Assembly: GCA_021846985.1 (NCBI GenBank)
Contig: JAJZVX010000013.1
Location: 1-64,000, forward strand
DNA length: 64,000 nucleotides
Source of the DNA: Acidobacteriota bacterium
GTDB lineage: Bacteria > Acidobacteriota > Terriglobia > Terriglobales > Acidobacteriaceae
Direction: 5' to 3'
A model generated the notes under the pieces. The model had not been told where the DNA came from and did not search any database. It worked only from the letters and a program-made list of their open reading frames with translations. Positions 1-64,000 of the stretch are shown piece by piece. Made by a program: the position numbers and the translations under genes. Numbering within the stretch: the first letter of the stretch is position 1; each line of letters opens with the position of its first letter.

Positions 1-121
1 TTTTACTTGCCCTTTTCTTGACTCATGTGGGCCAGGTAGCTACTGTAAGAAAACAACCAGCGCCGCTTCGCTCCGACCCTGGCCCACTTCACCGGAATCG
101 GTGGCCCACTTCACCGGAATA
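1..121. mobile_element. Terminus of an IS21-family-like insertion sequence (rest lies left of the window)
   Basis: Two direct copies of TGGCCCACTTCACCGGAAT occur at 80-98 and 102-120, spaced 22 bp. Short reiterated repeats of this GGCCCA...CCGGAA type are typical of IS21-family ends. The polymerase frame on the minus strand reads into them as IPVKWATDSGEVG, which is IS-encoded sequence and not polymerase. The junction with host DNA should lie at about 121-125. No istA or istB gene is in the window, so the family call rests on the repeats alone. Confidence 0.6.
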
Positions 122-1776
122 CGCACCGGTCCCGCCGAATCGTCTCGATTCATCTCGGCATATATTCCGTAGCTCGCCGAATTCGCCAGCACTTTCAAAG
201 CCTTCGAGAGCCGTTCCTTTTCCACGTCAGAAATGTCATTTCTGCGCGAGAGCGCTTTTCTCTGTTCAATCACAACGCGAAAGAAATCATCTTCACGCGG
301 ATCAATTTCGATCTTTCGGCGCAATCTTGTTGGCCGCAGATTCGGCAGTATCCCGTGAGGCTCCAAGATGAACGAATCGACGATCTTCGGGATGCGCTCG
401 GTCAGAATCACAGAGGCCACAACATCCGGCAGAGAGAACCAAATCGCATCATCAGAGCTTTCCGCGTAAAGATGATTGATTCCGACTTGCCAATCATTTG
501 TCGCACGGTTGTATTGGCAGCGGGCAGGGAGAATATCGCCCTGGGGCTGAATTCGGACAAATGCGGTCAACTGCCCCCAAATGCTTTGCTGAAATAATTC
601 GTCCGCCGTTATCTTTCCAAGCAACGATTGAATTTCATCGTTTGTGCCGGTGCGAATTCTGATTTCTTTGGCGATGACGTATTTCCAAAGGCCAAGGAGA
701 CTATTCACCGTGGGGTACATGGATAGGAAATCCGTGTATACGACCGGCACGGGGAATTTCCTGATGTGGGCGCTCGTACGCCCGCCGAAAAATGCAGATT
801 GCGTATAACCGATATACGGCTGCAAATTCTTCTGCCGGTCCAACACTGGAGAAATGCCCATCGCACGCAAATATGCTTTGCCGATGGAAGCAGGTGAAAA
901 TGCGCTTGTTGCCCGAAGCGGTATGGGATGGCCGTCGAATTCCTCCAGCAATTTCTCTGCAAGCTCGGCAGTCGCCTCAACGTCCCTTCGGCAGTAGTTA
1001 ATGTATTCATCACAAATCTTGCCGTGTCCCGATGCTTCCATCTTTCCGTGCTCAACGCCGAAGGCATCGCACGCGGATTTGAGGGAATGGCTCCTGTCGA
1101 GAGCAAATGCGAGCGTGCGAAGATCGAGGAAATTTCCTCGGAAGGTTTTTACCTTTCCTGTTTTCTCGTCCTTGTCCAAATCGCCTTCGTCCGGGCTTCT
1201 TCTAGCGGTGAATCCCATCAAGGCGCGTTTGCTGTCGATATGCCTGACCCCGATTCGTGGCCGGAACGCATTTCGCTTACGCCGTCCTTTCTTGTCAACG
1301 TATTGCCAAAGGCCAATCGAGAATCCGCCCGCAAATTCACCTCTGGACGGCGCAACATCAAATCCTAACCGCGACAGATCAAAGGGGAGATTGAAGCCCA
1401 CGAGCAGACATTTGGTTTTGTAGGCTGTACGGAATAGTTCATAAAGAAATTCGTCTAGCGTGAGCAGGTCAAGCGTGCGATGGCCATGCCGGGCAACATT
1501 TGCAGAATGAGAGTCCGCGTAGTCCCTTAATGAGCCAAGTTCGTTCTCCGGCAAATCGCCTGCATAAAATAGAGCCTCGCGGACACAATGGCCATCAACG
1601 ATGTACCGGAAGCAACCGAACTTGAGACTTTGTGTTGCATCCGTCCGCGTCTCTGTGTCAAAAACCATCATCGCGCCTGGGCGATGCCACGGCTCGCGCG
1701 TTCTGGGCCTGCGTGTCACACCCTCAATTTCCGGGTATACACGAATTGCAAGGTCAACGGGGCCGGGTTCACACAC
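40..1776 (-). pseudogene. B-family DNA polymerase (3'-5' exonuclease + polymerase), 3' end replaced by IS sequence
   Basis: The reading frame gives 578 residues. Exonuclease motifs are visible: Exo I FDTET (39-43), Exo II GFNLPFD (127-133) and Exo III YCRRD (261-265). The polymerase follows with motif A YTDFLSMYP (347-355) and motif B K-x3-NSASYG (528-537). Motif C (usually DTDS) and the thumb are missing: after about residue 551 the frame runs into the IS21-like repeats and stops at 40. It would have copied DNA with proofreading; casposons of several families carry such a PolB, presumably for replication or gap repair after integration. It is third in a minus-strand unit after the HTH and HNH genes, 10 bp from the latter. 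An active polymerase is unlikely as it stands. Family identity is firm; the mechanism of truncation is inferred. Confidence 0.85.
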
Positions 1777-1786
1777 GAGAGAGCCT

Positions 1787-2281
1787 CTATTGCTGCCATG
1801 CTGTGGGCCTGATGTTCAGCACCTGCCAGTAATGTTCGCCGAGCCTGTGCACCAATTCATTGTGTAGGGCTTCTAGAAGTTCTGCTACCCGAAGAAGAAG
1901 CCTCTCGATTAGATGGACGACGGTATCGCAGAAGCCCCGAATGCACGCGGCTCCAGCAAGCAAGGGAGAGCCGGTTGGATTTTCGCGCGTTTCCTTTCGC
2001 CAGTCATACATCGCATCGGTCAGGATTGCATGGTCGTTTGCCGGAATCGAGACTGTCAGGTCATGGTTTCTTTTTCCTGCAACGTGATGACGCTCCATGA
2101 CAGACAGTCCTCTCTGCTTGTGCCTGCATTCCCTACAAATCACCGGCTTTGAACCGGCAATTAAGGCATGTGGCTCCGATGCTCCGCACGCGCATTTGGC
2201 GTCCGGGCCTACCCGGCGCTGCGCACGGCTGCGGCGCATCTCTTTTCCTACCGGGTCACGTGAAGGAATTTCGTTTCTCAT
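1787..2281 (-). CDS. HNH-like zinc-binding protein, putative nuclease
   Basis: This is a 164-residue protein. A zinc knuckle is made by C30-x-C32 and C49-x2-C52, followed by ERHHVAGKRNHD (63-74) and PANDH (80-84), a His-His...Asn...Asn-Asp-His layout like HNH (beta-beta-alpha metal) nucleases. The C-terminal half is helical without a clear domain. Its ATG overlaps the stop of the upstream HTH gene by 3 nt, so the two are translationally coupled, and polB follows 10 bp downstream. HNH nucleases are regular members of casposon gene sets; here it could process ends or act as a homing or defence nuclease. The nuclease role is inferred from the residue pattern. Confidence 0.6.
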   Translation of the reverse strand: MRNEIPSRDPVGKEMRRSRAQRRVGPDAKCACGASEPHALIAGSKPVICRECRHKQRGLSVMERHHVAGKRNHDLTVSIPANDHAILTDAMYDWRKETRENPTGSPLLAGAACIRGFCDTVVHLIERLLLRVAELLEALHNELVHRLGEHYWQVLNIRPTAWQQ

Positions 2282-2856
2282 TAGACTACACTCCTGTATA
2301 GGGATTCAAACGAAAGCACTCCAGCAGAACCCAGCTTTTGCAGCTCCGCCAAATCAGTAACGAGCTTGATGCGCTCGCCTTTTTCATCCAGTAGCTTCAT
2401 GCGTCGAAATTTCTTCAGGCGGGATGCATCGCCTGTTTGCAGATATTTCTGGACTGCGGCGCTGTATTCAGCAATTCTGCTGGCGGTCTCAGAGCCGCGC
2501 ACCGCAACCTCTGTCAAACCATCTGGGGAAGGGATGACAAGCACGCGGAGCAGCTTGTCGCTGGGCCGTGCGACGTAGCGCCCATTCTTTGTCTTCCGTA
2601 GTGCTGAACCCGCGCGGTTCCTGACTATGCGGGGATCAAGGCCGAATTCGCGTGATGCCTGAGTGAGCGATGCGCCCTCAGACCGCATTTTGGAAATCAC
2701 GTGGGTCACGCGGCTCCAAGTTTCCTGCTGGACCTCCGGGAGAGCGTAGAACTGCTTCGATGTCCGGGGCCGCGTAATCTTCCTTTTCTTCACTGGGCTG
2801 GTTGTGGTTGCCCTGTTGCCAATCGTCTTCCGCTTCAGTTTCTTCTTCGAGGCCAT
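2281..2856 (-). CDS. Helix-turn-helix DNA-binding protein of the island
   Basis: This is a 191-residue, very basic protein. Residues 1-35 are a Lys/Arg-rich tail. Residues 55-80 form a helix-turn-helix (ASLTQASREFGLDPRIVRNR), followed by a conserved-looking core (SALRKTKNGRYVARPSD) and a small C-terminal domain ending in LSFESLY. It is the first gene of the minus-strand unit HTH-HNH-polB and faces the zinc-ribbon/cas1 unit across a 205 bp AT-rich gap, a good position for an autoregulator or an end-binding accessory factor. No enzymatic motif is seen. An AGAGAGA purine tract precedes the ATG as ribosome binding site. Confidence 0.6.
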   Translation of the reverse strand: MASKKKLKRKTIGNRATTTSPVKKRKITRPRTSKQFYALPEVQQETWSRVTHVISKMRSEGASLTQASREFGLDPRIVRNRAGSALRKTKNGRYVARPSDKLLRVLVIPSPDGLTEVAVRGSETASRIAEYSAAVQKYLQTGDASRLKKFRRMKLLDEKGERIKLVTDLAELQKLGSAGVLSFESLYRSVV

Positions 2857-3061
2857 TTCTCTCTCTTTTCATTTTGAAGTATGAGTTCCGCATATTTTTT
2901 GCGGATCGTGATTTCGATTTAATCATGGATGGTTTGAATAAGGTCATTTGTATAAATTAGATAACCGATTGATACTCGAAGAGTTTGTCGTATTATATTT
3001 CGCTCAATAGTAACTTTTTACCGTATAATTAAGACTGGAATTTCAGGAGGCCCACGCAAAA
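2857..3061. promoter_or_regulatory. Divergent promoter region between the polB unit and the cas1 unit
   Basis: This 205 bp gap is much richer in A+T than its surroundings. It contains a perfect 6 bp inverted repeat TCCGCA (2887-2892) / TGCGGA (2900-2905), a candidate operator for the neighbouring HTH protein. A consensus -10 box TATAAT lies at 3024-3029 for the plus-strand unit; no good -35 was found. AGGAGG at 3045-3050 is the ribosome binding site of the gene at 3062. The minus-strand promoter could not be placed. Confidence 0.5.
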
Positions 3062-3613
3062 ATGCGAAAACCCAAAAATGACGGAAAATCAGGAAAGATT
3101 TCTCTTGACAGGCTTTCGGGGAAACGTGGGCGAGGTCGTCCGCGGTGGGTTCCTGCTGCCCTTGTCAGAAGTTGCGCGGACAATTACCGAAGACTGCTAG
3201 AGAGAGGATGGAATGATTTGGAAGACCCGCTCTTGGCAGCGCAATCGGAACAGGAAGTCGCTGTTGCCCTTCGGCGCGTCCCTCCTGGCTACCCCCATGA
3301 ACTCTCTCTGCTGGCACCTTTGATCCTCAAGGTCATAAAAGAGCCGAAGTTCCCAAAGCGGAAAAAAGCGCAAATCAATTTCCTGGCGGATTCAATTGGC
3401 GCTGGCGGAGCAGTGACGCCACGAAGATCGCGTGACATCTGCGCAGAGGAAAGAGCGCGCGACGCACAGCGACACCACATTCTCCGGTACGAATTCTGGA
3501 TTGAGTGTTCCTGTGGCTATAAAGGCCGCTCCGAAAACCACAGTTGTAGGGATTGCGGAGCAATTCTCTATCTACCTACTGCATCCGAATCAGACGCATC
3601 ACGAGACCAATGA
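3062..3613 (+). CDS. Zinc-ribbon protein upstream of cas1, function unknown
   Basis: This is a 183-residue protein. The N-terminus is basic (RLSGKRGRGRPRW, an AT-hook-like GRGRPR at about 22-27), the middle is helical, and the C-terminus carries a zinc ribbon CSCG...CRDCG (about 154-172). No catalytic motif was recognised. AGGAGG lies 11 nt before the ATG and a TATAAT -10 box 32 nt before it, so it opens the transcript that continues into cas1 63 bp downstream. A DNA-binding accessory role in integration, or regulation, is plausible but not shown by the sequence. Confidence 0.6.
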   Translation: MRKPKNDGKSGKISLDRLSGKRGRGRPRWVPAALVRSCADNYRRLLERGWNDLEDPLLAAQSEQEVAVALRRVPPGYPHELSLLAPLILKVIKEPKFPKRKKAQINFLADSIGAGGAVTPRRSRDICAEERARDAQRHHILRYEFWIECSCGYKGRSENHSCRDCGAILYLPTASESDASRDQ

Positions 3614-3676
3614 GCGGGCTTGCCACCTGTTGCGAGCAGGCGGCAAACCCTAACCACCGAAGGAGAGTGCACTCCA

Positions 3677-5383
3677 ATGGCAGCTACCCAAACCGTAGCG
3701 TACCCGTCTCAATCGCGTAAACCCCCGATAGATCATGCTCTCTCAGCACATGGCCTATCCGCCCATCGGAATTTATGTCTGAAGCCTCAGCATGGCGTGA
3801 TAACTCTCGCTGGGTACGGCATCCGCGTGAATGTAGATCGCGGGCATCTAACCCTTGAAGATGGCATTGCCACAGACCGCAGACAGTGCCGACTCCCGCG
3901 CGTCAATCACGGCCTGAAGCGCCTTGTTGTGATTGGCTCAGACGGAATGATCTCCCTGGCAGCTTTGCGCTGGCTGGCAGATCAGGATGCGTCATTCGTC
4001 ATGCTCGAACGTGACGGCTCGGTGCTTGCTACAACCGGACCGGTACGTTCTTCGGATGTGAAGCTCAGGCGGGCACAGGCTTTGTCGCTCGAAAATGGGC
4101 CCGCTTTGCGGATCAGCCGCGATCTGATTGACCGCAAACTCGCTGGGCAGGAGAAGGTCGCAATCGAATCGCTTGGCGACGAATCCGCCGCATCAGCAAT
4201 ACAACGGTTCCGATCCGATCTACCCGCCGCGCAGTCTATCGATGCAATTAGGCTTATCGAATCACAGGCTGCGCGCGCCTACTGGCAAGCATGGCGGGCT
4301 GTGCCTGTGATGTTTCCAAAGAGTGATCTGCGACGTGTCCCCGAGCATTGGCTCAATTTCGGTTTGCGGGTATCTCCCCTTACTGGTTCGCCCCGTCTTG
4401 CCGTCAATCCCGCAAACGCGATTCTGAATTACCTGTACGCCATGCTTGAAACGGAGACGCGCCTCGCCGCTACGACATTAGGGCTTGATCCTGGAATTGG
4501 CGTTTTGCACGTCGATCTGCATTATCGGGACAGCTTGGCATGTGACCTGATGGAGCCGATCCGGCCCCGTGTTGATGCATACGTCTTGGATTGGCTGAAG
4601 TATAGTCCACTCCCGCGCAATCACTTCTTCGAGCAGCGAGACGGCAACTGTCGCTTGATGGCGGGCTTCGCCTCCATCCTGTCGCAGACCGCGCCGAAAT
4701 GGGCGCGACTGGTTGCGCCGGTTGCGGAGTGGTTTGCACGGGCCATCATGGGGGAAACGAAAGCTAGACGGAATCACTTTCCTGCGAGACTGACGCAACA
4801 AAACAAACGAGAGGCGAGGGGCGGGAACTCGCTGTCAACCGCAGCAGTCGGCTTGAAGCCTGAAAAGGCTTGCCAAGGTTGCGGAGTGGTGATTGCGGGC
4901 TCTGCTACGCATTGCAGATCATGCTCTCGTGAGAACCATACCCAAGAATTAATCGAGGCGGCCAAGGTAGGACGCATTGCAGCGCAGGCTCCGGAGGCTC
5001 AACAGAAAAGATCGGCGACCCAACAAATCAACGCGCGAGCACGGTACGATTGGAAATCGTCAGACCAACCGGATTGGCTAACAGCCGTGTTCTACTCAGA
5101 GAAAGTAGTGCCTTCCCTTGCCTCGGTCTCAGCCACATCGATAGCGAAGCGGTTGAACGTTTCCTACAGCTACGCCGATGATATTCGCAAGGGCCGTGTG
5201 CCGCATCCGAGGCATTGGAAAGTGCTGACTGAGTTGACGGGATTGAGTAAGGATGTACCAGACAGCGAGCCAAAATTGAATTTCAACACCACTTCAAAGA
5301 ACATGAGCGCATCCTCGCGGCGAGTATTTAGAATAGGAACCGCCCATGCCGAAACTCGATTGGCTCACCCGAAGCGAAGATGA
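3677..5383 (+). CDS. cas1: Solo Cas1 integrase (casposase-like) with C-terminal zinc finger and HTH
   Basis: This is a 568-residue protein from the ATG at 3677 (AGGAG 11 nt upstream; a TTG at 3620 is in frame but lacks a good site). Residues 1 to about 365 form a Cas1 fold: the Glu motif IESQAARAYW (E195), the His motif GIGVLHVD (H278) and the Asp motif SLACDLMEPIRP (D290, E293) are the metal-binding triad of the Cas1 integrase. About 200 extra residues follow: a CxxC-x10-CxxC zinc finger (C399, C402, C413, C416) and an HTH (about 481-521, VSATSIAKRLNVSYSYADDI). Ordinary CRISPR Cas1 proteins are about 300-340 residues; a C-terminal HTH extension is a known trait of casposases. No cas2, effector or CRISPR array is near. 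It would integrate the element's ends into target DNA. Confidence 0.85.
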   Translation: MAATQTVAYPSQSRKPPIDHALSAHGLSAHRNLCLKPQHGVITLAGYGIRVNVDRGHLTLEDGIATDRRQCRLPRVNHGLKRLVVIGSDGMISLAALRWLADQDASFVMLERDGSVLATTGPVRSSDVKLRRAQALSLENGPALRISRDLIDRKLAGQEKVAIESLGDESAASAIQRFRSDLPAAQSIDAIRLIESQAARAYWQAWRAVPVMFPKSDLRRVPEHWLNFGLRVSPLTGSPRLAVNPANAILNYLYAMLETETRLAATTLGLDPGIGVLHVDLHYRDSLACDLMEPIRPRVDAYVLDWLKYSPLPRNHFFEQRDGNCRLMAGFASILSQTAPKWARLVAPVAEWFARAIMGETKARRNHFPARLTQQNKREARGGNSLSTAAVGLKPEKACQGCGVVIAGSATHCRSCSRENHTQELIEAAKVGRIAAQAPEAQQKRSATQQINARARYDWKSSDQPDWLTAVFYSEKVVPSLASVSATSIAKRLNVSYSYADDIRKGRVPHPRHWKVLTELTGLSKDVPDSEPKLNFNTTSKNMSASSRRVFRIGTAHAETRLAHPKRR

Positions 5384-6863
5384 GAAGGTCTCCGCGCACG
5401 TTCCCTACCGGCTCCTGGAGGCGGTGCCGGAGCATTCCTATGGCGATCCGAACACCGAAAACATGCTCATCCAAGGGGACAACCTGGATGCGCTGAAGGC
5501 TCTGCTCCCGTTCTACGCGGGCCGAGTGAAGTGCATCTTCATTGACCCGCCCTACAACACCCGGAGTGCCTTTGAGCACTACGATGACAACCTGGAGCAT
5601 ACGCAATGGCTTGCAATGATGTATCCGCGTCTTGAGCTGTTGCGGGAGTTGCTCACTCAGAACGGAAGCATCTGGATCACCATTGATGACAATGAGGCGC
5701 ACTATCTGAAGGTGGTCATGGATGAACTCTTTGGAAGAAAGAACTTCATTGCGAATGTCATCTGGCGCAAGAACTACTCCCCGAAATCAAGCGCCCGGCA
5801 CTTCTCCGTAGACCACGACCACATACTTGTGTACGCGGCGGATTCTGAGGCATGGATTCCAAATCCTATGCCGCGCACAGAGAAGCAAGACAAGGCTTAC
5901 AAAAACCCGGACAATGATGCTCGGGGGCCTTGGAAGCCTAGCGATTTGTCGGCAAGGAATTACTACAGCTTGGGCCGGTATCCGATCACCACACCCAAGG
6001 GCCGGGTCATATCCGGTCCTCCGGGCGGGAACTATTGGCGCATGTCCGAAGAGAACTTCAAAAGCATGGATGCGGACGGGCGCATCTGGTGGGGAAAAAG
6101 CAAAGATTCCATACCTCAGATTAAGCGGTTTCTTTCTGAGGTTAAGCAGGGCATGACACCGCAAACCTATTGGTCGTATGAGGACGTGGGGCACACTCAG
6201 GAAGCCAAGCAAGAGATTCTGGCGCTTTTTGGAAAAGACGTTTTCCTCACGCCCAAACCCGAAAGGCTCATGCAGCGCATTATGCACATTGCCACGGGGC
6301 CTGATGAGGTCGTCTTAGATTCTTTTCTCGGCTCCGGCACAACCGCTGCTGTGGCACACAAGATGGGCCGCCGCTACATCGGGATTGAGAACGGGGAACA
6401 CGCAATCACGCATTGTGCTCCACGCCTCAAGAAAGTGGTGGACGGTGAGCCGGGCGGCATCTCCAAAGCTGTGGACTGGAAGGGAGGCGGCGGATTCCAC
6501 TTCTACCAGCTTGGCAGTGCCGTGTTCGATGAAGAGGGACAAATCAATCCGGCTGTGCGTTTCGCGCACCTTGCCGCGCACGTATGGTTTGCCGAGACGC
6601 GCACGCCCTTGCCGCATCCACGGAGGCGCTCTCCGCTCTTGGGCGTGCATGATGGCGTGGGCTATTACCTGCTTTTCAACGGCATCCTTGGGGACAAGCG
6701 GCCTGATGGTGGGAACGTGCTCACGCGCCGGTTGCTTGCGGAGCTGCCCGCGCACGATGGTCCCAAGGTCATCTACGGCGAAAGCAGCCGGTTGAGTAAG
6801 GAAAGCCTGCTCCAGCTTGGCATCACGTTCAAGCAAACACCCTACGATGTGAAGGCGCGTTGA
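5346..6863 (+). CDS. mod: Type III restriction-modification methyltransferase subunit (Mod), N6-adenine
   Basis: This is a 505-residue protein. The catalytic motif IV DPPY (67-70) precedes the SAM-binding motif I DSFLGSGT (325-332), the beta-class order typical of type III Mod subunits. The region between (about 140-300) includes the target recognition part. It methylates adenine at the system's recognition site and guides the Res partner. The ATG lies inside the last 38 nt of cas1, so the two genes share a transcript and are probably translationally coupled. It is shorter than EcoP1/EcoP15 Mod (about 645 residues) but all motifs are intact. res follows 48 bp downstream. Confidence 0.9.
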   Translation: MPKLDWLTRSEDEKVSAHVPYRLLEAVPEHSYGDPNTENMLIQGDNLDALKALLPFYAGRVKCIFIDPPYNTRSAFEHYDDNLEHTQWLAMMYPRLELLRELLTQNGSIWITIDDNEAHYLKVVMDELFGRKNFIANVIWRKNYSPKSSARHFSVDHDHILVYAADSEAWIPNPMPRTEKQDKAYKNPDNDARGPWKPSDLSARNYYSLGRYPITTPKGRVISGPPGGNYWRMSEENFKSMDADGRIWWGKSKDSIPQIKRFLSEVKQGMTPQTYWSYEDVGHTQEAKQEILALFGKDVFLTPKPERLMQRIMHIATGPDEVVLDSFLGSGTTAAVAHKMGRRYIGIENGEHAITHCAPRLKKVVDGEPGGISKAVDWKGGGGFHFYQLGSAVFDEEGQINPAVRFAHLAAHVWFAETRTPLPHPRRRSPLLGVHDGVGYYLLFNGILGDKRPDGGNVLTRRLLAELPAHDGPKVIYGESSRLSKESLLQLGITFKQTPYDVKAR

Positions 6864-6911
6864 GTGCTCGCCGCACGGGCGGCGGATTGATTCGGGTTGC
6901 AAGGGGATGGC

Positions 6912-9530
6912 ATGAGGCTGAAGAACTTTCAAGAAGACACGCTCAAGGCCCTGAAGGATTATCTGGAGGCTGTGCGCCTATGCGGGGACCCGGAGGCGGC
7001 ATTCCTCAAGGTGGTGAAGCCCCCCGATGGCCGGTTGCCGCTTTACCGGAAAGTGCCGGACCTGGAGAGTATTCCTTATGTTTGCTTGCGGTTGCCCACG
7101 GGCGGCGGCAAAACGATTGTGGGAGCCTATTCGATTCGCGTTGCCGGGCAAAGCTATATCGAAAAGGATTACCCGGTTGTGCTGTGGCTGGTGCCATCCA
7201 ACTCCATTCGCACACAGACGGCACAGGCGCTCAAGAACAACGCACATCCCTACCGTATTGCCCTGGATGAAGCCTTCGATGGCCGGGTGCGGGTGTTTGA
7301 AATATCGGAGATTGAGAACATTCGCCCGCAAGACTTGCGGGACGCCGTGTGCGTGGTGGTGGGCACCATCCAATCGTTGCGCGTCACCAGCACGGAAGGC
7401 CGGGATGTGTACGCGCACAAAGAGGCGCTGGAGGACCACTTCACCAAGCTGAATGTGAACGTGCCCGGCTTGGAGAGAATCGAGAACGGCGCTGGCGCGG
7501 GCAAGGTGAAGTATTCCTTTGCCAACCTGATGATGGTTCACCAGCCGCTCATCATCATGGATGAGGCGCACAATGCGCGTACTCCGTTGACCTTTGACAC
7601 GCTGAAGCGGCTATCCCCATCAGCCATCATCGAACTGACGGCAACGCCCGCCACGGACCCACGCACGGGCAGCAATGTGCTGTATCGCGTCTCCGCCTTA
7701 GAGCTGAAGGCTGAGGACATGATTAAGCTGCCCATTGCGTTGACGGTGCATGAGGCCGGATGGCAAGAGGCCATCGGGGATGCCTGCCGCACGCGCAAAC
7801 GGCTTGCGGAGGCGGCAGCGGGTGAGCCGGAGTATATTCGCCCCATTCTGCTGATTCAGGCGGAGAACAAAGACAAGCCCGCGAATGTGGAGGCCGTCAA
7901 GCAATTCCTTCTGGACAGCGAACACCTCACAGAAGAGCAAATTGCCATTGCCACGGGAGACCAAAGGGACCTGGACAAAATCAATCTCTTTGACCCGGCG
8001 TGCAAGGTTGAAGCAGTCATCACGGTACAGGCGCTCAAAGAGGGTTGGGATTGTTCCTTCGCCTATGTGTTTTGCTCCACGGCCAACATCGGGAGCAGCC
8101 GGGATGTGGAGCAGCTATTGGGCCGCGTGTTGCGGATGCCGTATGCGAAACGGCGCAAGGCGGCGGAGCTAAACAAAGCCTATGCGCACGTCTCCAGCCC
8201 GAATTTTCTGGAGGCCGCGAAGCAGCTCGAAACCTGCATGATTGAGAAGATGGGCTTTGAAGAGGCTGAGGCAGAGCAATACATCGAAGTGCAGCAGCCT
8301 TCCATCCCGAATCTGCCGCTATTCCTTCAGGAGAATCCGCTTCGCTTGACGGTTGCGGAGCCGCTGAAGCTGGAGGACCTGTCAGAGCGGGAGCGCCAAT
8401 CCATCATCCCGAAGTCAGAAGCTCCGGGCCAAATCGAAATTGAAGTGCATGGGCAGATTACGCCGGAGATTCAGAAGGCGGTTCTTGCCGCCGTACCGGA
8501 GCCGGAACGCGCAGCAATCGAGCGGAAAATCACAGAGTACATAGCAGGGCAGGAATCGCGCCTAGCGCCCGCCTTGCGCGGGGAAAAGCTGGTGGTCCCG
8601 CGCCTGTGCGTGCGCTACCAAGGCGAGCTGTTGCCGTTCGATAAAGAGCTGGTGCTTGATGCCGCCTCATGGGACCTGAGCCAATGCGCCATTGACCTGA
8701 GTGACTTCCGATTCAACGACACATCGAAGACGTTTGAATTCGATGTGCAGGGCAGCAAGGTTGTGTATGCGTTCAAAGGTGAGCAGCAACTTGACCTGAA
8801 TTTGCTGCCGGGAGAGTGGACAGAGAATGACCTGATTCGATGGCTGGACAAGGAATTGCGGCAACAGGATATTCGGCAAGCGGCAAGCCTCGCATGGCTC
8901 CGCGTGTGCGTGCGGCAGCTCTTGGAGCGCAAGGGCTTTGACTTGCCGTTGCTGGTGCGGGCTAAATTCATCCTTGCACGCAAGCTGGCAGAGCGCCGGG
9001 ATGAGTGCCGGGCATCCGCGTACAACGCCGGGTATCAGGACTTGCTCTTTGGGCCGAACGCCGCACCAGAAACCAGCTTTGATTACGCCTTCAAATACGA
9101 CCCAAACGTGTACCCGGCCAAGTGGTACTACAGCGGGCGGAACCGCTTCCCAAAGCATTTCTACCCGATGGTCGGTGAGTTGGAGAGCACTGGCGAAGAG
9201 TTCAACTGTGCTGAGGCCCTGGATGCTCAATCGGGCATCAGGACGTGGGTGCGGAATTTGGCGCTCCAGCCGGAATCGTCGTTTTGGCTCCAGACCTCAA
9301 CGGATCGCTTCTACCCGGATTTTGTGGCGGAAACGCTGGATGGCCGTCTTCTGGTGGTGGAGTACAAGGGCAAGGACTACGCCACCAATGATGATTCCAA
9401 GGAAAAGAAGATGCTCGGGGAAGTGTGGGCAAAGGGTAGCAATGGCCGGGCGTTGTTCCTGATGGCTCTCAAGAAGGATGAGCGGGGCAGGAACGTGTAT
9501 GAGCAAATCAGGGGAACGATTGAGGGTTGA
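6912..9530 (+). CDS. res: Type III restriction enzyme Res subunit (helicase-nuclease)
   Basis: This is an 872-residue protein, with start at the ATG preceded by AAGGGG (an upstream TTG at 6897 is less likely). It has an SF2 helicase with Walker A LPTGGGKT (61-68), DEAH (217-220), a LTATP motif III and a motif VI stretch QLLGRVLRMPYA. The C-terminus has a PD-(D/E)xK nuclease: YPDF (801-804, D803) and VVEYKGKD (815-822, E817 and K819). With Mod it would translocate or slide on DNA and cut unmodified invaders. All catalytic motifs are present, so the system looks functional. It ends just before the membrane protein gene. Confidence 0.9.
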   Translation: MRLKNFQEDTLKALKDYLEAVRLCGDPEAAFLKVVKPPDGRLPLYRKVPDLESIPYVCLRLPTGGGKTIVGAYSIRVAGQSYIEKDYPVVLWLVPSNSIRTQTAQALKNNAHPYRIALDEAFDGRVRVFEISEIENIRPQDLRDAVCVVVGTIQSLRVTSTEGRDVYAHKEALEDHFTKLNVNVPGLERIENGAGAGKVKYSFANLMMVHQPLIIMDEAHNARTPLTFDTLKRLSPSAIIELTATPATDPRTGSNVLYRVSALELKAEDMIKLPIALTVHEAGWQEAIGDACRTRKRLAEAAAGEPEYIRPILLIQAENKDKPANVEAVKQFLLDSEHLTEEQIAIATGDQRDLDKINLFDPACKVEAVITVQALKEGWDCSFAYVFCSTANIGSSRDVEQLLGRVLRMPYAKRRKAAELNKAYAHVSSPNFLEAAKQLETCMIEKMGFEEAEAEQYIEVQQPSIPNLPLFLQENPLRLTVAEPLKLEDLSERERQSIIPKSEAPGQIEIEVHGQITPEIQKAVLAAVPEPERAAIERKITEYIAGQESRLAPALRGEKLVVPRLCVRYQGELLPFDKELVLDAASWDLSQCAIDLSDFRFNDTSKTFEFDVQGSKVVYAFKGEQQLDLNLLPGEWTENDLIRWLDKELRQQDIRQAASLAWLRVCVRQLLERKGFDLPLLVRAKFILARKLAERRDECRASAYNAGYQDLLFGPNAAPETSFDYAFKYDPNVYPAKWYYSGRNRFPKHFYPMVGELESTGEEFNCAEALDAQSGIRTWVRNLALQPESSFWLQTSTDRFYPDFVAETLDGRLLVVEYKGKDYATNDDSKEKKMLGEVWAKGSNGRALFLMALKKDERGRNVYEQIRGTIEG

Positions 9531-9595
9531 TAGCAGACGCTGCATCGCGCAGCGTGAAACAGCAGACACTATCCAAGAGGCATAAAATTCCGAGT

Positions 9596-10189
9596 ATGCT
9601 CAGTGAACAATTGGATCAAGCTGACAAGGCACACGAACAGTATGTGGAGGAACGCAAGCTATTGATCGACGCTGCTCGTGAAAGCGCACGCACCTTTGAC
9701 AAGGCGGTATTGACTTTTGGCGCTGCGGTTTTTGGGGGCTCAATAGCTTTCATCAAGGACGTAGCGCCAAAACCTGAACTGTTCACCTTGAAATGGCTCG
9801 CAATCTCGTGGGGCTTGTTCTCGGTTGGCCTGCTGTCGATAATTCTGTCATTTTTGTTTGGGCATAAAGCGTGCATGTTCGAGATTGACATAGGCGCTGA
9901 TGCACTGAAAAATCCAGAGGTCAGCAGGCCAATAAACCGATGGTCAACCGCGACGGATTGGGCAAATGCTCTGTGTGTGGCATTTCTGTTTGTGGGGCTG
10001 TTATCATGGTCCGTATTTGCCTTTGAAAACCTTGCGGAATCTGGAGGAAAAATGTCGAACAACCCGCCATCACCTTCCCAACCAGAAGTGGTAAAGAAGA
10101 GCTACACGCCGCCACGTACTCCACCACCCCCACCGCCGAGCCAGTCAGTTCCTGCACAACCTAGTCAGACACCGCCGCCGCAAAAATGA
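9596..10189 (+). CDS. Three-helix membrane protein with proline-rich C-terminal tail, unknown function
   Basis: This is a 197-residue protein from the ATG at 9596 (an upstream TTG at 9527 would add 23 residues). The N-terminus is charged and helical (1-35), then hydrophobic segments at about 37-54, 66-89 and 122-143. A cytoplasmic or exported tail rich in proline follows, with SYTPPRTPPPPPP at 169-181. The same 13-residue tail motif recurs in the small protein encoded immediately downstream. No family was recognised. It follows res by 65 bp in the same orientation, so it could be a cargo gene of the island or part of a defence module. Confidence 0.6.
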   Translation: MLSEQLDQADKAHEQYVEERKLLIDAARESARTFDKAVLTFGAAVFGGSIAFIKDVAPKPELFTLKWLAISWGLFSVGLLSIILSFLFGHKACMFEIDIGADALKNPEVSRPINRWSTATDWANALCVAFLFVGLLSWSVFAFENLAESGGKMSNNPPSPSQPEVVKKSYTPPRTPPPPPPSQSVPAQPSQTPPPQK

Positions 10190-10200
10190 TGAGGTGAAAC

Positions 10201-10326
10201 ATGGCAACTCCGAAGGATTCTCCAAAGGATCGCGGTCGAACCCAAGATTCATATACACCGCCCCGGACCCCACCGCCTCCCCCACCGCGACGGCCAACAC
10301 CTACAGACAAAACCAAGCCAAAATAA
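10201..10326 (+). CDS. 41-residue proline-rich protein sharing a tail motif with the upstream gene
   Basis: This short frame starts with ATG 11 nt after the preceding stop, with GAGGTGAA just upstream as ribosome binding site. It encodes 41 residues, polar and basic, with SYTPPRTPPPPPP at 17-29, identical over 13 residues to the tail of the membrane protein before it. It could be a real small partner protein or a leftover of a tail duplication. Nothing else is recognisable. Confidence 0.45.
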   Translation: MATPKDSPKDRGRTQDSYTPPRTPPPPPPRRPTPTDKTKPK

Positions 10327-10676
10327 TTCTGTCAGGTTGGGAAATCTGACGGGCGACGGAAGGCAGAATCAAATCGAGCAAGCGCGTACTAGACCATCGG
10401 CAATAATGCATTGAAGCAGGCTACATCCCAAATTTGAATTCTTCCATACATTCTGAACGCGGCGAAGTCCCACAATTCAAATATGGATTGACTGCTGTTT
10501 TGAGACCACATAAAAATCAGATGAGCTGTAGATGTTTACCAAGATGACAACTTCCCGAGTTGGCATTTGGGGGCTACAGGGGGGGTGCACTTTTCCCGGC
10601 CCCTGTCTCCTATCCCCCCGCGCGTTTGACCCCGCTTCTGCGTCTAACTAGACTTAAACACACACAGGAATTGCTT
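10327..10676. other. Non-coding right flank of the island
   Basis: These 350 bp carry no convincing gene. Composition changes from AT-rich to GC-rich at about 10,550, which I take as the right boundary of the acquired segment. A 9 bp inverted pair ATTTGAATT (near 10,433) / AATTCAAAT (near 10,473) is present. No tRNA gene, obvious terminal inverted repeat or target duplication was recognised; the left end is outside the window, so matching ends cannot be tested here. AGGA at 10,666-10,669 is the ribosome binding site of the next gene. Confidence 0.45.
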
Positions 10677-12518
10677 ATGACGGTTCGTCCTCTTCGCTCC
10701 TTCGTTCTTCTCGCCTCGGCGTTTTTTCTCCTTTTTGCCGGCCTTCTCCCGGCGCCGCTTCCGGCTCAGTCGCAGAGCGACAGTTCCGCCAGCGGCCAAA
10801 GCAGTTCCTCGTCCACCATGGAGATGTATCAGCAGGAAAAGACGCCGACCCTCGTCGATCCCGCCGGACCTACCATCTCCCTCGTCAGTCTCGAACCCAT
10901 GTTTGTCATGGCAGCCGCCCTCAATGCCTGTGGGTACGACGAGGGGCTCGACGAGAGCGCGCCCCTCCGCAAGCGCGTCCGCGCCGAGATTAATCAGGCC
11001 CTGGCCAAAAGCGAAGATGCCCGCAACGCCCGCGACAAGGTCTGCCTCTTCATCGCCCAGCACCGCATGACCGGCACGGAAAGGGACATCTCCCAGTACG
11101 TCTCGCTCGCCCTCTACACCACCCCGCCGCCCCAGACCGAGCTTACTGCCCAGCTCTCCGAAATGCCTCCCGACTCCACGGCGGTCGCTGAGATTGTTCC
11201 CCTCCTCAAGGACTTTGCCGATTCCGTCGATCTCCATGGCATCTGGCTTGCCATGCGCCTTACGTACGACCAGGAGGCCGATCAGCTCCACGACGCTCTC
11301 TCACGCATGATCGTCAACACCAACCTCTACCTCAAAATGCCGGCCTCCACTTATAGCGGCCGCCGCTTCATCGTCGTCTTTGAGCCCATGCTCTCACCCC
11401 ACCTCGTCAACGCCCGCATCTACGGCGCCGACTTCGTCGTGGTCGTTTCTCCCGTCAACGGACAGATTCGCATGAACGATGTCCGACACATCTATCTGCA
11501 CTACATCATCGAGCCGCTCCTCTACTCCCGTTCCAACGCCATCGACCGCGCCGACCCCATCCTCAAGGAGATTCGCGAGGCGCCCCTGCCCTTCATGTAC
11601 CGTTCCAACATCCTGGCCCTCACCGTCGAATGTCTCATCAAGGCCATCGAGGCCCGCATCATGGATACCGGCATTCCCGAATACAAGATTCCCGCCGGCA
11701 TCGATCGCTCCGACCTGCCCCGCTATGAACACGAGCGCCAGCTCTACCAAGACAAGGTCAACGCTTTCCGCTGGTCCGTCGTCCATCACGACATGGTCCA
11801 GGGATACGTTCTCACCGAATACTTCTATCGAGAGATGCTGATCTTCGAGAAACAACCCGCCAGTCTCGGCGACACCATCGGCGAAATGGTCTACAGCATG
11901 GACGTGGACGAGGAAGTCCATCGCGCCCGCCGGATCCAGTTCGACACGGTCTCCGATGTCGATGTCCTTGAGCGTCCCGTGCCCCGCAAGCTGGAAGGCC
12001 TCGATCTGGCTGAAGCCCGTCTCTCCAACGGCGACGCCGCCGGCGCCCGAAGCATTGCTCAGCGCATTCTCGACTCCCACCCCGACACTCTAAAGGGAAC
12101 TGCCGACGCCGCCCGCGCTGACTTTATTCTTGCCCGCGCCGCCATCCTCTCCGGCCAGCCTGAAGCCGCCATCAGCGACTTCCAGCAAACGCTCGCTACC
12201 AGCAAGGAGCCCCGCCTCCTCGCCTGGTCCCACATCTACCTTGCCCGCATGCTCGACCTCGATTGCAAGCGCGACGAGGCAGTGGCCGAATACAAGCTTG
12301 CCCTGGCCGCCCGCGACGGTCAGCAGGACACCCGGCTCGCCGCCGAGCGCGGCCTCAAGAAGGCCTATGCGGTCCGCGGCCACGTCTGCGACGACGATGC
12401 CGATGACGGCCCCCCTCCCGCATCGGACCAGCCCGAGACCGCCGCGCCCGGCACGAACCGGCCAACTGGCTCTGCGGCGCCCGCACCGCTTCCCCATGGA
12501 GCCGGAACGACACCATAA
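10677..12518 (+). CDS. Exported protein with C-terminal TPR-like repeats, unknown function
   Basis: This is a 613-residue protein from the ATG at 10677 (an AGGA box precedes it; the longer frame to 10560 has none). The signal peptide is MTVRPLRSFVLLASAFFLLF followed by an Ala/Pro cleavage region. The middle (about 60-440) has no recognised domain. Residues about 450-570 look like tetratricopeptide helices (ARADFILARAAILSGQPEAA, then a second similar unit). The tail is rich in Pro/Ala. The codon use and GC content match the chromosome, so it is the first core gene right of the island. Confidence 0.65.
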   Translation: MTVRPLRSFVLLASAFFLLFAGLLPAPLPAQSQSDSSASGQSSSSSTMEMYQQEKTPTLVDPAGPTISLVSLEPMFVMAAALNACGYDEGLDESAPLRKRVRAEINQALAKSEDARNARDKVCLFIAQHRMTGTERDISQYVSLALYTTPPPQTELTAQLSEMPPDSTAVAEIVPLLKDFADSVDLHGIWLAMRLTYDQEADQLHDALSRMIVNTNLYLKMPASTYSGRRFIVVFEPMLSPHLVNARIYGADFVVVVSPVNGQIRMNDVRHIYLHYIIEPLLYSRSNAIDRADPILKEIREAPLPFMYRSNILALTVECLIKAIEARIMDTGIPEYKIPAGIDRSDLPRYEHERQLYQDKVNAFRWSVVHHDMVQGYVLTEYFYREMLIFEKQPASLGDTIGEMVYSMDVDEEVHRARRIQFDTVSDVDVLERPVPRKLEGLDLAEARLSNGDAAGARSIAQRILDSHPDTLKGTADAARADFILARAAILSGQPEAAISDFQQTLATSKEPRLLAWSHIYLARMLDLDCKRDEAVAEYKLALAARDGQQDTRLAAERGLKKAYAVRGHVCDDDADDGPPPASDQPETAAPGTNRPTGSAAPAPLPHGAGTTP

Positions 12519-12618
12519 CCTGCGTGGCAGCGCAGCTACCACCGGATTTTCACCGTCGTGATGAGGGAATGGAGGGGTACAATGCCGCAAAACGCTCCTC
12601 CGGAAGCTGGGAATCTGG

Positions 12619-13548
12619 ATGACTTCCCGCCCGCGCTGCGCGGGCTTGATCGTCCGGCCGTGGAAGGGCCGGGTCCCACCTCCCGGAAAGCAACCCAGCG
12701 AGGCGCATGTGGAAGCTGATCTGGTCGAACTGGAAAACGCTCTTGGACATCGCTTCAGAAGCCGCGATCTGCTGCTCCGCGCGCTTACCCATCGCTCCCT
12801 GGCCCGCGAACAGGCCGCCGGAGCCGAAATCGACCCGGCCGGAGCCGCCGGAGACAATGAGCGCCTTGAGTTTCTCGGCGACGCGGTCCTCGGCCTGGTC
12901 GTCGCCGAGGCCCTCTTCAAAGCCCATTCCGAGTGGCGCGAGGGAGAGCTGACCCGCGTCCGCGCTCAACTGGTCAGCCGGCAGTATATGGCCGAGGTTG
13001 CCACCTCCATCGACCTCGGCCGTTTCCTCCGCCTCAGCCGGGGTGAGGAGCGCGGCGGTCTCCGCCGCAAAAATACCGTTCTTTCCAATGCCATGGAGGC
13101 TGTCCTGGCCGCCATTTTCCTCGATGGCGGCCTCGATCCCGTTCGCGCCTTCGTCCGCTCTCGCATTCTGGGTGAAACCGAGGCCCAGCTTGCCCGCGAC
13201 CTGCGCTCCGGAGCCGCCCTCGGCAACTACAAATCCGCCCTCCAGGAACGCCTCCAGGCCGATAAGGCTGGCGTTCCCATCTATCGCGTCAAAAGCGAGA
13301 GCGGTCCCGATCACCGCAAACGCTTCCTCGTCGAAGTTCGCCTCAAGAGCTCTGAAAATGAATCCGGAAAACCCCTGGCCCGCGGCCTGGGAAGCACCAA
13401 AAAACTCGCCGAGCAGGATGCCGCCCGCCGCGCCCTCACCCGCCTCGCCAAGCCGCGCCGCGACAGGATCACTTCCCCGCTCCTGCCGGACCTCAGTCCG
13501 GCCGGTCCCACCTCCGCCCTCTCGCTGAAGGGGGAAGCGGCTCAATGA
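12619..13548 (+). CDS. rnc: Ribonuclease III
   Basis: This is a 309-residue protein. The RNase III signature NERLEFLGDAV spans 80-90 and the second acidic site NAMEAVLAAIFLDGG lies near 157-171 (E160). A dsRNA-binding domain occupies about 203-282, ending with GSTKKLAEQDAARRAL. It cleaves double-stranded RNA in rRNA processing and mRNA decay. The N-terminus is about 30 residues longer than usual, so a later start is possible. Its stop overlaps the start of the first signal peptidase gene by 4 nt, which indicates an operon. Confidence 0.93.
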   Translation: MTSRPRCAGLIVRPWKGRVPPPGKQPSEAHVEADLVELENALGHRFRSRDLLLRALTHRSLAREQAAGAEIDPAGAAGDNERLEFLGDAVLGLVVAEALFKAHSEWREGELTRVRAQLVSRQYMAEVATSIDLGRFLRLSRGEERGGLRRKNTVLSNAMEAVLAAIFLDGGLDPVRAFVRSRILGETEAQLARDLRSGAALGNYKSALQERLQADKAGVPIYRVKSESGPDHRKRFLVEVRLKSSENESGKPLARGLGSTKKLAEQDAARRALTRLAKPRRDRITSPLLPDLSPAGPTSALSLKGEAAQ

Positions 13549-14366
13549 CCATTCCCGCTCATACCTCCGGCCCTGGCTCCACCTCCTCTCCCGAATCCGC
13601 TTCCAGCATGGAGAATGTCCCGCCCACCTTCCACCTTCCCGCCGTCACGCACGCCCTTGTATCCCTGCTGCAAACCATTGTCGTTGCCCTCTTTCTGCTG
13701 ACCTTTATCCTCCAACCTTTCCTGATTCCTTCTGAAAGCATGGAGCGCACGCTGCTGGTCGGCGATTTCATCCTCGTCAATAAGCAGGTCTACGCCCCTT
13801 CCGGCCCCCTTTCGCGCTGGGTGCTGCCCTATCGCGACATCCGGCGCGGCGACATCGTCTTCTTCTTCCACTCCCAGCCGCCCTTTCTTGTCAAGCGCGT
13901 TGTCGGCCTTCCTGGCGACCGCCTCCGCATCCACGACGGTCGCGTTACCGTCAATGGCGTTCCCCTCAGCGAGCCGTACGCCGCTTTCGAGCCCGCGCCC
14001 AGCAACCCGTTCCGTGACAATTTTCCTCCCCGTCTCTACACCGACCCCGAGGTTGATCCCTCATGGTGGCGCCAGATGCAGAGCCTCACCCGGGACGGCC
14101 TGCTCGTCGTGCCCCAAGGGGAGTACTTCGTTCTTGGTGACAACCGCAACCATAGCGTCGATTCCCGCTTCTGGGGTTTCGTCGGCCGCCGGCAGATCGC
14201 TGCCCGCCCTCTCGTCATCTACTTCTCCCTCGACCGGCCTTCCTCCACCGACATCCAAGCCAATGCCGCACAGGCCTCGGATGATAGACTCGGACACGAT
14301 AGGTGTCTCTCCTGCAGGCTTCTCGGTTTCGCCCGCTGGAGGCGCATCTTCCGTGTTGTGCACTGA
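13545..14366 (+). CDS. lepB: Signal peptidase I (first of two tandem copies)
   Basis: This is a 273-residue protein. A hydrophobic anchor spans about 37-61, then the catalytic serine motif IPSESMERTL (S65) and the lysine motif FLVKRVVGLPGD (K117), followed by GDNRNHSVDSRFWGFV. It removes signal peptides from exported proteins at the outer face of the inner membrane. It overlaps rnc by 4 nt. The last about 35 residues diverge from the second copy and look like read-through of non-conserved sequence, so the C-terminus may have suffered a frameshift after the catalytic domain. Confidence 0.9.
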   Translation: MTIPAHTSGPGSTSSPESASSMENVPPTFHLPAVTHALVSLLQTIVVALFLLTFILQPFLIPSESMERTLLVGDFILVNKQVYAPSGPLSRWVLPYRDIRRGDIVFFFHSQPPFLVKRVVGLPGDRLRIHDGRVTVNGVPLSEPYAAFEPAPSNPFRDNFPPRLYTDPEVDPSWWRQMQSLTRDGLLVVPQGEYFVLGDNRNHSVDSRFWGFVGRRQIAARPLVIYFSLDRPSSTDIQANAAQASDDRLGHDRCLSCRLLGFARWRRIFRVVH

Positions 14367-14576
14367 TGCATTCGCAGATGGCATTACCCCCAAACGGGAT
14401 GCCGGGTTGATGCCGCCTTCGGGGAGTGTCAGCCAGGCGCCATCTCGTCAAAACCGCAGAATCTCTGATGATTCCGCAGGCGCCGGATCAGTCTCCGGTC
14501 AAGGGTCGCTCAGCCCAGACGCTGCGCGATTTCACGCTGATCGTTGCTTTCCGGTCTTCGGCCCTGCCCCTTGGTG

Positions 14577-15413
14577 ATGAACGACAGGATGACAAAATCG
14601 AAAAAGCAGCCCCTCAAACCGGCCCCCCAGCCCGCGCCGGCTCAAGATGCCGAGCCGCTCAATGCAGGGGATCGCGTCCATGTTGAGGAAACCCCCTTCG
14701 AAGCCCTGGCCAGCATCTGTTCCATCCTCGTCGTCGGCCTCTTCATCCTCACCTTCATCGCCCAGAACTTCGTGATTCCCTCCGGCTCCATGGAGAAGAC
14801 TCTCCTGGTCGGCGATCACCTTGTCGTTGATCGCATCAATCTTGCGCCGCCCGCCCGGTGGATGCCCCTGATGCGCTACCGCGAACCACACCGCGGCGAC
14901 ATTGTCGTCTTCCTCAAGCCGGGTGAGCCCGACATGTTTCTCGTCAAACGGCTCATCGCGGTCCCCGGCGACCGCTTCCATATCAGCAACGGCATTGTCA
15001 TCCTCAACGGCGTGGCCCAGCCCCAGCCGCACGCCCAGCCCACCACGCCGGAGAATCACCAGGACTTCCTCGACGAGTTTCCCTCCGTGCCCCCTTCCGT
15101 TGACTTGGGCGCCACTGAAACCTGGTCCGTCGATTTCCCCAACCATGTCGTCAATGGCGACCTCGTTGTCCCTCCCGGCAAGTACTTCATGATGGGCGAC
15201 AACCGTCACAACAGTCTCGACTCCCGCTACTGGGGGTTCGTCCCGCGAGAGAACATTGTCGGCCGTCCGCTCTTCAATTACTGGTCCTTCAAAACCCCCG
15301 AGGATCGCTATGAGCAGACCGGTATCGGTAACACCATCGTCTGGCTGGGCCACGTTGCGCTTCACTTCATTACCGATACCCGTTGGGAACGGACCATGCA
15401 CATGGTACGCTGA
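14577..15413 (+). CDS. lepB: Signal peptidase I (second tandem copy)
   Basis: This is a 278-residue protein from the ATG at 14577; the ATG at 14589 is equally possible. A membrane anchor spans about 44-67, with catalytic S71 in IPSGSMEKTL, K124 in FLVKRLIAVPGD and the box GDNRHNSLDSRYWGFV. It is clearly a paralogue of the gene just upstream with the same layout. Two adjacent type I signal peptidases suggest a substrate split for the large secretome. It lies 210 bp after the first copy and 46 bp before the AsmA-like gene. Confidence 0.9.
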   Translation: MNDRMTKSKKQPLKPAPQPAPAQDAEPLNAGDRVHVEETPFEALASICSILVVGLFILTFIAQNFVIPSGSMEKTLLVGDHLVVDRINLAPPARWMPLMRYREPHRGDIVVFLKPGEPDMFLVKRLIAVPGDRFHISNGIVILNGVAQPQPHAQPTTPENHQDFLDEFPSVPPSVDLGATETWSVDFPNHVVNGDLVVPPGKYFMMGDNRHNSLDSRYWGFVPRENIVGRPLFNYWSFKTPEDRYEQTGIGNTIVWLGHVALHFITDTRWERTMHMVR

Positions 15414-15459
15414 TTTCTCTCAGGTTCCGATTCCGTTGTCTCATCCTTCAGCTCGGCCT

Positions 15460-18006
15460 ATGACAAAAGACTCCGAACCCCGCAAACGGAACATCAAGCG
15501 CCTCTGGCTGGCTTTTGCCGCCTTGCTCGCTCTGGTTGCCGCCCTTGTTGTTCCGCCCCTGGTCAACGTGAACCGCTACCGCGGCCGGATCACAGGCCTC
15601 ATGTCGTCTTCTCTCGGCCGTCCCGTACGTCTCTCCTCGGTGGGCGTGCGCCTGCTCCCCTGGCCCGCCTTCGTCCTCACCGGCCTCACCGTCGAGGAAG
15701 ACCCCGCCTACGGCGCCGAGCCCATTCTTCACGCCAACTCCGTCACCGCCTCGATCCGTCTCCTCTCGCTCTGGCGCGGCCGCCTCGAAATCGGCTCCAT
15801 CAGCGTCGATGAAGCCAGCCTCAACCTCGTCCGCACGTCCGCCGGCCACTGGAATCTCGACTCGCTCTTTCGCTCCGTAGCCGCCGCCAAATCCGGACCT
15901 GCCGCCGCCGCTGCCACCTCTCGGCAGCTGCCTTCGATTGACGCCACCAACTCCCGCATCAACATCAAAATCGGCGTTGAAAAGCTCCCCTTTTCTCTCC
16001 TCTCCACCGACCTTTCCTTCTGGCAGCCCGATCCCGGCCAGTGGCGTCTTCGCCTCCGCGGCCAGCCTGCCCGTACCGATCTTAGTCTCGATATGGCCGA
16101 CACCGGCATCGTCCGCCTTGAGGCCCGCGGCCAACGCGCTCCCGAGCTTCGTCGCATGCCCGTCCACATCGACCTCGAATGGCGCGAGGCCCAGTTCGGT
16201 CAGCTCAGCCGCCTTCTTCTCGGCGCCGATCCCGGCTGGCGCGGCAACCTCACCGGCCAGTTCAGCCTCGACGGCACCCCCAATGCCGCCCAGATCCGCA
16301 CCCGCCTCCGCGCCGAAGGCGTGCACCGCGCCGAGTTCGCCCCTGCCGAGGCCCTCGACTTCGACGCCAACTGCTCCTTCCTCTATCGCTACACCGCGCG
16401 CTCTCTCGAAAACCTCGCCTGCGACTCGCCTCTAGGCCAGGGTCACATCCACATCGAGGGCAGCCTGCCCCCTGGAACCACGCCGCCCCACCTCTCCGTT
16501 GCTCTCGACCGCATCCCCGTCGAGGCGGGCCTCGATCTTCTCCGCACCATCCGCAGCGGCTTCGGCACCGGCCTTCAAGCCAGCGGAGCCATCTCCGGAT
16601 CTCTCGTCTACGCCGAGACTGCCGCGACGCCTCTCAAGCCCGCTCCGGCCAGAAGACACGCCCCTCCCGGCAAAGCTCCCGCCGGTCCCCTCTCCGGCAG
16701 CCTCGCCATTGAGGGCTTCCAACTCAGCGGTGGTACGCTCTCTGCACCCATTCGCCTGCCGCGCACCGTCTTCGAGCCCGTGACCGCCCCGCCTGGCCAG
16801 CCCCAAGCCCTCGCCGCCACGGTTTCCATCCCCGGCGATGGAGGCCCCCTTACCGTTACCACTCGCCTTGCTCTCTCCGGCTACCAGCTCTCCGTCCGGG
16901 GCCAGGCGGCCATGGCCCGCGCGCACGAACTGGCTCGCGTCGGCGATATCAAGGACGCCCCCCTTCTCGACAACCTTGCCGGAGGCCCCCTCACAATCGA
17001 TCTGACCGCAGAAGGGCCTTGGCTCCCTGTTCCCTGGTCCGCCTACAGCAACGTCCCCTTTGCCGGCCCCATGCCTCCGCTGGGTGGTTATCCCCCCCTC
17101 GTCCTGCGCTTCGATGGAACCGTCACCCTTCACAACGCCACATGGAAAGCCCCCTACCTCAACAATCCCGTCGAGATCGCTCAGGCCACCCTCCACCTGG
17201 GCCAGGACGAGCTCCGCTGGAACCCCATCGCCTTTGCCTACGGCCCTGTCAAGGGAACCGCAAGCCTTGTTCTTCCCGAAGACTGTGGTCTCGTCGAGTC
17301 CTGCGTTCCCCACTTCGCCCTTCAGTTTGATCAGCTTGACGCCGAAGCCCTGCAAGCCGCGATCTTAGGCGCGCGCCGGCGCGATACGCTTCTCTCCACG
17401 CTGCTGGCTCGCCTGCGCCTCTCCTCGCCCCCTGTCTGGCCGCGGACTGAAGGCGTTGTCTCCGCTGGCTCCCTCCTTCTCGGCCCCGTTACGCTGCACG
17501 GCGTCTCCGCGGCTCTCCGCACCACCGCTTCTGGAGTCCAGATCGCCAGCCTCGACGCAGCTCTCCTCGGCGGCCGTCTCCATGCCTCCGGTACCATCGA
17601 GCCCGGCGACAAGCCCGCCTACACCTTCAAGGCCGATTTTGAAGCTCTCAGACCGGCCGACGTCGGCCGTCTCCTCGGTCTCCGCGCCTCGGGTAAATCC
17701 ATCGACGCAGGCGGCAAAATCCAGGTCTCTGGCTACACCGCCCAGGATCTCGCCGCCTCCGTCTCCGGTTCTTTCCATTTCGACTGGCGCCACGGCGCCA
17801 TTGCCGCCTCCGGCCCAGACGCCGTTCCTCCATCCCTCGTCCGCTTCGACCGTTGGACCGGTGACGCTTCCATCGGCAACGGCGCTGTCGCCATCCGCCA
17901 GGATCTCGTCCAGCGGGACGCACGCAAACAAGCCGTCGAGGCCACCCTCCGCTTCGCCGCACCCCTCCGGCTCACCTTTCCCAATCAGCCGCCCATGAAG
18001 CGCTGA
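15460..18006 (+). CDS. AsmA-like large envelope protein
   Basis: This is an 848-residue protein from the ATG at 15460 (MTKDSEPRKRNIKRLWLAF). A single N-terminal membrane helix (about 13-35) is followed by an AsmA N-terminal pattern (VNVNRYRGRITGLMSSSLGR then LLPWPAFVLTGLTV) and a long, beta-rich periplasmic part. AsmA-family proteins bridge the periplasm and are linked to outer-membrane lipid homeostasis. It sits downstream of the two signal peptidases in the same orientation. Family assignment rests on the N-terminus and overall architecture. Confidence 0.75.
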   Translation: MTKDSEPRKRNIKRLWLAFAALLALVAALVVPPLVNVNRYRGRITGLMSSSLGRPVRLSSVGVRLLPWPAFVLTGLTVEEDPAYGAEPILHANSVTASIRLLSLWRGRLEIGSISVDEASLNLVRTSAGHWNLDSLFRSVAAAKSGPAAAAATSRQLPSIDATNSRINIKIGVEKLPFSLLSTDLSFWQPDPGQWRLRLRGQPARTDLSLDMADTGIVRLEARGQRAPELRRMPVHIDLEWREAQFGQLSRLLLGADPGWRGNLTGQFSLDGTPNAAQIRTRLRAEGVHRAEFAPAEALDFDANCSFLYRYTARSLENLACDSPLGQGHIHIEGSLPPGTTPPHLSVALDRIPVEAGLDLLRTIRSGFGTGLQASGAISGSLVYAETAATPLKPAPARRHAPPGKAPAGPLSGSLAIEGFQLSGGTLSAPIRLPRTVFEPVTAPPGQPQALAATVSIPGDGGPLTVTTRLALSGYQLSVRGQAAMARAHELARVGDIKDAPLLDNLAGGPLTIDLTAEGPWLPVPWSAYSNVPFAGPMPPLGGYPPLVLRFDGTVTLHNATWKAPYLNNPVEIAQATLHLGQDELRWNPIAFAYGPVKGTASLVLPEDCGLVESCVPHFALQFDQLDAEALQAAILGARRRDTLLSTLLARLRLSSPPVWPRTEGVVSAGSLLLGPVTLHGVSAALRTTASGVQIASLDAALLGGRLHASGTIEPGDKPAYTFKADFEALRPADVGRLLGLRASGKSIDAGGKIQVSGYTAQDLAASVSGSFHFDWRHGAIAASGPDAVPPSLVRFDRWTGDASIGNGAVAIRQDLVQRDARKQAVEATLRFAAPLRLTFPNQPPMKR

Positions 18007-18183
18007 TGCGTTTCCCGCCGCGAAGCTGCCCAGACGGAAGCAAGCCGGCTGATGCGCCCGGAAGGAAGCTCCGGCAAAGCTCCGGGCAGAGGCAAAGACC
18101 TCCTGCGTGCGGATGCCTCTGTTGCGCCTACCGCCGGCCTCGCGCCGTCCGGACTTCCCAAACCTGCCCGCTACAATCGAGAC

Positions 18184-18873
18184 ATGGCCTCATCCGTAGC
18201 TCCTACCCCGGTTCAGATTCGCTGTCAGGGCGTCCTCTTCGACATGGACGGCATCCTCATCTCCTCGCTTGAGTCCGTCGAGCGCGCCTGGAGAAGATGG
18301 GCCATTCTGCGCGGCGTCGATCCCGATGATGCCTGCCAGGCCGCCCACGGCTGCCGCGCCTTTGACACCTTCGCCCGTCTTCGGCCCGATCTCGATCCCC
18401 GTGAGGAGATCGAGATTCTCGAAGCATCCGAGCTCACCGACCACGCCGATGTGCATGCGCTGCCCGGCGCCATAGAATTGCTCGGATCCCTTCCCATCCA
18501 CCGCTGGGCCGTGGTTACCAGCGCCAGCGAGCGCGTCGCCCGGGTCCGCCTTGCCGCCGGCCGCATCCCCGCCCCCAGCCATATGGTCGTGGCAGAGATG
18601 GTGGCTCAGGGCAAACCGCATCCCGATCCCTACCTCGCCGGCGCGGCCTTGCTCGGCTTCCCGCCGCAGGAGTGCGTCGTCTTCGAGGATTCGGCCTCCG
18701 GAGTCCGGGCCGGCCGCGCCGCCGGATGCACCGTCGTCGCCACCACTTTTTCCCACCCCATAGACTCCCTTGGCCCCGCCCATTACCTCGTCACCGACCT
18801 GACCGGCGTAGCTGTCTCCCCGCTCCCCGGCGGCCAGGGCATCACCCTCACTTTCGCCCCGCTGCCAGGCTAG
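18184..18873 (+). CDS. HAD-superfamily sugar-phosphate or glycerol-phosphate phosphatase
   Basis: This is a 229-residue protein from the ATG at 18184. Motif I FDMDG (19-23; nucleophile D20, acid D22), motif II VVTSAS, motif III lysine in GKPHPDPY and motif IV FEDSASGV are all present. The cap insertion after motif I fits the phosphoglycolate phosphatase/beta-phosphoglucomutase group of phosphatases. The LPGA...GSLP spacing resembles yeast-type glycerol-3-phosphatase. Substrate cannot be read from sequence. It ends 17 bp from the convergent carbonic anhydrase gene. Confidence 0.85.
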   Translation: MASSVAPTPVQIRCQGVLFDMDGILISSLESVERAWRRWAILRGVDPDDACQAAHGCRAFDTFARLRPDLDPREEIEILEASELTDHADVHALPGAIELLGSLPIHRWAVVTSASERVARVRLAAGRIPAPSHMVVAEMVAQGKPHPDPYLAGAALLGFPPQECVVFEDSASGVRAGRAAGCTVVATTFSHPIDSLGPAHYLVTDLTGVAVSPLPGGQGITLTFAPLPG

Positions 18874-18890
18874 TCTTTCTGTTCCCTGTC

Positions 18891-19637
18891 TTATTCGTGC
18901 GCTTCGATCTTCCGCTTGTGCAAGTCTTGCAGCGGCCTTGTGTTCATCGGGTAGATCGCCCCGAATGTCTGCAACTGATCCCGGCTGATGCTCAGTTCCT
19001 GTTCAAATACATACCACCGTACCCCCTCTGTACATGGCGGCGCCGTCAGCGAGCCCATGTACGTCCAGTAGCTGCGATCGTCGGGCAGCAGCCCTCCCGG
19101 ATTCACCATGTCGGTGATCTTCTCGGTTTGCCCGGGCTTCGTGGGCAGGTGCGCCCACAGCGTAGCCAGCGTCGCGTTCGGGTAGCCCCTGTCTTCGCTC
19201 AGCCGCACTGCCAGCACCGCCAGCTTTCCGTCCGCGCTCCTGTGCACCAGCTGGATGTCCATATCCGACAGCTTGCCCCGCACCGACTCCTCCGACGGAT
19301 GATGAAAGTGAAATTGGATCAGGTCGTACCGCACCCCGCCGGCCACAATGTAGCTGCCCGGATTCACCTGCACCACCACCGTGTGCCCGTCATTCTCCAT
19401 TGTTACCGGCCCCGCCAGGTAATGAAACTCAATCGGCTTCAACGAGACGTTCAAGGTTGCCCTGCGAATGTCCACCGGAGACTGTTCCTGACCCGCCTTG
19501 CACGTCCGGTACGCCGGATCCAGCTTGCCCCAGCGCAAGGGGCCATCATCGCCTCTGTAGCTCCAGGGAGCCGCCGTCTGGGCGGAGGCAACGGAAGCAA
19601 CGCACAACGCAATCACGGCAAATACACTACCTCGCAT
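18891..19637 (-). CDS. Alpha-class carbonic anhydrase, periplasmic
   Basis: This is a 248-residue protein. The signal peptide is at 1-19 (ending ASVASA). Zinc ligands are H110 and H112 in QFHFHHPSEE and H132 in MDIQLVHRS, the alpha-class pattern. EQSPVDI (about 51-57) and GSLTAPPCTEGVRW near 195-208 are further signatures. It interconverts CO2 and bicarbonate in the periplasm. It follows metK on the same strand but is separated from it by a terminator, so it likely has its own promoter. Confidence 0.93.
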   Translation of the reverse strand: MRGSVFAVIALCVASVASAQTAAPWSYRGDDGPLRWGKLDPAYRTCKAGQEQSPVDIRRATLNVSLKPIEFHYLAGPVTMENDGHTVVVQVNPGSYIVAGGVRYDLIQFHFHHPSEESVRGKLSDMDIQLVHRSADGKLAVLAVRLSEDRGYPNATLATLWAHLPTKPGQTEKITDMVNPGGLLPDDRSYWTYMGSLTAPPCTEGVRWYVFEQELSISRDQLQTFGAIYPMNTRPLQDLHKRKIEAHE

Positions 19638-19704
19638 TGATTACTCTCCGTTTGGTTTGGCTTCTTCTTGTCCTGGAAAATTCTATTGCATTCACGTTGC
19701 GCCC

Positions 19705-19740
19705 GAAAAAAGAATGGGACCCTTCCTCGGAAGAGTCCCA
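19705..19740 (-). terminator. Rho-independent terminator of metK
   Basis: On the minus strand a TGGGAC...GTCCCA stem with an inner CTTC/GAAG extension is followed by TTCTTTTTT. It lies about 30 bp after the metK stop and before the carbonic anhydrase gene. Confidence 0.8.
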
Positions 19741-19769
19741 TCTGGTTTTCTGGGGCGCGCACCGCTGCC

Positions 19770-20954
19770 TTACTTGGCGGCCGCTGTCTTCAACCCCGCC
19801 TGCTCGGCCAGCGCCGCAGCCTTGTCCGTCGCTTCCCAGGTGAACTCCGGCTCGCTGCGCCCAAAGTGTCCATAGGCCGCCGTCTTCTGGTAGATCGGCC
19901 GCCGCAGGTTCAGCGTTTCGATGATCGCCTTCGGCGTCAACTGGAAGTTCTTCCTGACCAGCGACGTCAGCTTTGCCGCGCTCTGCTTTCCTGTCCCGAA
20001 GGTGTCGATCAGGACGCTCACCGGCTCGGCCACGCCGATCGCATAGGCCAGTTGCACTTCCGCCTTCTCTGCCAAGCCTGCGGCCACAATGTTCTTGGCA
20101 ATGTAACGCGCCATGTACGCCGCCGAGCGGTCCACCTTCGTCGGATCCTTGCCGCTGAAGGCACCGCCGCCATGCCGTCCCATGCCGCCGTAGGTGTCCA
20201 CAATAATCTTCCGGCCCGTCAAGCCCGTGTCGCCCATCGGACCGCCGATCACGAACCGCCCCGTCGGGTTGATGTGATACTTGGTGTGCTCGTCCAGCCA
20301 CTTGGCCGGCAGAACCGCCTGGATCACGTGCTTGAGAACGTCGGCGTGCAACTCCTCGTTGGTCACGCTTTCCGCGTGCTGGCTCGAAATCACCACCGCG
20401 TCGATGCGCGCCGGCTTCCCGTGCTCGTCGTACTCCACCGTCACCTGGCTCTTGCCGTCGGGGCGCAGATAGGGGAGTTTGCCGTTCTTCCGCACCGTCG
20501 TCAACTGCCGGCACAGCTTGTGCGCCAATGAGATCGGCGCCGGCATCAACTCCGGCGTCTCGTTCGATGCGTAGCCGAACATCATGCCCTGGTCGCCCGC
20601 GCCCCCCGTGTCCACGCCCTGCGCAATGTCGCCCGACTGCTTGTTGATGCTGGAAAGCACCGCGCAGGTGTTCGAGTCAAATCCGTACAGCGCGTTGTCG
20701 TAGCCGATGGAGGCCACCACGCCCCGCACCAGGTTCTGGAAGTCCACATATGCCTTGGTCGTGATCTCGCCGGCGATCATCACCAGCCCAGTCGCCGTCA
20801 GCGTCTCCGCCGCCACCCGGCTGTAAGGATCCTGCTCCAGACACGCATCCAGAATCGTATCCGACACCTGGTCGGCTATCTTGTCCGGATGACCCTCGGT
20901 CACCGACTCAGAGGTAAACAAAAAACGGTCGCTCAACTTCGCATTCCTCCCCAT
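19770..20954 (-). CDS. metK: S-adenosylmethionine synthase
   Basis: This is a 394-residue protein, the usual length. Motifs are [12 protein letters not shown] near the N-terminus (ATP site), the signature [13 protein letters not shown] (about 116-128) and the glycine-rich loop [19 protein letters not shown]. It makes SAM from methionine and ATP, supplying methyl donor for example to the Mod methyltransferase in the island. The start is supported by a purine-rich GGGGAGGAA just upstream. No SAM riboswitch was recognised in the 256 bp before it. Confidence 0.97.
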
Positions 20955-21210
20955 TGAAGGGCTTCATCGTTGGTGGCCTGCCGCAATGGCCGCTTCACTC
21001 CGGAAGAGCGGCCAGAAGCGCCGCTTCTACCTCTTCCACATGCATCGGGACACGCCATTCACGCCCACGGCCTCGGCCGGGCGCCTGTCTTCTTATGGTA
21101 ATTGTGCCCGGCAGGCCCGCGCAAAGTCTTCCACCGAACGGCGCTTCCCGGCCTCCCAAAGGCGATTCCAGCGGCTTGAAACGCAAATCCGCGTGCCTTG
21201 GGCGCCCGCT

Positions 21211-21741
21211 TCACCGGTTCAGCCAAGCCACTACGCGGTCCCAAACGCCGCCCACCCACGTGAAAAAGCCGCGCAGCGCGTCTGAAACCTCTTTCACCGG
21301 CAGCAGTGTGGGCCAATAGCCCGCCCGCAGTCCGTAGTATCGCACCGCAACATACCCGGCCGCGGCCACCACGGCCACCAGCAGCATCGCGCCTGCCCAA
21401 CGCCAGCGGATCTCCACGGCTTCCCGCCGCAGAATCCGCGCCTTGCCCACGTTCGAAGCAAATGCGATCCAGTTCCGGTCGTCCTCGATCAGTTGACCGC
21501 TTGCCGAGTACGCCTTCAGAAACCGCTGCATCCAGTCTTCCTGGTCCAGCCCCACGGCGTCGGCGTAGCTCCGCACAATCCCCTTGCTCAGAATTCCGCC
21601 TGGCAACTGGCGAAACTTCTCCTGCTCCAGCGCAATCAAATGGCGCCGGCTGATCTTGGTGACCGCCGTGATCTCTTCCAGCGAGATGCCGCGAGCCAGC
21701 CGCTCCATTCGCAGGTCTTCACCAAAGTTTCCCATCGCCAA
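21211..21741 (-). CDS. RodZ-like membrane protein with N-terminal HTH
   Basis: This is a 176-residue protein. An Xre-type HTH of the RodZ/HTH_25 kind spans about 1-75 (LRMERLARGISLEEITAVTKIS, then GILSKGIVRSYADAVGLD). One membrane helix lies at about 113-133, with a short C-terminal tail. RodZ links the MreB cytoskeleton to cell-wall synthesis, but this protein lacks the long periplasmic RodZ domain, so the precise role is uncertain. It precedes metK on the same strand by 256 bp. Confidence 0.7.
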   Translation of the reverse strand: MAMGNFGEDLRMERLARGISLEEITAVTKISRRHLIALEQEKFRQLPGGILSKGIVRSYADAVGLDQEDWMQRFLKAYSASGQLIEDDRNWIAFASNVGKARILRREAVEIRWRWAGAMLLVAVVAAAGYVAVRYYGLRAGYWPTLLPVKEVSDALRGFFTWVGGVWDRVVAWLNR

Positions 21742-21962
21742 CCAATGAGCAGGGGGAGGTTGCTCTCTGAGATCTCAACCACAACAATAAACCGCGCTTA
21801 GCACGCCGTCAAAGGCCCGCGCCGCCTTTGTTTCTCTTTCATCAACCCCTCGCCGCCCTGCGCCTCGGCGCTTCCTTCCTGCGCCCCGGCCCGGTTGCTG
21901 TTACCCTTGAAAAGGTAGGTTCGGATGCTGGCACATGCCTCCGCCCGGGCCATGACCCTCAC

Positions 21963-23066
21963 ATGAACAAACTCGTTCTCGCCAACCTTCTCCATCGCCC
22001 CCTGCGCTCCCTCATCAGCGTCTTCGCCGTAGCCATTGAAGTGGTCATGATCCTCTCCATCGTTGCCATCTTCATGGGCATGCTCGACGATACGAAGGAC
22101 CGCACCAACGGCATTGGCGCCGATCTCGTCGTCAGCCCCTCCAACGCCAGTTTCATGAACGGCGTCAGCGGCGCTTCCATGAACGCCAAACTGGCCGGCT
22201 TCCTCGCCAAACTGCCCCATGTCGCCGTTGCCGCGCCCGTGATCTCCAACTTCTCCATGTCCGGATCGGTGGAAGTCCTCTATGGCATCGATTACAAAAG
22301 CTACAACGCCCTCAAGCCCTTCGTCTTCCTTGCCGGCGGGCCCTTCCAAGGCCCCTACGACATGATCGTTGACGATGTCTTCGCCGGCACCGGCACCGGC
22401 CATCATCTGGGAGAGTCCATCCGCATCCTCAACCACCCCTTCCGCATCTGCGGCATCGTCGAAAGCGGCAAGGGCGGACGAAAGCTCATTCCCATCGAAA
22501 CCATGGCCGAGCTCACCGGCTCCGATGGCAAGGCCTCCGTCATCTACATCAAGGCAGACAATCCCGCCAATGACCAGGTCATCATGAGAGAAATCCACGC
22601 CGCCCGCGGGCTCCAGGACTACCGCGTCCAGACCATAGCCGACATCATCTCTCTCTACACGCCCTCCCGCATCCCCGGCTTCAATCTCGCTCTCAATGTC
22701 GTTATCTCCATCGCCGTTATTGTCGGCTTCCTTGTGATCTTCCAGTCCATGTACACGGCCGTTCTCGAGCGCACGCGCGAAATCGGCATTCTCAAGTCCC
22801 TCGGTTGTTCCCGGCTCACCATTGTCAGCGTCGTACTGCGCGAAACCGCCGTTCTCGCCGTCGCCGGGGTGCTGCTGGGCATCGTTGCCACCTACGGCGT
22901 GCGCGAGCTGCTCCACCTCAAATTCGCCACCTTCAGCTTTGAAATGACCGCTGCCTGGATGGTCAAAGGCACCCTTATAGCCTTCACCGGAGCGCTCGGC
23001 GGCGCTCTTTATCCCTCCTGGATGGCCTCCCGCAAAGACCCCATCGACGCCCTCGCCTACGAATAA
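21963..23066 (+). CDS. FtsX/MacB-type ABC transporter permease
   Basis: This is a 367-residue protein from the ATG at 21963 (MNKLVLANLLHRPLRSLISV). One N-terminal membrane helix (about 15-40), a periplasmic MacB-core-like domain (45-225), and three C-terminal helices including the FtsX segment VLERTREIGILKSLGCSR give the standard layout. MacB/LolE-like permeases move lipoproteins or other envelope substrates with mechanical force from an ATPase. No ATP-binding partner gene lies next to it, which is unusual; it must be encoded elsewhere. Confidence 0.85.
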   Translation: MNKLVLANLLHRPLRSLISVFAVAIEVVMILSIVAIFMGMLDDTKDRTNGIGADLVVSPSNASFMNGVSGASMNAKLAGFLAKLPHVAVAAPVISNFSMSGSVEVLYGIDYKSYNALKPFVFLAGGPFQGPYDMIVDDVFAGTGTGHHLGESIRILNHPFRICGIVESGKGGRKLIPIETMAELTGSDGKASVIYIKADNPANDQVIMREIHAARGLQDYRVQTIADIISLYTPSRIPGFNLALNVVISIAVIVGFLVIFQSMYTAVLERTREIGILKSLGCSRLTIVSVVLRETAVLAVAGVLLGIVATYGVRELLHLKFATFSFEMTAAWMVKGTLIAFTGALGGALYPSWMASRKDPIDALAYE

Positions 23067-23071
23067 AGCGC

Positions 23072-23119
23072 GCACGCAGCGCGGGCCGCGGCAAGTATGC
23101 CGCGGCCCGCGCTGCGTGC
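23072..23119. terminator. Perfect 22 bp hairpin between convergent genes
   Basis: The arms 23072-23093 and 23098-23119 are exactly complementary with a 4-nt loop (AGTA). It lies 5 bp after the permease stop and 13 bp before the stop of the convergent hydrolase gene, so it probably ends transcription from both sides. There is no T-tract. Confidence 0.75.
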
Positions 23120-23132
23120 CCCCCGTCTCCGC

Positions 23133-24479
23133 TCAGATCCTTACCAGTTCCGTGATCCCCCGCGACGCCAGGTACGTCTTGTCGCTGGCCCGGCTCTCGA
23201 TCACGATCTGCGGCGTTTTGCCCTGCTCAACCAGATGCATGTACGGCGTGGCATATTTCCAGTCCGCCGGATAGGCCTTGGTCTGCAAGCCCGCGTCGGG
23301 AATCACCAGCGCCAGCGGCCGCGGCGCCGTCGCCGCAGGACTCTTCCTCAGTTCCGCCGCCAGTTCCGCGAACTTCCGCCCCAGCGGCTTCGGCCGGTTG
23401 TTCAGATCCAGCAGACCCAGGTTGTACTCCAGGGCGTTGAAATCCTTGATCCCCGGGTCGATATCGTGCGTGCACCACCAGGTGATGCCCCATGCTTTCC
23501 CCGTGGCGGCGATGTTCCGTATCGCGTGCTCCATGAACTCCGGCTTGTACGCTTCCGGCATCCAGCCGTTGGCCACGCCAATCTCTTCCACCCATACCTT
23601 GCGCTTCAGGTCCGTTTGATACGCCGCTCCCAGCTCGATCATGTAGTCGGCCAGGTGCAGCGACGCCGGATCGTTGTATTTGTACCGCTCCAGCACGCCG
23701 GTGAAATAAATGTACGAGTGCATCACCGTGGCGCTGCCCTGGGTGGCCAGGTTCCGGCGCGTAAACCCGAAGTCCGCAAACCAGTGCGAGTCGTCGGCGC
23801 CGTTCACGTGGAACTTGCCCGGTGCAATCTGCTCGCAGTAGCCCAGAATCTCCGTCGTCCATGCATCCGCCTGCGCCGGCGTGGCCGGATTGTTGATTGC
23901 CTGCAGTACGCCCAGCTCGTTGCCGATGTCGAAGCCCATAAACCGCTTGTGGTTCCCCACTGTCTCCACAATCCTGCTGAACAGAAGCTTCTCCGCTTCG
24001 ATCACCCGCCGCGAGGTAAACATGTTCCAGTCCTCGCCTTTTTCCGGCCGCGCCACCGGCATCACCCACGCCGGCAGATACGACAACCCGCTCATCCACC
24101 CGTTCAGCACCGTAATCTCTACATCCAGACCCGCCCGGTCCGCGGCATCCAGCAGCCCGCGCAGGTTCTCAAGGCTCCGCTGGCTCACCGTCGAGATTCC
24201 CGGCTCGAAAAACGGCCACAGCAACTGAATCCGGATGTGATCCAGTCCCAACCCGGCCACGCCTTCCAGATCCTCCGCCACGGCCCGCTGGTCCCAGTCA
24301 AGCCAGCAGTACCACCACCGCTTCCGCGGCGTGTAATTGGCCCCGAAACGCAGCACCTGCTTCGGCTCGGCCTCCGCCATCGCGCTGCCCGCCAGACCCG
24401 TTCCGGCCGCCAGCACGGCCGCCGATCCCAGCGCCCCCGCCTTTACAAAACTGCGTCTCGTAATCTTCGCCGCATCCAT
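23133..24479 (-). CDS. Exported glycoside hydrolase, GH5/cellulase-like
   Basis: This is a 448-residue protein. A Tat signal (ITRRSFVKAG, 6-15, then a hydrophobic stretch) directs folded export. The (beta/alpha)8 barrel shows a Asn-Glu pair GFDIGNELG (E188 as acid/base) and a second Glu in VWVEEIGVANG (E298/E299 as nucleophile), the clan GH-A arrangement. It likely acts on a beta-linked plant or microbial polysaccharide; the substrate is unknown. The gene ends at the shared hairpin with the permease. Confidence 0.75.
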   Translation of the reverse strand: MDAAKITRRSFVKAGALGSAAVLAAGTGLAGSAMAEAEPKQVLRFGANYTPRKRWWYCWLDWDQRAVAEDLEGVAGLGLDHIRIQLLWPFFEPGISTVSQRSLENLRGLLDAADRAGLDVEITVLNGWMSGLSYLPAWVMPVARPEKGEDWNMFTSRRVIEAEKLLFSRIVETVGNHKRFMGFDIGNELGVLQAINNPATPAQADAWTTEILGYCEQIAPGKFHVNGADDSHWFADFGFTRRNLATQGSATVMHSYIYFTGVLERYKYNDPASLHLADYMIELGAAYQTDLKRKVWVEEIGVANGWMPEAYKPEFMEHAIRNIAATGKAWGITWWCTHDIDPGIKDFNALEYNLGLLDLNNRPKPLGRKFAELAAELRKSPAATAPRPLALVIPDAGLQTKAYPADWKYATPYMHLVEQGKTPQIVIESRASDKTYLASRGITELVRI

Positions 24480-24694
24480 GGTTCCGCTCCTTTCCGTGGT
24501 TGTATTTCTCTCCCACTTTACGCCGTTCTCGCCGCGCGGCCTGCTCCTGCGCCGCGGAACGCATGTTCCCCTTCACCTGCGGCGCGAAAAGGCTTGCAAT
24601 CCGTGCGCACCTGTGTTAACTGTTAGGTCAATAATCACTTCATTGCTACCGGAAAAGTAAACCAGGGCGGCAATCGAACAGGATCCCTATCGTG

Positions 24695-25042
24695 ATGAAC
24701 ATCGGCACCACCATCCGCGCCCATCGCCTCCAGAAAGGCCTCTCCCAGGGAGACATCGAAAAAAGAACCGGTCTCCTCCGCTGCTATCTCTCCCGCGTCG
24801 AAAACGGACACACGGTTCCCTCTCTCGATACCCTTTCCAAAATCGCCTTGGCGCTGGACCTGCCCATTGCGCAGTTCTTTGCCGACGACTCGCTCAGCCG
24901 GCAACTCAACCGCCAGAATCTCTCCGACGAAGAGCTTCGCTTCCTCACCCAGATCCGCCGTTACTCCGCCAACCTCAACGAAAGCGACCGCAAGTTGCTC
25001 CTCGCCATGGTCAAGAAATTCGCCTCCACCGCCGTGCGCTGA
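24695..25042 (+). CDS. Xre-family transcriptional regulator
   Basis: This is a 115-residue protein (a GTG one codon earlier is possible). The HTH spans about 5-60 (IRAHRLQKGLSQGDIEKRTG, then YLSRVENGHTVPSLDTLSKI). A short helical C-terminal part (70-110) probably dimerises. Target genes are not evident; it stands alone between the hydrolase gene (divergent) and an aldo/keto reductase gene (convergent). Confidence 0.8.
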   Translation: MNIGTTIRAHRLQKGLSQGDIEKRTGLLRCYLSRVENGHTVPSLDTLSKIALALDLPIAQFFADDSLSRQLNRQNLSDEELRFLTQIRRYSANLNESDRKLLLAMVKKFASTAVR

Positions 25043-25050
25043 GCTCCATG

Positions 25051-25090
25051 AAGAGAGAAGGGCGCGGTCGTGGCCGCGCCCTTCTCTCTT
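25051..25090. terminator. Perfect 17 bp hairpin between convergent genes
   Basis: The arms 25051-25067 and 25074-25090 are exactly complementary with a 6-nt loop (TCGTGG). It sits between the Xre regulator (ends 25042) and the aldo/keto reductase (ends 25110), so it is a likely bidirectional terminator. There is no T-tract. Confidence 0.75.
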
Positions 25091-25109
25091 GCGCACAATT
25101 CCTCGCTTT

Positions 25110-26075
25110 TTACACGTCGTTCCCCAGATGGAAGATTGGCTCCACGCCTTTGCCGCCGGCCAGCAGCGCCTGCTCCTCGTGCGCCTCCAGCGGCTTGTAG
25201 CGTTGCGCCACGTCCATCGCCAGCCGGAAGTAGCGCTCGTCTCCCGGAGGAATTGCCGCCGTAATCGGGTGGCCCAGCGTCCAGCGCAGTCCCAGCGACG
25301 CCTCGGCTGGATACGCCGCCGGCTGATACCAGCACTTCGGCTCGGGATGGTCATTCTTCTCCGACTCCGGCCACACCGTCTTCGCCATGCTCTTCAGGCA
25401 CAGAATCCCCACCCCCTTCTCCTGCGCCTTCTGCAGAATCTGCGGACCGAATCCCGCCTGCGTATAAAGCAGCCAGTTCAGCGGGAACAGGATCGTGTCA
25501 AAGGGATACCGATCGAGCGCTGCCACCGCGGTCTCCGCCGAGTGAACCGAGAAGCCGATGTAGCGGATCTTGCCTTCCTTCTTGGCCGCTTCAAGCGTTT
25601 CCATCGCGCCGCCCGGCCCCAGCACCTTGTCCAGGTCCGTCATCTTGGTCAGCGCGTGAAATTGGTAGAGGTCGATGTGGTCGGTTTCCAGCAGGCGCAG
25701 CGACTCCTCGAGTTGCGCCCGCGAATCGTTTTTCAGCCGCCCTTCCGTCTTGCATGCCAGGAAGCTCTTCGCGCGATAGGGCTTCAGCGCCGGTCCCAGC
25801 CTCTCCTGCGCGTTGCCGTAGCTCGGCGCCACGTCAAAGTAGTTGATTCCGCGGTCGAAGGCTTCGGCCACAATGTTTTTGGCATCATTGGGCTGTTCGT
25901 TCATCACCACAATCCCGCCAAATCCGATGATCGACAACTTCTCTCCCGTCTTGCCCAGCGTCCGCCGTGCGATAGGCTGCATCGGCGTCGTCTTCGAAGC
26001 CTCCATGCGGCGGGCCGACGCCACGGCCGCGGCGGTCATTGCAGCACTCTTCAGGAATTCACGGCGCATTATCAT
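25110..26075 (-). CDS. Exported aldo/keto reductase
   Basis: This is a 321-residue protein. A Tat-like leader (MRREFLKSAAM) is followed by an aldo/keto reductase barrel: GFGGIVV, the catalytic region DRGINYFDVAPSYGNAQERLG (Asp and Tyr), the lysine in FLACKTEG, and HIDLYQFH. It reduces aldehydes or ketones with NADPH, or oxidises sugars. Exported members of this group are common in Acidobacteriota and Planctomycetes and their substrates are mostly unknown. It is transcribed alone. Confidence 0.85.
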   Translation of the reverse strand: MIMRREFLKSAAMTAAAVASARRMEASKTTPMQPIARRTLGKTGEKLSIIGFGGIVVMNEQPNDAKNIVAEAFDRGINYFDVAPSYGNAQERLGPALKPYRAKSFLACKTEGRLKNDSRAQLEESLRLLETDHIDLYQFHALTKMTDLDKVLGPGGAMETLEAAKKEGKIRYIGFSVHSAETAVAALDRYPFDTILFPLNWLLYTQAGFGPQILQKAQEKGVGILCLKSMAKTVWPESEKNDHPEPKCWYQPAAYPAEASLGLRWTLGHPITAAIPPGDERYFRLAMDVAQRYKPLEAHEEQALLAGGKGVEPIFHLGNDV

Positions 26076-26151
26076 TCATTTACCTCCAATGTGGATCGTT
26101 TGGAAATGTCGTATGCGTTCAGGCGCGCGCGCATCCCGCCTCAGCTTCTTG

Positions 26152-27012
26152 CTAAAGTTGCGGAGGAATGTGCGCCAGATAAAAACCAAATAACACCAGC
26201 AGCCCCGCCAGCATCGTCACTGCCCAGCGAAGCCGCCTTTGAAACATCGGCCGCGGCGAGCCCAGGCGCGGCACCATGGGCACGGCAAAGAGCAGCCCGC
26301 TTGCGAATCCGCCTACGTGCGCCATGTTGTCGATGTTCAGCCCGGAGTGCACCACGAAGTTACCCATCCAGATGGAAAGCCCCAGCACCAGGTTCAGCGC
26401 CGCGAAATAGATCACTGACTTGCGCAGCTTTTTCACTTCCAGCGGCGGCACGGGCAGCCGCTTCGACTTCAGCAGCACAATCAGCGCGCCCGCAATCCCA
26501 AACACCGCACCCGAGGCCCCTGCCCCCGCCGGAAAAACACGCACATCGTGAAAGTGCAGCCAGTCAGGATAATACGCCAGCCAGTTTACAAACGTTGATA
26601 GCAGGTTTCCCGCCGCGCCGGTCAGGATATACACCGCCAGCAGCCCCGCCGAACCCATCAGCGGCTCGGCCAGCAATCCCAGGTTCCACAGGCACCACAT
26701 GTTGGTGGCCAAATGCAGAAAGCCGACGTGCACGAACATCGCCGTGACAATCCGCCACCACTGCCCGTCGATCAACACATTACCGGCGCGGTCCGCGCCA
26801 TAGTGCATCAACTGATCGACGGACGGCGAGCCGGCGCTCACTCCGTGCGCCAGCATGTACAAAAACACCACGCAGTTGATCCCCACCAGCAGATTGGTCG
26901 CCGGCGACGACGCCCACACCGGCCGCGGCCGACGCGCCGGTCTCGGCGTCTGTGCATACACGGGCTCCGGCGGCAGAATCTCCGGTTCGGGAACTGAGTG
27001 ATAACTCCCCAT
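26152..27012 (-). CDS. Rhomboid-family intramembrane serine protease
   Basis: This is a 286-residue protein with about six membrane helices. The catalytic serine is in GASGAVFG (S167), and the histidine in AHVGGFASG (H231) completes the dyad. HLATNMWCLWNLG (100-112) matches the rhomboid HxxxN region. An N-terminal cytosolic Pro/Arg-rich stretch (1-35) precedes the first helix. It cleaves membrane proteins inside the bilayer; the substrate is unknown. It lies 77 bp upstream of the aldo/keto reductase on the same strand. Confidence 0.92.
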   Translation of the reverse strand: MGSYHSVPEPEILPPEPVYAQTPRPARRPRPVWASSPATNLLVGINCVVFLYMLAHGVSAGSPSVDQLMHYGADRAGNVLIDGQWWRIVTAMFVHVGFLHLATNMWCLWNLGLLAEPLMGSAGLLAVYILTGAAGNLLSTFVNWLAYYPDWLHFHDVRVFPAGAGASGAVFGIAGALIVLLKSKRLPVPPLEVKKLRKSVIYFAALNLVLGLSIWMGNFVVHSGLNIDNMAHVGGFASGLLFAVPMVPRLGSPRPMFQRRLRWAVTMLAGLLVLFGFYLAHIPPQL

Positions 27013-27300
27013 AGGATCACTTTAATGCATTTCCGATGCTGTCGTAACTTCTCTGACTGGCACTTTCTGTGTATGGATGGACGTATTCTTCTTCCCCGGC
27101 GGTATCAGGCTCCGTCCTGCTTCCTCCTCTTGGAGTTCACTCGAGATCGAAAAGCTGCGGACGGCAAGATCGCACCCCCGCCGCGCAACAGCTTTCGCCT
27201 TGCCGCCGGAGGCCACAGACAGACCGGCCGCGCGCAACTTCCCCCAGCAAGACGCCGCCTTGCAGAACGGGAGTAACTCCGCGGGAATTGCTGAGCCGCC

Positions 27301-28068
27301 CTAGAAGCCCATGATGTTGTAGCCGCAGTCCACGTAGAGGGTTTCGCCGGTGATGGCGGTGGAGAGATCGGAAGCCAGAAACACAGCGGCGCCGCCCACT
27401 TCGAGCTGATCGACGTTGCGCTTCAGGGGGGCGCGCTCGGCGTGGGAGCGCAGCATATCGGTAAGGTCGCCCACGCCGCGGGCGGCCAGGGTCTTGATGG
27501 GGCCGGCGGAGATGGCGTTGACGCGGATATTGCGGGGCCCGAGGTTAAAGGCCAGGTAGCGCACGGTGGACTCAAGCGAGGCCTTGGCGAGGGCCATCAC
27601 GTTGTAGTTGGGAACCACTTTTTCCGCCGCGTAGAAGCTCAGCGTCATGATGCTGCCGCCTTCGGTCATCAGCGGAGCGGCGCCGCGGCTGACGGCGATG
27701 AGCGAGTAGACGCTCACATCGTGGGCAATGCGGAAACCCTCCCGGCTGGTGTTGAGGAAGTCGCCCTTGAGGTCGGCGGGGGGGGCGAAGGCGACGGCGT
27801 GGACGAGGGTGTCGAGGCGGCCGTAGCGTTCTTTGAGTTGGGCGAAGAGGGCGTCGATCTGCTCGTCGCTGGAAACGTCGCACGAGAAGCCGGCGGCGCC
27901 GGGAAGCTCGTCGATGAGGGCCTGGGCTTCAAGCTTCATGCGCTCGTTCTGGTAGCAGACGGCAAGGGTGGCGCCGGCCCGGGAGAGTTGCTGGGCGATA
28001 CCCCAGGCAATGGAACGTTTGTTGGCCAGCCCGAAGATGACGGCCGTCTTACCCGCCAGATTGATCAT
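27301..28068 (-). CDS. fabI: Enoyl-[acyl-carrier-protein] reductase (NADH)
   Basis: This is a 255-residue protein from the ATG at 28068 (MINLAGKTAVIFGLANKRSI). A FabI-type SDR: nucleotide loop GLANKRSIAWGIA and the catalytic Tyr-x6-Lys in YNVMALAK. It performs the last reduction step of each fatty-acid elongation cycle. The neighbouring sequence upstream (28069-28136) is the gap to murI, with which it shares orientation, so both may be cotranscribed. Confidence 0.95.
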   Translation of the reverse strand: MINLAGKTAVIFGLANKRSIAWGIAQQLSRAGATLAVCYQNERMKLEAQALIDELPGAAGFSCDVSSDEQIDALFAQLKERYGRLDTLVHAVAFAPPADLKGDFLNTSREGFRIAHDVSVYSLIAVSRGAAPLMTEGGSIMTLSFYAAEKVVPNYNVMALAKASLESTVRYLAFNLGPRNIRVNAISAGPIKTLAARGVGDLTDMLRSHAERAPLKRNVDQLEVGGAAVFLASDLSTAITGETLYVDCGYNIMGF

Positions 28069-28136
28069 GCTCTGAAAATTCCTCCGTGGTGATTGTGGGG
28101 ATGGAAGCGGCGCAAACCTGCTCAATCCATAGAATA

Positions 28137-29024
28137 TCAGCCGCCCAGGTCCACCAGGTGCACGCGGGGGACGGGACGGCCCAGGAAAGCCGAGCCCAGC
28201 CGTTGAAACTTATCCACGGAATCGGTGGCGAAAAAGCGCAGGCAGGTTTCGGGAGCGGGATTCGGCAGAAGACCGATCCTCTCGGCGGAGGAGGCCGCGA
28301 AAATCGGCTGCGGCGCGGCGGCGGCGCGGCCGTCGATGAGCCGCGAGGCGGCCTGGGCGGCGGCTTCGGCGGAGTCAATCACGCGCATGCCCGGCGGAAC
28401 GGCAGCCTCGATGAGGGTGCGGAGAAGCGGATAGTGCGTGCAACCCAGCACCAGCGTGTCGGGATTGAGGCTGGCGCCGCGCGCGTCCGCAAGAAGCTCA
28501 TCAATATAAATGCGGATCACCTGCTCCGTGACGGGATGGGAGGTCCAGCCTTCTTCCACCAGAGGCACCAGCAGGGGACAGGCTTTTTCCAGGGCGCGAA
28601 GCCCGCGCGCCCGACAGGCCGCGGCGTAGGCGTGGCTCTGCACGGTGGCGTCGGTGGCGATCACCAGCACATCGCCGCTCTGCGAGGCAGCTTGGGCGGC
28701 GTCGGCGCCCGGTTCAATGACGCCCAGAACCGGAATGGCCGGAACCGCGGTCTGAATGGCGTCCAGGGCCAGCGCGGAGGCGGTGTTGCAGGCGATGACC
28801 AGGAATTCGGCCCCCTCCTCGCCAACCAGAAATTGCGCACTCTCGACGGCGTAGCGCGCAATGGTGCGCCGGGACTTGGAGCCGTAAGGCAGACGGGCCG
28901 TATCGCCCAGAAACGCAAAGCGGGCGCGGGGCAGGTGGGCCAGCAGGGCGCGCAAAACCGTCAGACCGCCGAAGCCAGAGTCGAAGACGCCAATGGCGGG
29001 AGCAGCAACAGTGGATTGGGTCAT
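28137..29024 (-). CDS. murI: Glutamate racemase
   Basis: This is a 295-residue protein from the ATG at 29024, which overlaps the stop of the GerMN gene by 3 nt. The two catalytic cysteines are C79 in VIACNTASA and C195 in LGCTHYPLL; GVFDSGFGGLTV (12-23) is the N-terminal signature. It makes D-glutamate for peptidoglycan. It is the last of a coupled set with a GerMN protein and an N-acetylmuramoyl-alanine amidase, which fits a cell-wall operon. Confidence 0.95.
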   Translation of the reverse strand: MTQSTVAAPAIGVFDSGFGGLTVLRALLAHLPRARFAFLGDTARLPYGSKSRRTIARYAVESAQFLVGEEGAEFLVIACNTASALALDAIQTAVPAIPVLGVIEPGADAAQAASQSGDVLVIATDATVQSHAYAAACRARGLRALEKACPLLVPLVEEGWTSHPVTEQVIRIYIDELLADARGASLNPDTLVLGCTHYPLLRTLIEAAVPPGMRVIDSAEAAAQAASRLIDGRAAAAPQPIFAASSAERIGLLPNPAPETCLRFFATDSVDKFQRLGSAFLGRPVPRVHLVDLGG

Positions 29025-29650
29025 GGTGTAGCTCCCTCCGGCGTCGGCACGGTGCTGGCAGCAAGGTAAGTGCGAGTCAGGTCGGCGTGGCCGGCCAGGG
29101 TGGGCCGCTGCGCGCCATCCACCAGGAACTCTACTTCCGTGACGCGGGGCAAGTTGGCGTGCAGCGTGGCGCAAATGGATTGGATGGTCAGGGCTTCGGT
29201 TTCCAGTCCCGAAGGATGGCCGGCGGCAAAGGCGCCCGTCAAATCGACAACGGCCAGCAGCGCATCGGCGTGCTGGGAATCCCGGGGGCCGGACGCGGGA
29301 AGCAGGAAAACATGGGCCACGGAAGCCGCGCCGCCGGGAGCGGGGTGGGAGGAATCCGGCGTGGAATAGAGGTCCAGAAGCTTGCCCAGAATCACGCGGG
29401 CCCGCGCGCTGGGATCGGTTGGCAGCGGCAGGGATTCGACTTCCGGGATCAGGGTGTTTTCGGCGTCGCTGGCCACAAAAAGAGTGGCCTGCACGGCAGG
29501 AGCGACCTGGGGCGCGCTGGTGGGGGCGGAGACCTCGCCGGCCAGCAGTTCCTGGTGGGCTCTGTCCCGCATGCGCCAGAGTTCGATGCCCATGGCCAGG
29601 GAGGCAAGGAAGAGAAGAACAAAGAGTACTTTTTGATAGCGGGGAATCAT
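29021..29650 (-). CDS. GerMN-domain membrane-anchored protein
   Basis: This is a 209-residue protein. A single N-terminal membrane helix (about 6-24) is followed by a GerMN-type domain (about 50-195, containing VAHVFLLPAS, AVVDLTGAF and QSICATLHANLP). GerMN domains are found in spore germination protein GerM and in envelope proteins often next to cell-wall amidases. It overlaps the amidase gene upstream and murI downstream by a few nt each, so the three are translationally coupled. Confidence 0.8.
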   Translation of the reverse strand: MIPRYQKVLFVLLFLASLAMGIELWRMRDRAHQELLAGEVSAPTSAPQVAPAVQATLFVASDAENTLIPEVESLPLPTDPSARARVILGKLLDLYSTPDSSHPAPGGAASVAHVFLLPASGPRDSQHADALLAVVDLTGAFAAGHPSGLETEALTIQSICATLHANLPRVTEVEFLVDGAQRPTLAGHADLTRTYLAASTVPTPEGATP

Positions 29651-30315
29651 GGCTGGCGCTGCTCCGAGCGCCACTCGAGGAGCGCGGCAGCCAGAGCGTC
29701 GGCAACCTTGGCTTGGTAATCGGCGTTGTCGAGCCCGGCGGTGTTGCGGTTGAGATCGCGCTGGGGGGCAATTTCCACGGCTACGGCAGGACACGTCATG
29801 CTGTCGATGCCCGGCAGGGCGATGCGGTCAAGGAGCACGGAGACACCGGCGTGCCCGAGGGCGGAGTTGAGCGTTCCGGCCAGAGCCAGGGAGCGGGTCA
29901 CCCAGGCCGACTGCGCGGTCTTCCACGGCAGCAGACGCGCGGCCGGAGTGGGAGCCATATCTGAGACGAAAAGGTGGACGCCGGAGCCGGCTTCCGAGGC
30001 GTGCAGGCTCAGGCAGGCCTGGGCGCGGGCATGGTTGGCGAGTTCGGCGCGGCGACCGGGGGCGAGCGTGACGTCGGAGTCGCGCGTCAACGCCACCTGG
30101 ATGCCGCGGGCGGCAAGAAGCGAGCGAAGGCGGACGGCGAAGGCGAGGGTGAAGGCCTTTTCAAACTGTCCGCTGGCAAGATGGCCGCCGGTGTCGTCGC
30201 CTCCGTGCGCCGCGTCGAGGACGACGGCGAACCGTCCTGCGAGAGCGGGCGGCGCGGCCTGGGCCGAGAACGCGACGGCCGCGACCACCGCAAGAACGGG
30301 GCTAATCCAGCGCAT
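29647..30315 (-). CDS. N-acetylmuramoyl-L-alanine amidase (Amidase_3), exported
   Basis: This is a 222-residue protein. Signal peptide 1-20 or so. The zinc site is H37 (LDAAHGG), E52 (GQFEKAFTL) and H105 (LSLHAS), with catalytic E181 (VAVEIAP). It cleaves the amide bond between MurNAc and the stem peptide in peptidoglycan. It overlaps the start of the GerMN gene by 4 nt and itself overlaps the end of the DUF1015 gene by 14 nt. Confidence 0.92.
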   Translation of the reverse strand: MRWISPVLAVVAAVAFSAQAAPPALAGRFAVVLDAAHGGDDTGGHLASGQFEKAFTLAFAVRLRSLLAARGIQVALTRDSDVTLAPGRRAELANHARAQACLSLHASEAGSGVHLFVSDMAPTPAARLLPWKTAQSAWVTRSLALAGTLNSALGHAGVSVLLDRIALPGIDSMTCPAVAVEIAPQRDLNRNTAGLDNADYQAKVADALAAALLEWRSEQRQP

Positions 30316-31627
30316 AGATGGCGAGTCCGCTGAGCAGCTTGGGGAAGAAGTCAGTGGATTTCTGGGGCATCACCTCGCCGGCGAAGGCAACCTCGCGGAG
30401 CTGCTCCATGGTGACCGGATTGGTAAGAAAGGCAGCGTCTGCCTCGGCGCGGCGGACCTGCTCGGCGGCCTCGGCGGCGTCGCGGAGGTAGCGGAGATTG
30501 GTCTGTTCGCGAACCTTCTCCGGGTCGAGCCCCAGAAGGTGATCGAGAATGACGCCGTGCAGGCAGCTCAGGTCGAGCTGGCGCTGTCGCTCGGGCAGGC
30601 TGGCAAGGATCGAGGCGCAGGCCTCCGGCCTGGCGCGAAGAAGGAACGCGCCGGCGCGGGTTATGGCGACAAACGCCGCCTGGCGCTCGGCGGCCAGGGC
30701 CTGCAGGTAGCTGGGCGCCTCGCCGGCGGGAAGCTTCTCCACTGAAAAGAACTTTTCCGCTTGAGCCAGAAAAGCGGCGGGCTCGAAGGCAGGCAGCGAG
30801 TGGACGACGCGGTGGGTGGGCAGGATGACCAGCCCGTCGGAGTCCATGCTCACGAAGGTCATCATGGCCGCGGCCTCGGGATACGAGGGCTGGGGAAGCC
30901 GGCCCGTGCTGTGCTCCGTCTGCGCGGCCGCGTCCGGCGCGTACTCGCGGGAGTAGTTCAGGGCGGTTTCGTAGCGGTGGTGGCCGTCGGCGATGATCAG
31001 CTTTTTGTCTGCCATAGCGGTCACCAGCAGGCGGATGGCCGCCGGGTCCGCGATCTTCCAGATGCGGTGCAGCACCCCGTACTCGTCGGTCACTTCGGCT
31101 TCGGCGGGGGCGTTGCCGTCAAACAGTATCTTTTCCACCGTCCCGGCAGGGTCGGAGTAAAGCATGAAAATCTGGCCAAAGTGCGCATGGGTGGCCTTTA
31201 GAAGATTCAGGCGGTCGCCCTTGGGCTTGGAGAGCGTCTGCTCGTGGCGGAAAACCACCTGCTCCGCATAGTCGTGCAGCTTGCCGAGCGCGATAAAACC
31301 GCGGCGCTCCTTCACACTCGATGTTCCCGGAACCGTGAAGCGCTGGGAGTAGGCAAAAACGCAGGGAGCTTTCTCCTGCATCAGGACGCCGCTGGCGCGC
31401 CAGTCGCGAAAGTCGCGCGCCGCGCGCGAATAGATGCTCTCCTCGTGTTCGCCGTCAAACAGCTCCGGCAGGCCCAGGATGATGCGCACCAAGTTGTACG
31501 GGCTGCGCTGGTAGTAGGCCTGCTGCATGGCCGGAGAAATCTTGTCGTAGGGCTGGGTAACAACGTCGTCGAGGCGAACAAGCGAAGGATTGTAGCGCCA
31601 TGCGCGGAATGGATAGATGCGGGCCAT
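30302..31627 (-). CDS. DUF1015-family protein
   Basis: This is a 441-residue protein from the ATG at 31627 (MARIYPFRAWRYNPSLV). It has the DUF1015 hallmarks YPFRAWRYNP at the start, VVTQPYDKI, and IIADGHHRYETAL near the middle. The biochemical function of this widespread family is not firmly established; the conserved GHHRYETA motif looks like an active site. It begins the string DUF1015-amidase-GerMN-murI. Confidence 0.88.
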   Translation of the reverse strand: MARIYPFRAWRYNPSLVRLDDVVTQPYDKISPAMQQAYYQRSPYNLVRIILGLPELFDGEHEESIYSRAARDFRDWRASGVLMQEKAPCVFAYSQRFTVPGTSSVKERRGFIALGKLHDYAEQVVFRHEQTLSKPKGDRLNLLKATHAHFGQIFMLYSDPAGTVEKILFDGNAPAEAEVTDEYGVLHRIWKIADPAAIRLLVTAMADKKLIIADGHHRYETALNYSREYAPDAAAQTEHSTGRLPQPSYPEAAAMMTFVSMDSDGLVILPTHRVVHSLPAFEPAAFLAQAEKFFSVEKLPAGEAPSYLQALAAERQAAFVAITRAGAFLLRARPEACASILASLPERQRQLDLSCLHGVILDHLLGLDPEKVREQTNLRYLRDAAEAAEQVRRAEADAAFLTNPVTMEQLREVAFAGEVMPQKSTDFFPKLLSGLAIYALD

Positions 31628-31997
31628 GCGAGAGGTCGTGCTCCACGGGGAAAGATGGTTGGGGCGCTTGCGGACCTCTCTCGAAGTGAGCGGGGACTTT
31701 GGCGCGTTCAGGGTAAATTGTATCCCAGCGGAGGTTGGGATTCTGCGATTGCACAGTCCCGGCCCCGGGAGTTGGGATGGAAGCAGCAGGCAGGCGGTGT
31801 CCATCGGAAATGGCGCGTCACGATCACAATCCATCGCGGCCCGGCGGCATCAGGAAGCGATCGCCGGCGCGCGGCGGGCCCATTCCCGGCTTCCGGCCCC
31901 CCAGTTGCGCGCGACGGTAAGTGGCGTAAAGTGAAAGTGAAGACCGCTCCGTCAGACTGGCTGCCGCCGCTGACGGTCCACGCGCGAGCAAGCTACT
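31628..31997. other. Divergent intergenic region, nothing recognised
   Basis: This gap of 370 bp separates the DUF1015 gene from the VWFA gene, which point away from each other. It must hold both promoters, but I found no convincing -35/-10 pair, repeat or RNA. Confidence 0.4.
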
Positions 31998-33065
31998 ATG
32001 CGCCATTGCCATAAGACGGTGTTGGTCATCCTGCTGGCAGCAGGGCTGGGGCCGTGTCAGCAGGCGGCCAGGCCCGCCGCGCTCCAGGCGCAGGCGCCCG
32101 GAGTGGCTCCTTCACTCACGGTCGACCGGGATCCCGTGCGCTCTCCGGATGGCGAATCCCCAGCCAAAACCCGGCTGGAAAAGGCCAACGGCGGCTATGT
32201 GTTGCGCACGGACGTGGAAGAAGTGGTTCTCAATGCCACGGTGCTGGATGGAACCCAACTGGTCGACGGCCTCAACAAGAGCAACTTCCAGGTCTTCGAA
32301 GACGGTGTTCAGCAGAAAATCATCAGCTTCCAGCACACCGATCTTCCCGTATCCATCGGGCTCGTGATCGATAACTCCGGCTCCATGTCGCGCAAGCGGC
32401 CGTCGGTCAACAAAAGCGCGCTGGATCTGATCGAGGCGTCCAACTCCCAGGACGAAGCGTTTGTCGTGAATTTCTCCGACGAGGCATTCATCGACCAGGA
32501 CTTTACCTCCGACATCGCCAAGCTGCGGGAGGGCATGTCGCACATCGAGTCGCGCGGAGGAACGGCCCTCTACGACGCGGTGGTGGCCTCGGCCGACAAG
32601 CTGGCGCAGGATGCTAAACGGCCCAAGCAGGTGCTCATCCTGATTACCGACGGAGAGGACAACGCCTCCATGCTGAATCTGGAGCAGACCATCCACCGGG
32701 TGCAGGAGCTCTCCGGACCGGTCATTTACTCCATCGGACTGCTCTTCGGAGATGAGATGACGCGGTCGGAGTCCCGGCATGCGCGCCGCGCTCTGGAGAT
32801 GCTCTCGACGGAGACGGGCGGCATAGCATTCTTTCCCAAATCCATCGGGCAGGTGGACCAGATCGCGGCCGAGGTGGCGCGCGACATCCGCAACCAGTAC
32901 ACCATCGGTTACCACTCCACCAAGCCCAGCTCGGTGCCCGGATTTCGCCGGGTTCTGGTAGTGGCCAAAGACTCCAGCCACGACAAGCTCACGGTGCGGA
33001 CGCGAACTGGCTACTTTCCGGAGGCGAGCATGCCGAAGGAGCCCCTCGGACCGCCGGCCCAGTAG
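31998..33065 (+). CDS. VWFA-domain exported protein of the acidobacterial type
   Basis: This is a 355-residue protein. Signal peptide at 1-20 or so. Residues about 70-115 resemble an Ig-like pre-domain (VLNATVLDG, then FQVFEDGVQQ). The von Willebrand A domain starts at about 117 with the MIDAS motif DNSGSMS (125-131) and continues with RGGTALYDA and LITDGEDN. This layout (VEEVVLNATV, VWFA, NQYTIGYHSTK) is the VWFA-related family expanded in Acidobacteriota. It probably mediates protein-protein contacts outside the cytoplasm. Confidence 0.88.
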   Translation: MRHCHKTVLVILLAAGLGPCQQAARPAALQAQAPGVAPSLTVDRDPVRSPDGESPAKTRLEKANGGYVLRTDVEEVVLNATVLDGTQLVDGLNKSNFQVFEDGVQQKIISFQHTDLPVSIGLVIDNSGSMSRKRPSVNKSALDLIEASNSQDEAFVVNFSDEAFIDQDFTSDIAKLREGMSHIESRGGTALYDAVVASADKLAQDAKRPKQVLILITDGEDNASMLNLEQTIHRVQELSGPVIYSIGLLFGDEMTRSESRHARRALEMLSTETGGIAFFPKSIGQVDQIAAEVARDIRNQYTIGYHSTKPSSVPGFRRVLVVAKDSSHDKLTVRTRTGYFPEASMPKEPLGPPAQ

Positions 33066-33172
33066 AGTTGCCCGGGCAAGCAGTCCTGGAAGCCCGCAGC
33101 GTGCCGCACCGCCCGGGACGGAGATGGCTCCGGTCACGGTAAGCTAAAGTCTGGAGGCTTGAAGCGACGCAG

Positions 33173-34330
33173 ATGCCGGATTCCCCTTACACAAAACTGG
33201 ACACGATAGCTGTGCACGCCGGGCAATATCCTGACGCGCAAACGGGCGCTGTCAATGTGCCGGTGTATCTTTCTTCCACGTTTCAACTTACCGGCATCGG
33301 CTCGGACCGCGGCTGGGATTACTCGCGCGCCGGAAACCCCACGCGCGACCGTCTGGAAGAAGCCCTGGCGGTGCTCGAAGGCGGCTGCAGCGGCCACGCC
33401 TTCACGAGCGGCATGGCGGCCATCTCCGCGCTGGTGGCGATGCTGCGGGCCGGCGACCACCTGATCTGCTCGCATAATGTCTATGCCGGAACGGTGCGGC
33501 TCTTTGACCAGATCGTGCGCCATTACGGAATCGAAATCGAATACGTGGACACCAGCAACCTGGCGCTGGTAAAAGCCGCCATCAAGCCCAATACCAGGCT
33601 GGTCCACATCGAGACGCCAAGCAATCCGCTCATGGTCCTCACCGACATCGCGGCGGTAAGCCGCCTGGCGCATGCGCGGGGCGCGGAAGTGAGCGTGGAC
33701 AACACCTTTCTCTCGCCGGCTTTGCAGAACCCCCTCAAGCTCGGCGCCGACATCGTGATGCACTCCACCACCAAGTATCTCAACGGCCACTCCGACGGCC
33801 TCGGCGGAGCGTTGATCGGCTCCCGCCCGGAGCACAAGGAGCGCTTCTTGCTGGTGCAAAAGGCCATGGGCGGCGTCATGTCGCCGTTCGAGTGCTTTCT
33901 GGTGCTGCGCGGCATCCGCACGCTGCCCGTGCGCATCCGGCAGCACGAGCAGAATGGCCGGGCGGTGGCGGAGTTTCTGTCAGCGCATCCCAAAGTGAAG
34001 AACCTGGCCTATCCCGGCCTCAAGACTCACCCCCAGTACGAACTGGCCGTCAAGCAGCAGCGCGGATTCGGCTCCATGATGAGCTTCGAGGTCGAGTCGC
34101 GCGAAGCCGCGGGGCGCTTCCTGGCTGCGCTCCGAATCTTTCTCAATGCGGAGTCGTTGGGCGGGGTTGAGTCGCTGGCGTCGCACTCGGCCACCACCAC
34201 CCATGCCTCCGTTACCGAGCAGCAGCGCGCATCGATGGGAATTACCGATGGGCGCATCCGGCTCTCGGTGGGAATCGAAGACAAAGACGACCTGATCGCC
34301 GATCTCGAACAGGCGCTCAAAGCTGTCTAG
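33173..34330 (+). CDS. Trans-sulfuration PLP enzyme (cystathionine gamma-synthase / gamma-lyase type)
   Basis: This is a 385-residue protein. The PLP lysine is K201 in MHSTTKYLNGHSD; SRAGNPTRDRLE (51-62) and the SVDNTF region (174-179) bind PLP phosphate and ring. It belongs to the Cys/Met metabolism PLP family (MetB, MetC, CGL), and the exact reaction cannot be fixed from sequence. A nearby methionine pathway gene (metK) is present but not linked. It is followed by tsaB 9 bp downstream, probably cotranscribed. Confidence 0.88.
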   Translation: MPDSPYTKLDTIAVHAGQYPDAQTGAVNVPVYLSSTFQLTGIGSDRGWDYSRAGNPTRDRLEEALAVLEGGCSGHAFTSGMAAISALVAMLRAGDHLICSHNVYAGTVRLFDQIVRHYGIEIEYVDTSNLALVKAAIKPNTRLVHIETPSNPLMVLTDIAAVSRLAHARGAEVSVDNTFLSPALQNPLKLGADIVMHSTTKYLNGHSDGLGGALIGSRPEHKERFLLVQKAMGGVMSPFECFLVLRGIRTLPVRIRQHEQNGRAVAEFLSAHPKVKNLAYPGLKTHPQYELAVKQQRGFGSMMSFEVESREAAGRFLAALRIFLNAESLGGVESLASHSATTTHASVTEQQRASMGITDGRIRLSVGIEDKDDLIADLEQALKAV

Positions 34331-34339
34331 GTGCAAGCC

Positions 34340-35023
34340 ATGATGCAAGGCGCGCTGTTGTTGGGGATTGACACCTGCGGACCCTCGGGGTCCGTGGCGC
34401 TGGGGCGGATGGAGGGCGGCGCGGTGGAGGTGCTCGCCCAACGAGCGCTCGAGGGGCGTACGTATTCCGCGACGCTGGCCGCGGCCGTGAGCGCGGTGCT
34501 GGCGCAGGCCGGCGCAAAGCTGAGCGGCCTCCGGGCGCTGGTTGCGGTGAGCGGCCCGGGCAGTTTCACGGGCGTGCGTGTGGGGCTCAGCACGGTCAAG
34601 GGGCTGGCGGAGGCGGCGGCGCTGCCCGTCGCGGCGGTCTCGCGGCTGGCCGTGCTGGCGGCCCGGGAGGGCGTGGCCGCGGCGGCCCTGGATGCGCACC
34701 GGCACGAGATCTTTCTGCGCCTTGATGTCCCGCCGCACTCGCGGGAGCTGCTCGCGGGCCGGGCGGAGCTGGAAGCCATCGCCCCGGCGCCGCATCGCGT
34801 TGCGGTCTGCGACGACGGGGCGGCGTTACTGCTCGCGCAAGCATGGCCGGGCGCCGAGTTGCTGCATGGAGCCGCGCCCACGGCGGCCGATGCGCTGCAT
34901 CTGGCGGCGCCGCTGGTTGCGGCGGCGGCGTTTGTGGACGTGGCGCAACTCGATGGACATTACCTGCGGCGGTCCGACGCGGAAATCTTCGGCGAGCCGG
35001 GAGCCGCCCCCAGACAAAAATGA
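34340..35023 (+). CDS. tsaB: tRNA threonylcarbamoyladenosine biosynthesis protein TsaB
   Basis: This is a 227-residue protein from the ATG at 34340 (34343 also possible). The N-terminus LLGIDTCGPSGSVALG and the signature SGPGSFTGVRVGLSTVKGLA are typical of TsaB, an ASKHA-fold scaffold of the TsaD-TsaB-TsaE complex that makes t6A in tRNA. The stop overlaps the next ATG by 3 nt; TsaB-RimI adjacency is common across bacteria and supports both calls. Confidence 0.92.
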   Translation: MMQGALLLGIDTCGPSGSVALGRMEGGAVEVLAQRALEGRTYSATLAAAVSAVLAQAGAKLSGLRALVAVSGPGSFTGVRVGLSTVKGLAEAAALPVAAVSRLAVLAAREGVAAAALDAHRHEIFLRLDVPPHSRELLAGRAELEAIAPAPHRVAVCDDGAALLLAQAWPGAELLHGAAPTAADALHLAAPLVAAAAFVDVAQLDGHYLRRSDAEIFGEPGAAPRQK

Positions 35024-35490
35024 AGGACGCCATCCGCAAGATCAAGATTCGGCCCATGAGGGCGGACGACATTGAGCAGGCCATGGAGATCGCCGCGGGG
35101 CTGAAGGAGCTCGCGTTCTGGACCTCGACCCAATGGGCCGAGGCCTTGGCCAGCCAGGACGCAGGCCGCCGGAGCGCTCTGGTGGCCGAGGCGGCAGGTG
35201 CCGTGGTGGGCTTTGCCGTAGCCAGTGTGGTCGGCTCAGAGGCGGAACTGGAGTCGATTGCCGTAGAGCGCGCGCGGCAGCGGCAGGGCCTGGGGCGGCA
35301 GCTATGGACGGCGCTCCTGGCTGGCTTCGGGGCAACCGGGGTTACGCATGTCTTTCTGGAAGTGCGGGCCTCCAACCGGCAGGCGCTGCGCTTCTATCGC
35401 TCGCTGGGTTTTGCAGAAACCGGGCGCCGGCCGCACTACTACGCTGATCCCGTTGAAGATGCGGCGCTACTAGGGCTGCGGCTCGGATAA
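35020..35490 (+). CDS. rimI: GNAT acetyltransferase, RimI-like
   Basis: This is a 156-residue protein. GNAT fold with the acetyl-CoA loop RQRQGLGRQLW (about 87-97), the beta-strand LESIAVE before it, and LEVRASNRQALRFYRSLGF toward the end. RimI acetylates the N-terminal alanine of ribosomal protein S18. The start overlaps the tsaB stop (ATGA), as in many genomes. Other GNAT substrates are possible. Confidence 0.85.
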   Translation: MKDAIRKIKIRPMRADDIEQAMEIAAGLKELAFWTSTQWAEALASQDAGRRSALVAEAAGAVVGFAVASVVGSEAELESIAVERARQRQGLGRQLWTALLAGFGATGVTHVFLEVRASNRQALRFYRSLGFAETGRRPHYYADPVEDAALLGLRLG

Positions 35491-35631
35491 AAGAACGGCA
35501 CGCGGCCAAGACGCCAGCCGCGCCGCGGACGTGAATTCCACAGAACAAATGACTTTCGATCCGCGGGGGACTTGCCCGTTCTATCGCACTGGCGATATAT
35601 GTAAATGTTCTGTAAAGTACGGAGGTGCTTG

Positions 35632-35841
35632 ATGGACGAAATCAAGGATTCCACGCTGGGCGAAGAAATTCGGCGCCTGCAGGCTGAACACCAGCACTAC
35701 GCTCAGCGTTTGGAAGAGTTGTTGAACAAGCCCTATCTTTCCGATGAGGAACAGATTGAGGAAGTCAAGCTGAAGAAGCTGAAACTGCACGCCAAAGATA
35801 TGATTTTCGCCCTGGAGCGGCGTTTGCAGGTTCCGGCTTAA
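35632..35841 (+). CDS. DUF465 (YdcH-like) small coiled-coil protein
   Basis: This is a 69-residue protein from the ATG at 35632, preceded by GGAGG with 6-nt spacing. The helical hairpin pattern IRRLQAEHQHYAQRLEELLN...EEVKLKKLKLHAKDMI is the DUF465 signature. The family is widespread in small form and its role is not defined. It sits alone between rimI and psd. Confidence 0.8.
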   Translation: MDEIKDSTLGEEIRRLQAEHQHYAQRLEELLNKPYLSDEEQIEEVKLKKLKLHAKDMIFALERRLQVPA

Positions 35842-36091
35842 AGCCTTTCTTCCCCGGTGACCGGGTCCGCGCGCGCAAGCGCAGAGCCGTGATTCTCGTG
35901 ATCGGAATCGTGGCGGAAGGGCTTGGGCTCCGGAATCGGCGGAAGAGAAACAGCTCGCGGCCGGAGCGGCTTATATAAGACGTGCAGGCAAGGCGGCAGC
36001 AGGGGACAGCCGCTGAAAGGGTCGTGTGTGCCACAGCCCGGCAGACAGAACCCCACGAATGAAGCGATTCGCCGTATAATCGGTGGAAATC

Positions 36092-36721
36092 ATGGTTCGT
36101 GACGGTTACATCTACGGCGGTAGCTTTGTAGTGGTGGCGGGGCTGGTGGGATGGGCCACGGGACACTGGGCCGGGGGCATCGCGCCGCTGCTGCTGGCGG
36201 CATTTTTTCTGTGGTTCTTTCGCGATCCGGAGCGCGCCATCCCGGCCGGAGCCGGTTTGATTGTCTCGCCCGGTGACGGGCTGGTCACGGAGACCGTGGC
36301 CATCCAAACCCCCGAAGGCCCGCGCCAGCGGGTGAGCATCTTCCTCAGCGTTTTCAATGTGCATATCAACCGGTCGCCCATTGCCGGGGTGATCAGCAGC
36401 GTGCGCTACCAGAAGGGACAATACCTCAACGCCATGAATCCGGCCTCCGCTGACCGCAACGAGCAGAATACGGTGACCGTGACTGGCGAGGGCATGGAGG
36501 TCACCTTCAAACAGATCGCCGGGCTGCTGGCGCGCCGCATTGTCTTCGACAGGAAGGAAGGCGACCGGGTCGAGCGCGGCCAGCGCGTCGGCATGATCAA
36601 GTTCGGATCGCGGGTAGACATCGTGGTCCCCGGCGAGGCCAAGCTCCAGGTCAAGGTGGGCCAGCGCGTCAAGGGCGGCGCAAGCGTGGTGGCGGCCATG
36701 CGGCAGGGAGACGGTTTGTGA
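36092..36721 (+). CDS. psd: Phosphatidylserine decarboxylase proenzyme
   Basis: This is a 209-residue protein of the short (archaeal-type) class. Two membrane helices lie near the N-terminus (about 11-45), followed by [11 protein letters not shown] and SPGDGLV. The self-cleavage site is G172-S173 in [11 protein letters not shown], where the serine becomes the pyruvoyl cofactor. It makes phosphatidylethanolamine from phosphatidylserine. A TATAAT box lies at 36075-36080, close to the start. pssA overlaps its stop by 4 nt, giving a two-gene PE pathway operon. Confidence 0.93.
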
Positions 36722-37632
36722 CCGGCGTGAATCCGGCTCTTGCACGAGCCAGGGCGCAGGCCCGCTTGCGCCGCGGCATGTTTCTGCTTCCGTCGCTGTT
36801 CACGGCGGGCAACATCGCGGCGGGCTATTTTTCCATTACCGAGACCATCAAGGCCCTGGGCAGCGCGGGCAACGGCGCCTTCCACCTGGACTTGGCGGCT
36901 ATCGCAATTCTGATTGCCATTCCCCTGGACTCCCTGGACGGCCGCATCGCGCGCATGACAAACACCACCAGCGAGTTTGGCAAGGAGCTGGATTCGCTCG
37001 CCGATGCCATCACCTTCGGCATGGCGCCCAGCTTGCTGGCGCTCATCTGGGGTTTCCATTTTTTGCCCGACTCAGTCAACCCGCGCCTGCTGATGCACCT
37101 GCGCCAGGCCGGAGCGTTCATCTGCTTCCTGTTTCTCATCGGCGGGGTCTCGCGCCTGGCGCGTTTCAACATCAGCCACGACGCGCAGCCGCGCAACCCC
37201 GGCCGGCCCAACCGCAAATACTTCGTCGGCATGCCCATTCCCGCGGCCGCGGGAATGCTGGCGGCAACCGTGCACTTCTTCAACGGCATTCCGGTGCAGG
37301 CATGGTGGGTGTCGCTCATCTGGCTGGGCGTGGTAGGACTGTGCGGCTTCCTGATGGTCAGCACCTGGCGCTTCTGGTCGGGTAAAGAGATCAATCTCTC
37401 CCGTGCGCATCCGTTTCAGTTGCTGTTCTTGCTGGCCGTAGTGGCCTACGTCATCCTCCGCTTCTCCGACGTCATGCTGTTCGGCATGGCGCTCGTGTAT
37501 ATGTTCTCGGGCATTTGGGCGCGGGCGGCTTATTCGTGGTCGCGCCGCAGGCGCCGGCGGCCTCTGGCAGAGCTCGCCGCAACCGATCCGCCTGCCGGAA
37601 CCAATACGCCCCAGCCCACGTCACTCAATTAA
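36718..37632 (+). CDS. pssA: CDP-diacylglycerol-serine O-phosphatidyltransferase
   Basis: This is a 304-residue protein with a GTG start overlapping the psd stop. The CDP-alcohol phosphotransferase motif is [19 protein letters not shown] followed by SLAD (D74...D92, D96). About eight membrane helices. It makes phosphatidylserine, the substrate of the Psd encoded just upstream. The last 35 residues are Arg/Pro-rich and cytosolic. Confidence 0.94.
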
Positions 37633-37645
37633 TTAAGGGACGCCT

Positions 37646-38668
37646 GTGTACAAAATTGCCATTGCCGGAGCCTCGACCCTTCTGGGCAAAGAACTGAAGG
37701 AAGCGCTGGAGGAGTCGCCCCTCGGCGCGGCCACCATTTCACTGCTCGACGAGGAAGAAACCGAGAGGAAGCTGGAGCAGATCGGCGACGAGATTGCGAT
37801 CGTGCAGTCCATCGGGCAGGACACCTTCGAGCGGATTGACTTCACGTTTTTCTGCGGCAGCGAGAGTTTAACGCGCAAATACTGGCGAGAGGCGCTGCGG
37901 GCCGGCTCCACGGTACTGGACCTCTCCGGCGCCCTGGACGGCGAAAATGGCGTCCTGGTGCGGGCGCCCTGGCTGGGGCCGGCGCGGGTTGACGCCGATC
38001 TGTTTACACCTGCGGTGGCGCCCGCTCACCCGGCGGCCCTGGTGCTGGGCTTGCTGCTGGAGCGGCTCAGCGACGCGTCCGGGGTGCGGTTTGCCGCCGC
38101 CACGCTGTTGCAGCCGGCCAGCGAGTATGGCCGCGGCGCAATGGACGAACTGCACCACCAGACCGTCAGCCTGCTGAGCTTCCAGAGCCTGCCGCGCGCC
38201 GTCTACGACGCGCAGACCGCCTATAACCTGCTGGCGGGCCTGGGCGAGAGCGCAGGCGTAAGCCTCAGCGCCGCCGAGGCGCGCATCCGCCGCCATTATG
38301 CCGCGCTGGGCGGCAATCGCTGGCCCGCCCTCGCGCTTCAGGTCGTGCAGGCCCCCGTCTTTCATGGACACACGTTCTCCATTGCGGTTGAATTGGAGCG
38401 TCCCGCAGACGTGGATGATCTCGAAGAGGCGCTCAGCGGCGAGCGCGTGGACCTGGTGATGGAGGATACCGACTCGCCCTCCAACCTGGCTGCAACCGGG
38501 CAAAATGATGTGCTGGTACGGCTCAGGACGGAGAAGGGAGGGCCAACCGGACAGGTAACGCGGCTGTGGCTATGGGCCGCATCGGACAATTTGCGGTTGA
38601 ATGCCCAGAATGCCGTGCAATGCGCCCTCGACCTGCGCCGTCTGCGTCCGCAGGGCAGCGTGCAATAG
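37646..38668 (+). CDS. Aspartate-semialdehyde dehydrogenase paralogue (Usg-like), probably non-catalytic
   Basis: This is a 340-residue protein with a GTG start. The N-terminal nucleotide fold IAIAGASTLLGKELKEAL and the FFCGSESL region match the ASADH family. The active-site Cys motif (usually NCST/NPGC) is replaced by AVAPAHPAALVL, as in the Usg branch, which lost catalysis. It sits 13 bp after pssA, so it may be cotranscribed with the phospholipid genes. Its function is unknown. Confidence 0.72.
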   Translation: MYKIAIAGASTLLGKELKEALEESPLGAATISLLDEEETERKLEQIGDEIAIVQSIGQDTFERIDFTFFCGSESLTRKYWREALRAGSTVLDLSGALDGENGVLVRAPWLGPARVDADLFTPAVAPAHPAALVLGLLLERLSDASGVRFAAATLLQPASEYGRGAMDELHHQTVSLLSFQSLPRAVYDAQTAYNLLAGLGESAGVSLSAAEARIRRHYAALGGNRWPALALQVVQAPVFHGHTFSIAVELERPADVDDLEEALSGERVDLVMEDTDSPSNLAATGQNDVLVRLRTEKGGPTGQVTRLWLWAASDNLRLNAQNAVQCALDLRRLRPQGSVQ

Positions 38669-38952
38669 GTTCCTCCGCCTGGGCCGGAAGCCCAATCCGG
38701 CCTGGTCCCCTGCGTTCGCCGTATGGCCTCGGCCGGCGCAAAGAGCCCTTAACAACAATTGTGTAGGAATTTCATCCACTTAACTAACGTTCACCAGACA
38801 ATCGCATCTAATCGACTGGTTACTCTCCTGTACGGAACCGCAGCCGCGCCGGCAGTGGGAGTGTCGGTGTGCCAGAACAGCCCTGCGGAAGTTCCCGGCA
38901 GGCTCTTGTGAGCCGGGCAGACGCAAGGCAGGAAAGCGGGAGGAAAACGGGA

Positions 38953-40137
38953 TTGCAACCATCGAGTGTGACTTTGCTGTCGAAAATCGCGCGGGGAGTG
39001 GCGCTCGGCCTTGTCCTGTCGCTTGCTGCCGCTGCGCAAGAGGCGCCGCCGCCGCCGCCGCCGCCCGGCGCTCCGCCACCCAGCGCTCCCCTTTCTCCCG
39101 ATCAGTTGCAGGAACTGGTGGCGCCCATTGCCCTCTATCCCGATTCGCTGGTGGCTCAGATCCTCGCCGCCGCCACCTATCCCACCCAGATCGTGGAAGC
39201 CGAGCGGTTCGTCGAACAGAACCAGGGCCTCACCGGGCAGGCGCTGGCCAACGCGGTCGATGCGCAAGACTGGGCCCCAAGCGTAAAAGCGCTCACGGCC
39301 TTCCCCAGCGTGCTGTCTGACATGAACCAGAACCTCTCCTGGACCTCGGAGCTGGGGGACGCGAATTACAACCAGCCTCAGGACGTGATGAATGCCATCC
39401 AGTTCATGCGCCAGCAGGCCCAGCAGGCGGGCAATCTGCAAAACACCCCGCAGCAATCCGTCGATGACGCCGGCGGCGACATCCAGATTGAACCGGCTGA
39501 CCCTGACGTAGTCTACGTTCCCATGTACGACCCTGAGTCTGTGTATGGATACCCGGTGGGCATGTGGCCCGGTTTCGACCCGTGGTGGACCATGGGCGGT
39601 CCCTATATCTCCTTTGGCATCGGGATCGGCATGCAGCCGTTCTATGGCTTTGGCTGGGGATGGCGCCATTGGGGGCTTGGCTGGGGCCCGCGCGCCGGGG
39701 TGTGGTATGGCGGAGAGCGCTGGTCCTCGCGCAGCCACGCATTCTATGACCGGCGCGCCTTCCTGCACGGAAATTATCGAGGCGTTGGCGGCCGGCACGG
39801 ATTCTTTCACTGGGGCAGAAGGCCGGCCTCCTTCGCCGGTGGCCGTGGCCGGGGCAATGCCGGATTCCGGGGCGGCCTTCGTAATCAGAATCGCGCCATG
39901 CGCGGTTTTGCATCCCGGCCCATGACCGGCATGCGATCCGGCGCCTTCGGCGGCTTCGGGCACGGAGGCGACGTGCGCAGCTTTTCCTCGCGCGGCATGT
40001 CCAGCATGGGTGGCGGCTTCCACGGCGGCGGCTTCGGCGGTGGCGGTTTCCATGGCGGCGGTTTCGGTGGCGGCGGTTTCCACGGCGGCGGCTTCGGCGG
40101 TGGCGGTTTCCATGGCGGTGGAGGCATAAGACGATGA
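38953..40137 (+). CDS. DUF3300-family exported protein with Gly-rich repeat tail
   Basis: This is a 394-residue protein if it begins at the TTG at 38953, which has GGGAGG 9 nt upstream; no ATG fits well. Signal peptide MQPSSVTLLSKIARGVALGL. The DUF3300 domain (about 40-230) contains PIALYPDSLVAQILAAATYP and VVYVPMYDPESVYGYP. The tail is aromatic/Gly-rich and ends in four copies of GGGFHGGGFG. The domain's function is not established. It overlaps the DUF2950 gene by 4 nt; the pair is common in Acidobacteriota and Proteobacteria. Confidence 0.85.
   Translation: MQPSSVTLLSKIARGVALGLVLSLAAAAQEAPPPPPPPGAPPPSAPLSPDQLQELVAPIALYPDSLVAQILAAATYPTQIVEAERFVEQNQGLTGQALANAVDAQDWAPSVKALTAFPSVLSDMNQNLSWTSELGDANYNQPQDVMNAIQFMRQQAQQAGNLQNTPQQSVDDAGGDIQIEPADPDVVYVPMYDPESVYGYPVGMWPGFDPWWTMGGPYISFGIGIGMQPFYGFGWGWRHWGLGWGPRAGVWYGGERWSSRSHAFYDRRAFLHGNYRGVGGRHGFFHWGRRPASFAGGRGRGNAGFRGGLRNQNRAMRGFASRPMTGMRSGAFGGFGHGGDVRSFSSRGMSSMGGGFHGGGFGGGGFHGGGFGGGGFHGGGFGGGGFHGGGGIRR
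40010..40129 (+). repeat. Four tandem 30 bp repeats coding GGGFHGGGFG
   Basis: Four direct 30 bp units at 40010-40039, 40040-40069, 40070-40099 and 40100-40129 encode the His/Gly/Phe-rich end of the DUF3300 protein. The units differ mainly at third codon positions, so the repeat is kept at protein level; the last unit diverges at its end. Confidence 0.9.
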
Positions 40138-41237
40138 GGCGGCTGATGGCAGACAGTATCTCGAAGAAAAACCGTTTCCTCATGGAGGCCGCGATGGCAT
40201 GCACATGGAGCGGGCGACCGAGCCCGCGCAATGAGCGCGGCGGCAGTCTTGCCGTGGCGCTGGTTGTGTTAGGTGTCTTTGGCGCCGGCGGGATGATTGC
40301 GGCGCAGCAGCCGCCGGCGAAGGCGCATCCGCCTTTGCGCGCGGCGTCGGCCGCCGTCCCTCTGGCGCCGCTGTTTCCTGATCTTCCGGCAAAGGGACAG
40401 CAGACCTTTGGTTCGGCCCAGGCCGCTGTCGATGCCCTGGTAGTCGCGCTCAAACAGGATGACAGCGCAGCTCTCGCCAGGATGTTGGGGTCCGATGCGC
40501 AAAAGCTTCTTTCCTCGGGCGATGCTGCGGAAGATAAGCAGGACCAGCAGCAGTTTCTCGACAAATACGCGCAGATGCACCGCCTTGTTACGGAAGGAAA
40601 CGGACTGACAACTTTGTTTGTGGGCGCGGAGAACTGGCCGGCCCCCATCCCGCTCGCGCATCGCGGCCACCTGTGGTATTTCGATACGCCCGCCGGCGAA
40701 AAAGAAGTTCTCTACCGCCGCATCGGCGAGAACGAGCTCACCGTGGTCCAGATCTGCGATGAACTGGTTGACGCGGAAAACCAGTACCATGCCCAGCCGC
40801 ACGACGGGTCGGGAGTGAAGCAATACGCGCAAAAGATGGTCAGCAGTCCCGGCAGGGAAGACGGCCTCTATTGGCAGGTCGCTTCCGGTGGCGTCGAGAG
40901 CCCGCTCGGCCCCATGTTGGCTGCGGCTGAGGCTGAGGGCTATCCCCCGGGCGCGTCTCTGCGCCGGATGCCGTTCCATGGCTACTATTACCGCATCCTG
41001 AAGGCGCAGGGAGCCCATGCTCCAGGAGGAGCCAAAAGCTACCTCAGCGGCGGCAAGATGACGGCGGGATTTGCCTTCCTTGCCTACCCCGCGCAGTACC
41101 GGTCCTCCGGTGTCATGACCTTCCTCGTCGGTTCCAATGGCGTGGTCTATCAGAAGGATCTCGGGCCGCAGACGGAGAAGATCGCAAAGTCAATCGCCGT
41201 CTTCGATCCGGATCGTACCTGGCAAGTGGCCGATTAA
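40134..41237 (+). CDS. DUF2950-family exported protein
   Basis: This is a 367-residue protein whose ATG overlaps the DUF3300 stop. A hydrophobic segment at about 39-58 serves as an uncleaved or late signal. The DUF2950 domain covers about 85-365, with FGSAQAAVDALV, FDTPAGEKEVLYRRIGENE and FLVGSNGVVYQKDLGPQT. Function of the family is not known; the coupled DUF3300-DUF2950 arrangement implies they act together in the envelope. Confidence 0.85.
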   Translation: MRRLMADSISKKNRFLMEAAMACTWSGRPSPRNERGGSLAVALVVLGVFGAGGMIAAQQPPAKAHPPLRAASAAVPLAPLFPDLPAKGQQTFGSAQAAVDALVVALKQDDSAALARMLGSDAQKLLSSGDAAEDKQDQQQFLDKYAQMHRLVTEGNGLTTLFVGAENWPAPIPLAHRGHLWYFDTPAGEKEVLYRRIGENELTVVQICDELVDAENQYHAQPHDGSGVKQYAQKMVSSPGREDGLYWQVASGGVESPLGPMLAAAEAEGYPPGASLRRMPFHGYYYRILKAQGAHAPGGAKSYLSGGKMTAGFAFLAYPAQYRSSGVMTFLVGSNGVVYQKDLGPQTEKIAKSIAVFDPDRTWQVAD

Positions 41238-41495
41238 GGCGGAGCACAGGAACCGCGCCTTCGCCGGGCTTCGATGGGGCGGCTCTTTCTGAGCAATGAG
41301 CCACCCAGCCTCACGCTCACTTATCGCCTCGCTGGCCCGAATTGGCCAGATCGTCTACAGGATGCGGCAATGCAGTCCTTCCGTTTTTCTGCCGGAGATC
41401 CGCTTGAAACAAGGGAGCATTCCCCCTTCCTTCCATCGTGAAATGGTTTCAATGGGAACTTTCCGTCCCCCGGCAGAGGAACCTGCCATCCCCCC

Positions 41496-41525
41496 TTGCA
41501 ACCTCTTGTTTCACTTGCGTATACT
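41496..41525 (+). promoter_or_regulatory. Predicted sigma70-type promoter of the TPR gene
   Basis: TTGCAA (41496-41501) and TATACT (41520-41525) are separated by 18 bp, about 32 bp before the ATG at 41557. It lies in the 319 bp gap 41238-41556, which holds nothing else I recognise. Confidence 0.5.
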
Positions 41526-41556
41526 CCCCTTCCGTAAGAACACCTGTGGACCGGAA

Positions 41557-43212
41557 ATGATGAGCTTAACCCCTGTAGGTTGCCCGAATGCCAGCGGCTG
41601 GTCGTGGCTGGCGCAATCCCGGTCCGCGTGGGTTCTTCTCTTTCTTCTTTGTTCCCCCTTGGCCGCATCCGGTCAGTCGTGTTCCGCCCCTGCTCCCCTG
41701 CAGCAGGCTTTCCGTAGCCAGCTCGGCGCTGACGCCTATCTCAAGCTTGGCGCCTGGTTCGTTCGTAATCACAAGCCGGCCTGCGCCATCCAGACCCTTC
41801 AGGCCGGCGTCAGGCTATATCCCGGCTCGGCCCAGCTTTCCCTCCTGCTTGGTTCCACCCTTTACGACGCAGGGCGCCTGGGCGACGCGCGCGAACCGCT
41901 GCAGCAGGCAGTCCGCCTACTGCCTGGCAGTGCGCAGGCCCACATGCTCCTGGCCTCCACCCTGGACCGCCTCGGAAGCCCTTCTGAGGCGCTTGCCGAG
42001 TGGAAGAGCGCCCTTGCCATCGACCCCGCCTCTCCAAAGGCCCTCGATGGCTGGGCAAGAGAACTCATTGCTGCGGGCGACTATGACACAGTCATTGCCC
42101 GCCTCGGCTCCGCGCCCCCCAGCGAGCGGCTTATGCTCGACCTCGGCACCGCCTACCAGAAAGAAGACCGGATCGACGAGGCCGCCCGCGTTTTCAATCA
42201 AGGGCTCAAATCCTACCCCAACTCCGATTTGCTCACCGGCTCCCTCGCCTCGCTCTACGTCCACGACACCCAATATGAGGCTGCTTCCAAGGTCGCCGCC
42301 GCTTTGGCGCAAAGAAAGCCCGGCGATGTCGAGGCGCAGCGCATCTACCTTCACGCCCTCGCCGTTGCCGGTAACAACGATGCCGCCGCGCCGGTTGGCC
42401 GCAAATTGCTGCAGATGGCTCCGCACGACGCCGACATCCTGCAAATGAACGGCTACCTCGAATTCAAGGCCGGCAACTACCCCACGGCCCGCAAGCACCT
42501 TGAAGAGGCCATTGCCCTCGATCCCAATGACCCCAACGCGCACGCCAACCTCGGCTTCGTCCTTGTGCAGATGAACGATCCCGCCGGCGCCAGGACGCAA
42601 CTGCAGAAAGCGCTTGCATTGGGCGCCAGTGATCTCCAGATCCACTTCGAACTGGCCCGGGCCCTGCGCTCCTTGGGAGAAAACGCCCAGGCACAGCAGC
42701 AACTGGCTCTCTACCAAAAGCAGCTCAAGGAAAACTCCGACAAGTACGAGGCCCTGTTGAGCGTAGCCGAGGCCGGCCGTGCTCTCCGCGCCGGTGACAA
42801 GCAGAAAGCCGCCGATCTCTTCCGCAAGGCCAGCGCCCTCCAGCCCTCCGACCCCAGCCTGCCCTACCGGCTTGCCCAAATTCTCGGCGAAATGGGTGAC
42901 GTTCCGGGCGAGCGAGCCGCCCTCGAACAGGCCATTCAGTCCAATCCAAATTTCGTCCAGGCCCAGTACCAGCTCGGCTATCTCGACTTTCAGGCCGGTG
43001 ATGATCCCGGCGCGGAAAAACAGTTTCGCATCACCATCGAGGCGCTTCCTAACAATGTTCCCGCGTGGTGTGCCCTGGCATCCACCCTGGCTCGGCAATC
43101 CCGTTTCCCCGAGGCCCAACAAGCCGTCGTCACCGCGCTCCGGCTGGACCCCAACAACGCCGTCGCCCTCAAACTGCGCGGCATGATCGCGGCCGCCATG
43201 AAGCGGCATTAA
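41557..43212 (+). CDS. Exported tetratricopeptide-repeat protein
   Basis: This is a 551-residue protein from the ATG at 41557 (41560 equally possible). Signal peptide at about 15-40 (WVLLFLLCSPLAASGQSCSA, with a possible lipobox at SGQSC). About ten TPR units follow, e.g. AREPLQQAVRLLPGSAQAHM, ARKHLEEAIALDPNDPNAHA and AQQAVVTALRLDPNNAVALK. TPRs hold protein complexes together. The gene precedes an ASPIC/UnbV protein by 33 bp, a frequent acidobacterial pairing. Confidence 0.85.
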   Translation: MMSLTPVGCPNASGWSWLAQSRSAWVLLFLLCSPLAASGQSCSAPAPLQQAFRSQLGADAYLKLGAWFVRNHKPACAIQTLQAGVRLYPGSAQLSLLLGSTLYDAGRLGDAREPLQQAVRLLPGSAQAHMLLASTLDRLGSPSEALAEWKSALAIDPASPKALDGWARELIAAGDYDTVIARLGSAPPSERLMLDLGTAYQKEDRIDEAARVFNQGLKSYPNSDLLTGSLASLYVHDTQYEAASKVAAALAQRKPGDVEAQRIYLHALAVAGNNDAAAPVGRKLLQMAPHDADILQMNGYLEFKAGNYPTARKHLEEAIALDPNDPNAHANLGFVLVQMNDPAGARTQLQKALALGASDLQIHFELARALRSLGENAQAQQQLALYQKQLKENSDKYEALLSVAEAGRALRAGDKQKAADLFRKASALQPSDPSLPYRLAQILGEMGDVPGERAALEQAIQSNPNFVQAQYQLGYLDFQAGDDPGAEKQFRITIEALPNNVPAWCALASTLARQSRFPEAQQAVVTALRLDPNNAVALKLRGMIAAAMKRH

Positions 43213-43245
43213 GCATCTCACCCTTTCAGGAGGATCCTGGCTCCC

Positions 43246-45000
43246 ATGGCCAATGCAAATAAGCGCAGGTGGACGCGCCGCCGCCTGCTCCGCGCTCTCC
43301 CTGCCACGCTGGCTCCCGCGGTCCTTCCCCGCCTCCTGCACGCCGGCGCCCCGGCCCCAAAAACCGCCGCGCCGTTCTCCCGCTTCGTCGATGTGGCCCA
43401 CGCCGCCGGCCTCACCGAAACCATGGTCTACGGCGACATCGACTACTTTACCTACATCGTCGAATCCATGGCCGCCGGCTGTGCCTTCTTCGACTACGAC
43501 AACGACGGCTGGATGGACATCTTCATCCTCGGCGGACGCCGCCTCCAGAACACTCCTCCCAACGCCAGCAACCGCCTCTACAAAAACAATCGCGACGGCA
43601 CCTTTACCGACGTCACCGCCAAGGCCGGCCTCCTCGACACTGGCTGGGCCCAGGGCGTCTGCGTCGGCGACTACAACAACGACGGCTTCGAAGACCTCTT
43701 CCTTACCTACTACGGCCAGAACCGCCTCTACCGCAACAACGGCGACGGCACCTTCACCGACGTCACCGCCAAGGCCGGCCTCCTCCATCCCGCCACGCGC
43801 TACAGCACCGGCTGCTCCTTTGTCGATTACAACCGCGACGGCCACCTCGATCTCTTCGTCTCCAATTACCTCGAGATCGACCTCGCCACCGCGCCTAAAC
43901 CCTCCATGACCGAGCCCAGTTGCAACTACCAGGGCGTTCCCGTCATCTGCGGTCCGCTCGGCCTGCCCAAGGCCCAGAACTACCTCTACCGCAACAACGG
44001 CGACGGCACCTTCACCGACGTTTCCAAAGAGTCCGGTGTCGCCGGCTTCCGCGGCTCCTACGGCCTCAACGTCCTCTGCTTCGATGCCGATGAGGACGGC
44101 TGGCCCGACATCTTCGTCACCTGCGACGCCACCCCCTCCCTGCTGCTCATGAACAACCACGACGGCACCTTCCGTGAAGAAGGCATGTTCCGCGGCGTCG
44201 CCCTCAGCGGCGAGGGCCAGCTCATGGGCGGCATGGGCTCCACCACCGGCGACTACAACCTCGACGGCCATACCGACATCTTCAAAACCCACTTCTATAC
44301 CCAGGCCCCCGGCCTCTACCGCAACGACGGCAAGGGCAACTTCGACGACGTCACCGTCGCGGCCGGTCTCAACAAGGAAACCCGCTTCGTCTGCTTCGGC
44401 TGCGAGATCGTTGACTTCGACAACGACGGCTATCCCGACATCTTCATGACCAGCGGCAGCGTCTATCCCCAGGTCGCCCGTGTCTCCTCGCGCATTCCCG
44501 CCCGCAGCCCTTCCATGGTTTTCCGCAACCGGGGCGACGGCACCTTCACGGAGCTTGTTCACGGCGAAGCCGGAACCGACATCGACAAACCCCACTGCGG
44601 CCGCGGCGCCGCCTTCGGCGACTTCGACAACGACGGCGACATTGACATCGTCATCATGAACGTCAACGAGCCGCCCTCCCTGCTCCGCAACGACGCCCCG
44701 CCCGGCAACAACTGGATCAAGATCTTCCTCGAAGGCACCAAAAGCAATCGCAGCGCCATCGGCGCCCGCGTCCTCGTCCACTACGGCGGCAATGTCCAGG
44801 TTCAGGAGCGCCTCAGCCAGTCCAGCTTCCTCTCCTCCAACGACCCCCGCCTCCACTTCGGACTGGGCAGCGCCGCCACCGCCGACATCCAGGTCCGCTG
44901 GCCCTCCGGCCTCGTCGAATCCCACCAGGCCGTCGCCTGCAACCAGCTTGTCACCCTTCGCGAGGGCGAAGGCATCGTCAAAGGCCGGCCCTTCCGCTGA
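43246..45000 (+). CDS. FG-GAP/VCBS-repeat protein with C-terminal ASPIC/UnbV domain (CRTAC1-like), exported
   Basis: This is a 584-residue protein. Twin-arginine-like leader RRWTRRRLLRALPATLAPAV. Calcium-binding FG-GAP repeats appear repeatedly (FDYDNDGWMDIFI, GDYNNDGFEDLFL, VDYNRDGHLDLFV, GDFDNDGDIDIVI), making a beta-propeller. The C-terminal ASPIC/UnbV domain ends near 575. Such proteins are abundant in Acidobacteriota and are thought to work at the cell surface in adhesion or polymer handling. AGGAGG precedes the start. Confidence 0.9.
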   Translation: MANANKRRWTRRRLLRALPATLAPAVLPRLLHAGAPAPKTAAPFSRFVDVAHAAGLTETMVYGDIDYFTYIVESMAAGCAFFDYDNDGWMDIFILGGRRLQNTPPNASNRLYKNNRDGTFTDVTAKAGLLDTGWAQGVCVGDYNNDGFEDLFLTYYGQNRLYRNNGDGTFTDVTAKAGLLHPATRYSTGCSFVDYNRDGHLDLFVSNYLEIDLATAPKPSMTEPSCNYQGVPVICGPLGLPKAQNYLYRNNGDGTFTDVSKESGVAGFRGSYGLNVLCFDADEDGWPDIFVTCDATPSLLLMNNHDGTFREEGMFRGVALSGEGQLMGGMGSTTGDYNLDGHTDIFKTHFYTQAPGLYRNDGKGNFDDVTVAAGLNKETRFVCFGCEIVDFDNDGYPDIFMTSGSVYPQVARVSSRIPARSPSMVFRNRGDGTFTELVHGEAGTDIDKPHCGRGAAFGDFDNDGDIDIVIMNVNEPPSLLRNDAPPGNNWIKIFLEGTKSNRSAIGARVLVHYGGNVQVQERLSQSSFLSSNDPRLHFGLGSAATADIQVRWPSGLVESHQAVACNQLVTLREGEGIVKGRPFR

Positions 45001-45002
45001 GC

Positions 45003-45236
45003 GTGAAGGCAGATTTTCTCCGGCCTTGTTGCGATGTAGTGCCGTACTCGACTGACCCAACCAAGCCGATAGACTCGTTCAAAAAGGCATGGACTACCGC
45101 CAAGCGCAACGCGAAGGTTGAATGCCGCTGGCACGATCTACGCCACACCGCCGCATCGTTGGTTGCAGCCGGGGGAGCGACTGACCAAACCATGCAAGAC
45201 TCTGGTCGCGGTAGGACGAGCCTCGCTGAGGAATGA
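45003..45236 (+). pseudogene. Fragment of a tyrosine recombinase (integrase)
   Basis: A 77-codon frame contains FKKAWTTAKRNAKV followed by CRWHDLRHTAASLVAAGGATD, the box with the catalytic HxxR residues of tyrosine recombinases. The upstream catalytic domain, the final His/Tyr box and the DNA-binding N-terminus are missing. It touches the end of the ASPIC/UnbV gene and abuts the metal-resistance region. It is a relic of an integrase, so it supports a past integration event here. Confidence 0.75.
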
Positions 45237-45394
45237 GTCTTCAACCGAATTGCCGGCAATCGCGCGATCGAACTCGCCGCATATCTCATGGCCGCAATGA
45301 CGGCGCGCGCGACGCGCTCAAGGTGCCGCGCAGGCATGAAACGGTGATTGCCTGGCCGCCCCCGTGCATCGCCGAGACGAACGCCGGGGCATCC

Positions 45395-45414
45395 GCCTGC
45401 CACATATGGCAGGC
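45395..45414. terminator. Hairpin downstream of the czc operon
   Basis: GCCTGCCA-CATA-TGGCAGGC forms a perfect 8 bp stem about 44 bp after the czcA stop (minus strand). A second GC-rich inverted repeat follows at 45412-45430 (CCGG..CCGG). No T-tract is visible, so the terminator call is moderate. Confidence 0.5.
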
Positions 45415-45457
45415 CGGCCTTTCCCGGCCGGACTGCCATTGGACCGGAACTTTGTAA

Positions 45458-48400
45458 TCAATGCTCGCATTCAATTCCCGGCTCGGGCAGAACGTCACGG
45501 TCCCGCGCCATGGCCACATAGAGCGTGGGCAACAGGAAGATGCTCATGAGCAGATCCGCCACCAGTCCGCCAACGATGACAATGGCGAAGGGCCGCTGCG
45601 CGTCGGAGCCGATGCCATGCGACATGGCGGCAGGCAGCAGGCCGAGCGTAGCCACCAGCATGGTCATCATGATCGGGCGCAGGCGGAGAACGGCTCCCTC
45701 GACGGCCGCATCCTCAACGGAGTTTCCGCGCGCGCGCAACTGATTGATATATTCAAGCATGATGACGCCGGTCTGGACGGAAACGCCGAAAAGCGCCAGG
45801 AAGCCCACCTCTGAAGACACACTGAAATTTGTGCCCGTAATGAGCAGAACCAGAAGGCCTCCGATGCTCGCCATGGCCACCGTGGCCAGGATGAGCAGGG
45901 CCCATTTGAACGAGCGGTACATGGTGTACAGGATGATGAAGATCAGCAGAACCGTGATGGGCACGATGATCGCCATGCGCGCCTCGGCGCGGATCTCGTT
46001 CTGGTATTCGCCTTCCCAGCCCATGTGGTAACCGCGCGGCAGCTTCACCTGCGCGTCTACCTTGGCGATGGCTTCTTTCACCACGTCGCCCAGCGGGCGT
46101 CCGCGGACGCTGTATTTAATGGCCACGTAGCGTTCGTTGTTCTCGCGATAGATTTCCGAGCCCTCATCCGCCTCGCGAATGCTGCAAAGCTGAGCAAGCG
46201 AGACGCGCTCCCCGGAGGACGAAAGCAGCCGGATATTCTCGATTGCCTCACGCGTGTCCCGATACTGCGGCAGATACCGGAGCGTCAGGTTGTAGACCTG
46301 CTCGCCGCGCAAGACCTGCGTAAGGGCGGTTCCGCCTACGGCGGTTTGGATGGCATCCTGGACATCTGCCACATTGATGCCCCACCGCGCCGCCTTGACG
46401 CGGTCCACCGTCACATCCAAATCCGGCTGCCCGGTCACGTGAAAAACACCGATGTCGGTAATTCCGGGCACCGTGGCCATGATGGCCTCGATCTGGCTGG
46501 CCGTGGCTTCGAGCACATGCAGGTCGCTGCCGTACACCTTGGTGGCCAGCTCACCCTTGACCCCGCTCACCGCCTCTTCCATGTTGTCTTCAATGGGCTG
46601 AGAAAAACCCCAGATGACGCCCGGAAAGCGCGTTTCCAACTGCGCCTGCATGGCGGCGATCAGGTTGTCCTTGTCCTGGCGGAAGACCGGTCGCCATTGC
46701 TCTTTGGGCTTAAGCCCGACGTAGTATTCGGTATCGAAGAACCCTGTATGATCGGTGCCGTCATCGGGCCGTCCGGTCTGGCTGGTGCACTCTGTGGTTT
46801 CCGGAAACGAGCAGAGGATGAGGCGCGCCTGGTTGGCCACGGCAACGCTTTCGGTGGGGCCGACGCTTTGGTCCAGTGTGCCGCGCACCCAGAGCGATCC
46901 TTCGTCCAGGTGGGGCAGGAACTCCGAACCGATGACGCCGCCAAAGGCGAGATAAACCGCCAGGACCAGACCCAGCAACCCCATGCCAATGGTGAATCGC
47001 GGATGGCGGATGGCCCACCTTACCCGCTGACGATAGTGGTTGCGCAGCCACTCCATCATGGGGTTCTTCCACTCCTTCGCGCCCTTGCCAAAGAGCAGGC
47101 TGGAAAGCACCGGAGCCAGCAGGATGGAAAACGTGAGCGCCCCCAGCAGCGCGAAGGCCACGGTCCAAGCCATGGGACGGAAGAGGCGGCCTTCGACCGA
47201 TTGCAGCGTAAAGATGGGCAAGTAAGCCGTGATGATGATGGCGATGGCGTAGAAGACGGGCCGCTGCACTTCGTGCGCGGCCTGGGAGATGCGCACCTGG
47301 ACGGGAGGGCCGTTTTCTTCCGCGCGCGACAAGTGGCGCACGATGTTTTCCACCATGACAACCGCGCCATCCACCACCATGCCGAAGTCGAGCGCCCCCA
47401 GCGACAGCAGGTTTGCGGGAATGTGCTTCAGGTCGAGGCAGATGGCGGCAAAGAGAAGCGAAAATGGAATGGTAAGCGCAACAATGAGCGCCCCGCGCAC
47501 GTTGCCGAGGAACAGAAAGAGAACAATGACAACCAGCACGATGCCTTCGCCCAGGTTATGCAGCACCGTGTGCGTGGTGAAGTGCAGCAGATCACTGCGG
47601 TCGATAAACGGAACGATCTTCACGCCGGCAGGCAAAATCTGCTTGTTCAGCTGCTCGATCTTTTTGTGCAGGGCATCCAGCACGGGCTGCGCGTCGGCGC
47701 CCTTCTGGAGCAGCGCAATTCCAGAAACCACATCGCTGTTATCCACGAGCTTGCCGTTTTCGCGGTGATAGCATTCGCCAAACTGGCCCAGCCGGATCAT
47801 CGGCCCCTGCGTAACCTCGGCAATGTCCTTTACGCGAAGCGGCGTGCCGCCTTTTGTGGCGATGACGGTATCGCCGATGTCCTGAATATTCCTGACCAGT
47901 CCAATTTCTCTAACGTTGATCTGCTGATTGCCCGCCTGAATGAAGCTGCCGCCTGCGTTGGCGTTGTTGGCGGCAAGCTGCTGCTCCACCTGGGCAATGC
48001 TCAGGCCGTAAGCGACCAGTTTGTCCGGATCGAGCCGCACCTGATATTCGCGTGTGGGACCGCCGAAGGGATTGGTATCCACCACGCCGGAAACCGACTT
48101 GAGATTTTTCTGAATCACCCAGGTGTCGAGCGACTTCAGATTCATCACGTCGTAGGCTGGATTGTTGCTGCGCAGCGTGTAGAAATAGATTTGCCCGACC
48201 GGGCTCCAGTCGGTACCCATCTGCGGAACCACGCCCGCGGGCAAGGTGGCCTGCGAGAGCCGCTCCAGCACGCGCTCGCGATTTTCAAAGTCGGTTGTGT
48301 CTTCGCCAAAGATCAACTCCACCGTGGAGAGGCCGAAGATGGACCACGAACGCACTACAGTCACGCCGGGGATGCCGTTCATCACGGTTTCAAGCGGAAT

Positions 48401-48598
48401 GGTAACCTGCTGCTCGATCTGTTCCGCGGAGATGCCCGGCCACTGCGCGATCACATCCACATAGTTGTTGGCCACATCGGGATAGGCCTCCACCGGCAGA
48501 CGATGGAAGGAAACTACACCCCAAGCCAGCAGCAACAGCCCCATGGCCAGCACCAGAAACCGGCTTTGCAACGCGAAGTCAACGATCCGCCGGATCAT
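45458..48598 (-). CDS. czcA: Heavy-metal efflux RND pump, inner-membrane (CzcA-like)
   Basis: This is a 1046-residue protein with the full RND layout of twelve membrane helices and two large periplasmic domains. The signature DFGMVVDGAVVMVEN (404-418) fits the CzcA/CnrA group for divalent Co/Zn/Cd/Ni rather than the Cu/Ag CusA group (AIG...DA). It uses the proton gradient to expel metal across the envelope with CzcB and CzcC. It overlaps the czcB gene by 4 nt and is the last gene of a czcC-czcB-czcA operon. Confidence 0.92.
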   Translation of the reverse strand: MIRRIVDFALQSRFLVLAMGLLLLAWGVVSFHRLPVEAYPDVANNYVDVIAQWPGISAEQIEQQVTIPLETVMNGIPGVTVVRSWSIFGLSTVELIFGEDTTDFENRERVLERLSQATLPAGVVPQMGTDWSPVGQIYFYTLRSNNPAYDVMNLKSLDTWVIQKNLKSVSGVVDTNPFGGPTREYQVRLDPDKLVAYGLSIAQVEQQLAANNANAGGSFIQAGNQQINVREIGLVRNIQDIGDTVIATKGGTPLRVKDIAEVTQGPMIRLGQFGECYHRENGKLVDNSDVVSGIALLQKGADAQPVLDALHKKIEQLNKQILPAGVKIVPFIDRSDLLHFTTHTVLHNLGEGIVLVVIVLFLFLGNVRGALIVALTIPFSLLFAAICLDLKHIPANLLSLGALDFGMVVDGAVVMVENIVRHLSRAEENGPPVQVRISQAAHEVQRPVFYAIAIIITAYLPIFTLQSVEGRLFRPMAWTVAFALLGALTFSILLAPVLSSLLFGKGAKEWKNPMMEWLRNHYRQRVRWAIRHPRFTIGMGLLGLVLAVYLAFGGVIGSEFLPHLDEGSLWVRGTLDQSVGPTESVAVANQARLILCSFPETTECTSQTGRPDDGTDHTGFFDTEYYVGLKPKEQWRPVFRQDKDNLIAAMQAQLETRFPGVIWGFSQPIEDNMEEAVSGVKGELATKVYGSDLHVLEATASQIEAIMATVPGITDIGVFHVTGQPDLDVTVDRVKAARWGINVADVQDAIQTAVGGTALTQVLRGEQVYNLTLRYLPQYRDTREAIENIRLLSSSGERVSLAQLCSIREADEGSEIYRENNERYVAIKYSVRGRPLGDVVKEAIAKVDAQVKLPRGYHMGWEGEYQNEIRAEARMAIIVPITVLLIFIILYTMYRSFKWALLILATVAMASIGGLLVLLITGTNFSVSSEVGFLALFGVSVQTGVIMLEYINQLRARGNSVEDAAVEGAVLRLRPIMMTMLVATLGLLPAAMSHGIGSDAQRPFAIVIVGGLVADLLMSIFLLPTLYVAMARDRDVLPEPGIECEH

Positions 48599-49734
48599 TG
48601 CGCCTCCAGCGCCGCTTCGAGAGCCAGCACGTTGCCGACCACCTTCTGTCCGGGCGCAATCCCGGCCAGAAGAATCTGTTTGCCGCCCGGCAGCATGCTG
48701 CCCGCCGCAACTTCCACGCGCTGAAAGTGATTTCCGCCTGTGGGCACAAAAACCCAGTCGCGATCATGCAGATGAAGAATGGCGGCAGCAGGAACCACGG
48801 CGCGCGCGGTGCGGGCCCGGCTCTGAATGGTAGCCGTGACGAACATGCCCAGACGCAGAATGCCGCCTGGGTTGGGCACCTCCATGCGCACCTTCGCCGT
48901 GCGCGTGGTCGGATCGAGGATGGGCCCGATATCGCTGACTCTCCCCGTCAGCACCCGGTCCGGATACTCTGCTAAGTGCACCTGGGCACGCTGGCCCAAC
49001 TGCACCTTGGGCAGATCGTTCTCGTAAACATCGCAGATAATCCAGACCTGCGAGAGGTCGGCGATGGTAAGCAGATTCGACGTTCCGGCATAGGCCATGC
49101 CGGCGGCCGACGCGTCAGTCACATTCTGCGCCACAACCACACCCGAGATCGGGGCGGGCACGTTGACGATGTTTGACGGATGACTCTTGTCGACTCCCAA
49201 AGTGCGCAACTGCTCGCTGGCCGCCTGGAGGTCGGCCTGGGCATCGTCTTCCGCGTTCTGCGCCTGTTCGAGCTGCGCCCGTGGAATCGCGCCGTGCTGA
49301 TAGAGATCGCCGGCGCGCGCCAGCGCCAGATTGGCAAGATGCTCGTCGCTTTTCGCTTTCAGATAGATATCGAACGCATTGGTCACGTCCGGGCTTTGCA
49401 CCTGCAGCAGCACCTGGCCCTTGCGCACGTAATCGTCGAGCCGCGTGTGAATGCCGACGATGCGGCCGCTGGCTAGCGAGATGACCGGAACCTCGCGCGA
49501 GATGTCGGGATTGACCGAGCCTGTTACCGCCAGGGTGTCGGGCAGGGCAAGGCTCTCCGCCGGCACTGCCGGGAATCGCTCGGCGTGGTCGATGGCCACC
49601 TGTCCCGCCTGGCTCACATCCACCACCAGGGGATGCGGCGGAGCGCCCGCGGCGGGATCAAATTTCTTGTCGCATGCAGAAATCAGGACACAGAGGGCGC
49701 CGGCGGCGAGTAGTTGGAGAACGGGTTTCGTCAA
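48595..49734 (-). CDS. czcB: RND periplasmic adaptor (membrane-fusion) lipoprotein, CzcB-like
   Basis: This is a 379-residue protein. The lipobox LISAC places the lipid-anchored Cys at 21. An adaptor core follows with the barrel-sandwich half-motif ASGRIVGIHTRLDDYVRKGQ (about 88-107), a coiled hairpin (120-200) and a beta-barrel (205-300). It bridges CzcA and the outer-membrane channel CzcC. Overlaps of 4 nt on both sides indicate tight coupling within the operon. Confidence 0.9.
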   Translation of the reverse strand: MTKPVLQLLAAGALCVLISACDKKFDPAAGAPPHPLVVDVSQAGQVAIDHAERFPAVPAESLALPDTLAVTGSVNPDISREVPVISLASGRIVGIHTRLDDYVRKGQVLLQVQSPDVTNAFDIYLKAKSDEHLANLALARAGDLYQHGAIPRAQLEQAQNAEDDAQADLQAASEQLRTLGVDKSHPSNIVNVPAPISGVVVAQNVTDASAAGMAYAGTSNLLTIADLSQVWIICDVYENDLPKVQLGQRAQVHLAEYPDRVLTGRVSDIGPILDPTTRTAKVRMEVPNPGGILRLGMFVTATIQSRARTARAVVPAAAILHLHDRDWVFVPTGGNHFQRVEVAAGSMLPGGKQILLAGIAPGQKVVGNVLALEAALEAQ

Positions 49735-51020
49735 GGCTGAATCTCCTCCTTGCCCACAGCCATGTTCAGTTGACCGGCTGCCGTCAAGTACGCGCCGACC
49801 AACTGCAGGTAGGCCAGGTGCACGTTGCGGTAGTCACTTTGCGCATTCAGGAAATCCATCAGGGAAGCCCCTCCGTGCTGCCACGCATAGGTAACCGTCT
49901 CCCGCACTTTCCGCGCCTCCGCCAGATACTTGCCGCGATAAGGCCGGAGCAGGATGAGATTGCTGTTCACTTGTGTGTAGGCTGAATCTACGTCGCTGAA
50001 GACCTGAGCTCGCGCTGCCTCCGCCAGCTGCCGGTTGCGGGCAATGTCAATCTGCGTTCTCTGCTTTTCGCCCTGATTACGGTCGAAGATCCGCAGCGGC
50101 ACGCTTACGCTGAGCCCGAGCGTCTGATTGGCGAAGGGATTATTGGTCGAGGCATTGTACGTATACCAGCCGCCAAATGTTGGGTCGGTTGAGCCATTGG
50201 CTATGGCCAGTTTGTGGTTTGTCTCTGCCTGTTCTATCGCTTCGAGGGCGGCGCGCAGGTCGGGCCGGTTGTCCTGCGCCGTCTGGCGGATCGCGTCAAG
50301 GGGCGGCAACTGGTCTGCAAATTCGAATGGCCCCTGCACGTCGAACCGATCGATGGGGGTTTGCTCGTTGAGCAATTGCAGCATCTGGATCTTGGCCGTG
50401 CGCAGGTTCACTTCGGCGGTTTGCAGATCGGACTCGTACTGGACCCGCTGCAACTCGATCCGCTCAAAATCCATTTCGGCCAGATCGCCTTTTTTGAACC
50501 GCTCATCGCTGAGCGCTATGATGCGGTCGTAGTAGTCGAGTTCCTGCTTCGCCAGGCTGACCACGGCCTTTGCCTGCAACACCTGCACGAAGACCGCCCG
50601 CAGCGTGAACAGCATGGTGCGCTCCAGATCATGGTGCTGCGATTGGGCGATCTGCGTGCCCTCCTTGGCGCTTTGCACGCGCAGCTCGCGCTTATGGTCG
50701 CGTTCGTGCAAATAGCTGACGCTGGGAACCACAAAGGTGCCGGTGAGCGGCTGCCACACACCGTTGTTGGGAGCAAGCTGCGTGCCGTCCTGGGAAAGCG
50801 TGAATTGCGGATTGGGGCGCAGTCCCGCGGTGATTTCGTTGGCCCGCATCTCGTCTACACTGGCCTGATCGGCGCCCAGCGCGGGGTTGTTCGCCTCAAA
50901 CAGAATCTTGACCTGTTCCCATGTGAGACTCTGCTGGGCTTGCGCCCGCAATCCGCAGACAAGAAGCATGACAGCGAATCTTGCTGCCCACGCGGTTTTC
51001 ATGATTTTCGGCTTCTTCAT
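49731..51020 (-). CDS. czcC: Outer-membrane efflux channel (TolC/CzcC family)
   Basis: This is a 429-residue protein from the ATG at 51020; an internal ATG at 51002 is possible. Signal peptide ends near ARAQAQ (about 28). TolC-like repeated coiled-coil segments appear at about 150-240 and 320-415 (LAKQELDYYDRIIALSDERF, then AEARKVRETVTYAWQHG). It forms the outer-membrane exit of the Czc pump. It opens the minus-strand operon and is divergent from the histidine kinase gene, 247 bp away. Confidence 0.9.
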   Translation of the reverse strand: MKKPKIMKTAWAARFAVMLLVCGLRAQAQQSLTWEQVKILFEANNPALGADQASVDEMRANEITAGLRPNPQFTLSQDGTQLAPNNGVWQPLTGTFVVPSVSYLHERDHKRELRVQSAKEGTQIAQSQHHDLERTMLFTLRAVFVQVLQAKAVVSLAKQELDYYDRIIALSDERFKKGDLAEMDFERIELQRVQYESDLQTAEVNLRTAKIQMLQLLNEQTPIDRFDVQGPFEFADQLPPLDAIRQTAQDNRPDLRAALEAIEQAETNHKLAIANGSTDPTFGGWYTYNASTNNPFANQTLGLSVSVPLRIFDRNQGEKQRTQIDIARNRQLAEAARAQVFSDVDSAYTQVNSNLILLRPYRGKYLAEARKVRETVTYAWQHGGASLMDFLNAQSDYRNVHLAYLQLVGAYLTAAGQLNMAVGKEEIQP

Positions 51021-51267
51021 GCATCGACTCGGAAAAAGCAGACCCGCACCGCTTCCCGGGCAAATTACCTGCCCGTCAACAAAGAAATTACAGATTAGAT
51101 GCCGGAGAGCGCCATGCCAATCTATCTTTTGGCCGGAGCGGCCTGTCCTCGAGTCGCAGCCACCTATCTTTCGGCCATTTTCCCTTGCTTCGCACTTGCC
51201 GGAAGCGCGCCCGCGGCGCCTCTCTATAGAATGAATGGGCGGCAAGCCGCCGCTCAGCGACAGAGCC

Positions 51268-52662
51268 ATGTTCGGAGCTATCTTTCACTCTAGCAAGAGA
51301 GCGATTCTGCTGCAAGCAGGCACTCTCATCGCCGCTATCGCGCTACTCGACTGGCGCATTGTCGGCGAAATTCCGCTTGGCATCCTCTATCTGGCGCCCA
51401 TGATGATGCTGGGCAGCATCCTGGAAGCCTGGCAGATCGCCGCCGCCGCCGCCCTGTGTGCGTGCCTGGCTGAGGTTTTCGACGATCTGCTCTGGAACCC
51501 GCGCGCCGGCACCGTGCGCGATGTGCTTTACTTTGTCGCTTTTCTCGGGGCCGGACTCTTTGTCCGCGAGGTGAGCCGCAGCCGGCAGACCGCGGCGCGG
51601 CACCTCGCGGAGATCGAGCGGCAGAGCGAAGCGCGCCAGGCAGCGGAGAAGCAACTGCGGGTTCTGGTGGAAACCAGCCCGGCAGCCATTCTTCTGGCCG
51701 ATGCGAATGGCACCGTCTTAATGGCCAATGAAGCAGCTCATCGCATGTTTGCCGTTCCTCGCGAAGAGATGCCAGGACGGATAATTCATCGCTATCTGCC
51801 TTCCTTGCGCAATGTCCTGGGCGGAGCCGCTGCCCAGTGGTCGTTCCGAACCGTCATGCAGGCGCGTGGACAGCGCGAGGATGGCGATACATTTCTGGCA
51901 GACATCAGCTTTTCGACCTATCGGACGGATGAGGGGATGCGCCTGGCCGCGATGGTCGTAGACGCCTCTGAGGAATTGCGCAGCCACGAGGTCTCCGGAC
52001 TTCACCAACTGCTCGCCGGATCGCGGATTGCCATCGGGGCCGTGTCTCATGAGATTCGAAACATATGCGGAGCCATCACAGCCGTACACCAAAACCTTTC
52101 CCGCAACCAGGCTCTGGCCCGCAGCAAGGATTTCGACGCCCTTGGCCGCCTGATCGCCGGGCTTGAACGCATCGCCAGGCTCAATCTGCAGCAATCCAAA
52201 TCAGATCCGGAAGAGCTGGATCTCGCGGCTCTGCTTGACGAATTGCGCATTGTCATTGCGCCTTCGCTCCAGGAGGAAGGGATTGTTTGCCGGTGGGAGT
52301 GCGAACCCGGCCTGCCCCAGGTTTGGGCCGATCGCTCCAGCCTCATGCAGGTGTTCTTGAACCTGCTCACGAACAGCCTGCGCGTGCTGTCGCGCCGTGA
52401 CAATCCCCTGCTGTCGGTTGTGGCCAAGCGCTCCAGCAATCTGGTGCGCGTGGAGGTTTCCGATAATGGCGGGGGTGTGGCGCAGCCGGAACAGCTCTTT
52501 CGCCCCTTTCAAGAGGGAGCGGAATCGACAGGTCTTGGGCTGTATCTGTCGCGCGCGCTTCTCCGCTCGTTCGGCGGAGAGCTCCGCTACGTCGCCATTC
52601 CGGATGGCGCCTGTTTTGTCGTCAGCTTGAATCCAGCAATACCGGGAGAAGAGACCTCATGA
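51268..52662 (+). CDS. Membrane sensor histidine kinase with PAS domain
   Basis: This is a 464-residue protein. Three to four N-terminal membrane helices (about 12-100), a PAS domain (130-235, ILLADANGTVLMANEAA), a dimerisation box AVSHEIRNICGAI (H261), and an ATPase domain with VFLNLLTNSLRVL (N-box), DNGGGV and STGLGLYL. It autophosphorylates H261 and passes phosphate to the response regulator encoded just after (4 nt overlap). The link to metal sensing is only positional, as it lies between the czc and ars operons. Confidence 0.9.
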   Translation: MFGAIFHSSKRAILLQAGTLIAAIALLDWRIVGEIPLGILYLAPMMMLGSILEAWQIAAAAALCACLAEVFDDLLWNPRAGTVRDVLYFVAFLGAGLFVREVSRSRQTAARHLAEIERQSEARQAAEKQLRVLVETSPAAILLADANGTVLMANEAAHRMFAVPREEMPGRIIHRYLPSLRNVLGGAAAQWSFRTVMQARGQREDGDTFLADISFSTYRTDEGMRLAAMVVDASEELRSHEVSGLHQLLAGSRIAIGAVSHEIRNICGAITAVHQNLSRNQALARSKDFDALGRLIAGLERIARLNLQQSKSDPEELDLAALLDELRIVIAPSLQEEGIVCRWECEPGLPQVWADRSSLMQVFLNLLTNSLRVLSRRDNPLLSVVAKRSSNLVRVEVSDNGGGVAQPEQLFRPFQEGAESTGLGLYLSRALLRSFGGELRYVAIPDGACFVVSLNPAIPGEETS

Positions 52663-53321
52663 TGACCGAGGTGCGCATTGCCATCGTAGACGATCATGGA
52701 TTGTTTCGCGAGAGTCTCGGGCGATTGCTCGACAGCACGCCCGACTTCCGCATTGTGGCGCGATGCGCCACCTCGTCCGAAGCGCTCGATCGGCTTGCGC
52801 GGACACGGCCCGATGTGATCCTCCTGGATTACGATCTCGGCGACGAAACCGCTCTGCCCCTGCTGAGGGAATTGAGGCGCCGCTGGAAAGAACTTCGCAT
52901 CCTGCTGGTGACGGCCGGCATATCGGACAATGAAACCCTGCAAGTGATGGAAGCCGGCGCCGCGGGCGTCTTCCTCAAGCACGATGATCCGGACCGCCTC
53001 CTCACTGCAATTCAACGCGTGCATGCAGGCGAAGTGTGGCTCGACGAGAAGACGCTCAAGTCTCTTCTGGCCGCCAAACAAAATCGGGCTCAATCCATGG
53101 AGCGGGCACGGCCGCTAACGGCGCGGCAAAGCGAGGTGCTGCGCGGAATCCTGGATGGACTTGCGAATAAAGAGATCGCTTGGAGACTGAATACCTCCGA
53201 GACCTCGGTCAAAGCCGTTATCCAGGAATTATTCCGCAAGGCGGGAGTCAGGACACGCAGCCAACTCGTCCGTATTGCGATTGAACGATATTCGTCGGAA
53301 TGGCTCGATCAACACCCGTAA
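52659..53321 (+). CDS. Response regulator, NarL/FixJ (LuxR-HTH) type
   Basis: This is a 220-residue protein. Receiver domain with the phospho-acceptor D57 (VILLDYDLG) and acid pair DD at 11-12. A LuxR-type HTH (about 148-215; LTARQSEVLRGILDGLANKEIAWRL) binds DNA. Start codon overlaps the kinase stop. Kinases of the HisKA type usually pair with OmpR- or NtrC-type regulators; a NarL-type partner is less common. Target genes are unknown. Confidence 0.92.
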   Translation: MMTEVRIAIVDDHGLFRESLGRLLDSTPDFRIVARCATSSEALDRLARTRPDVILLDYDLGDETALPLLRELRRRWKELRILLVTAGISDNETLQVMEAGAAGVFLKHDDPDRLLTAIQRVHAGEVWLDEKTLKSLLAAKQNRAQSMERARPLTARQSEVLRGILDGLANKEIAWRLNTSETSVKAVIQELFRKAGVRTRSQLVRIAIERYSSEWLDQHP

Positions 53322-53417
53322 CCGGCTGTAACGCTCTCCACAAGTCGCCTGCCGCCTCCAGCCGCTTCCCTGGTCACGCCATCCTGCAAACACTGGTAGC
53401 ACTCCATCGGACCCTCC

Positions 53418-54506
53418 TTATGTTGCAGGCCCCTGACTGACAGCTGGATGCTCTTTGGGAAACCAATGGCGCGTGCGGTTGCACGCATTGCAGACCGAGA
53501 GCATGACCGGAACCTCAACCAGTACTCCGACGACCGTGGCCAAAGCAGCGCCTGAACCCGGTCCGAACAGGGCAATCGCTGTCGCGACGGCCAATTCAAA
53601 AAAGTTGCTGGCGCCGATGAGCGCGCCTGGCGCCGCGACAGAATACTCGACCTTGAACAAACGCATCAGGCTATAGGTAAGCGATGAATTGAAGTACACC
53701 TGAATCAGAATCGGAATTGCAATCAACACTACATTGAAGTACTTTCCGCGGATGTTCGCCGACTGAAAACCGAAGATCAAAACCAGGGTGGCGAGCAAGG
53801 CGACGATTGTCACGGGGTTGAATCTTGGCAGGAATACTTGATTGAACCACTGATTGCCGCGAGTACGTGTCAGCCACAGTCGCAGGGCGACACCGACTGT
53901 AAGAGGAATGACGATAAAAACGATGACCGAGTAGAGCAGGACGATAAAGGGAACATTCAGGGAGGAAGCGCCGCTTACCAGATACCGGACGATCGGCGCG
54001 AACAGAATCAGCATGATTAAGTCATTCACTGACACCTGTACCAGCGTGTAGGCCGGATCTCCGTCTGCCAGATAGCTCCAAACGAACACCATGGCCGTGC
54101 ACGGCGCAGCAGCCAGAATAATGCAACCCGCGATGTACTGGTCCGCCTCACCGGCGCTGATCCATGCAGCAAAGATGTGCCGGAAGAAAATCCACGCAAT
54201 CAGGGCCATTGAGAATGGCTTGACCAGCCAATTGACAAACAGCGTGACAAGCAGCCCGCGAGGCTTCTGCCCAACATCGCGGATCGCCCCGAAATCGACC
54301 TTCATCATCATGGGAATGATCATCAGCCAGATGAGAATCGCGATCGGCACATTAATCTGGCTCCCTTTCCCAAACTCCATCGTGCGGAGTTGTCCAATGA
54401 GGGATGGGACAAATTTTCCGAGCGCCAGGCCAGCGATCATGCAGAGCGCGACCCAGACAGAAAGATATCGTTCAAACAGATTCAAGCGCTTCAAAGTAGC
54501 CGTCAT
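53418..54506 (-). CDS. acr3: Arsenite efflux transporter Acr3
   Basis: This is a 362-residue protein from the ATG at 54506 with about ten membrane helices. Acr3 hallmarks include the conserved Cys in AAAPCTAMVFVWSYLADGD and the ASNFFELAVATAI segment near the end. It expels arsenite through the inner membrane. It is last in the minus-strand unit arsD-arsA-arsR-acr3, 31 bp after arsR. Coupling with an ArsA ATPase would energise it. Confidence 0.95.
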   Translation of the reverse strand: MTATLKRLNLFERYLSVWVALCMIAGLALGKFVPSLIGQLRTMEFGKGSQINVPIAILIWLMIIPMMMKVDFGAIRDVGQKPRGLLVTLFVNWLVKPFSMALIAWIFFRHIFAAWISAGEADQYIAGCIILAAAPCTAMVFVWSYLADGDPAYTLVQVSVNDLIMLILFAPIVRYLVSGASSLNVPFIVLLYSVIVFIVIPLTVGVALRLWLTRTRGNQWFNQVFLPRFNPVTIVALLATLVLIFGFQSANIRGKYFNVVLIAIPILIQVYFNSSLTYSLMRLFKVEYSVAAPGALIGASNFFELAVATAIALFGPGSGAALATVVGVLVEVPVMLSVCNACNRTRHWFPKEHPAVSQGPAT

Positions 54507-54537
54507 TGCTCTCCTCGTTGTCCGTTTGCGGATAATT

Positions 54538-54939
54538 TCAAGCCCGAGCCTGCTGGGTTGGTTGTAGCGCGACAAAAGCCGTAGAACGGCTCATCTCACT
54601 GAGGGTGCAGGATCCTTCCCTGATGGCTTCCTTCAACCTTTTGGTGTCCCCGCGAAATGGTTCCTCGCCTTGAAAAGCCAGCTGAAGGAATGCAAAAAGA
54701 TTCTTGCGCATACCGGTGAAAGGCTCAGCGAGCCGGTAATATACGCGATAGCCATCGCGCCGATCCAATACCAGGCCGGCGTTTTTAAGATACTGCAGGT
54801 GACGCGAGACATTGGGTTGAGGCGACTCAAGCACATATTGGATGTCGCACCCGCACAACTCTCCGCGCACCAGCAGATTCAAAATGCGAAGCCGATTGAT
54901 ATCGGCAATTCCCTTACAATACTTTTCGAGTTCAGTCAT
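54538..54939 (-). CDS. arsR: ArsR-family arsenic-responsive repressor
   Basis: This is a 133-residue protein. The metalloid site ELCGCDI (C29, C31) corresponds to the ELCVCDL box of ArsR. The winged HTH follows (SPQPNVSRHLQYLKNAGLVLDRRDG). Arsenite binding would release it from the operon promoter. Its start overlaps the arsA stop by 8 nt. A candidate operator lies at 57147-57166. Confidence 0.93.
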   Translation of the reverse strand: MTELEKYCKGIADINRLRILNLLVRGELCGCDIQYVLESPQPNVSRHLQYLKNAGLVLDRRDGYRVYYRLAEPFTGMRKNLFAFLQLAFQGEEPFRGDTKRLKEAIREGSCTLSEMSRSTAFVALQPTQQARA

Positions 54940-56695
54940 AGTTCGCTCCTGCCTGCACTGGTTCGGTTGACTCTCCGACTTCAGCCGTGGAATCAGCCAT
55001 CCACGGAATCAAAACGACCCGATTGGCATGCTGGGTGCGGACCTCGTCGATATAGGGACCTTCGAGAAGAGCGCGCTTCGCCAGGATCTTATCGCTTGTC
55101 CCCGCTGCCAGAAGGCTCTGATTGATCACCCACGAAAAGACGCGAATGCCCGCACGTCGGAGGTCCTGTTGAAGTTGAGCGGCTTCGTGGACGGGAGTCG
55201 CTTCCGGCAGGGTTACGACCAGGACTCTGGTGAATGTCTCATCGCGCAAACGCGGCAACAACTCCCGGACGGATTCCGGAATGTAACTGAGGCTTCTTTC
55301 CACCTCACGGTGATAGGAACTCGCGGCATCAAGAAGCAGCAGGGTATGGCCGGTTGGCGCCGTATCGATCACCACGAATCCGTTGTTGCCCTCGTGGACG
55401 GTTCGGGCAAAGGCGCGAAAGACGGCAATTTCCGCAGTACACGGCGAGCGCAAATCCTCTTCCAGCAGTGCGCGCCCGTTCGCATCCAGATCTTTTCCTG
55501 CTTCTGCCATTACTTCGGCGCAGTACTGGTGGATCTCCGCGGCGGGATCAATCCTGCTCACCTTCAGGTTCTGCATCGGCGAGGAAACCGCATCGAGAAT
55601 ATGCGCCGCAGGATCGGTTGTGGTGAGATGGACGCGATGCCCCATGGATGCCAGAGCCATCGCGATGTGCGCCGCGACGGTGGTCTTTCCAACTCCGCCT
55701 TTCCCCATGGTCATGATGACGCCCTTCCCTGAACGCGAGAGCTCGGGCAGCAACGAGGTCCAGTCGGGCGGCAACTCGATCTGCTTGACTGCGGGTTCAC
55801 TGCTGGTTCCATCTCCACCCGTTGCGAAACGTCGTAGATTTGGAGCACCAATGAGAGAGTGCTCTACGAGAGAAACGTCGGCGCGTGGCAATCCACTCAA
55901 TCCCCGCGGCATCGCAGTCAATGCGATCTGGCCCCGCTTCTCCAGTGCCTGCGCAATCGAATCCCCTGGATCCGTGGCCCGGAAGATTCCGTTCACAATG
56001 AGTCTCTGGTGGGTAATTCCGAGCGCCCCCAGTTCCTCTCTTGTGCGGTCAGCCTCAGCGAGAGACGTCTTGTCGGGACGCGTCACAAGGAATACCGTCG
56101 TCGCCGCCTCATCTTTGAGCGCCGCAACCGTGTGTTCGTACAGCTCGCGCTGGGCGTTGAGGCCAGCGAGCGGACCAAGACAGGACGTCCCGGAGTTATT
56201 CGTCGCGATGAACTCACTCCAGGCGGCAGGCAGTTGAAGCAGGCGCAGCGTATGGCCGGTTGGAGCCGTGTCGAAGATCACGTGATCGAACTCGGCTGTG
56301 GCTTTTGGGTCGCCGAGGAGTTTTGCAAACTCATCGAAAGCTGCGACCTCGACCGTGCATGCGCCGGAAAGTTGCTCTTCAATGCTCCTGATTGCGGACT
56401 CTGGCAGAAGCTCGCGGTACGGCTCAACGACTCGTTCCTTATACTCCTGGGCTGCTTCGACCGGATCGATATTGATGGCCATGAGGCCGGAGATGCCCGG
56501 TATCGGGGTTGGGGCCATTCCGATCTGTGTTTCAAGCACTTCATCCAGATTCGAGGCTGGATCCGTGCTCACAAGCAGAACGCGTCTTCCGGCATCGGCC
56601 AGCGACACGGCCGTTGCACAGGCCGTCGAGGTCTTGCCGACTCCGCCCTTGCCGGTAAAGAGCAAATTCCTCGTAGCGCTTTTTACCGCGATCAC
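54932..56695 (-). CDS. arsA: Arsenite-translocating ATPase ArsA (two-domain)
   Basis: This is a 587-residue protein with two fused ATPase halves. Walker A GKGGVGKTS at 15-23 and GKGGVGKTT at 331-339; the DTAPTGHTL signature occurs in both halves. Metalloid Cys residues C113, C172 and C419 match the E. coli ArsA triad (113, 172, 422). It powers Acr3 efflux and accepts As(III) from ArsD. arsD overlaps its start by 4 nt. The protein appears complete and functional. Confidence 0.96.
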   Translation of the reverse strand: MIAVKSATRNLLFTGKGGVGKTSTACATAVSLADAGRRVLLVSTDPASNLDEVLETQIGMAPTPIPGISGLMAINIDPVEAAQEYKERVVEPYRELLPESAIRSIEEQLSGACTVEVAAFDEFAKLLGDPKATAEFDHVIFDTAPTGHTLRLLQLPAAWSEFIATNNSGTSCLGPLAGLNAQRELYEHTVAALKDEAATTVFLVTRPDKTSLAEADRTREELGALGITHQRLIVNGIFRATDPGDSIAQALEKRGQIALTAMPRGLSGLPRADVSLVEHSLIGAPNLRRFATGGDGTSSEPAVKQIELPPDWTSLLPELSRSGKGVIMTMGKGGVGKTTVAAHIAMALASMGHRVHLTTTDPAAHILDAVSSPMQNLKVSRIDPAAEIHQYCAEVMAEAGKDLDANGRALLEEDLRSPCTAEIAVFRAFARTVHEGNNGFVVIDTAPTGHTLLLLDAASSYHREVERSLSYIPESVRELLPRLRDETFTRVLVVTLPEATPVHEAAQLQQDLRRAGIRVFSWVINQSLLAAGTSDKILAKRALLEGPYIDEVRTQHANRVVLIPWMADSTAEVGESTEPVQAGANYD

Positions 56696-57069
56696 CCCTG
56701 CCTCCCTTTGATCGAAATCCCGACCAGGTCCTGAGTTGAGGCGATAGCTACAGGCCCCGGCTCATACTCAACCCCAACAAACCGCGCCAGGCCGGCGCGA
56801 TCCGGATATCCGCCACTCGCCTTGACTTCCCCATCGACAAGGATCATGGGAAGACTCTTCGTGCCCCGGCTGCTGAGGGCCTCTTTCACCTGGGGAGTCG
56901 TCGAGAATGCAGCTAATTGTTGCGCAAGATTAAACCGCTCGACTTCCACCCCTTTGCTTTTCAGCCATTCCAGGTCGGCTGCGAACCGCGGCAAGGTGGG
57001 ATCTACATTCGGTCCACAAACTCCCGTTGAACAACACATGGCCGGATCAAAGACCTGCAATTTCGGCAT
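56692..57069 (-). CDS. arsD: Arsenite metallochaperone ArsD
   Basis: This is a 125-residue protein. C12, C13 and C18 (MCCSTGVC) form the As(III) site exactly as in known ArsD. It delivers arsenite to ArsA. It is the first gene of the unit and overlaps arsA by 4 nt. A CAAAGGAG-like ribosome binding site lies before the ATG. Confidence 0.95.
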   Translation of the reverse strand: MPKLQVFDPAMCCSTGVCGPNVDPTLPRFAADLEWLKSKGVEVERFNLAQQLAAFSTTPQVKEALSSRGTKSLPMILVDGEVKASGGYPDRAGLARFVGVEYEPGPVAIASTQDLVGISIKGRQG

Positions 57070-57146
57070 TCTTCATCTCCTTTGAAGAAACTTCAAGCTA
57101 ACCCGCGTCTGGCAGCGCAGCTTCTCAAAACTCCGCCTCGCACAGT

Positions 57147-57166
57147 GTATGCGGATAGACGCATAC
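57147..57166. promoter_or_regulatory. Candidate ArsR operator between arsD and the arsenate reductase genes
   Basis: GTATGCG-GATAGA-CGCATAC is a perfect 7 bp inverted repeat with 6 bp spacer. It lies in the 184 bp divergent gap 57070-57253, close to a TATACT box at 57180-57185 for the plus-strand genes. Its position suggests control of both transcripts by ArsR. Confidence 0.6.
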
Positions 57167-57253
57167 ATAGATGATAGCATATACTGCAATTGCTCTTGTG
57201 ATCGCTGTCACCAGCCACAGCGTGTCGGTCCTGACTCAGGGCGAGGAGAATGA

Positions 57254-57745
57254 ATGAAGACAAGCTACAACGTGCTGTTTCTCTGCACAGGCAATTCTGC
57301 CCGGTCGATCATGGCTGAGGCCATCATGAACCGCAAGGGCGCGCCCACATTCCGGGCCTTCAGCGCCGGGAGCCATCCCTCCGGAAAAGTGCGTCCAGAG
57401 GCATTACGGCAAATCGAAGCAGCAGGACTGAATGCAGCAGGAGCGCGGAGCAAATCATGGGATGAGTTTTCTGTCCCCGGTGCGCCTCATCTCCATTTCG
57501 TTTTCACGGTCTGCGACAATGCTGCCAAGGAGGTCTGCCCGATCTGGCCCGGTCAACCCATGACGGCTCATTGGGGGGTGCCTGATCCTGCGACCGTCCA
57601 TGGAACCCCGGAAGAGATTGAACGAGCGTTTCGCTCCACGTTCTCAATCCTTGAACGGAGGATCAGTCTGTTTCTTTCGCTCCCGCTCGCCTCCCTGGAC
57701 CAGATGGCGCTGCAACGTAGCCTTGACGACATCGGCCACCAGTAG
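57254..57745 (+). CDS. arsC: Arsenate reductase, low-molecular-weight phosphatase fold (first copy)
   Basis: This is a 163-residue protein. P-loop C11-TGNSA-R17 (Cx5R), further cysteines C87 and C95 (FTVCDNAAKEVCP) and the DP loop near VPDPA. It reduces arsenate to arsenite for export by Acr3. Divergent from the arsD unit and followed 60 bp later by a second arsenate reductase. Confidence 0.93.
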   Translation: MKTSYNVLFLCTGNSARSIMAEAIMNRKGAPTFRAFSAGSHPSGKVRPEALRQIEAAGLNAAGARSKSWDEFSVPGAPHLHFVFTVCDNAAKEVCPIWPGQPMTAHWGVPDPATVHGTPEEIERAFRSTFSILERRISLFLSLPLASLDQMALQRSLDDIGHQ

Positions 57746-57805
57746 ACGTCACTTCTGGATCTCAGAATATTCAAGACGATTCAAGACCATTGAGGAATAC
57801 TCGGA

Positions 57806-58213
57806 ATGCGGACTTTTATTTTCGCCTGCGTACACAACGCGGGGCGCTCGCAGATGTCGGCCGCCTTGTTCAATCGCCTTGCTGATTCAACGGCTGCACG
57901 TGCCATCTCTGCCGGCACGCAGCCTGCCGAACACGTTCATCCCGTTGTCGTGGACGCCATGAAAGAAATTGGGATCGACCTGAGTTCAGCAAAGCCGCAA
58001 AAGTTGACCTCCGAACTGGCCCAGGGAGCCGACATGCTCATCACCATGGGCTGTGGCGAGGAATGTCCATATGTCCCCGGACTGCGCCGCGAGGACTGGC
58101 CGCTACCTGACCCCAAGGGACAGGGAATCGAAACCGTCCGCCAGACCCGCGACGAGATCAGGAGACGCGTCCTTGAGCTTTTGAAGCGGGAGAAGCTTCT
58201 GGCCGCAGAGTAG
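57806..58213 (+). CDS. arsC: Arsenate reductase, low-molecular-weight phosphatase fold (second copy, thiol-transferase type)
   Basis: This is a 135-residue protein. P-loop C8-VHNAG-R14, then MGCGEECPYVPG (C83, C87) and LPDPKGQ. The CVHNAGRSQM plus GCGEECP pattern is closer to arsenate-mycothiol/thioredoxin-type reductases of Actinobacteria than to the first copy. Two reductases with different electron partners may broaden arsenate handling. It ends 51 bp from the convergent metal-sensing repressor gene. Confidence 0.92.
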   Translation: MRTFIFACVHNAGRSQMSAALFNRLADSTAARAISAGTQPAEHVHPVVVDAMKEIGIDLSSAKPQKLTSELAQGADMLITMGCGEECPYVPGLRREDWPLPDPKGQGIETVRQTRDEIRRRVLELLKREKLLAAE

Positions 58214-58264
58214 TCGATCTCTGCGGATTGGAAAACAGTGGGATCACGCGGGACTCGGTTTGTT

Positions 58265-58567
58265 TCACTTCAGATAGGCCCGGACGAGATCGATGAGATC
58301 CTCTGCCAGTTCGCTCGTTACTGTTGAACTCTTCTCCGGCGACACCATGTGCAACCGGATATGGTCCTCAAGCACCTCGGCCATCAGGCCGTTAATACCG
58401 CCGCGCACATTCGCCAACAGCATCAGGATATCGGCACAATGCCCCTTGTCAGTAAGGGACCGTTCGATGGCGTCGACTTGGCCCTTGATCCTCCGGATGC
58501 GCGCAATGAGCTTCTGTTGTTCCCGCGAATCGATTGGCATGCTTGGATGTCCTTCTTGCGTGTTCAT
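58265..58567 (-). CDS. FrmR/RcnR-type (CsoR family) metal- or aldehyde-sensing repressor
   Basis: This is a 100-residue protein from the ATG at 58567. Family pattern RIRRIKGQVDAIERSL and GINGLMAEVLEDHIRLH. Likely ligands C44, H69 and H73 give a Cys-His-His set as in RcnR/FrmR rather than the Cys-His-Cys of copper-sensing CsoR. It probably represses its own promoter and perhaps the plus-strand genes leading to the NRAMP transporter. The ligand is not certain. Confidence 0.88.
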   Translation of the reverse strand: MNTQEGHPSMPIDSREQQKLIARIRRIKGQVDAIERSLTDKGHCADILMLLANVRGGINGLMAEVLEDHIRLHMVSPEKSSTVTSELAEDLIDLVRAYLK

Positions 58568-58971
58568 TTTCTCTTGACTATATCCCATGGGGATATGGTA
58601 TAAGATCTGAAGCGATGCTCTGCCAAGATGGAAGCACCCAATCAAACTTATGAGAACTGAAACTGCGTTAGAACCTCCGCGAAGCAACAATTCCGCCGCT
58701 CTGTCATCAGAGCGGCTGGGTCTGCGCTACGGGAGTGCCTGCCTGCGCTGTGACGGTGAGGCCCGCGATTAGGTCCAGTTGATCGCCTGCTCACTTCTCA
58801 CAGTGTATGACCCTGTTTGAGCGAGTGAGCAGAAACCACCGAGACAAGAATCACCGGCGGCTCCTACCCACCCCCTCCTAATACCAAAGTCTGGCCAACT
58901 CGCGCCTGGGGCGCGGACTTGTGTATTGGTCCGCCCGCCCGAAGGATGCGCTGTGCCGGAAGGAGGAAGTC
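58568..58971. other. Leader region between the repressor and the NRAMP unit, with hairpins
   Basis: These 404 bp hold no convincing protein gene. Besides the operator it contains CCGCTCT (58696-58702) / AGAGCGG (58709-58715) and a 9 bp pair CTGCTCACT (58787-58795) / AGTGAGCAG (58824-58832). Such stems upstream of a metal transporter could form a regulatory leader, but they match no riboswitch I know. Confidence 0.4.
58580..58596. promoter_or_regulatory. Palindromic operator at the FrmR/RcnR-type gene
   Basis: ATATCCC-ATG-GGGATAT is a perfect 7 bp inverted repeat with C/G tract, 13 bp from the repressor ATG. It overlaps a likely -10 (TATAGT) on the minus strand, and TTGACT at 58574-58579 on the plus strand. 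G/C tracts flanked by AT-rich inverted repeats are typical binding sites for this repressor family. Confidence 0.7.
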
Positions 58972-59151
58972 ATGACCGAAATCATTCTCACTTTTCCCGT
59001 TCGCAGGACAGCTCCCCTGTCGTGTGTCTGGATCAGGACCGGAAACCCGGCCCAGCCTCTGGTTTGCAGATGGACATCGAGTTCGCTGTCCAGTGCCGAT
59101 GTCGCCGTAACCGGAGCAGATGAGCCGGAAAATTGGCGGCTTTGCGCGTGA
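58972..59151 (+). CDS. 59-residue small protein before the NRAMP gene
   Basis: AGGAGG with 5-nt spacing precedes the ATG, the best ribosome binding site nearby. The product starts MTEIILTFPVRR and contains CVWIRTGNPAQPLVCRW. No domain was recognised. It lies 25 bp before the NRAMP start, so it is probably cotranscribed and possibly a leader or small partner. Confidence 0.5.
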   Translation: MTEIILTFPVRRTAPLSCVWIRTGNPAQPLVCRWTSSSLSSADVAVTGADEPENWRLCA

Positions 59152-59176
59152 TTCCAACACAGGCAGGAGACCCAGC

Positions 59177-60490
59177 ATGAATCCAATCAACTCAAATGTC
59201 CTGGTGATGGACCCGAAGGAGAAGCCCGGCATTGTTGTGCGCAGGCGCTGGCAACAGAGCCTGCTGACGTTTCTCATGGTATTCGGCCCAGGCCTGATCG
59301 TCATGGAAGCGGATAACGATGCCGGGGCCGTATCCACTTACGTTCAGGCCGGAGGCCAATATGGCCTTCACTTGCTCTGGATTCTGCTTCTACTACTCCC
59401 GATCACCTACTTTGTGCAGGAGATGGTGGCTCGTCTGGGCATTGCGACGGGCAAGGGCCATGCGGCGATGATCTACGAGCGATTCGGGAAATGGTGGGGG
59501 CGCTTTTCCTTGTTCGACCTGCTGGTGGTGAACTTCCTGACGCTGATTACGGAATTCGCCGCCATTTCCCTGGCCCTGAGCGCAATGGGCGTTTCTCCAT
59601 GGATAGCTGTACCCGTTTCGGCGGTGGGCCTCATCCTGTTGGTGATTACCGGCAGCTATCTGCGCTGGGAGCGCACGGTGATCGTTCTCTGCCTGCTCGA
59701 TCTCACCTGGTTTGTTCTTACGGCCTTGGTACATCCCAAGTGGACAGCAGTCGCCTACAACACATTTGTCCCCAACCTGCCGCCGGGCCGGATCACCAGC
59801 GATCTGATCTTCCTGATCATCGCCATCGTGGGAACCACCATTGCTCCGTGGCAGCTCTTCTTCCAGCAGAGCTGCGTAGCAGAAAAACGTCTGCGCTTCG
59901 CCGATTTGAAATGGGCGCGTCTTGACACCCTGATCGGCGCGACTTTCACGGTGCTCGTTGCCGGAGCCATGATGATCATCGGCAACTATGGCTATCAGCA
60001 TGGAATTCCGTTCCGGGACCCGGCCCAGATGGCGGAAGCGCTGGCGCCTATCGCTGGACATTTCGTACGTAACGGCATCTTGCTTCTGATGGTCAACGCC
60101 GCAGTGCTCGGGACAACGGCGATCTCACTCGCCAGCGCATGGGCATACGGTGAAGTGCGCGGCTGGCCCCATTCACTACATAAGAAGATCTGGGAAGCTC
60201 CGGGGTTCTACTCGGTGTACATCGGCTGCGTTGGTCTTGCTGCAGGTATCGTCCTTATCCCGCACATGCCACTGCAGCTCGTCATTGTGAGCGTGCAGGT
60301 GTTTGCAGGCCTGATTCTGCCCTCGGCCATCATCTTCCTGCAGCTTTTGCTCAACGACCGCGCCCTCCTGGGCGACCAGTGGGTGAATCGCCCCTGGAAC
60401 AACTGGATCAACTGGACGATCATCGTCGTCCTCTTTGCCTTGTCGCTGCTGCTGGCTACACAGGTGATGCTCCCCGAACTTTTTAACTGA
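59177..60490 (+). CDS. NRAMP-family divalent metal transporter with atypical metal-site motifs
   Basis: This is a 437-residue protein with about eleven membrane helices; AGGAGA precedes the ATG at 59177. TM1 carries EADNDAG (44-50) in place of the usual DPGN, and TM6 carries TIAPWQ (221-226) in place of the MPH motif. Loss of the TM6 Met is seen in NRAMP relatives that move Mg2+ or other harder ions. So the substrate may not be Mn/Fe. It sits in the metal-resistance block next to the FrmR/RcnR-type repressor, which could control it. Confidence 0.82.
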   Translation: MNPINSNVLVMDPKEKPGIVVRRRWQQSLLTFLMVFGPGLIVMEADNDAGAVSTYVQAGGQYGLHLLWILLLLLPITYFVQEMVARLGIATGKGHAAMIYERFGKWWGRFSLFDLLVVNFLTLITEFAAISLALSAMGVSPWIAVPVSAVGLILLVITGSYLRWERTVIVLCLLDLTWFVLTALVHPKWTAVAYNTFVPNLPPGRITSDLIFLIIAIVGTTIAPWQLFFQQSCVAEKRLRFADLKWARLDTLIGATFTVLVAGAMMIIGNYGYQHGIPFRDPAQMAEALAPIAGHFVRNGILLLMVNAAVLGTTAISLASAWAYGEVRGWPHSLHKKIWEAPGFYSVYIGCVGLAAGIVLIPHMPLQLVIVSVQVFAGLILPSAIIFLQLLLNDRALLGDQWVNRPWNNWINWTIIVVLFALSLLLATQVMLPELFN

Positions 60491-60506
60491 AAATGCGAGG
60501 TGAACC

Positions 60507-60731
60507 ATGGCTACAATGCAGAACTCTTATCCATCTGAATACTTCCGGGCCATTCATCCTCTTGAGGACGCTCCGGAGCAAAAATGCGAGACCGAGGGCC
60601 TTGGTCCTATCGCCATGACTCCAAGTGCCCGTATTTCCCTGATTGTTCTGCGCGGGTATCTGATCCTTATGACCCTGATGCTGGTCTGGCACGTTCTGGA
60701 CATGGCAGGCATTTTTCACAAATTGAACTAG
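60507..60731 (+). CDS. 74-residue single-span membrane protein following the NRAMP gene
   Basis: Starts 16 bp after the NRAMP stop; GCGAGGTGAACC before the ATG gives a reasonable ribosome binding site. One membrane helix at about 45-66 (ISLIVLRGYLILMTLMLVWH). The cytosolic N-terminus is polar. Likely cotranscribed with the transporter and perhaps a small subunit; no family recognised. Confidence 0.55.
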   Translation: MATMQNSYPSEYFRAIHPLEDAPEQKCETEGLGPIAMTPSARISLIVLRGYLILMTLMLVWHVLDMAGIFHKLN

Positions 60732-61531
60732 GTCTGTTCCCATTACGCGGCTCGGCGTCGGCCGGGTAGTGGGAACAAGCCCTGAGCAGGGCAAGCTTAC
60801 GCTTTACGAGCGGTGAATTCTTCAGGGAGACTGGACGTGAAATCCACCTGGTCAATGCGGATTGCTTTGTGCGCGCCGGCGTTATGATCGCCTTTGGCAA
60901 GCGCGCGGCAAAGCCTTGGCGGCCGGCTTGATCGCATCGACCTTCACGCTGGCGGCTGCCTGGTTCACATCGAACTCGGAGAGCAGCTCGGCCAGATACT
61001 TGTCACCGCTCGCGGGTGTCGAACTACAACACGAGTTTGAGGCGATAGAAACCAGTTCAGGTCACTCTCCAGAAACTTCTTGAGTGCGAGGCTTCAGGCC
61101 GCGGTGCGCGAGCACAAGGCTGAACGCCACGCCCGCGGCTTCACCTGCTGGGGCCAGTTCGTGGCCATGCTCTTCTGCCCGTTGGCAGGCGCCCAGTCGC
61201 TGCGCGAGATTTGCGGCGGGCTGGCCGCCAGCGAAGGCAAGCTGCGCCAGCAGTTATTCGTCTATCGCGACCTCTGGCTGTGGATCGATGAACCCTTCCA
61301 GCCGCCGCCCATGCTCACCGGCGCCGCACAGCAGATGCTGCTTCTTTGCGTCAATCAACTTGGACAGCACCAAGGCCAACCTCAACCCGCAAACGACGGC
61401 CACGGCATGAAAACACCGCAGATTTCGCTATCCCACAAGCCCGGCTCCGGCTAATTCGGACAGCAGCGGTCCCACATCAAGAGTGTTCCCTTGCCGAAGT
61501 CAAGCCTGAAAAACAGCCAGGGGGACAGAGG
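60732..61531 (+). pseudogene. Degraded region with an internally deleted IS4-type (DUF4372) transposase
   Basis: A frame at about 61080-61454 encodes REHKAERHARGFTCWGQFVA then SLREICGGLAASEGKLR, the N-terminal DUF4372 part of IS4-type transposases. It jumps directly to QQLFVYRDLWLWIDEP, which resembles the C-terminal end of such enzymes; the catalytic middle is gone. Parts of the LDST...LNPQT tail continue in another frame. The rest of this stretch (60732-61079) shows no intact gene. It is a dead transposon relic at the right edge of the metal block. Confidence 0.65.
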
Positions 61532-61660
61532 ATGAACATCTATGGCTTTCACGGCCGGCCCTCCATGTTAGAGGACAGATGTATTTGGGTGGCAGTACCT
61601 GATTCTTCCGGAGCCATAAAACTGGAGCCGGTTCCGGCTTCCCGGCACGCCCAGCCGTGA
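61532..61660 (+). CDS. Possible 42-residue small protein
   Basis: ATG preceded by GGGGGACAGAGG. Encodes MNIYGFHGRPSMLEDRCIWV and a Pro-rich end. No family recognised; this may be spurious. It lies between the transposase relic and acs. Confidence 0.25.
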   Translation: MNIYGFHGRPSMLEDRCIWVAVPDSSGAIKLEPVPASRHAQP

Positions 61661-61800
61661 TTCATCACGCAGAGTGCCGTCATGCTTATGACGTGATCCC
61701 CCCTTCATCCACACTCGCATGTTTTCAATTCTTGAGTCTGGATGCCGTTTTTGGCACGCCTGAGCCGTACCCTTTCCAGGCCGGATTTTGCCACAGGCTG

Positions 61801-63792
61801 TCAGCCTTCCTCGGCTTCGCGGAGTTTGGCGATGACGGTGAAATCTTCAAGGGTGGTGACGTCGCCTTTGATTTCGCCGTGGCTGGCCAACTCGCGGAGG
61901 AGGCGGCGCATGATTTTGCCGCTGCGGGTTTTGGGCAGTGCATCGGTGAAGCGAATGTCGTCGGGGCGGGCGAGGGCGCCGATCTCCTTGGCAACCCAGC
62001 GGCGGAGTTCGTCTTTGAGGTCGTTGGAGGGCGGGTTGCCGCTTTCGAGGGTGACGAACGCGGCGATGGCCTGGCCTTTGAGGTCGTCGGGGCGGCCGAC
62101 GACGGCGGCCTCGGCCACCTTGGGATGCGCGACCAGGGCCGATTCGACCTCCATGGTGCCGAGGCGGTGGCCGCTGACGTTGATGACGTCGTCGACGCGG
62201 CCCATGAGCCAGAAGTAGCCGTCGGCATCCTGGCGGGCGCCGTCGCCGGTGAAGTAGCAGCCGGGGACGTCGGACCAGTAGGTTGTGCGGTAGCGCTCGG
62301 GATCGCCGTAGACGGTGCGGGCCATGGAGGGCCAGGGCTTGCGGATGACCAGGAGACCGCCGTGGCCGGGGGGAACGGCCTGAAAGCGGCCCTCGGCATC
62401 GGGGCGGGTGACGACCTCAGGCTGGATGCCGAAGAAGGGGCGAGTGGCGGAACCGGGCTTGGCGGCCACGGCGCCGGGAATCGGTGCGATCATGATGGCC
62501 CCAGTTTCGGTTTGCCACCAGGTATCCACGATGGGGCAGCGGTTGCGGCCGATCTTTTCGCGGTACCACATCCAGGCCTCGGGGTTGATGGGCTCGCCCA
62601 CGGTACCGAGGAGGCGGAGGGAGTCGAGCTTGTGCTTTTCGACGTGCTCGTCGCCCCACTTGATGAAGGCGCGGATAGCGGTGGGTGCGGTGTAGAAGAT
62701 GGTGACGCGGTGATCATCGACGATCTTCCAGAAGCGGGAGAGGTCAGGGAAGTTGGGCGCTCCCTCGTACATGAGGACAGTGGCGCCGCATTGCAGGGGA
62801 CCGTAGACAACATAGGAGTGGCCGGTGACCCAGCCGATGTCGGCGGTGCACCAGTAGACATCGTCGTCGCGGATGTCGAAGACGTATTTGGTGGTGAGGT
62901 AGGTGCCGACCGCGTAGCCGCCGGTGGTGTGGACGAGGCCCTTGGGTTTGCCGGTAGTGCCGGAGGTGTAGAGGATGTAGAGGGGATCCTCGGAGTCCAT
63001 GGGCTCGGCGGGACAGCCAGGGGCGGCCTGGGCGACGAGGTCGTGCCACCAGTGGTCGCGGCCGGCGACCATGACGACGGGCGCGCCGGTGCGGCGGTAG
63101 ACCACGACGTGCTGGACAGTAGGGCAGGCGGGCAGGGCTTCGTCGACAGTGCGCTTGAGTTGGATCTGATTGCCGCGGCGGTAGCTGGCGTCCTGGGTGA
63201 GGATGGCGACGCAGCCGGCATCGTTGACGCGGTCGGCGATGGCAGAAGCGGCGAAACCGCCGAAGATGACGGAGTGGACGGCGCCGATGCGGGCGCAGGC
63301 GAGCAGGGCGATGGCCAGCTCGGGCGTCATGCCCATGTAGATGGCGACGCGGTCGCCCTTGCGGATGCCGAGCGACTTGAGGGCGCTGGCGAAGCGCGCC
63401 ACCTCGGCGTGGAGTTCGGCGTAGGTGAGGCGGCGAATCTCGCCGGGCTCGCCCTCCCAGATGATGGCGGTTTTGTGGCGGCGGGGGCCGTCGAGATGGC
63501 GGTCGAGGCAGTTATAGCTGAGGTTGAGCTGACCGCCCACGAACCATTGCGCCCAAGGAAGATTCCATTCGAGCACCTTGTCCCAGGGCTTGAACCAGTG
63601 CAGTTCGCGAGCCGCGGCGGCCCAGAACGTCTCAGGATCGTCGATGGACTGCTTGTAGAGGGCTTCGTAGTGGGCAAGGCTCTGAATGTGCGCGTTGGAG
63701 CTGAACTCCGGCGGCGGGGGGAAGATGCGGCTTTCGCGGAGGGTGGAGTCGATGTCCTGATGAGGAGCAGCGGGAACGGGCAAGGAAGCCAT
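61801..63792 (-). CDS. acs: Acetyl-CoA synthetase
   Basis: This is a 663-residue protein, the usual length. AMP-binding motif [19 protein letters not shown] (about 288-306), the GYFTGDG-like [17 protein letters not shown] and the [16 protein letters not shown] hinge, and the acetylation-site lysine in [11 protein letters not shown] near 620. It activates acetate to acetyl-CoA in two steps. AAGGAAAT precedes the ATG. It is convergent with the small possible gene at 61532. Confidence 0.97.
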
Positions 63793-64000
63793 GCTATTTC
63801 CTTCGGGAATAAGGGATCAAAGACGGCTTGCGGCTCGCGGCGACAGATGAGTCCGCGGGGAAACCTCGTGGGGTCCACTTTATCGGGATAGATGCAGGAT
63901 CGGCAAGTGCGGCAGACGGGCAAGGGCGGAGATCGCTTACCCGCGGAGTCCAACACGGGCTCAGAGGGTATTCGGCGGCTGGGATCAGGCCGGCATTTGG
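63793..64000. other. Upstream region of acs
   Basis: These 208 bp to the window edge probably hold the acs promoter (minus strand). No clear -35/-10 pair or other feature was recognised. Confidence 0.35.

Follow-up and report, generated by a model that had tools for sequence, protein, structure and literature searches.

Nested insertions in an acidobacterial genome: an IS21-family element in the polB gene of a casposon, and casposon target sites at promoter -35 boxes

Results

The locus and its features

The window analysed in this study comprises bases 1-64000 of contig C24 (94,878 bp) from Acidobacteriota bacterium GCA_021846985.1, which we call a soil acidobacterium and whose genome is assembled in 48 contigs. 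Because the window starts at base 1 of C24, position 1 is also a contig end. C8, C21 and C48 denote other contigs of the same genome, L numbers are fetched loci and G numbers are other genomes. The following features were assigned; counts out of 42 loci include duplicates.

1-125: right end of an IS21-family insertion sequence (IS), tip TGCGTATTCCGG... on the minus strand; identical to the start of C48, 83% identical to the related IS in L044
80-120: two 19-bp terminal sub-repeats of the IS end (80-98 and 102-120), from the sequence
126-130: 5-bp IS target duplication CCGGT; its partner is formed by the 5 bases that precede the IS on C21
126-1776, minus strand: 5' part of the casposon polB, some 548 codons that include exonuclease motifs and motifs A and B; 3' part at C21:25794-27183
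1787-2281, minus strand: small casposon gene, HNH-like by eye; match in 16/42 loci
2281-2856, minus strand: small casposon gene, HTH-like by eye; match in 28/42 loci, no family over the cut-off
3062-3613, plus strand: small gene with a Cys-rich C-terminus, zinc-ribbon-like by eye; match in 6/42 loci
3620-5383, plus strand: cas1 (casposase), Cas1 domain (PF01867, 140 bits) and a Cys-rich tail, HTH-like by eye
5346-6863, plus strand: type III DNA methyltransferase, cargo
6897-9530, plus strand: type III restriction enzyme, cargo
9527-10189, plus strand: uncharacterised 220-aa protein, cargo; no family match, match in 1/42 loci
10433-10616: right terminal inverted repeat (TIR) of the casposon, pairing with C21:24113-24298
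10617-10630: 14-bp target site duplication (TSD) CCCGCGCGTTTGAC; its second copy abuts the outer side of the left TIR on C21
10626-10654, plus strand: sigma70-type promoter by sequence, with -35 TTGACC (10626-10631), a 17-bp spacer and -10 TAGACT (10649-10654)
10677-12518, plus strand: host TPR-protein gene, whose promoter is the target

For the TPR gene the ATG at 10677 is a likelier start than the listed ORF start at 10560, which lies inside the TIR. The gene at 1787-2281, with what we take to be an HNH motif, found no match in Pfam, NCBIfam or PHROGs. Among solved structures the cas1 product matches 4n06 (E 2.2e-18) and 6opm (E 5.3e-18), which we take to be a CRISPR Cas1 and the Methanosarcina mazei casposase, respectively; the PDB listing says only Cas1. 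Since the two score alike, the Cas1 sequence does not separate CRISPR Cas1 from casposase. The frames of cas1 and of the type III restriction-modification (R-M) genes are open, so the view of the initial annotation that these genes stay intact holds.

An IS21-family end at the start of the window

The two 19-bp copies are identical and lie 22 nt apart. When the 48 contigs were searched with up to two mismatches, the 19-mer occurred four times and in two places only, the starts of C24 and C48, and the control, the same 19-mer read backwards, occurred nowhere. The tip of the IS (...GGAATACGCA) is at 125, five bases past the second copy. Window positions 3-127 are an exact repeat of C48 1-125, in which the CC after the tip, common to both contig starts, belongs to the two flanks. 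Contigs that share their first bases and then diverge are a sign of a repeat that the assembler did not cross. The other IS end, TGCGTATTCCGGTCGATG..., is found at the end of C21, at the end of C24 and at the start of C8; the three copies of this left end do not differ over 119 bp, nor do the two copies of the right end over 123 bp. At the polB junctions the left flank reads ...CACCGGT and the right flank CCGGTCCC..., so CCGGT is duplicated.

The IS body with its genes is absent from the assembly and seems to have been collapsed or dropped. An IstB search of the genome gave four weak places, all of them on other contigs and none near the junctions. Because the genes of the window copy are unassembled, the family was assigned through the kinship of its ends to a related IS of about 3.5 kb in a genome of the same genus (G179:C149, fetched as L044), with 96% identity over 126 bp at the left end and 83% over 124 bp at the right. 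This relative encodes an IS21 IstA transposase (NF033546, 284 bits, cut-off 160) and an IstB helper (NF038214, 246 bits, cut-off 200), which bears out the earlier reading of an IS21-type end. The window IS has TGCGTATTCCGG tips at both ends, target duplications of CCGGT and CCAAC, and several terminal sub-repeats. Its sub-repeats, TG...CA tips and short duplication are those of the IS21 family, whose IstA/IstB pair is present in the related IS, and nothing unusual for the family was seen. Our scan for IS ends covered 200 genomes of the order. In G077 three ends, 92% identical, lie at contig starts and so yielded no IS body; in G169 the ORFs near a related IS end were considered as istA/istB and rejected, being not alike by eye.

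Further copies exist in the window's genome. A second one joins the end of C24 to the start of C48 with the duplication CCAAC (L016 about 10755-10879 / L012 1-123), and splits a short frame near a tRNA-Gly gene; the start of this frame is integrase-like by eye. The third left end, at the start of C8 (L015 1-120), has its right partner missing from the assembly.

polB is split by the insertion

The polB frame on the minus strand runs from 1776 to 40, and alignments of relatives' PolB that reach its window end stop at residues 547-555. The C-terminus of the L026 PolB (472 aa) has a single match in the genome, C21:25815-27185 at the end of C21, with 76% identity. When the flanks are joined with one CCGGT, a polB frame of 1011 aa without internal stop results, of which residues 1-1008 align to the L026 PolB with 77% identity and 2 gaps. 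The insertion point follows residue 548 or so, with motif B (528) before it and motif C (607) after it; the motif positions (A, B, C, KxY) come from string searches in the joined frame. The window part of polB scores 24 bits against DNA_pol_B_2, just below the cut-off of 25.8, and a search of the PolB profile against solved structures gave nothing at E 0.1.

The initial annotation had proposed that the two 19-bp repeats cut polB after motif B and removed motif C. The repeats are real, and the frame is interrupted after motif B with the IS tip at 125; the predicted short target duplication is present, as CCGGT at both polB junctions, and the rest of polB lies beyond the other IS end, at the end of C21. 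What does not hold is the removal: motif C is displaced to C21 and the joined frame carries no other lesion. polB is split by the IS, not stripped of motif C. The insertion very likely ends PolB function.

A continuous polB is present in many relatives. Of 40 stitched loci, measured from stop to stop, 24 have a polB frame of 960 codons or more and 12 have one that is shorter, broken or runs into a contig end; the other 4 gave no match. Two entries, SbA5 and JAIQ, are apparent duplicates of others. In G002, a genome of the same genus, the PolB frame (L100 961-2908) stops after 649 aa though homology seems to continue, which is either a second damaged polB in the lineage or a sequencing error.

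A casposon in the promoter of a TPR gene

The TIRs align over 186 bp with 98.9% identity (C21:24113-24298 against window 10433-10616), and the 14-bp repeat CCCGCGCGTTTGAC stands directly outside both. This pair of TIRs with its TSD links C21 to the window independently of the IS junction. In relatives, too, the TPR gene of the window has as its neighbour the anti-sigma gene that is found here on C21, with 17 of 20 fetched upstream regions holding both, which is independent support that C21 and C24 belong together. The gap between the two genes is 25-196 bp in six relatives (L098, L087, L096, L094, L082, L099) and holds inserts of 0.9-4.3 kb in four (L090, L083, L084, L081). An assembly artefact, in which unrelated contigs share an IS end and polB was cut by deletion or is a pseudogene, could draw on the window starting at a contig start and on the missing IS body, but is very improbable, given that the 5-bp duplications, the in-frame polB halves, the 186-bp TIR pair, the 14-bp TSD and the synteny all join C21 to C24.

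The element that hosts the IS is a true casposon, a kind of transposon moved by a Cas1 enzyme: its TIRs and TSD enclose cas1 and polB, a B-family polymerase is present, and relatives have empty sites. Within the element the neighbours of cas1 are polB, the small genes and the R-M genes. We are highly confident of nested insertions, of a casposon into the TPR promoter and then of an IS21-family element into its polB. Both IS junctions and both duplications, the open joined frame, the TIR pair with its TSD, and promoters that are empty in some relatives and occupied in others are seen directly; the order of the two events is our reading of them.

G002 carries a related element at the same TPR promoter. 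When window 5346-9530 is compared with L100 4055-8290, the restriction enzymes of the two elements share 93% identity, against 72-82% for Cas1, the methyltransferase and the N-terminal part of PolB; judged by these sequences, the cargo of the two elements appears to be mosaic. A 332-aa casposon cargo protein (L014 6783-7781) has no Pfam, PADLOC or PHROGs match and no relative in the 42 loci.

Target sites at the -35 end of promoters

TIRs and TSDs were detected without regard to any motif, and each TSD was afterwards oriented with its motif pointing to the right. Since the longest repeat was taken as the TSD, its far end is less certain than the TTGAC end. The detection gave nothing in 18 of the 40 stitched loci (contig ends, decay, or a core outside the stretch). 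G187, with only a low-scoring imperfect duplication, was dropped, and the 23 elements considered are that of the window, 21 detected ones, some of them with the boundaries given by a separate detection, and G038b, one of the 18 loci, whose TSD was found in that separate detection. Of these, 21 were scored, after G016, which shares its site with G030, and G328a, which has a further element on its promoter side, were left out.

The TSD ends with the motif in 20 of the 21 scored acidobacterial casposons, as TTGAC in 18, TTGTC in 1 and TTGAG in 1, against a background of 1.3% for any of the three at either end of random 17-mers from the same loci. The motif forms the very last bases of the TSD in 19 of the 20, and no element has it at both ends. 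The exception, G067, has a 14-bp duplication without TTGAC and was kept in the 21.

Downstream of the motif a -10-like hexamer follows. TANNNT, a pattern chosen after the sites were seen, starts 17-18 bp after the six-base -35 box at 18 of the 20 sites, whereas 139 other windows of these flanks gave 0.09 on average and never more than 1; G362 and G122 are without it. The 20 sites are not independent, because some target genes are shared by more than one element; with one site for each of the 14 kinds of flank the pattern is found in 12. Over the 40 loci, target sites included, 51 of 1475 TTGAC (3.5%) have such a TANNNT. Scored against the full TATAAT consensus, the sites have 3.85 matches at spacer 17/18, compared to a mean of 1.78 and a maximum of 2.65 in 114 other windows.

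Genes read away from these sites. In 15 of the 23 elements a sense frame of 80 aa or longer starts 17-114 bp beyond the TSD; in G122 the listed frame start overlaps the -10, so that the true start must lie further on, and G124 has too little sequence. Seven elements lack a sense frame, of which a tRNA-Gln gene explains four (G038b, G075, G016, G030) and three remain (G038a, G067, G328a). The tRNA-Gln gene follows the TSD in G038b, G075 and G016, and G030 has the same flank. By NCBIfam, searched with at most 330 residues, the target genes include those of valine-tRNA ligase (G066), threonine-tRNA ligase (G080), ribosomal protein L21 (G156b), a radical SAM protein (G014b) and a Ser/Thr kinase (G148), of which only L21 is above the cut-off. 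Promoters of valS, thrS, rplU and tRNA-Gln are thus among the targets. On these sequence criteria, the TSD appears to sit at the -35 end of gene promoters in nearly all of the acidobacterial casposons scored (20/21).

Empty, reoccupied and stacked promoters

TTTGACC with a -10-like hexamer is found in 12 of 20 TPR loci, two of them (L095 and L100) with a casposon and one (L081) with an older insertion; the pattern is absent from the other 8 of the 20 upstream regions. The insertion in L081 (about 2852-7100, G233) is 4.2 kb long, lies at the same promoter, has TIR-like ends by eye and contains repeated pieces of the end of the anti-sigma gene. For the tRNA-Gln promoter eight of the matching places were fetched, and TTGAC, the spacer and TACACT are kept in all eight; by eye, five of them have no TIR in the 70 bp upstream and three have one. 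As the -35 is also present at promoters without a casposon, its sequence is a property of the target. That TTGAC is instead the casposon's own end sequence is highly unlikely: it does adjoin the TIR in 20 of 21 scored copies, but it also stands in TPR promoters that carry no casposon and in tRNA-Gln promoters where no TIR is visible, and host DNA supplies the -10 hexamer at promoter spacing.

In G166 a casposon at the TPR promoter has polB, not cas1, on the TPR side, from which it follows that this promoter was struck more than once or that the element was inverted in place. Immediately beyond the TSD, TIR-like sequence is seen on the side away from the promoter in 9 of the 23 elements and on the promoter side in 1 of the 23, and new casposons seem to arrive beside the promoter. 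Tandem casposons are described for Methanococcoides burtonii (PMC4046053) and M. mazei (PMC9939771).

Of 300 genomes of the family, 37 have a relative of the casposon Cas1 (E <= 1e-20), as do 25 of the 399 in a class sample; the two samples overlap and both include the window's genome.

Discussion

The element shares with the casposons of Krupovic et al. 2014 (PMC4046053) Cas1 and PolB, TIRs, a TSD, and methyltransferase/restriction cargo. In that source TIRs of 25-602 nt and a median TSD of 15 are given, and IS inside casposons are already reported (ISNCY in MetArv-C1, IS1595 in NitAL212-C1). The acidobacterial elements differ in a TSD that ends at a promoter -35 and in a PolB profile without a solved-structure match. 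With the Aciduliprofundum boonei casposase they share a 14-bp target segment; that enzyme needs DNA outside the TSD, a leader, together with a border dinucleotide, and its target is next to a tRNA-Pro gene with the leader motif TCAAATC, whereas here we find bacterial promoters with the -35 at the border and the -10 at 17-18 bp (PMC6614799). MetMaz-C1 of M. mazei likewise has a TIR beginning GGGATA and a 14-bp TSD, but its host is archaeal, its TSD sequence and targets differ, with one tLEU2 site, and the parts of PMC10359463 available to us report no break in its polB. The casposon targets named in the portions of the literature available are tRNA genes, gene 3' ends or, for families 3 and 4, 'intergenic'.

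The strings 'Acidobacteri' and 'promoter' have 0 occurrences in the main text of PMC4046053, and no Acidobacteria are named in the main text of PMC9966878 or PMC7544198. Among the listed matches in the open-licence literature, from which subscription papers are mostly missing, no title and abstract reports casposons in promoters. 'Casposon' and 'Acidobacteriota' occur together nowhere in this literature, and 'casposon' and 'Acidobacteria' only through a 'casposon' in a reference list. An earlier report of promoter-targeting casposons in other literature is possible.

The probable loss of its polymerase raises the question of whether the element is still mobile. The initial annotation suggested that it may be trapped at this locus, and for a casposon that is dead because PolB is essential for movement one can point to the 24 of 40 related entries whose polB stays open for 960 codons or more, and to the single match that the PF03175 profile (E <= 0.001) and the polB C-terminus each have in the genome. 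However, TIRs, TSD and cas1 are present, and since the copies of the IS have identical ends, the insertion may be too recent for a verdict. Furthermore, a mini-casposon without polB, in which TSDs and TIRs enclose an origin and resistance cassettes, moved in vivo in M. mazei, a host whose native casposon has polB (PMC10359463). It follows that polB need not be in cis, while the native casposon leaves PolB in trans possible. We regard entrapment as possible but rather doubtful. The element probably no longer copies its own DNA with PolB, and it may still be cut out or inserted by Cas1.

The events can be pictured as follows. A casposon of about 13.6 kb (without the IS) would have inserted in the promoter of the TPR gene, between the TPR and anti-sigma genes, with Cas1 as the presumed integrase. 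Cas1 probably cuts just after the TTGAC of the -35 and 14 bp upstream on the other strand, so that both TSD copies would keep the -35 and the host promoter stay complete. Later an IS21-family element, of about 3.5 kb as judged from its relative, would have entered polB after roughly codon 548, in the stretch that separates polymerase motifs B and C, with duplication of CCGGT. The outside DNA needed by the casposase would here be the promoter, which the enzyme may read itself, with the Cys-rich and HTH-like tail seen by eye, or to which it may be brought by RNA polymerase.

A competing account is that promoters are struck only because they are accessible, being protein-free or melted, and that the casposase reads TTGAC or less. 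The spacer of 17 or 18 bp, whose sequence varies between targets as in ordinary promoters, is consistent with this, as are the targets valS, thrS, rplU and tRNA-Gln, which we take to be strongly transcribed. Nevertheless, the TSD ends at the same base after TTGAC, TTGTC or TTGAG in 19 of 20 sites, which argues for a fixed register between protein and DNA, and we would rate accessibility alone as a tentative explanation, somewhat short of an even chance. To a wider proposal we do give about even odds: acidobacterial casposons may be promoter-specific transposons, whose casposase, alone or with RNA polymerase, would use a sigma70 promoter as its leader and cut after TTGAC and about 14 bp upstream, leaving the promoter intact and placing each new element beside it, which would push older ones away.

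The IS insertion itself is ordinary mobile-element biology, and through it a bacterial casposon lineage with good boundaries and a clear rule for its targets came to light. The fixed register on the -35 and -10 makes target recognition by a bacterial casposase directly testable, and suggests how the element avoids harming housekeeping genes. It also offers a concrete model that links casposon insertion with the leader-side insertion of CRISPR spacers. If casposons are indeed promoter-specific, their polarity would be the same as that of spacer acquisition at the CRISPR leader, and this would provide a route by which a promoter-side insertion site became the leader-repeat border of CRISPR.
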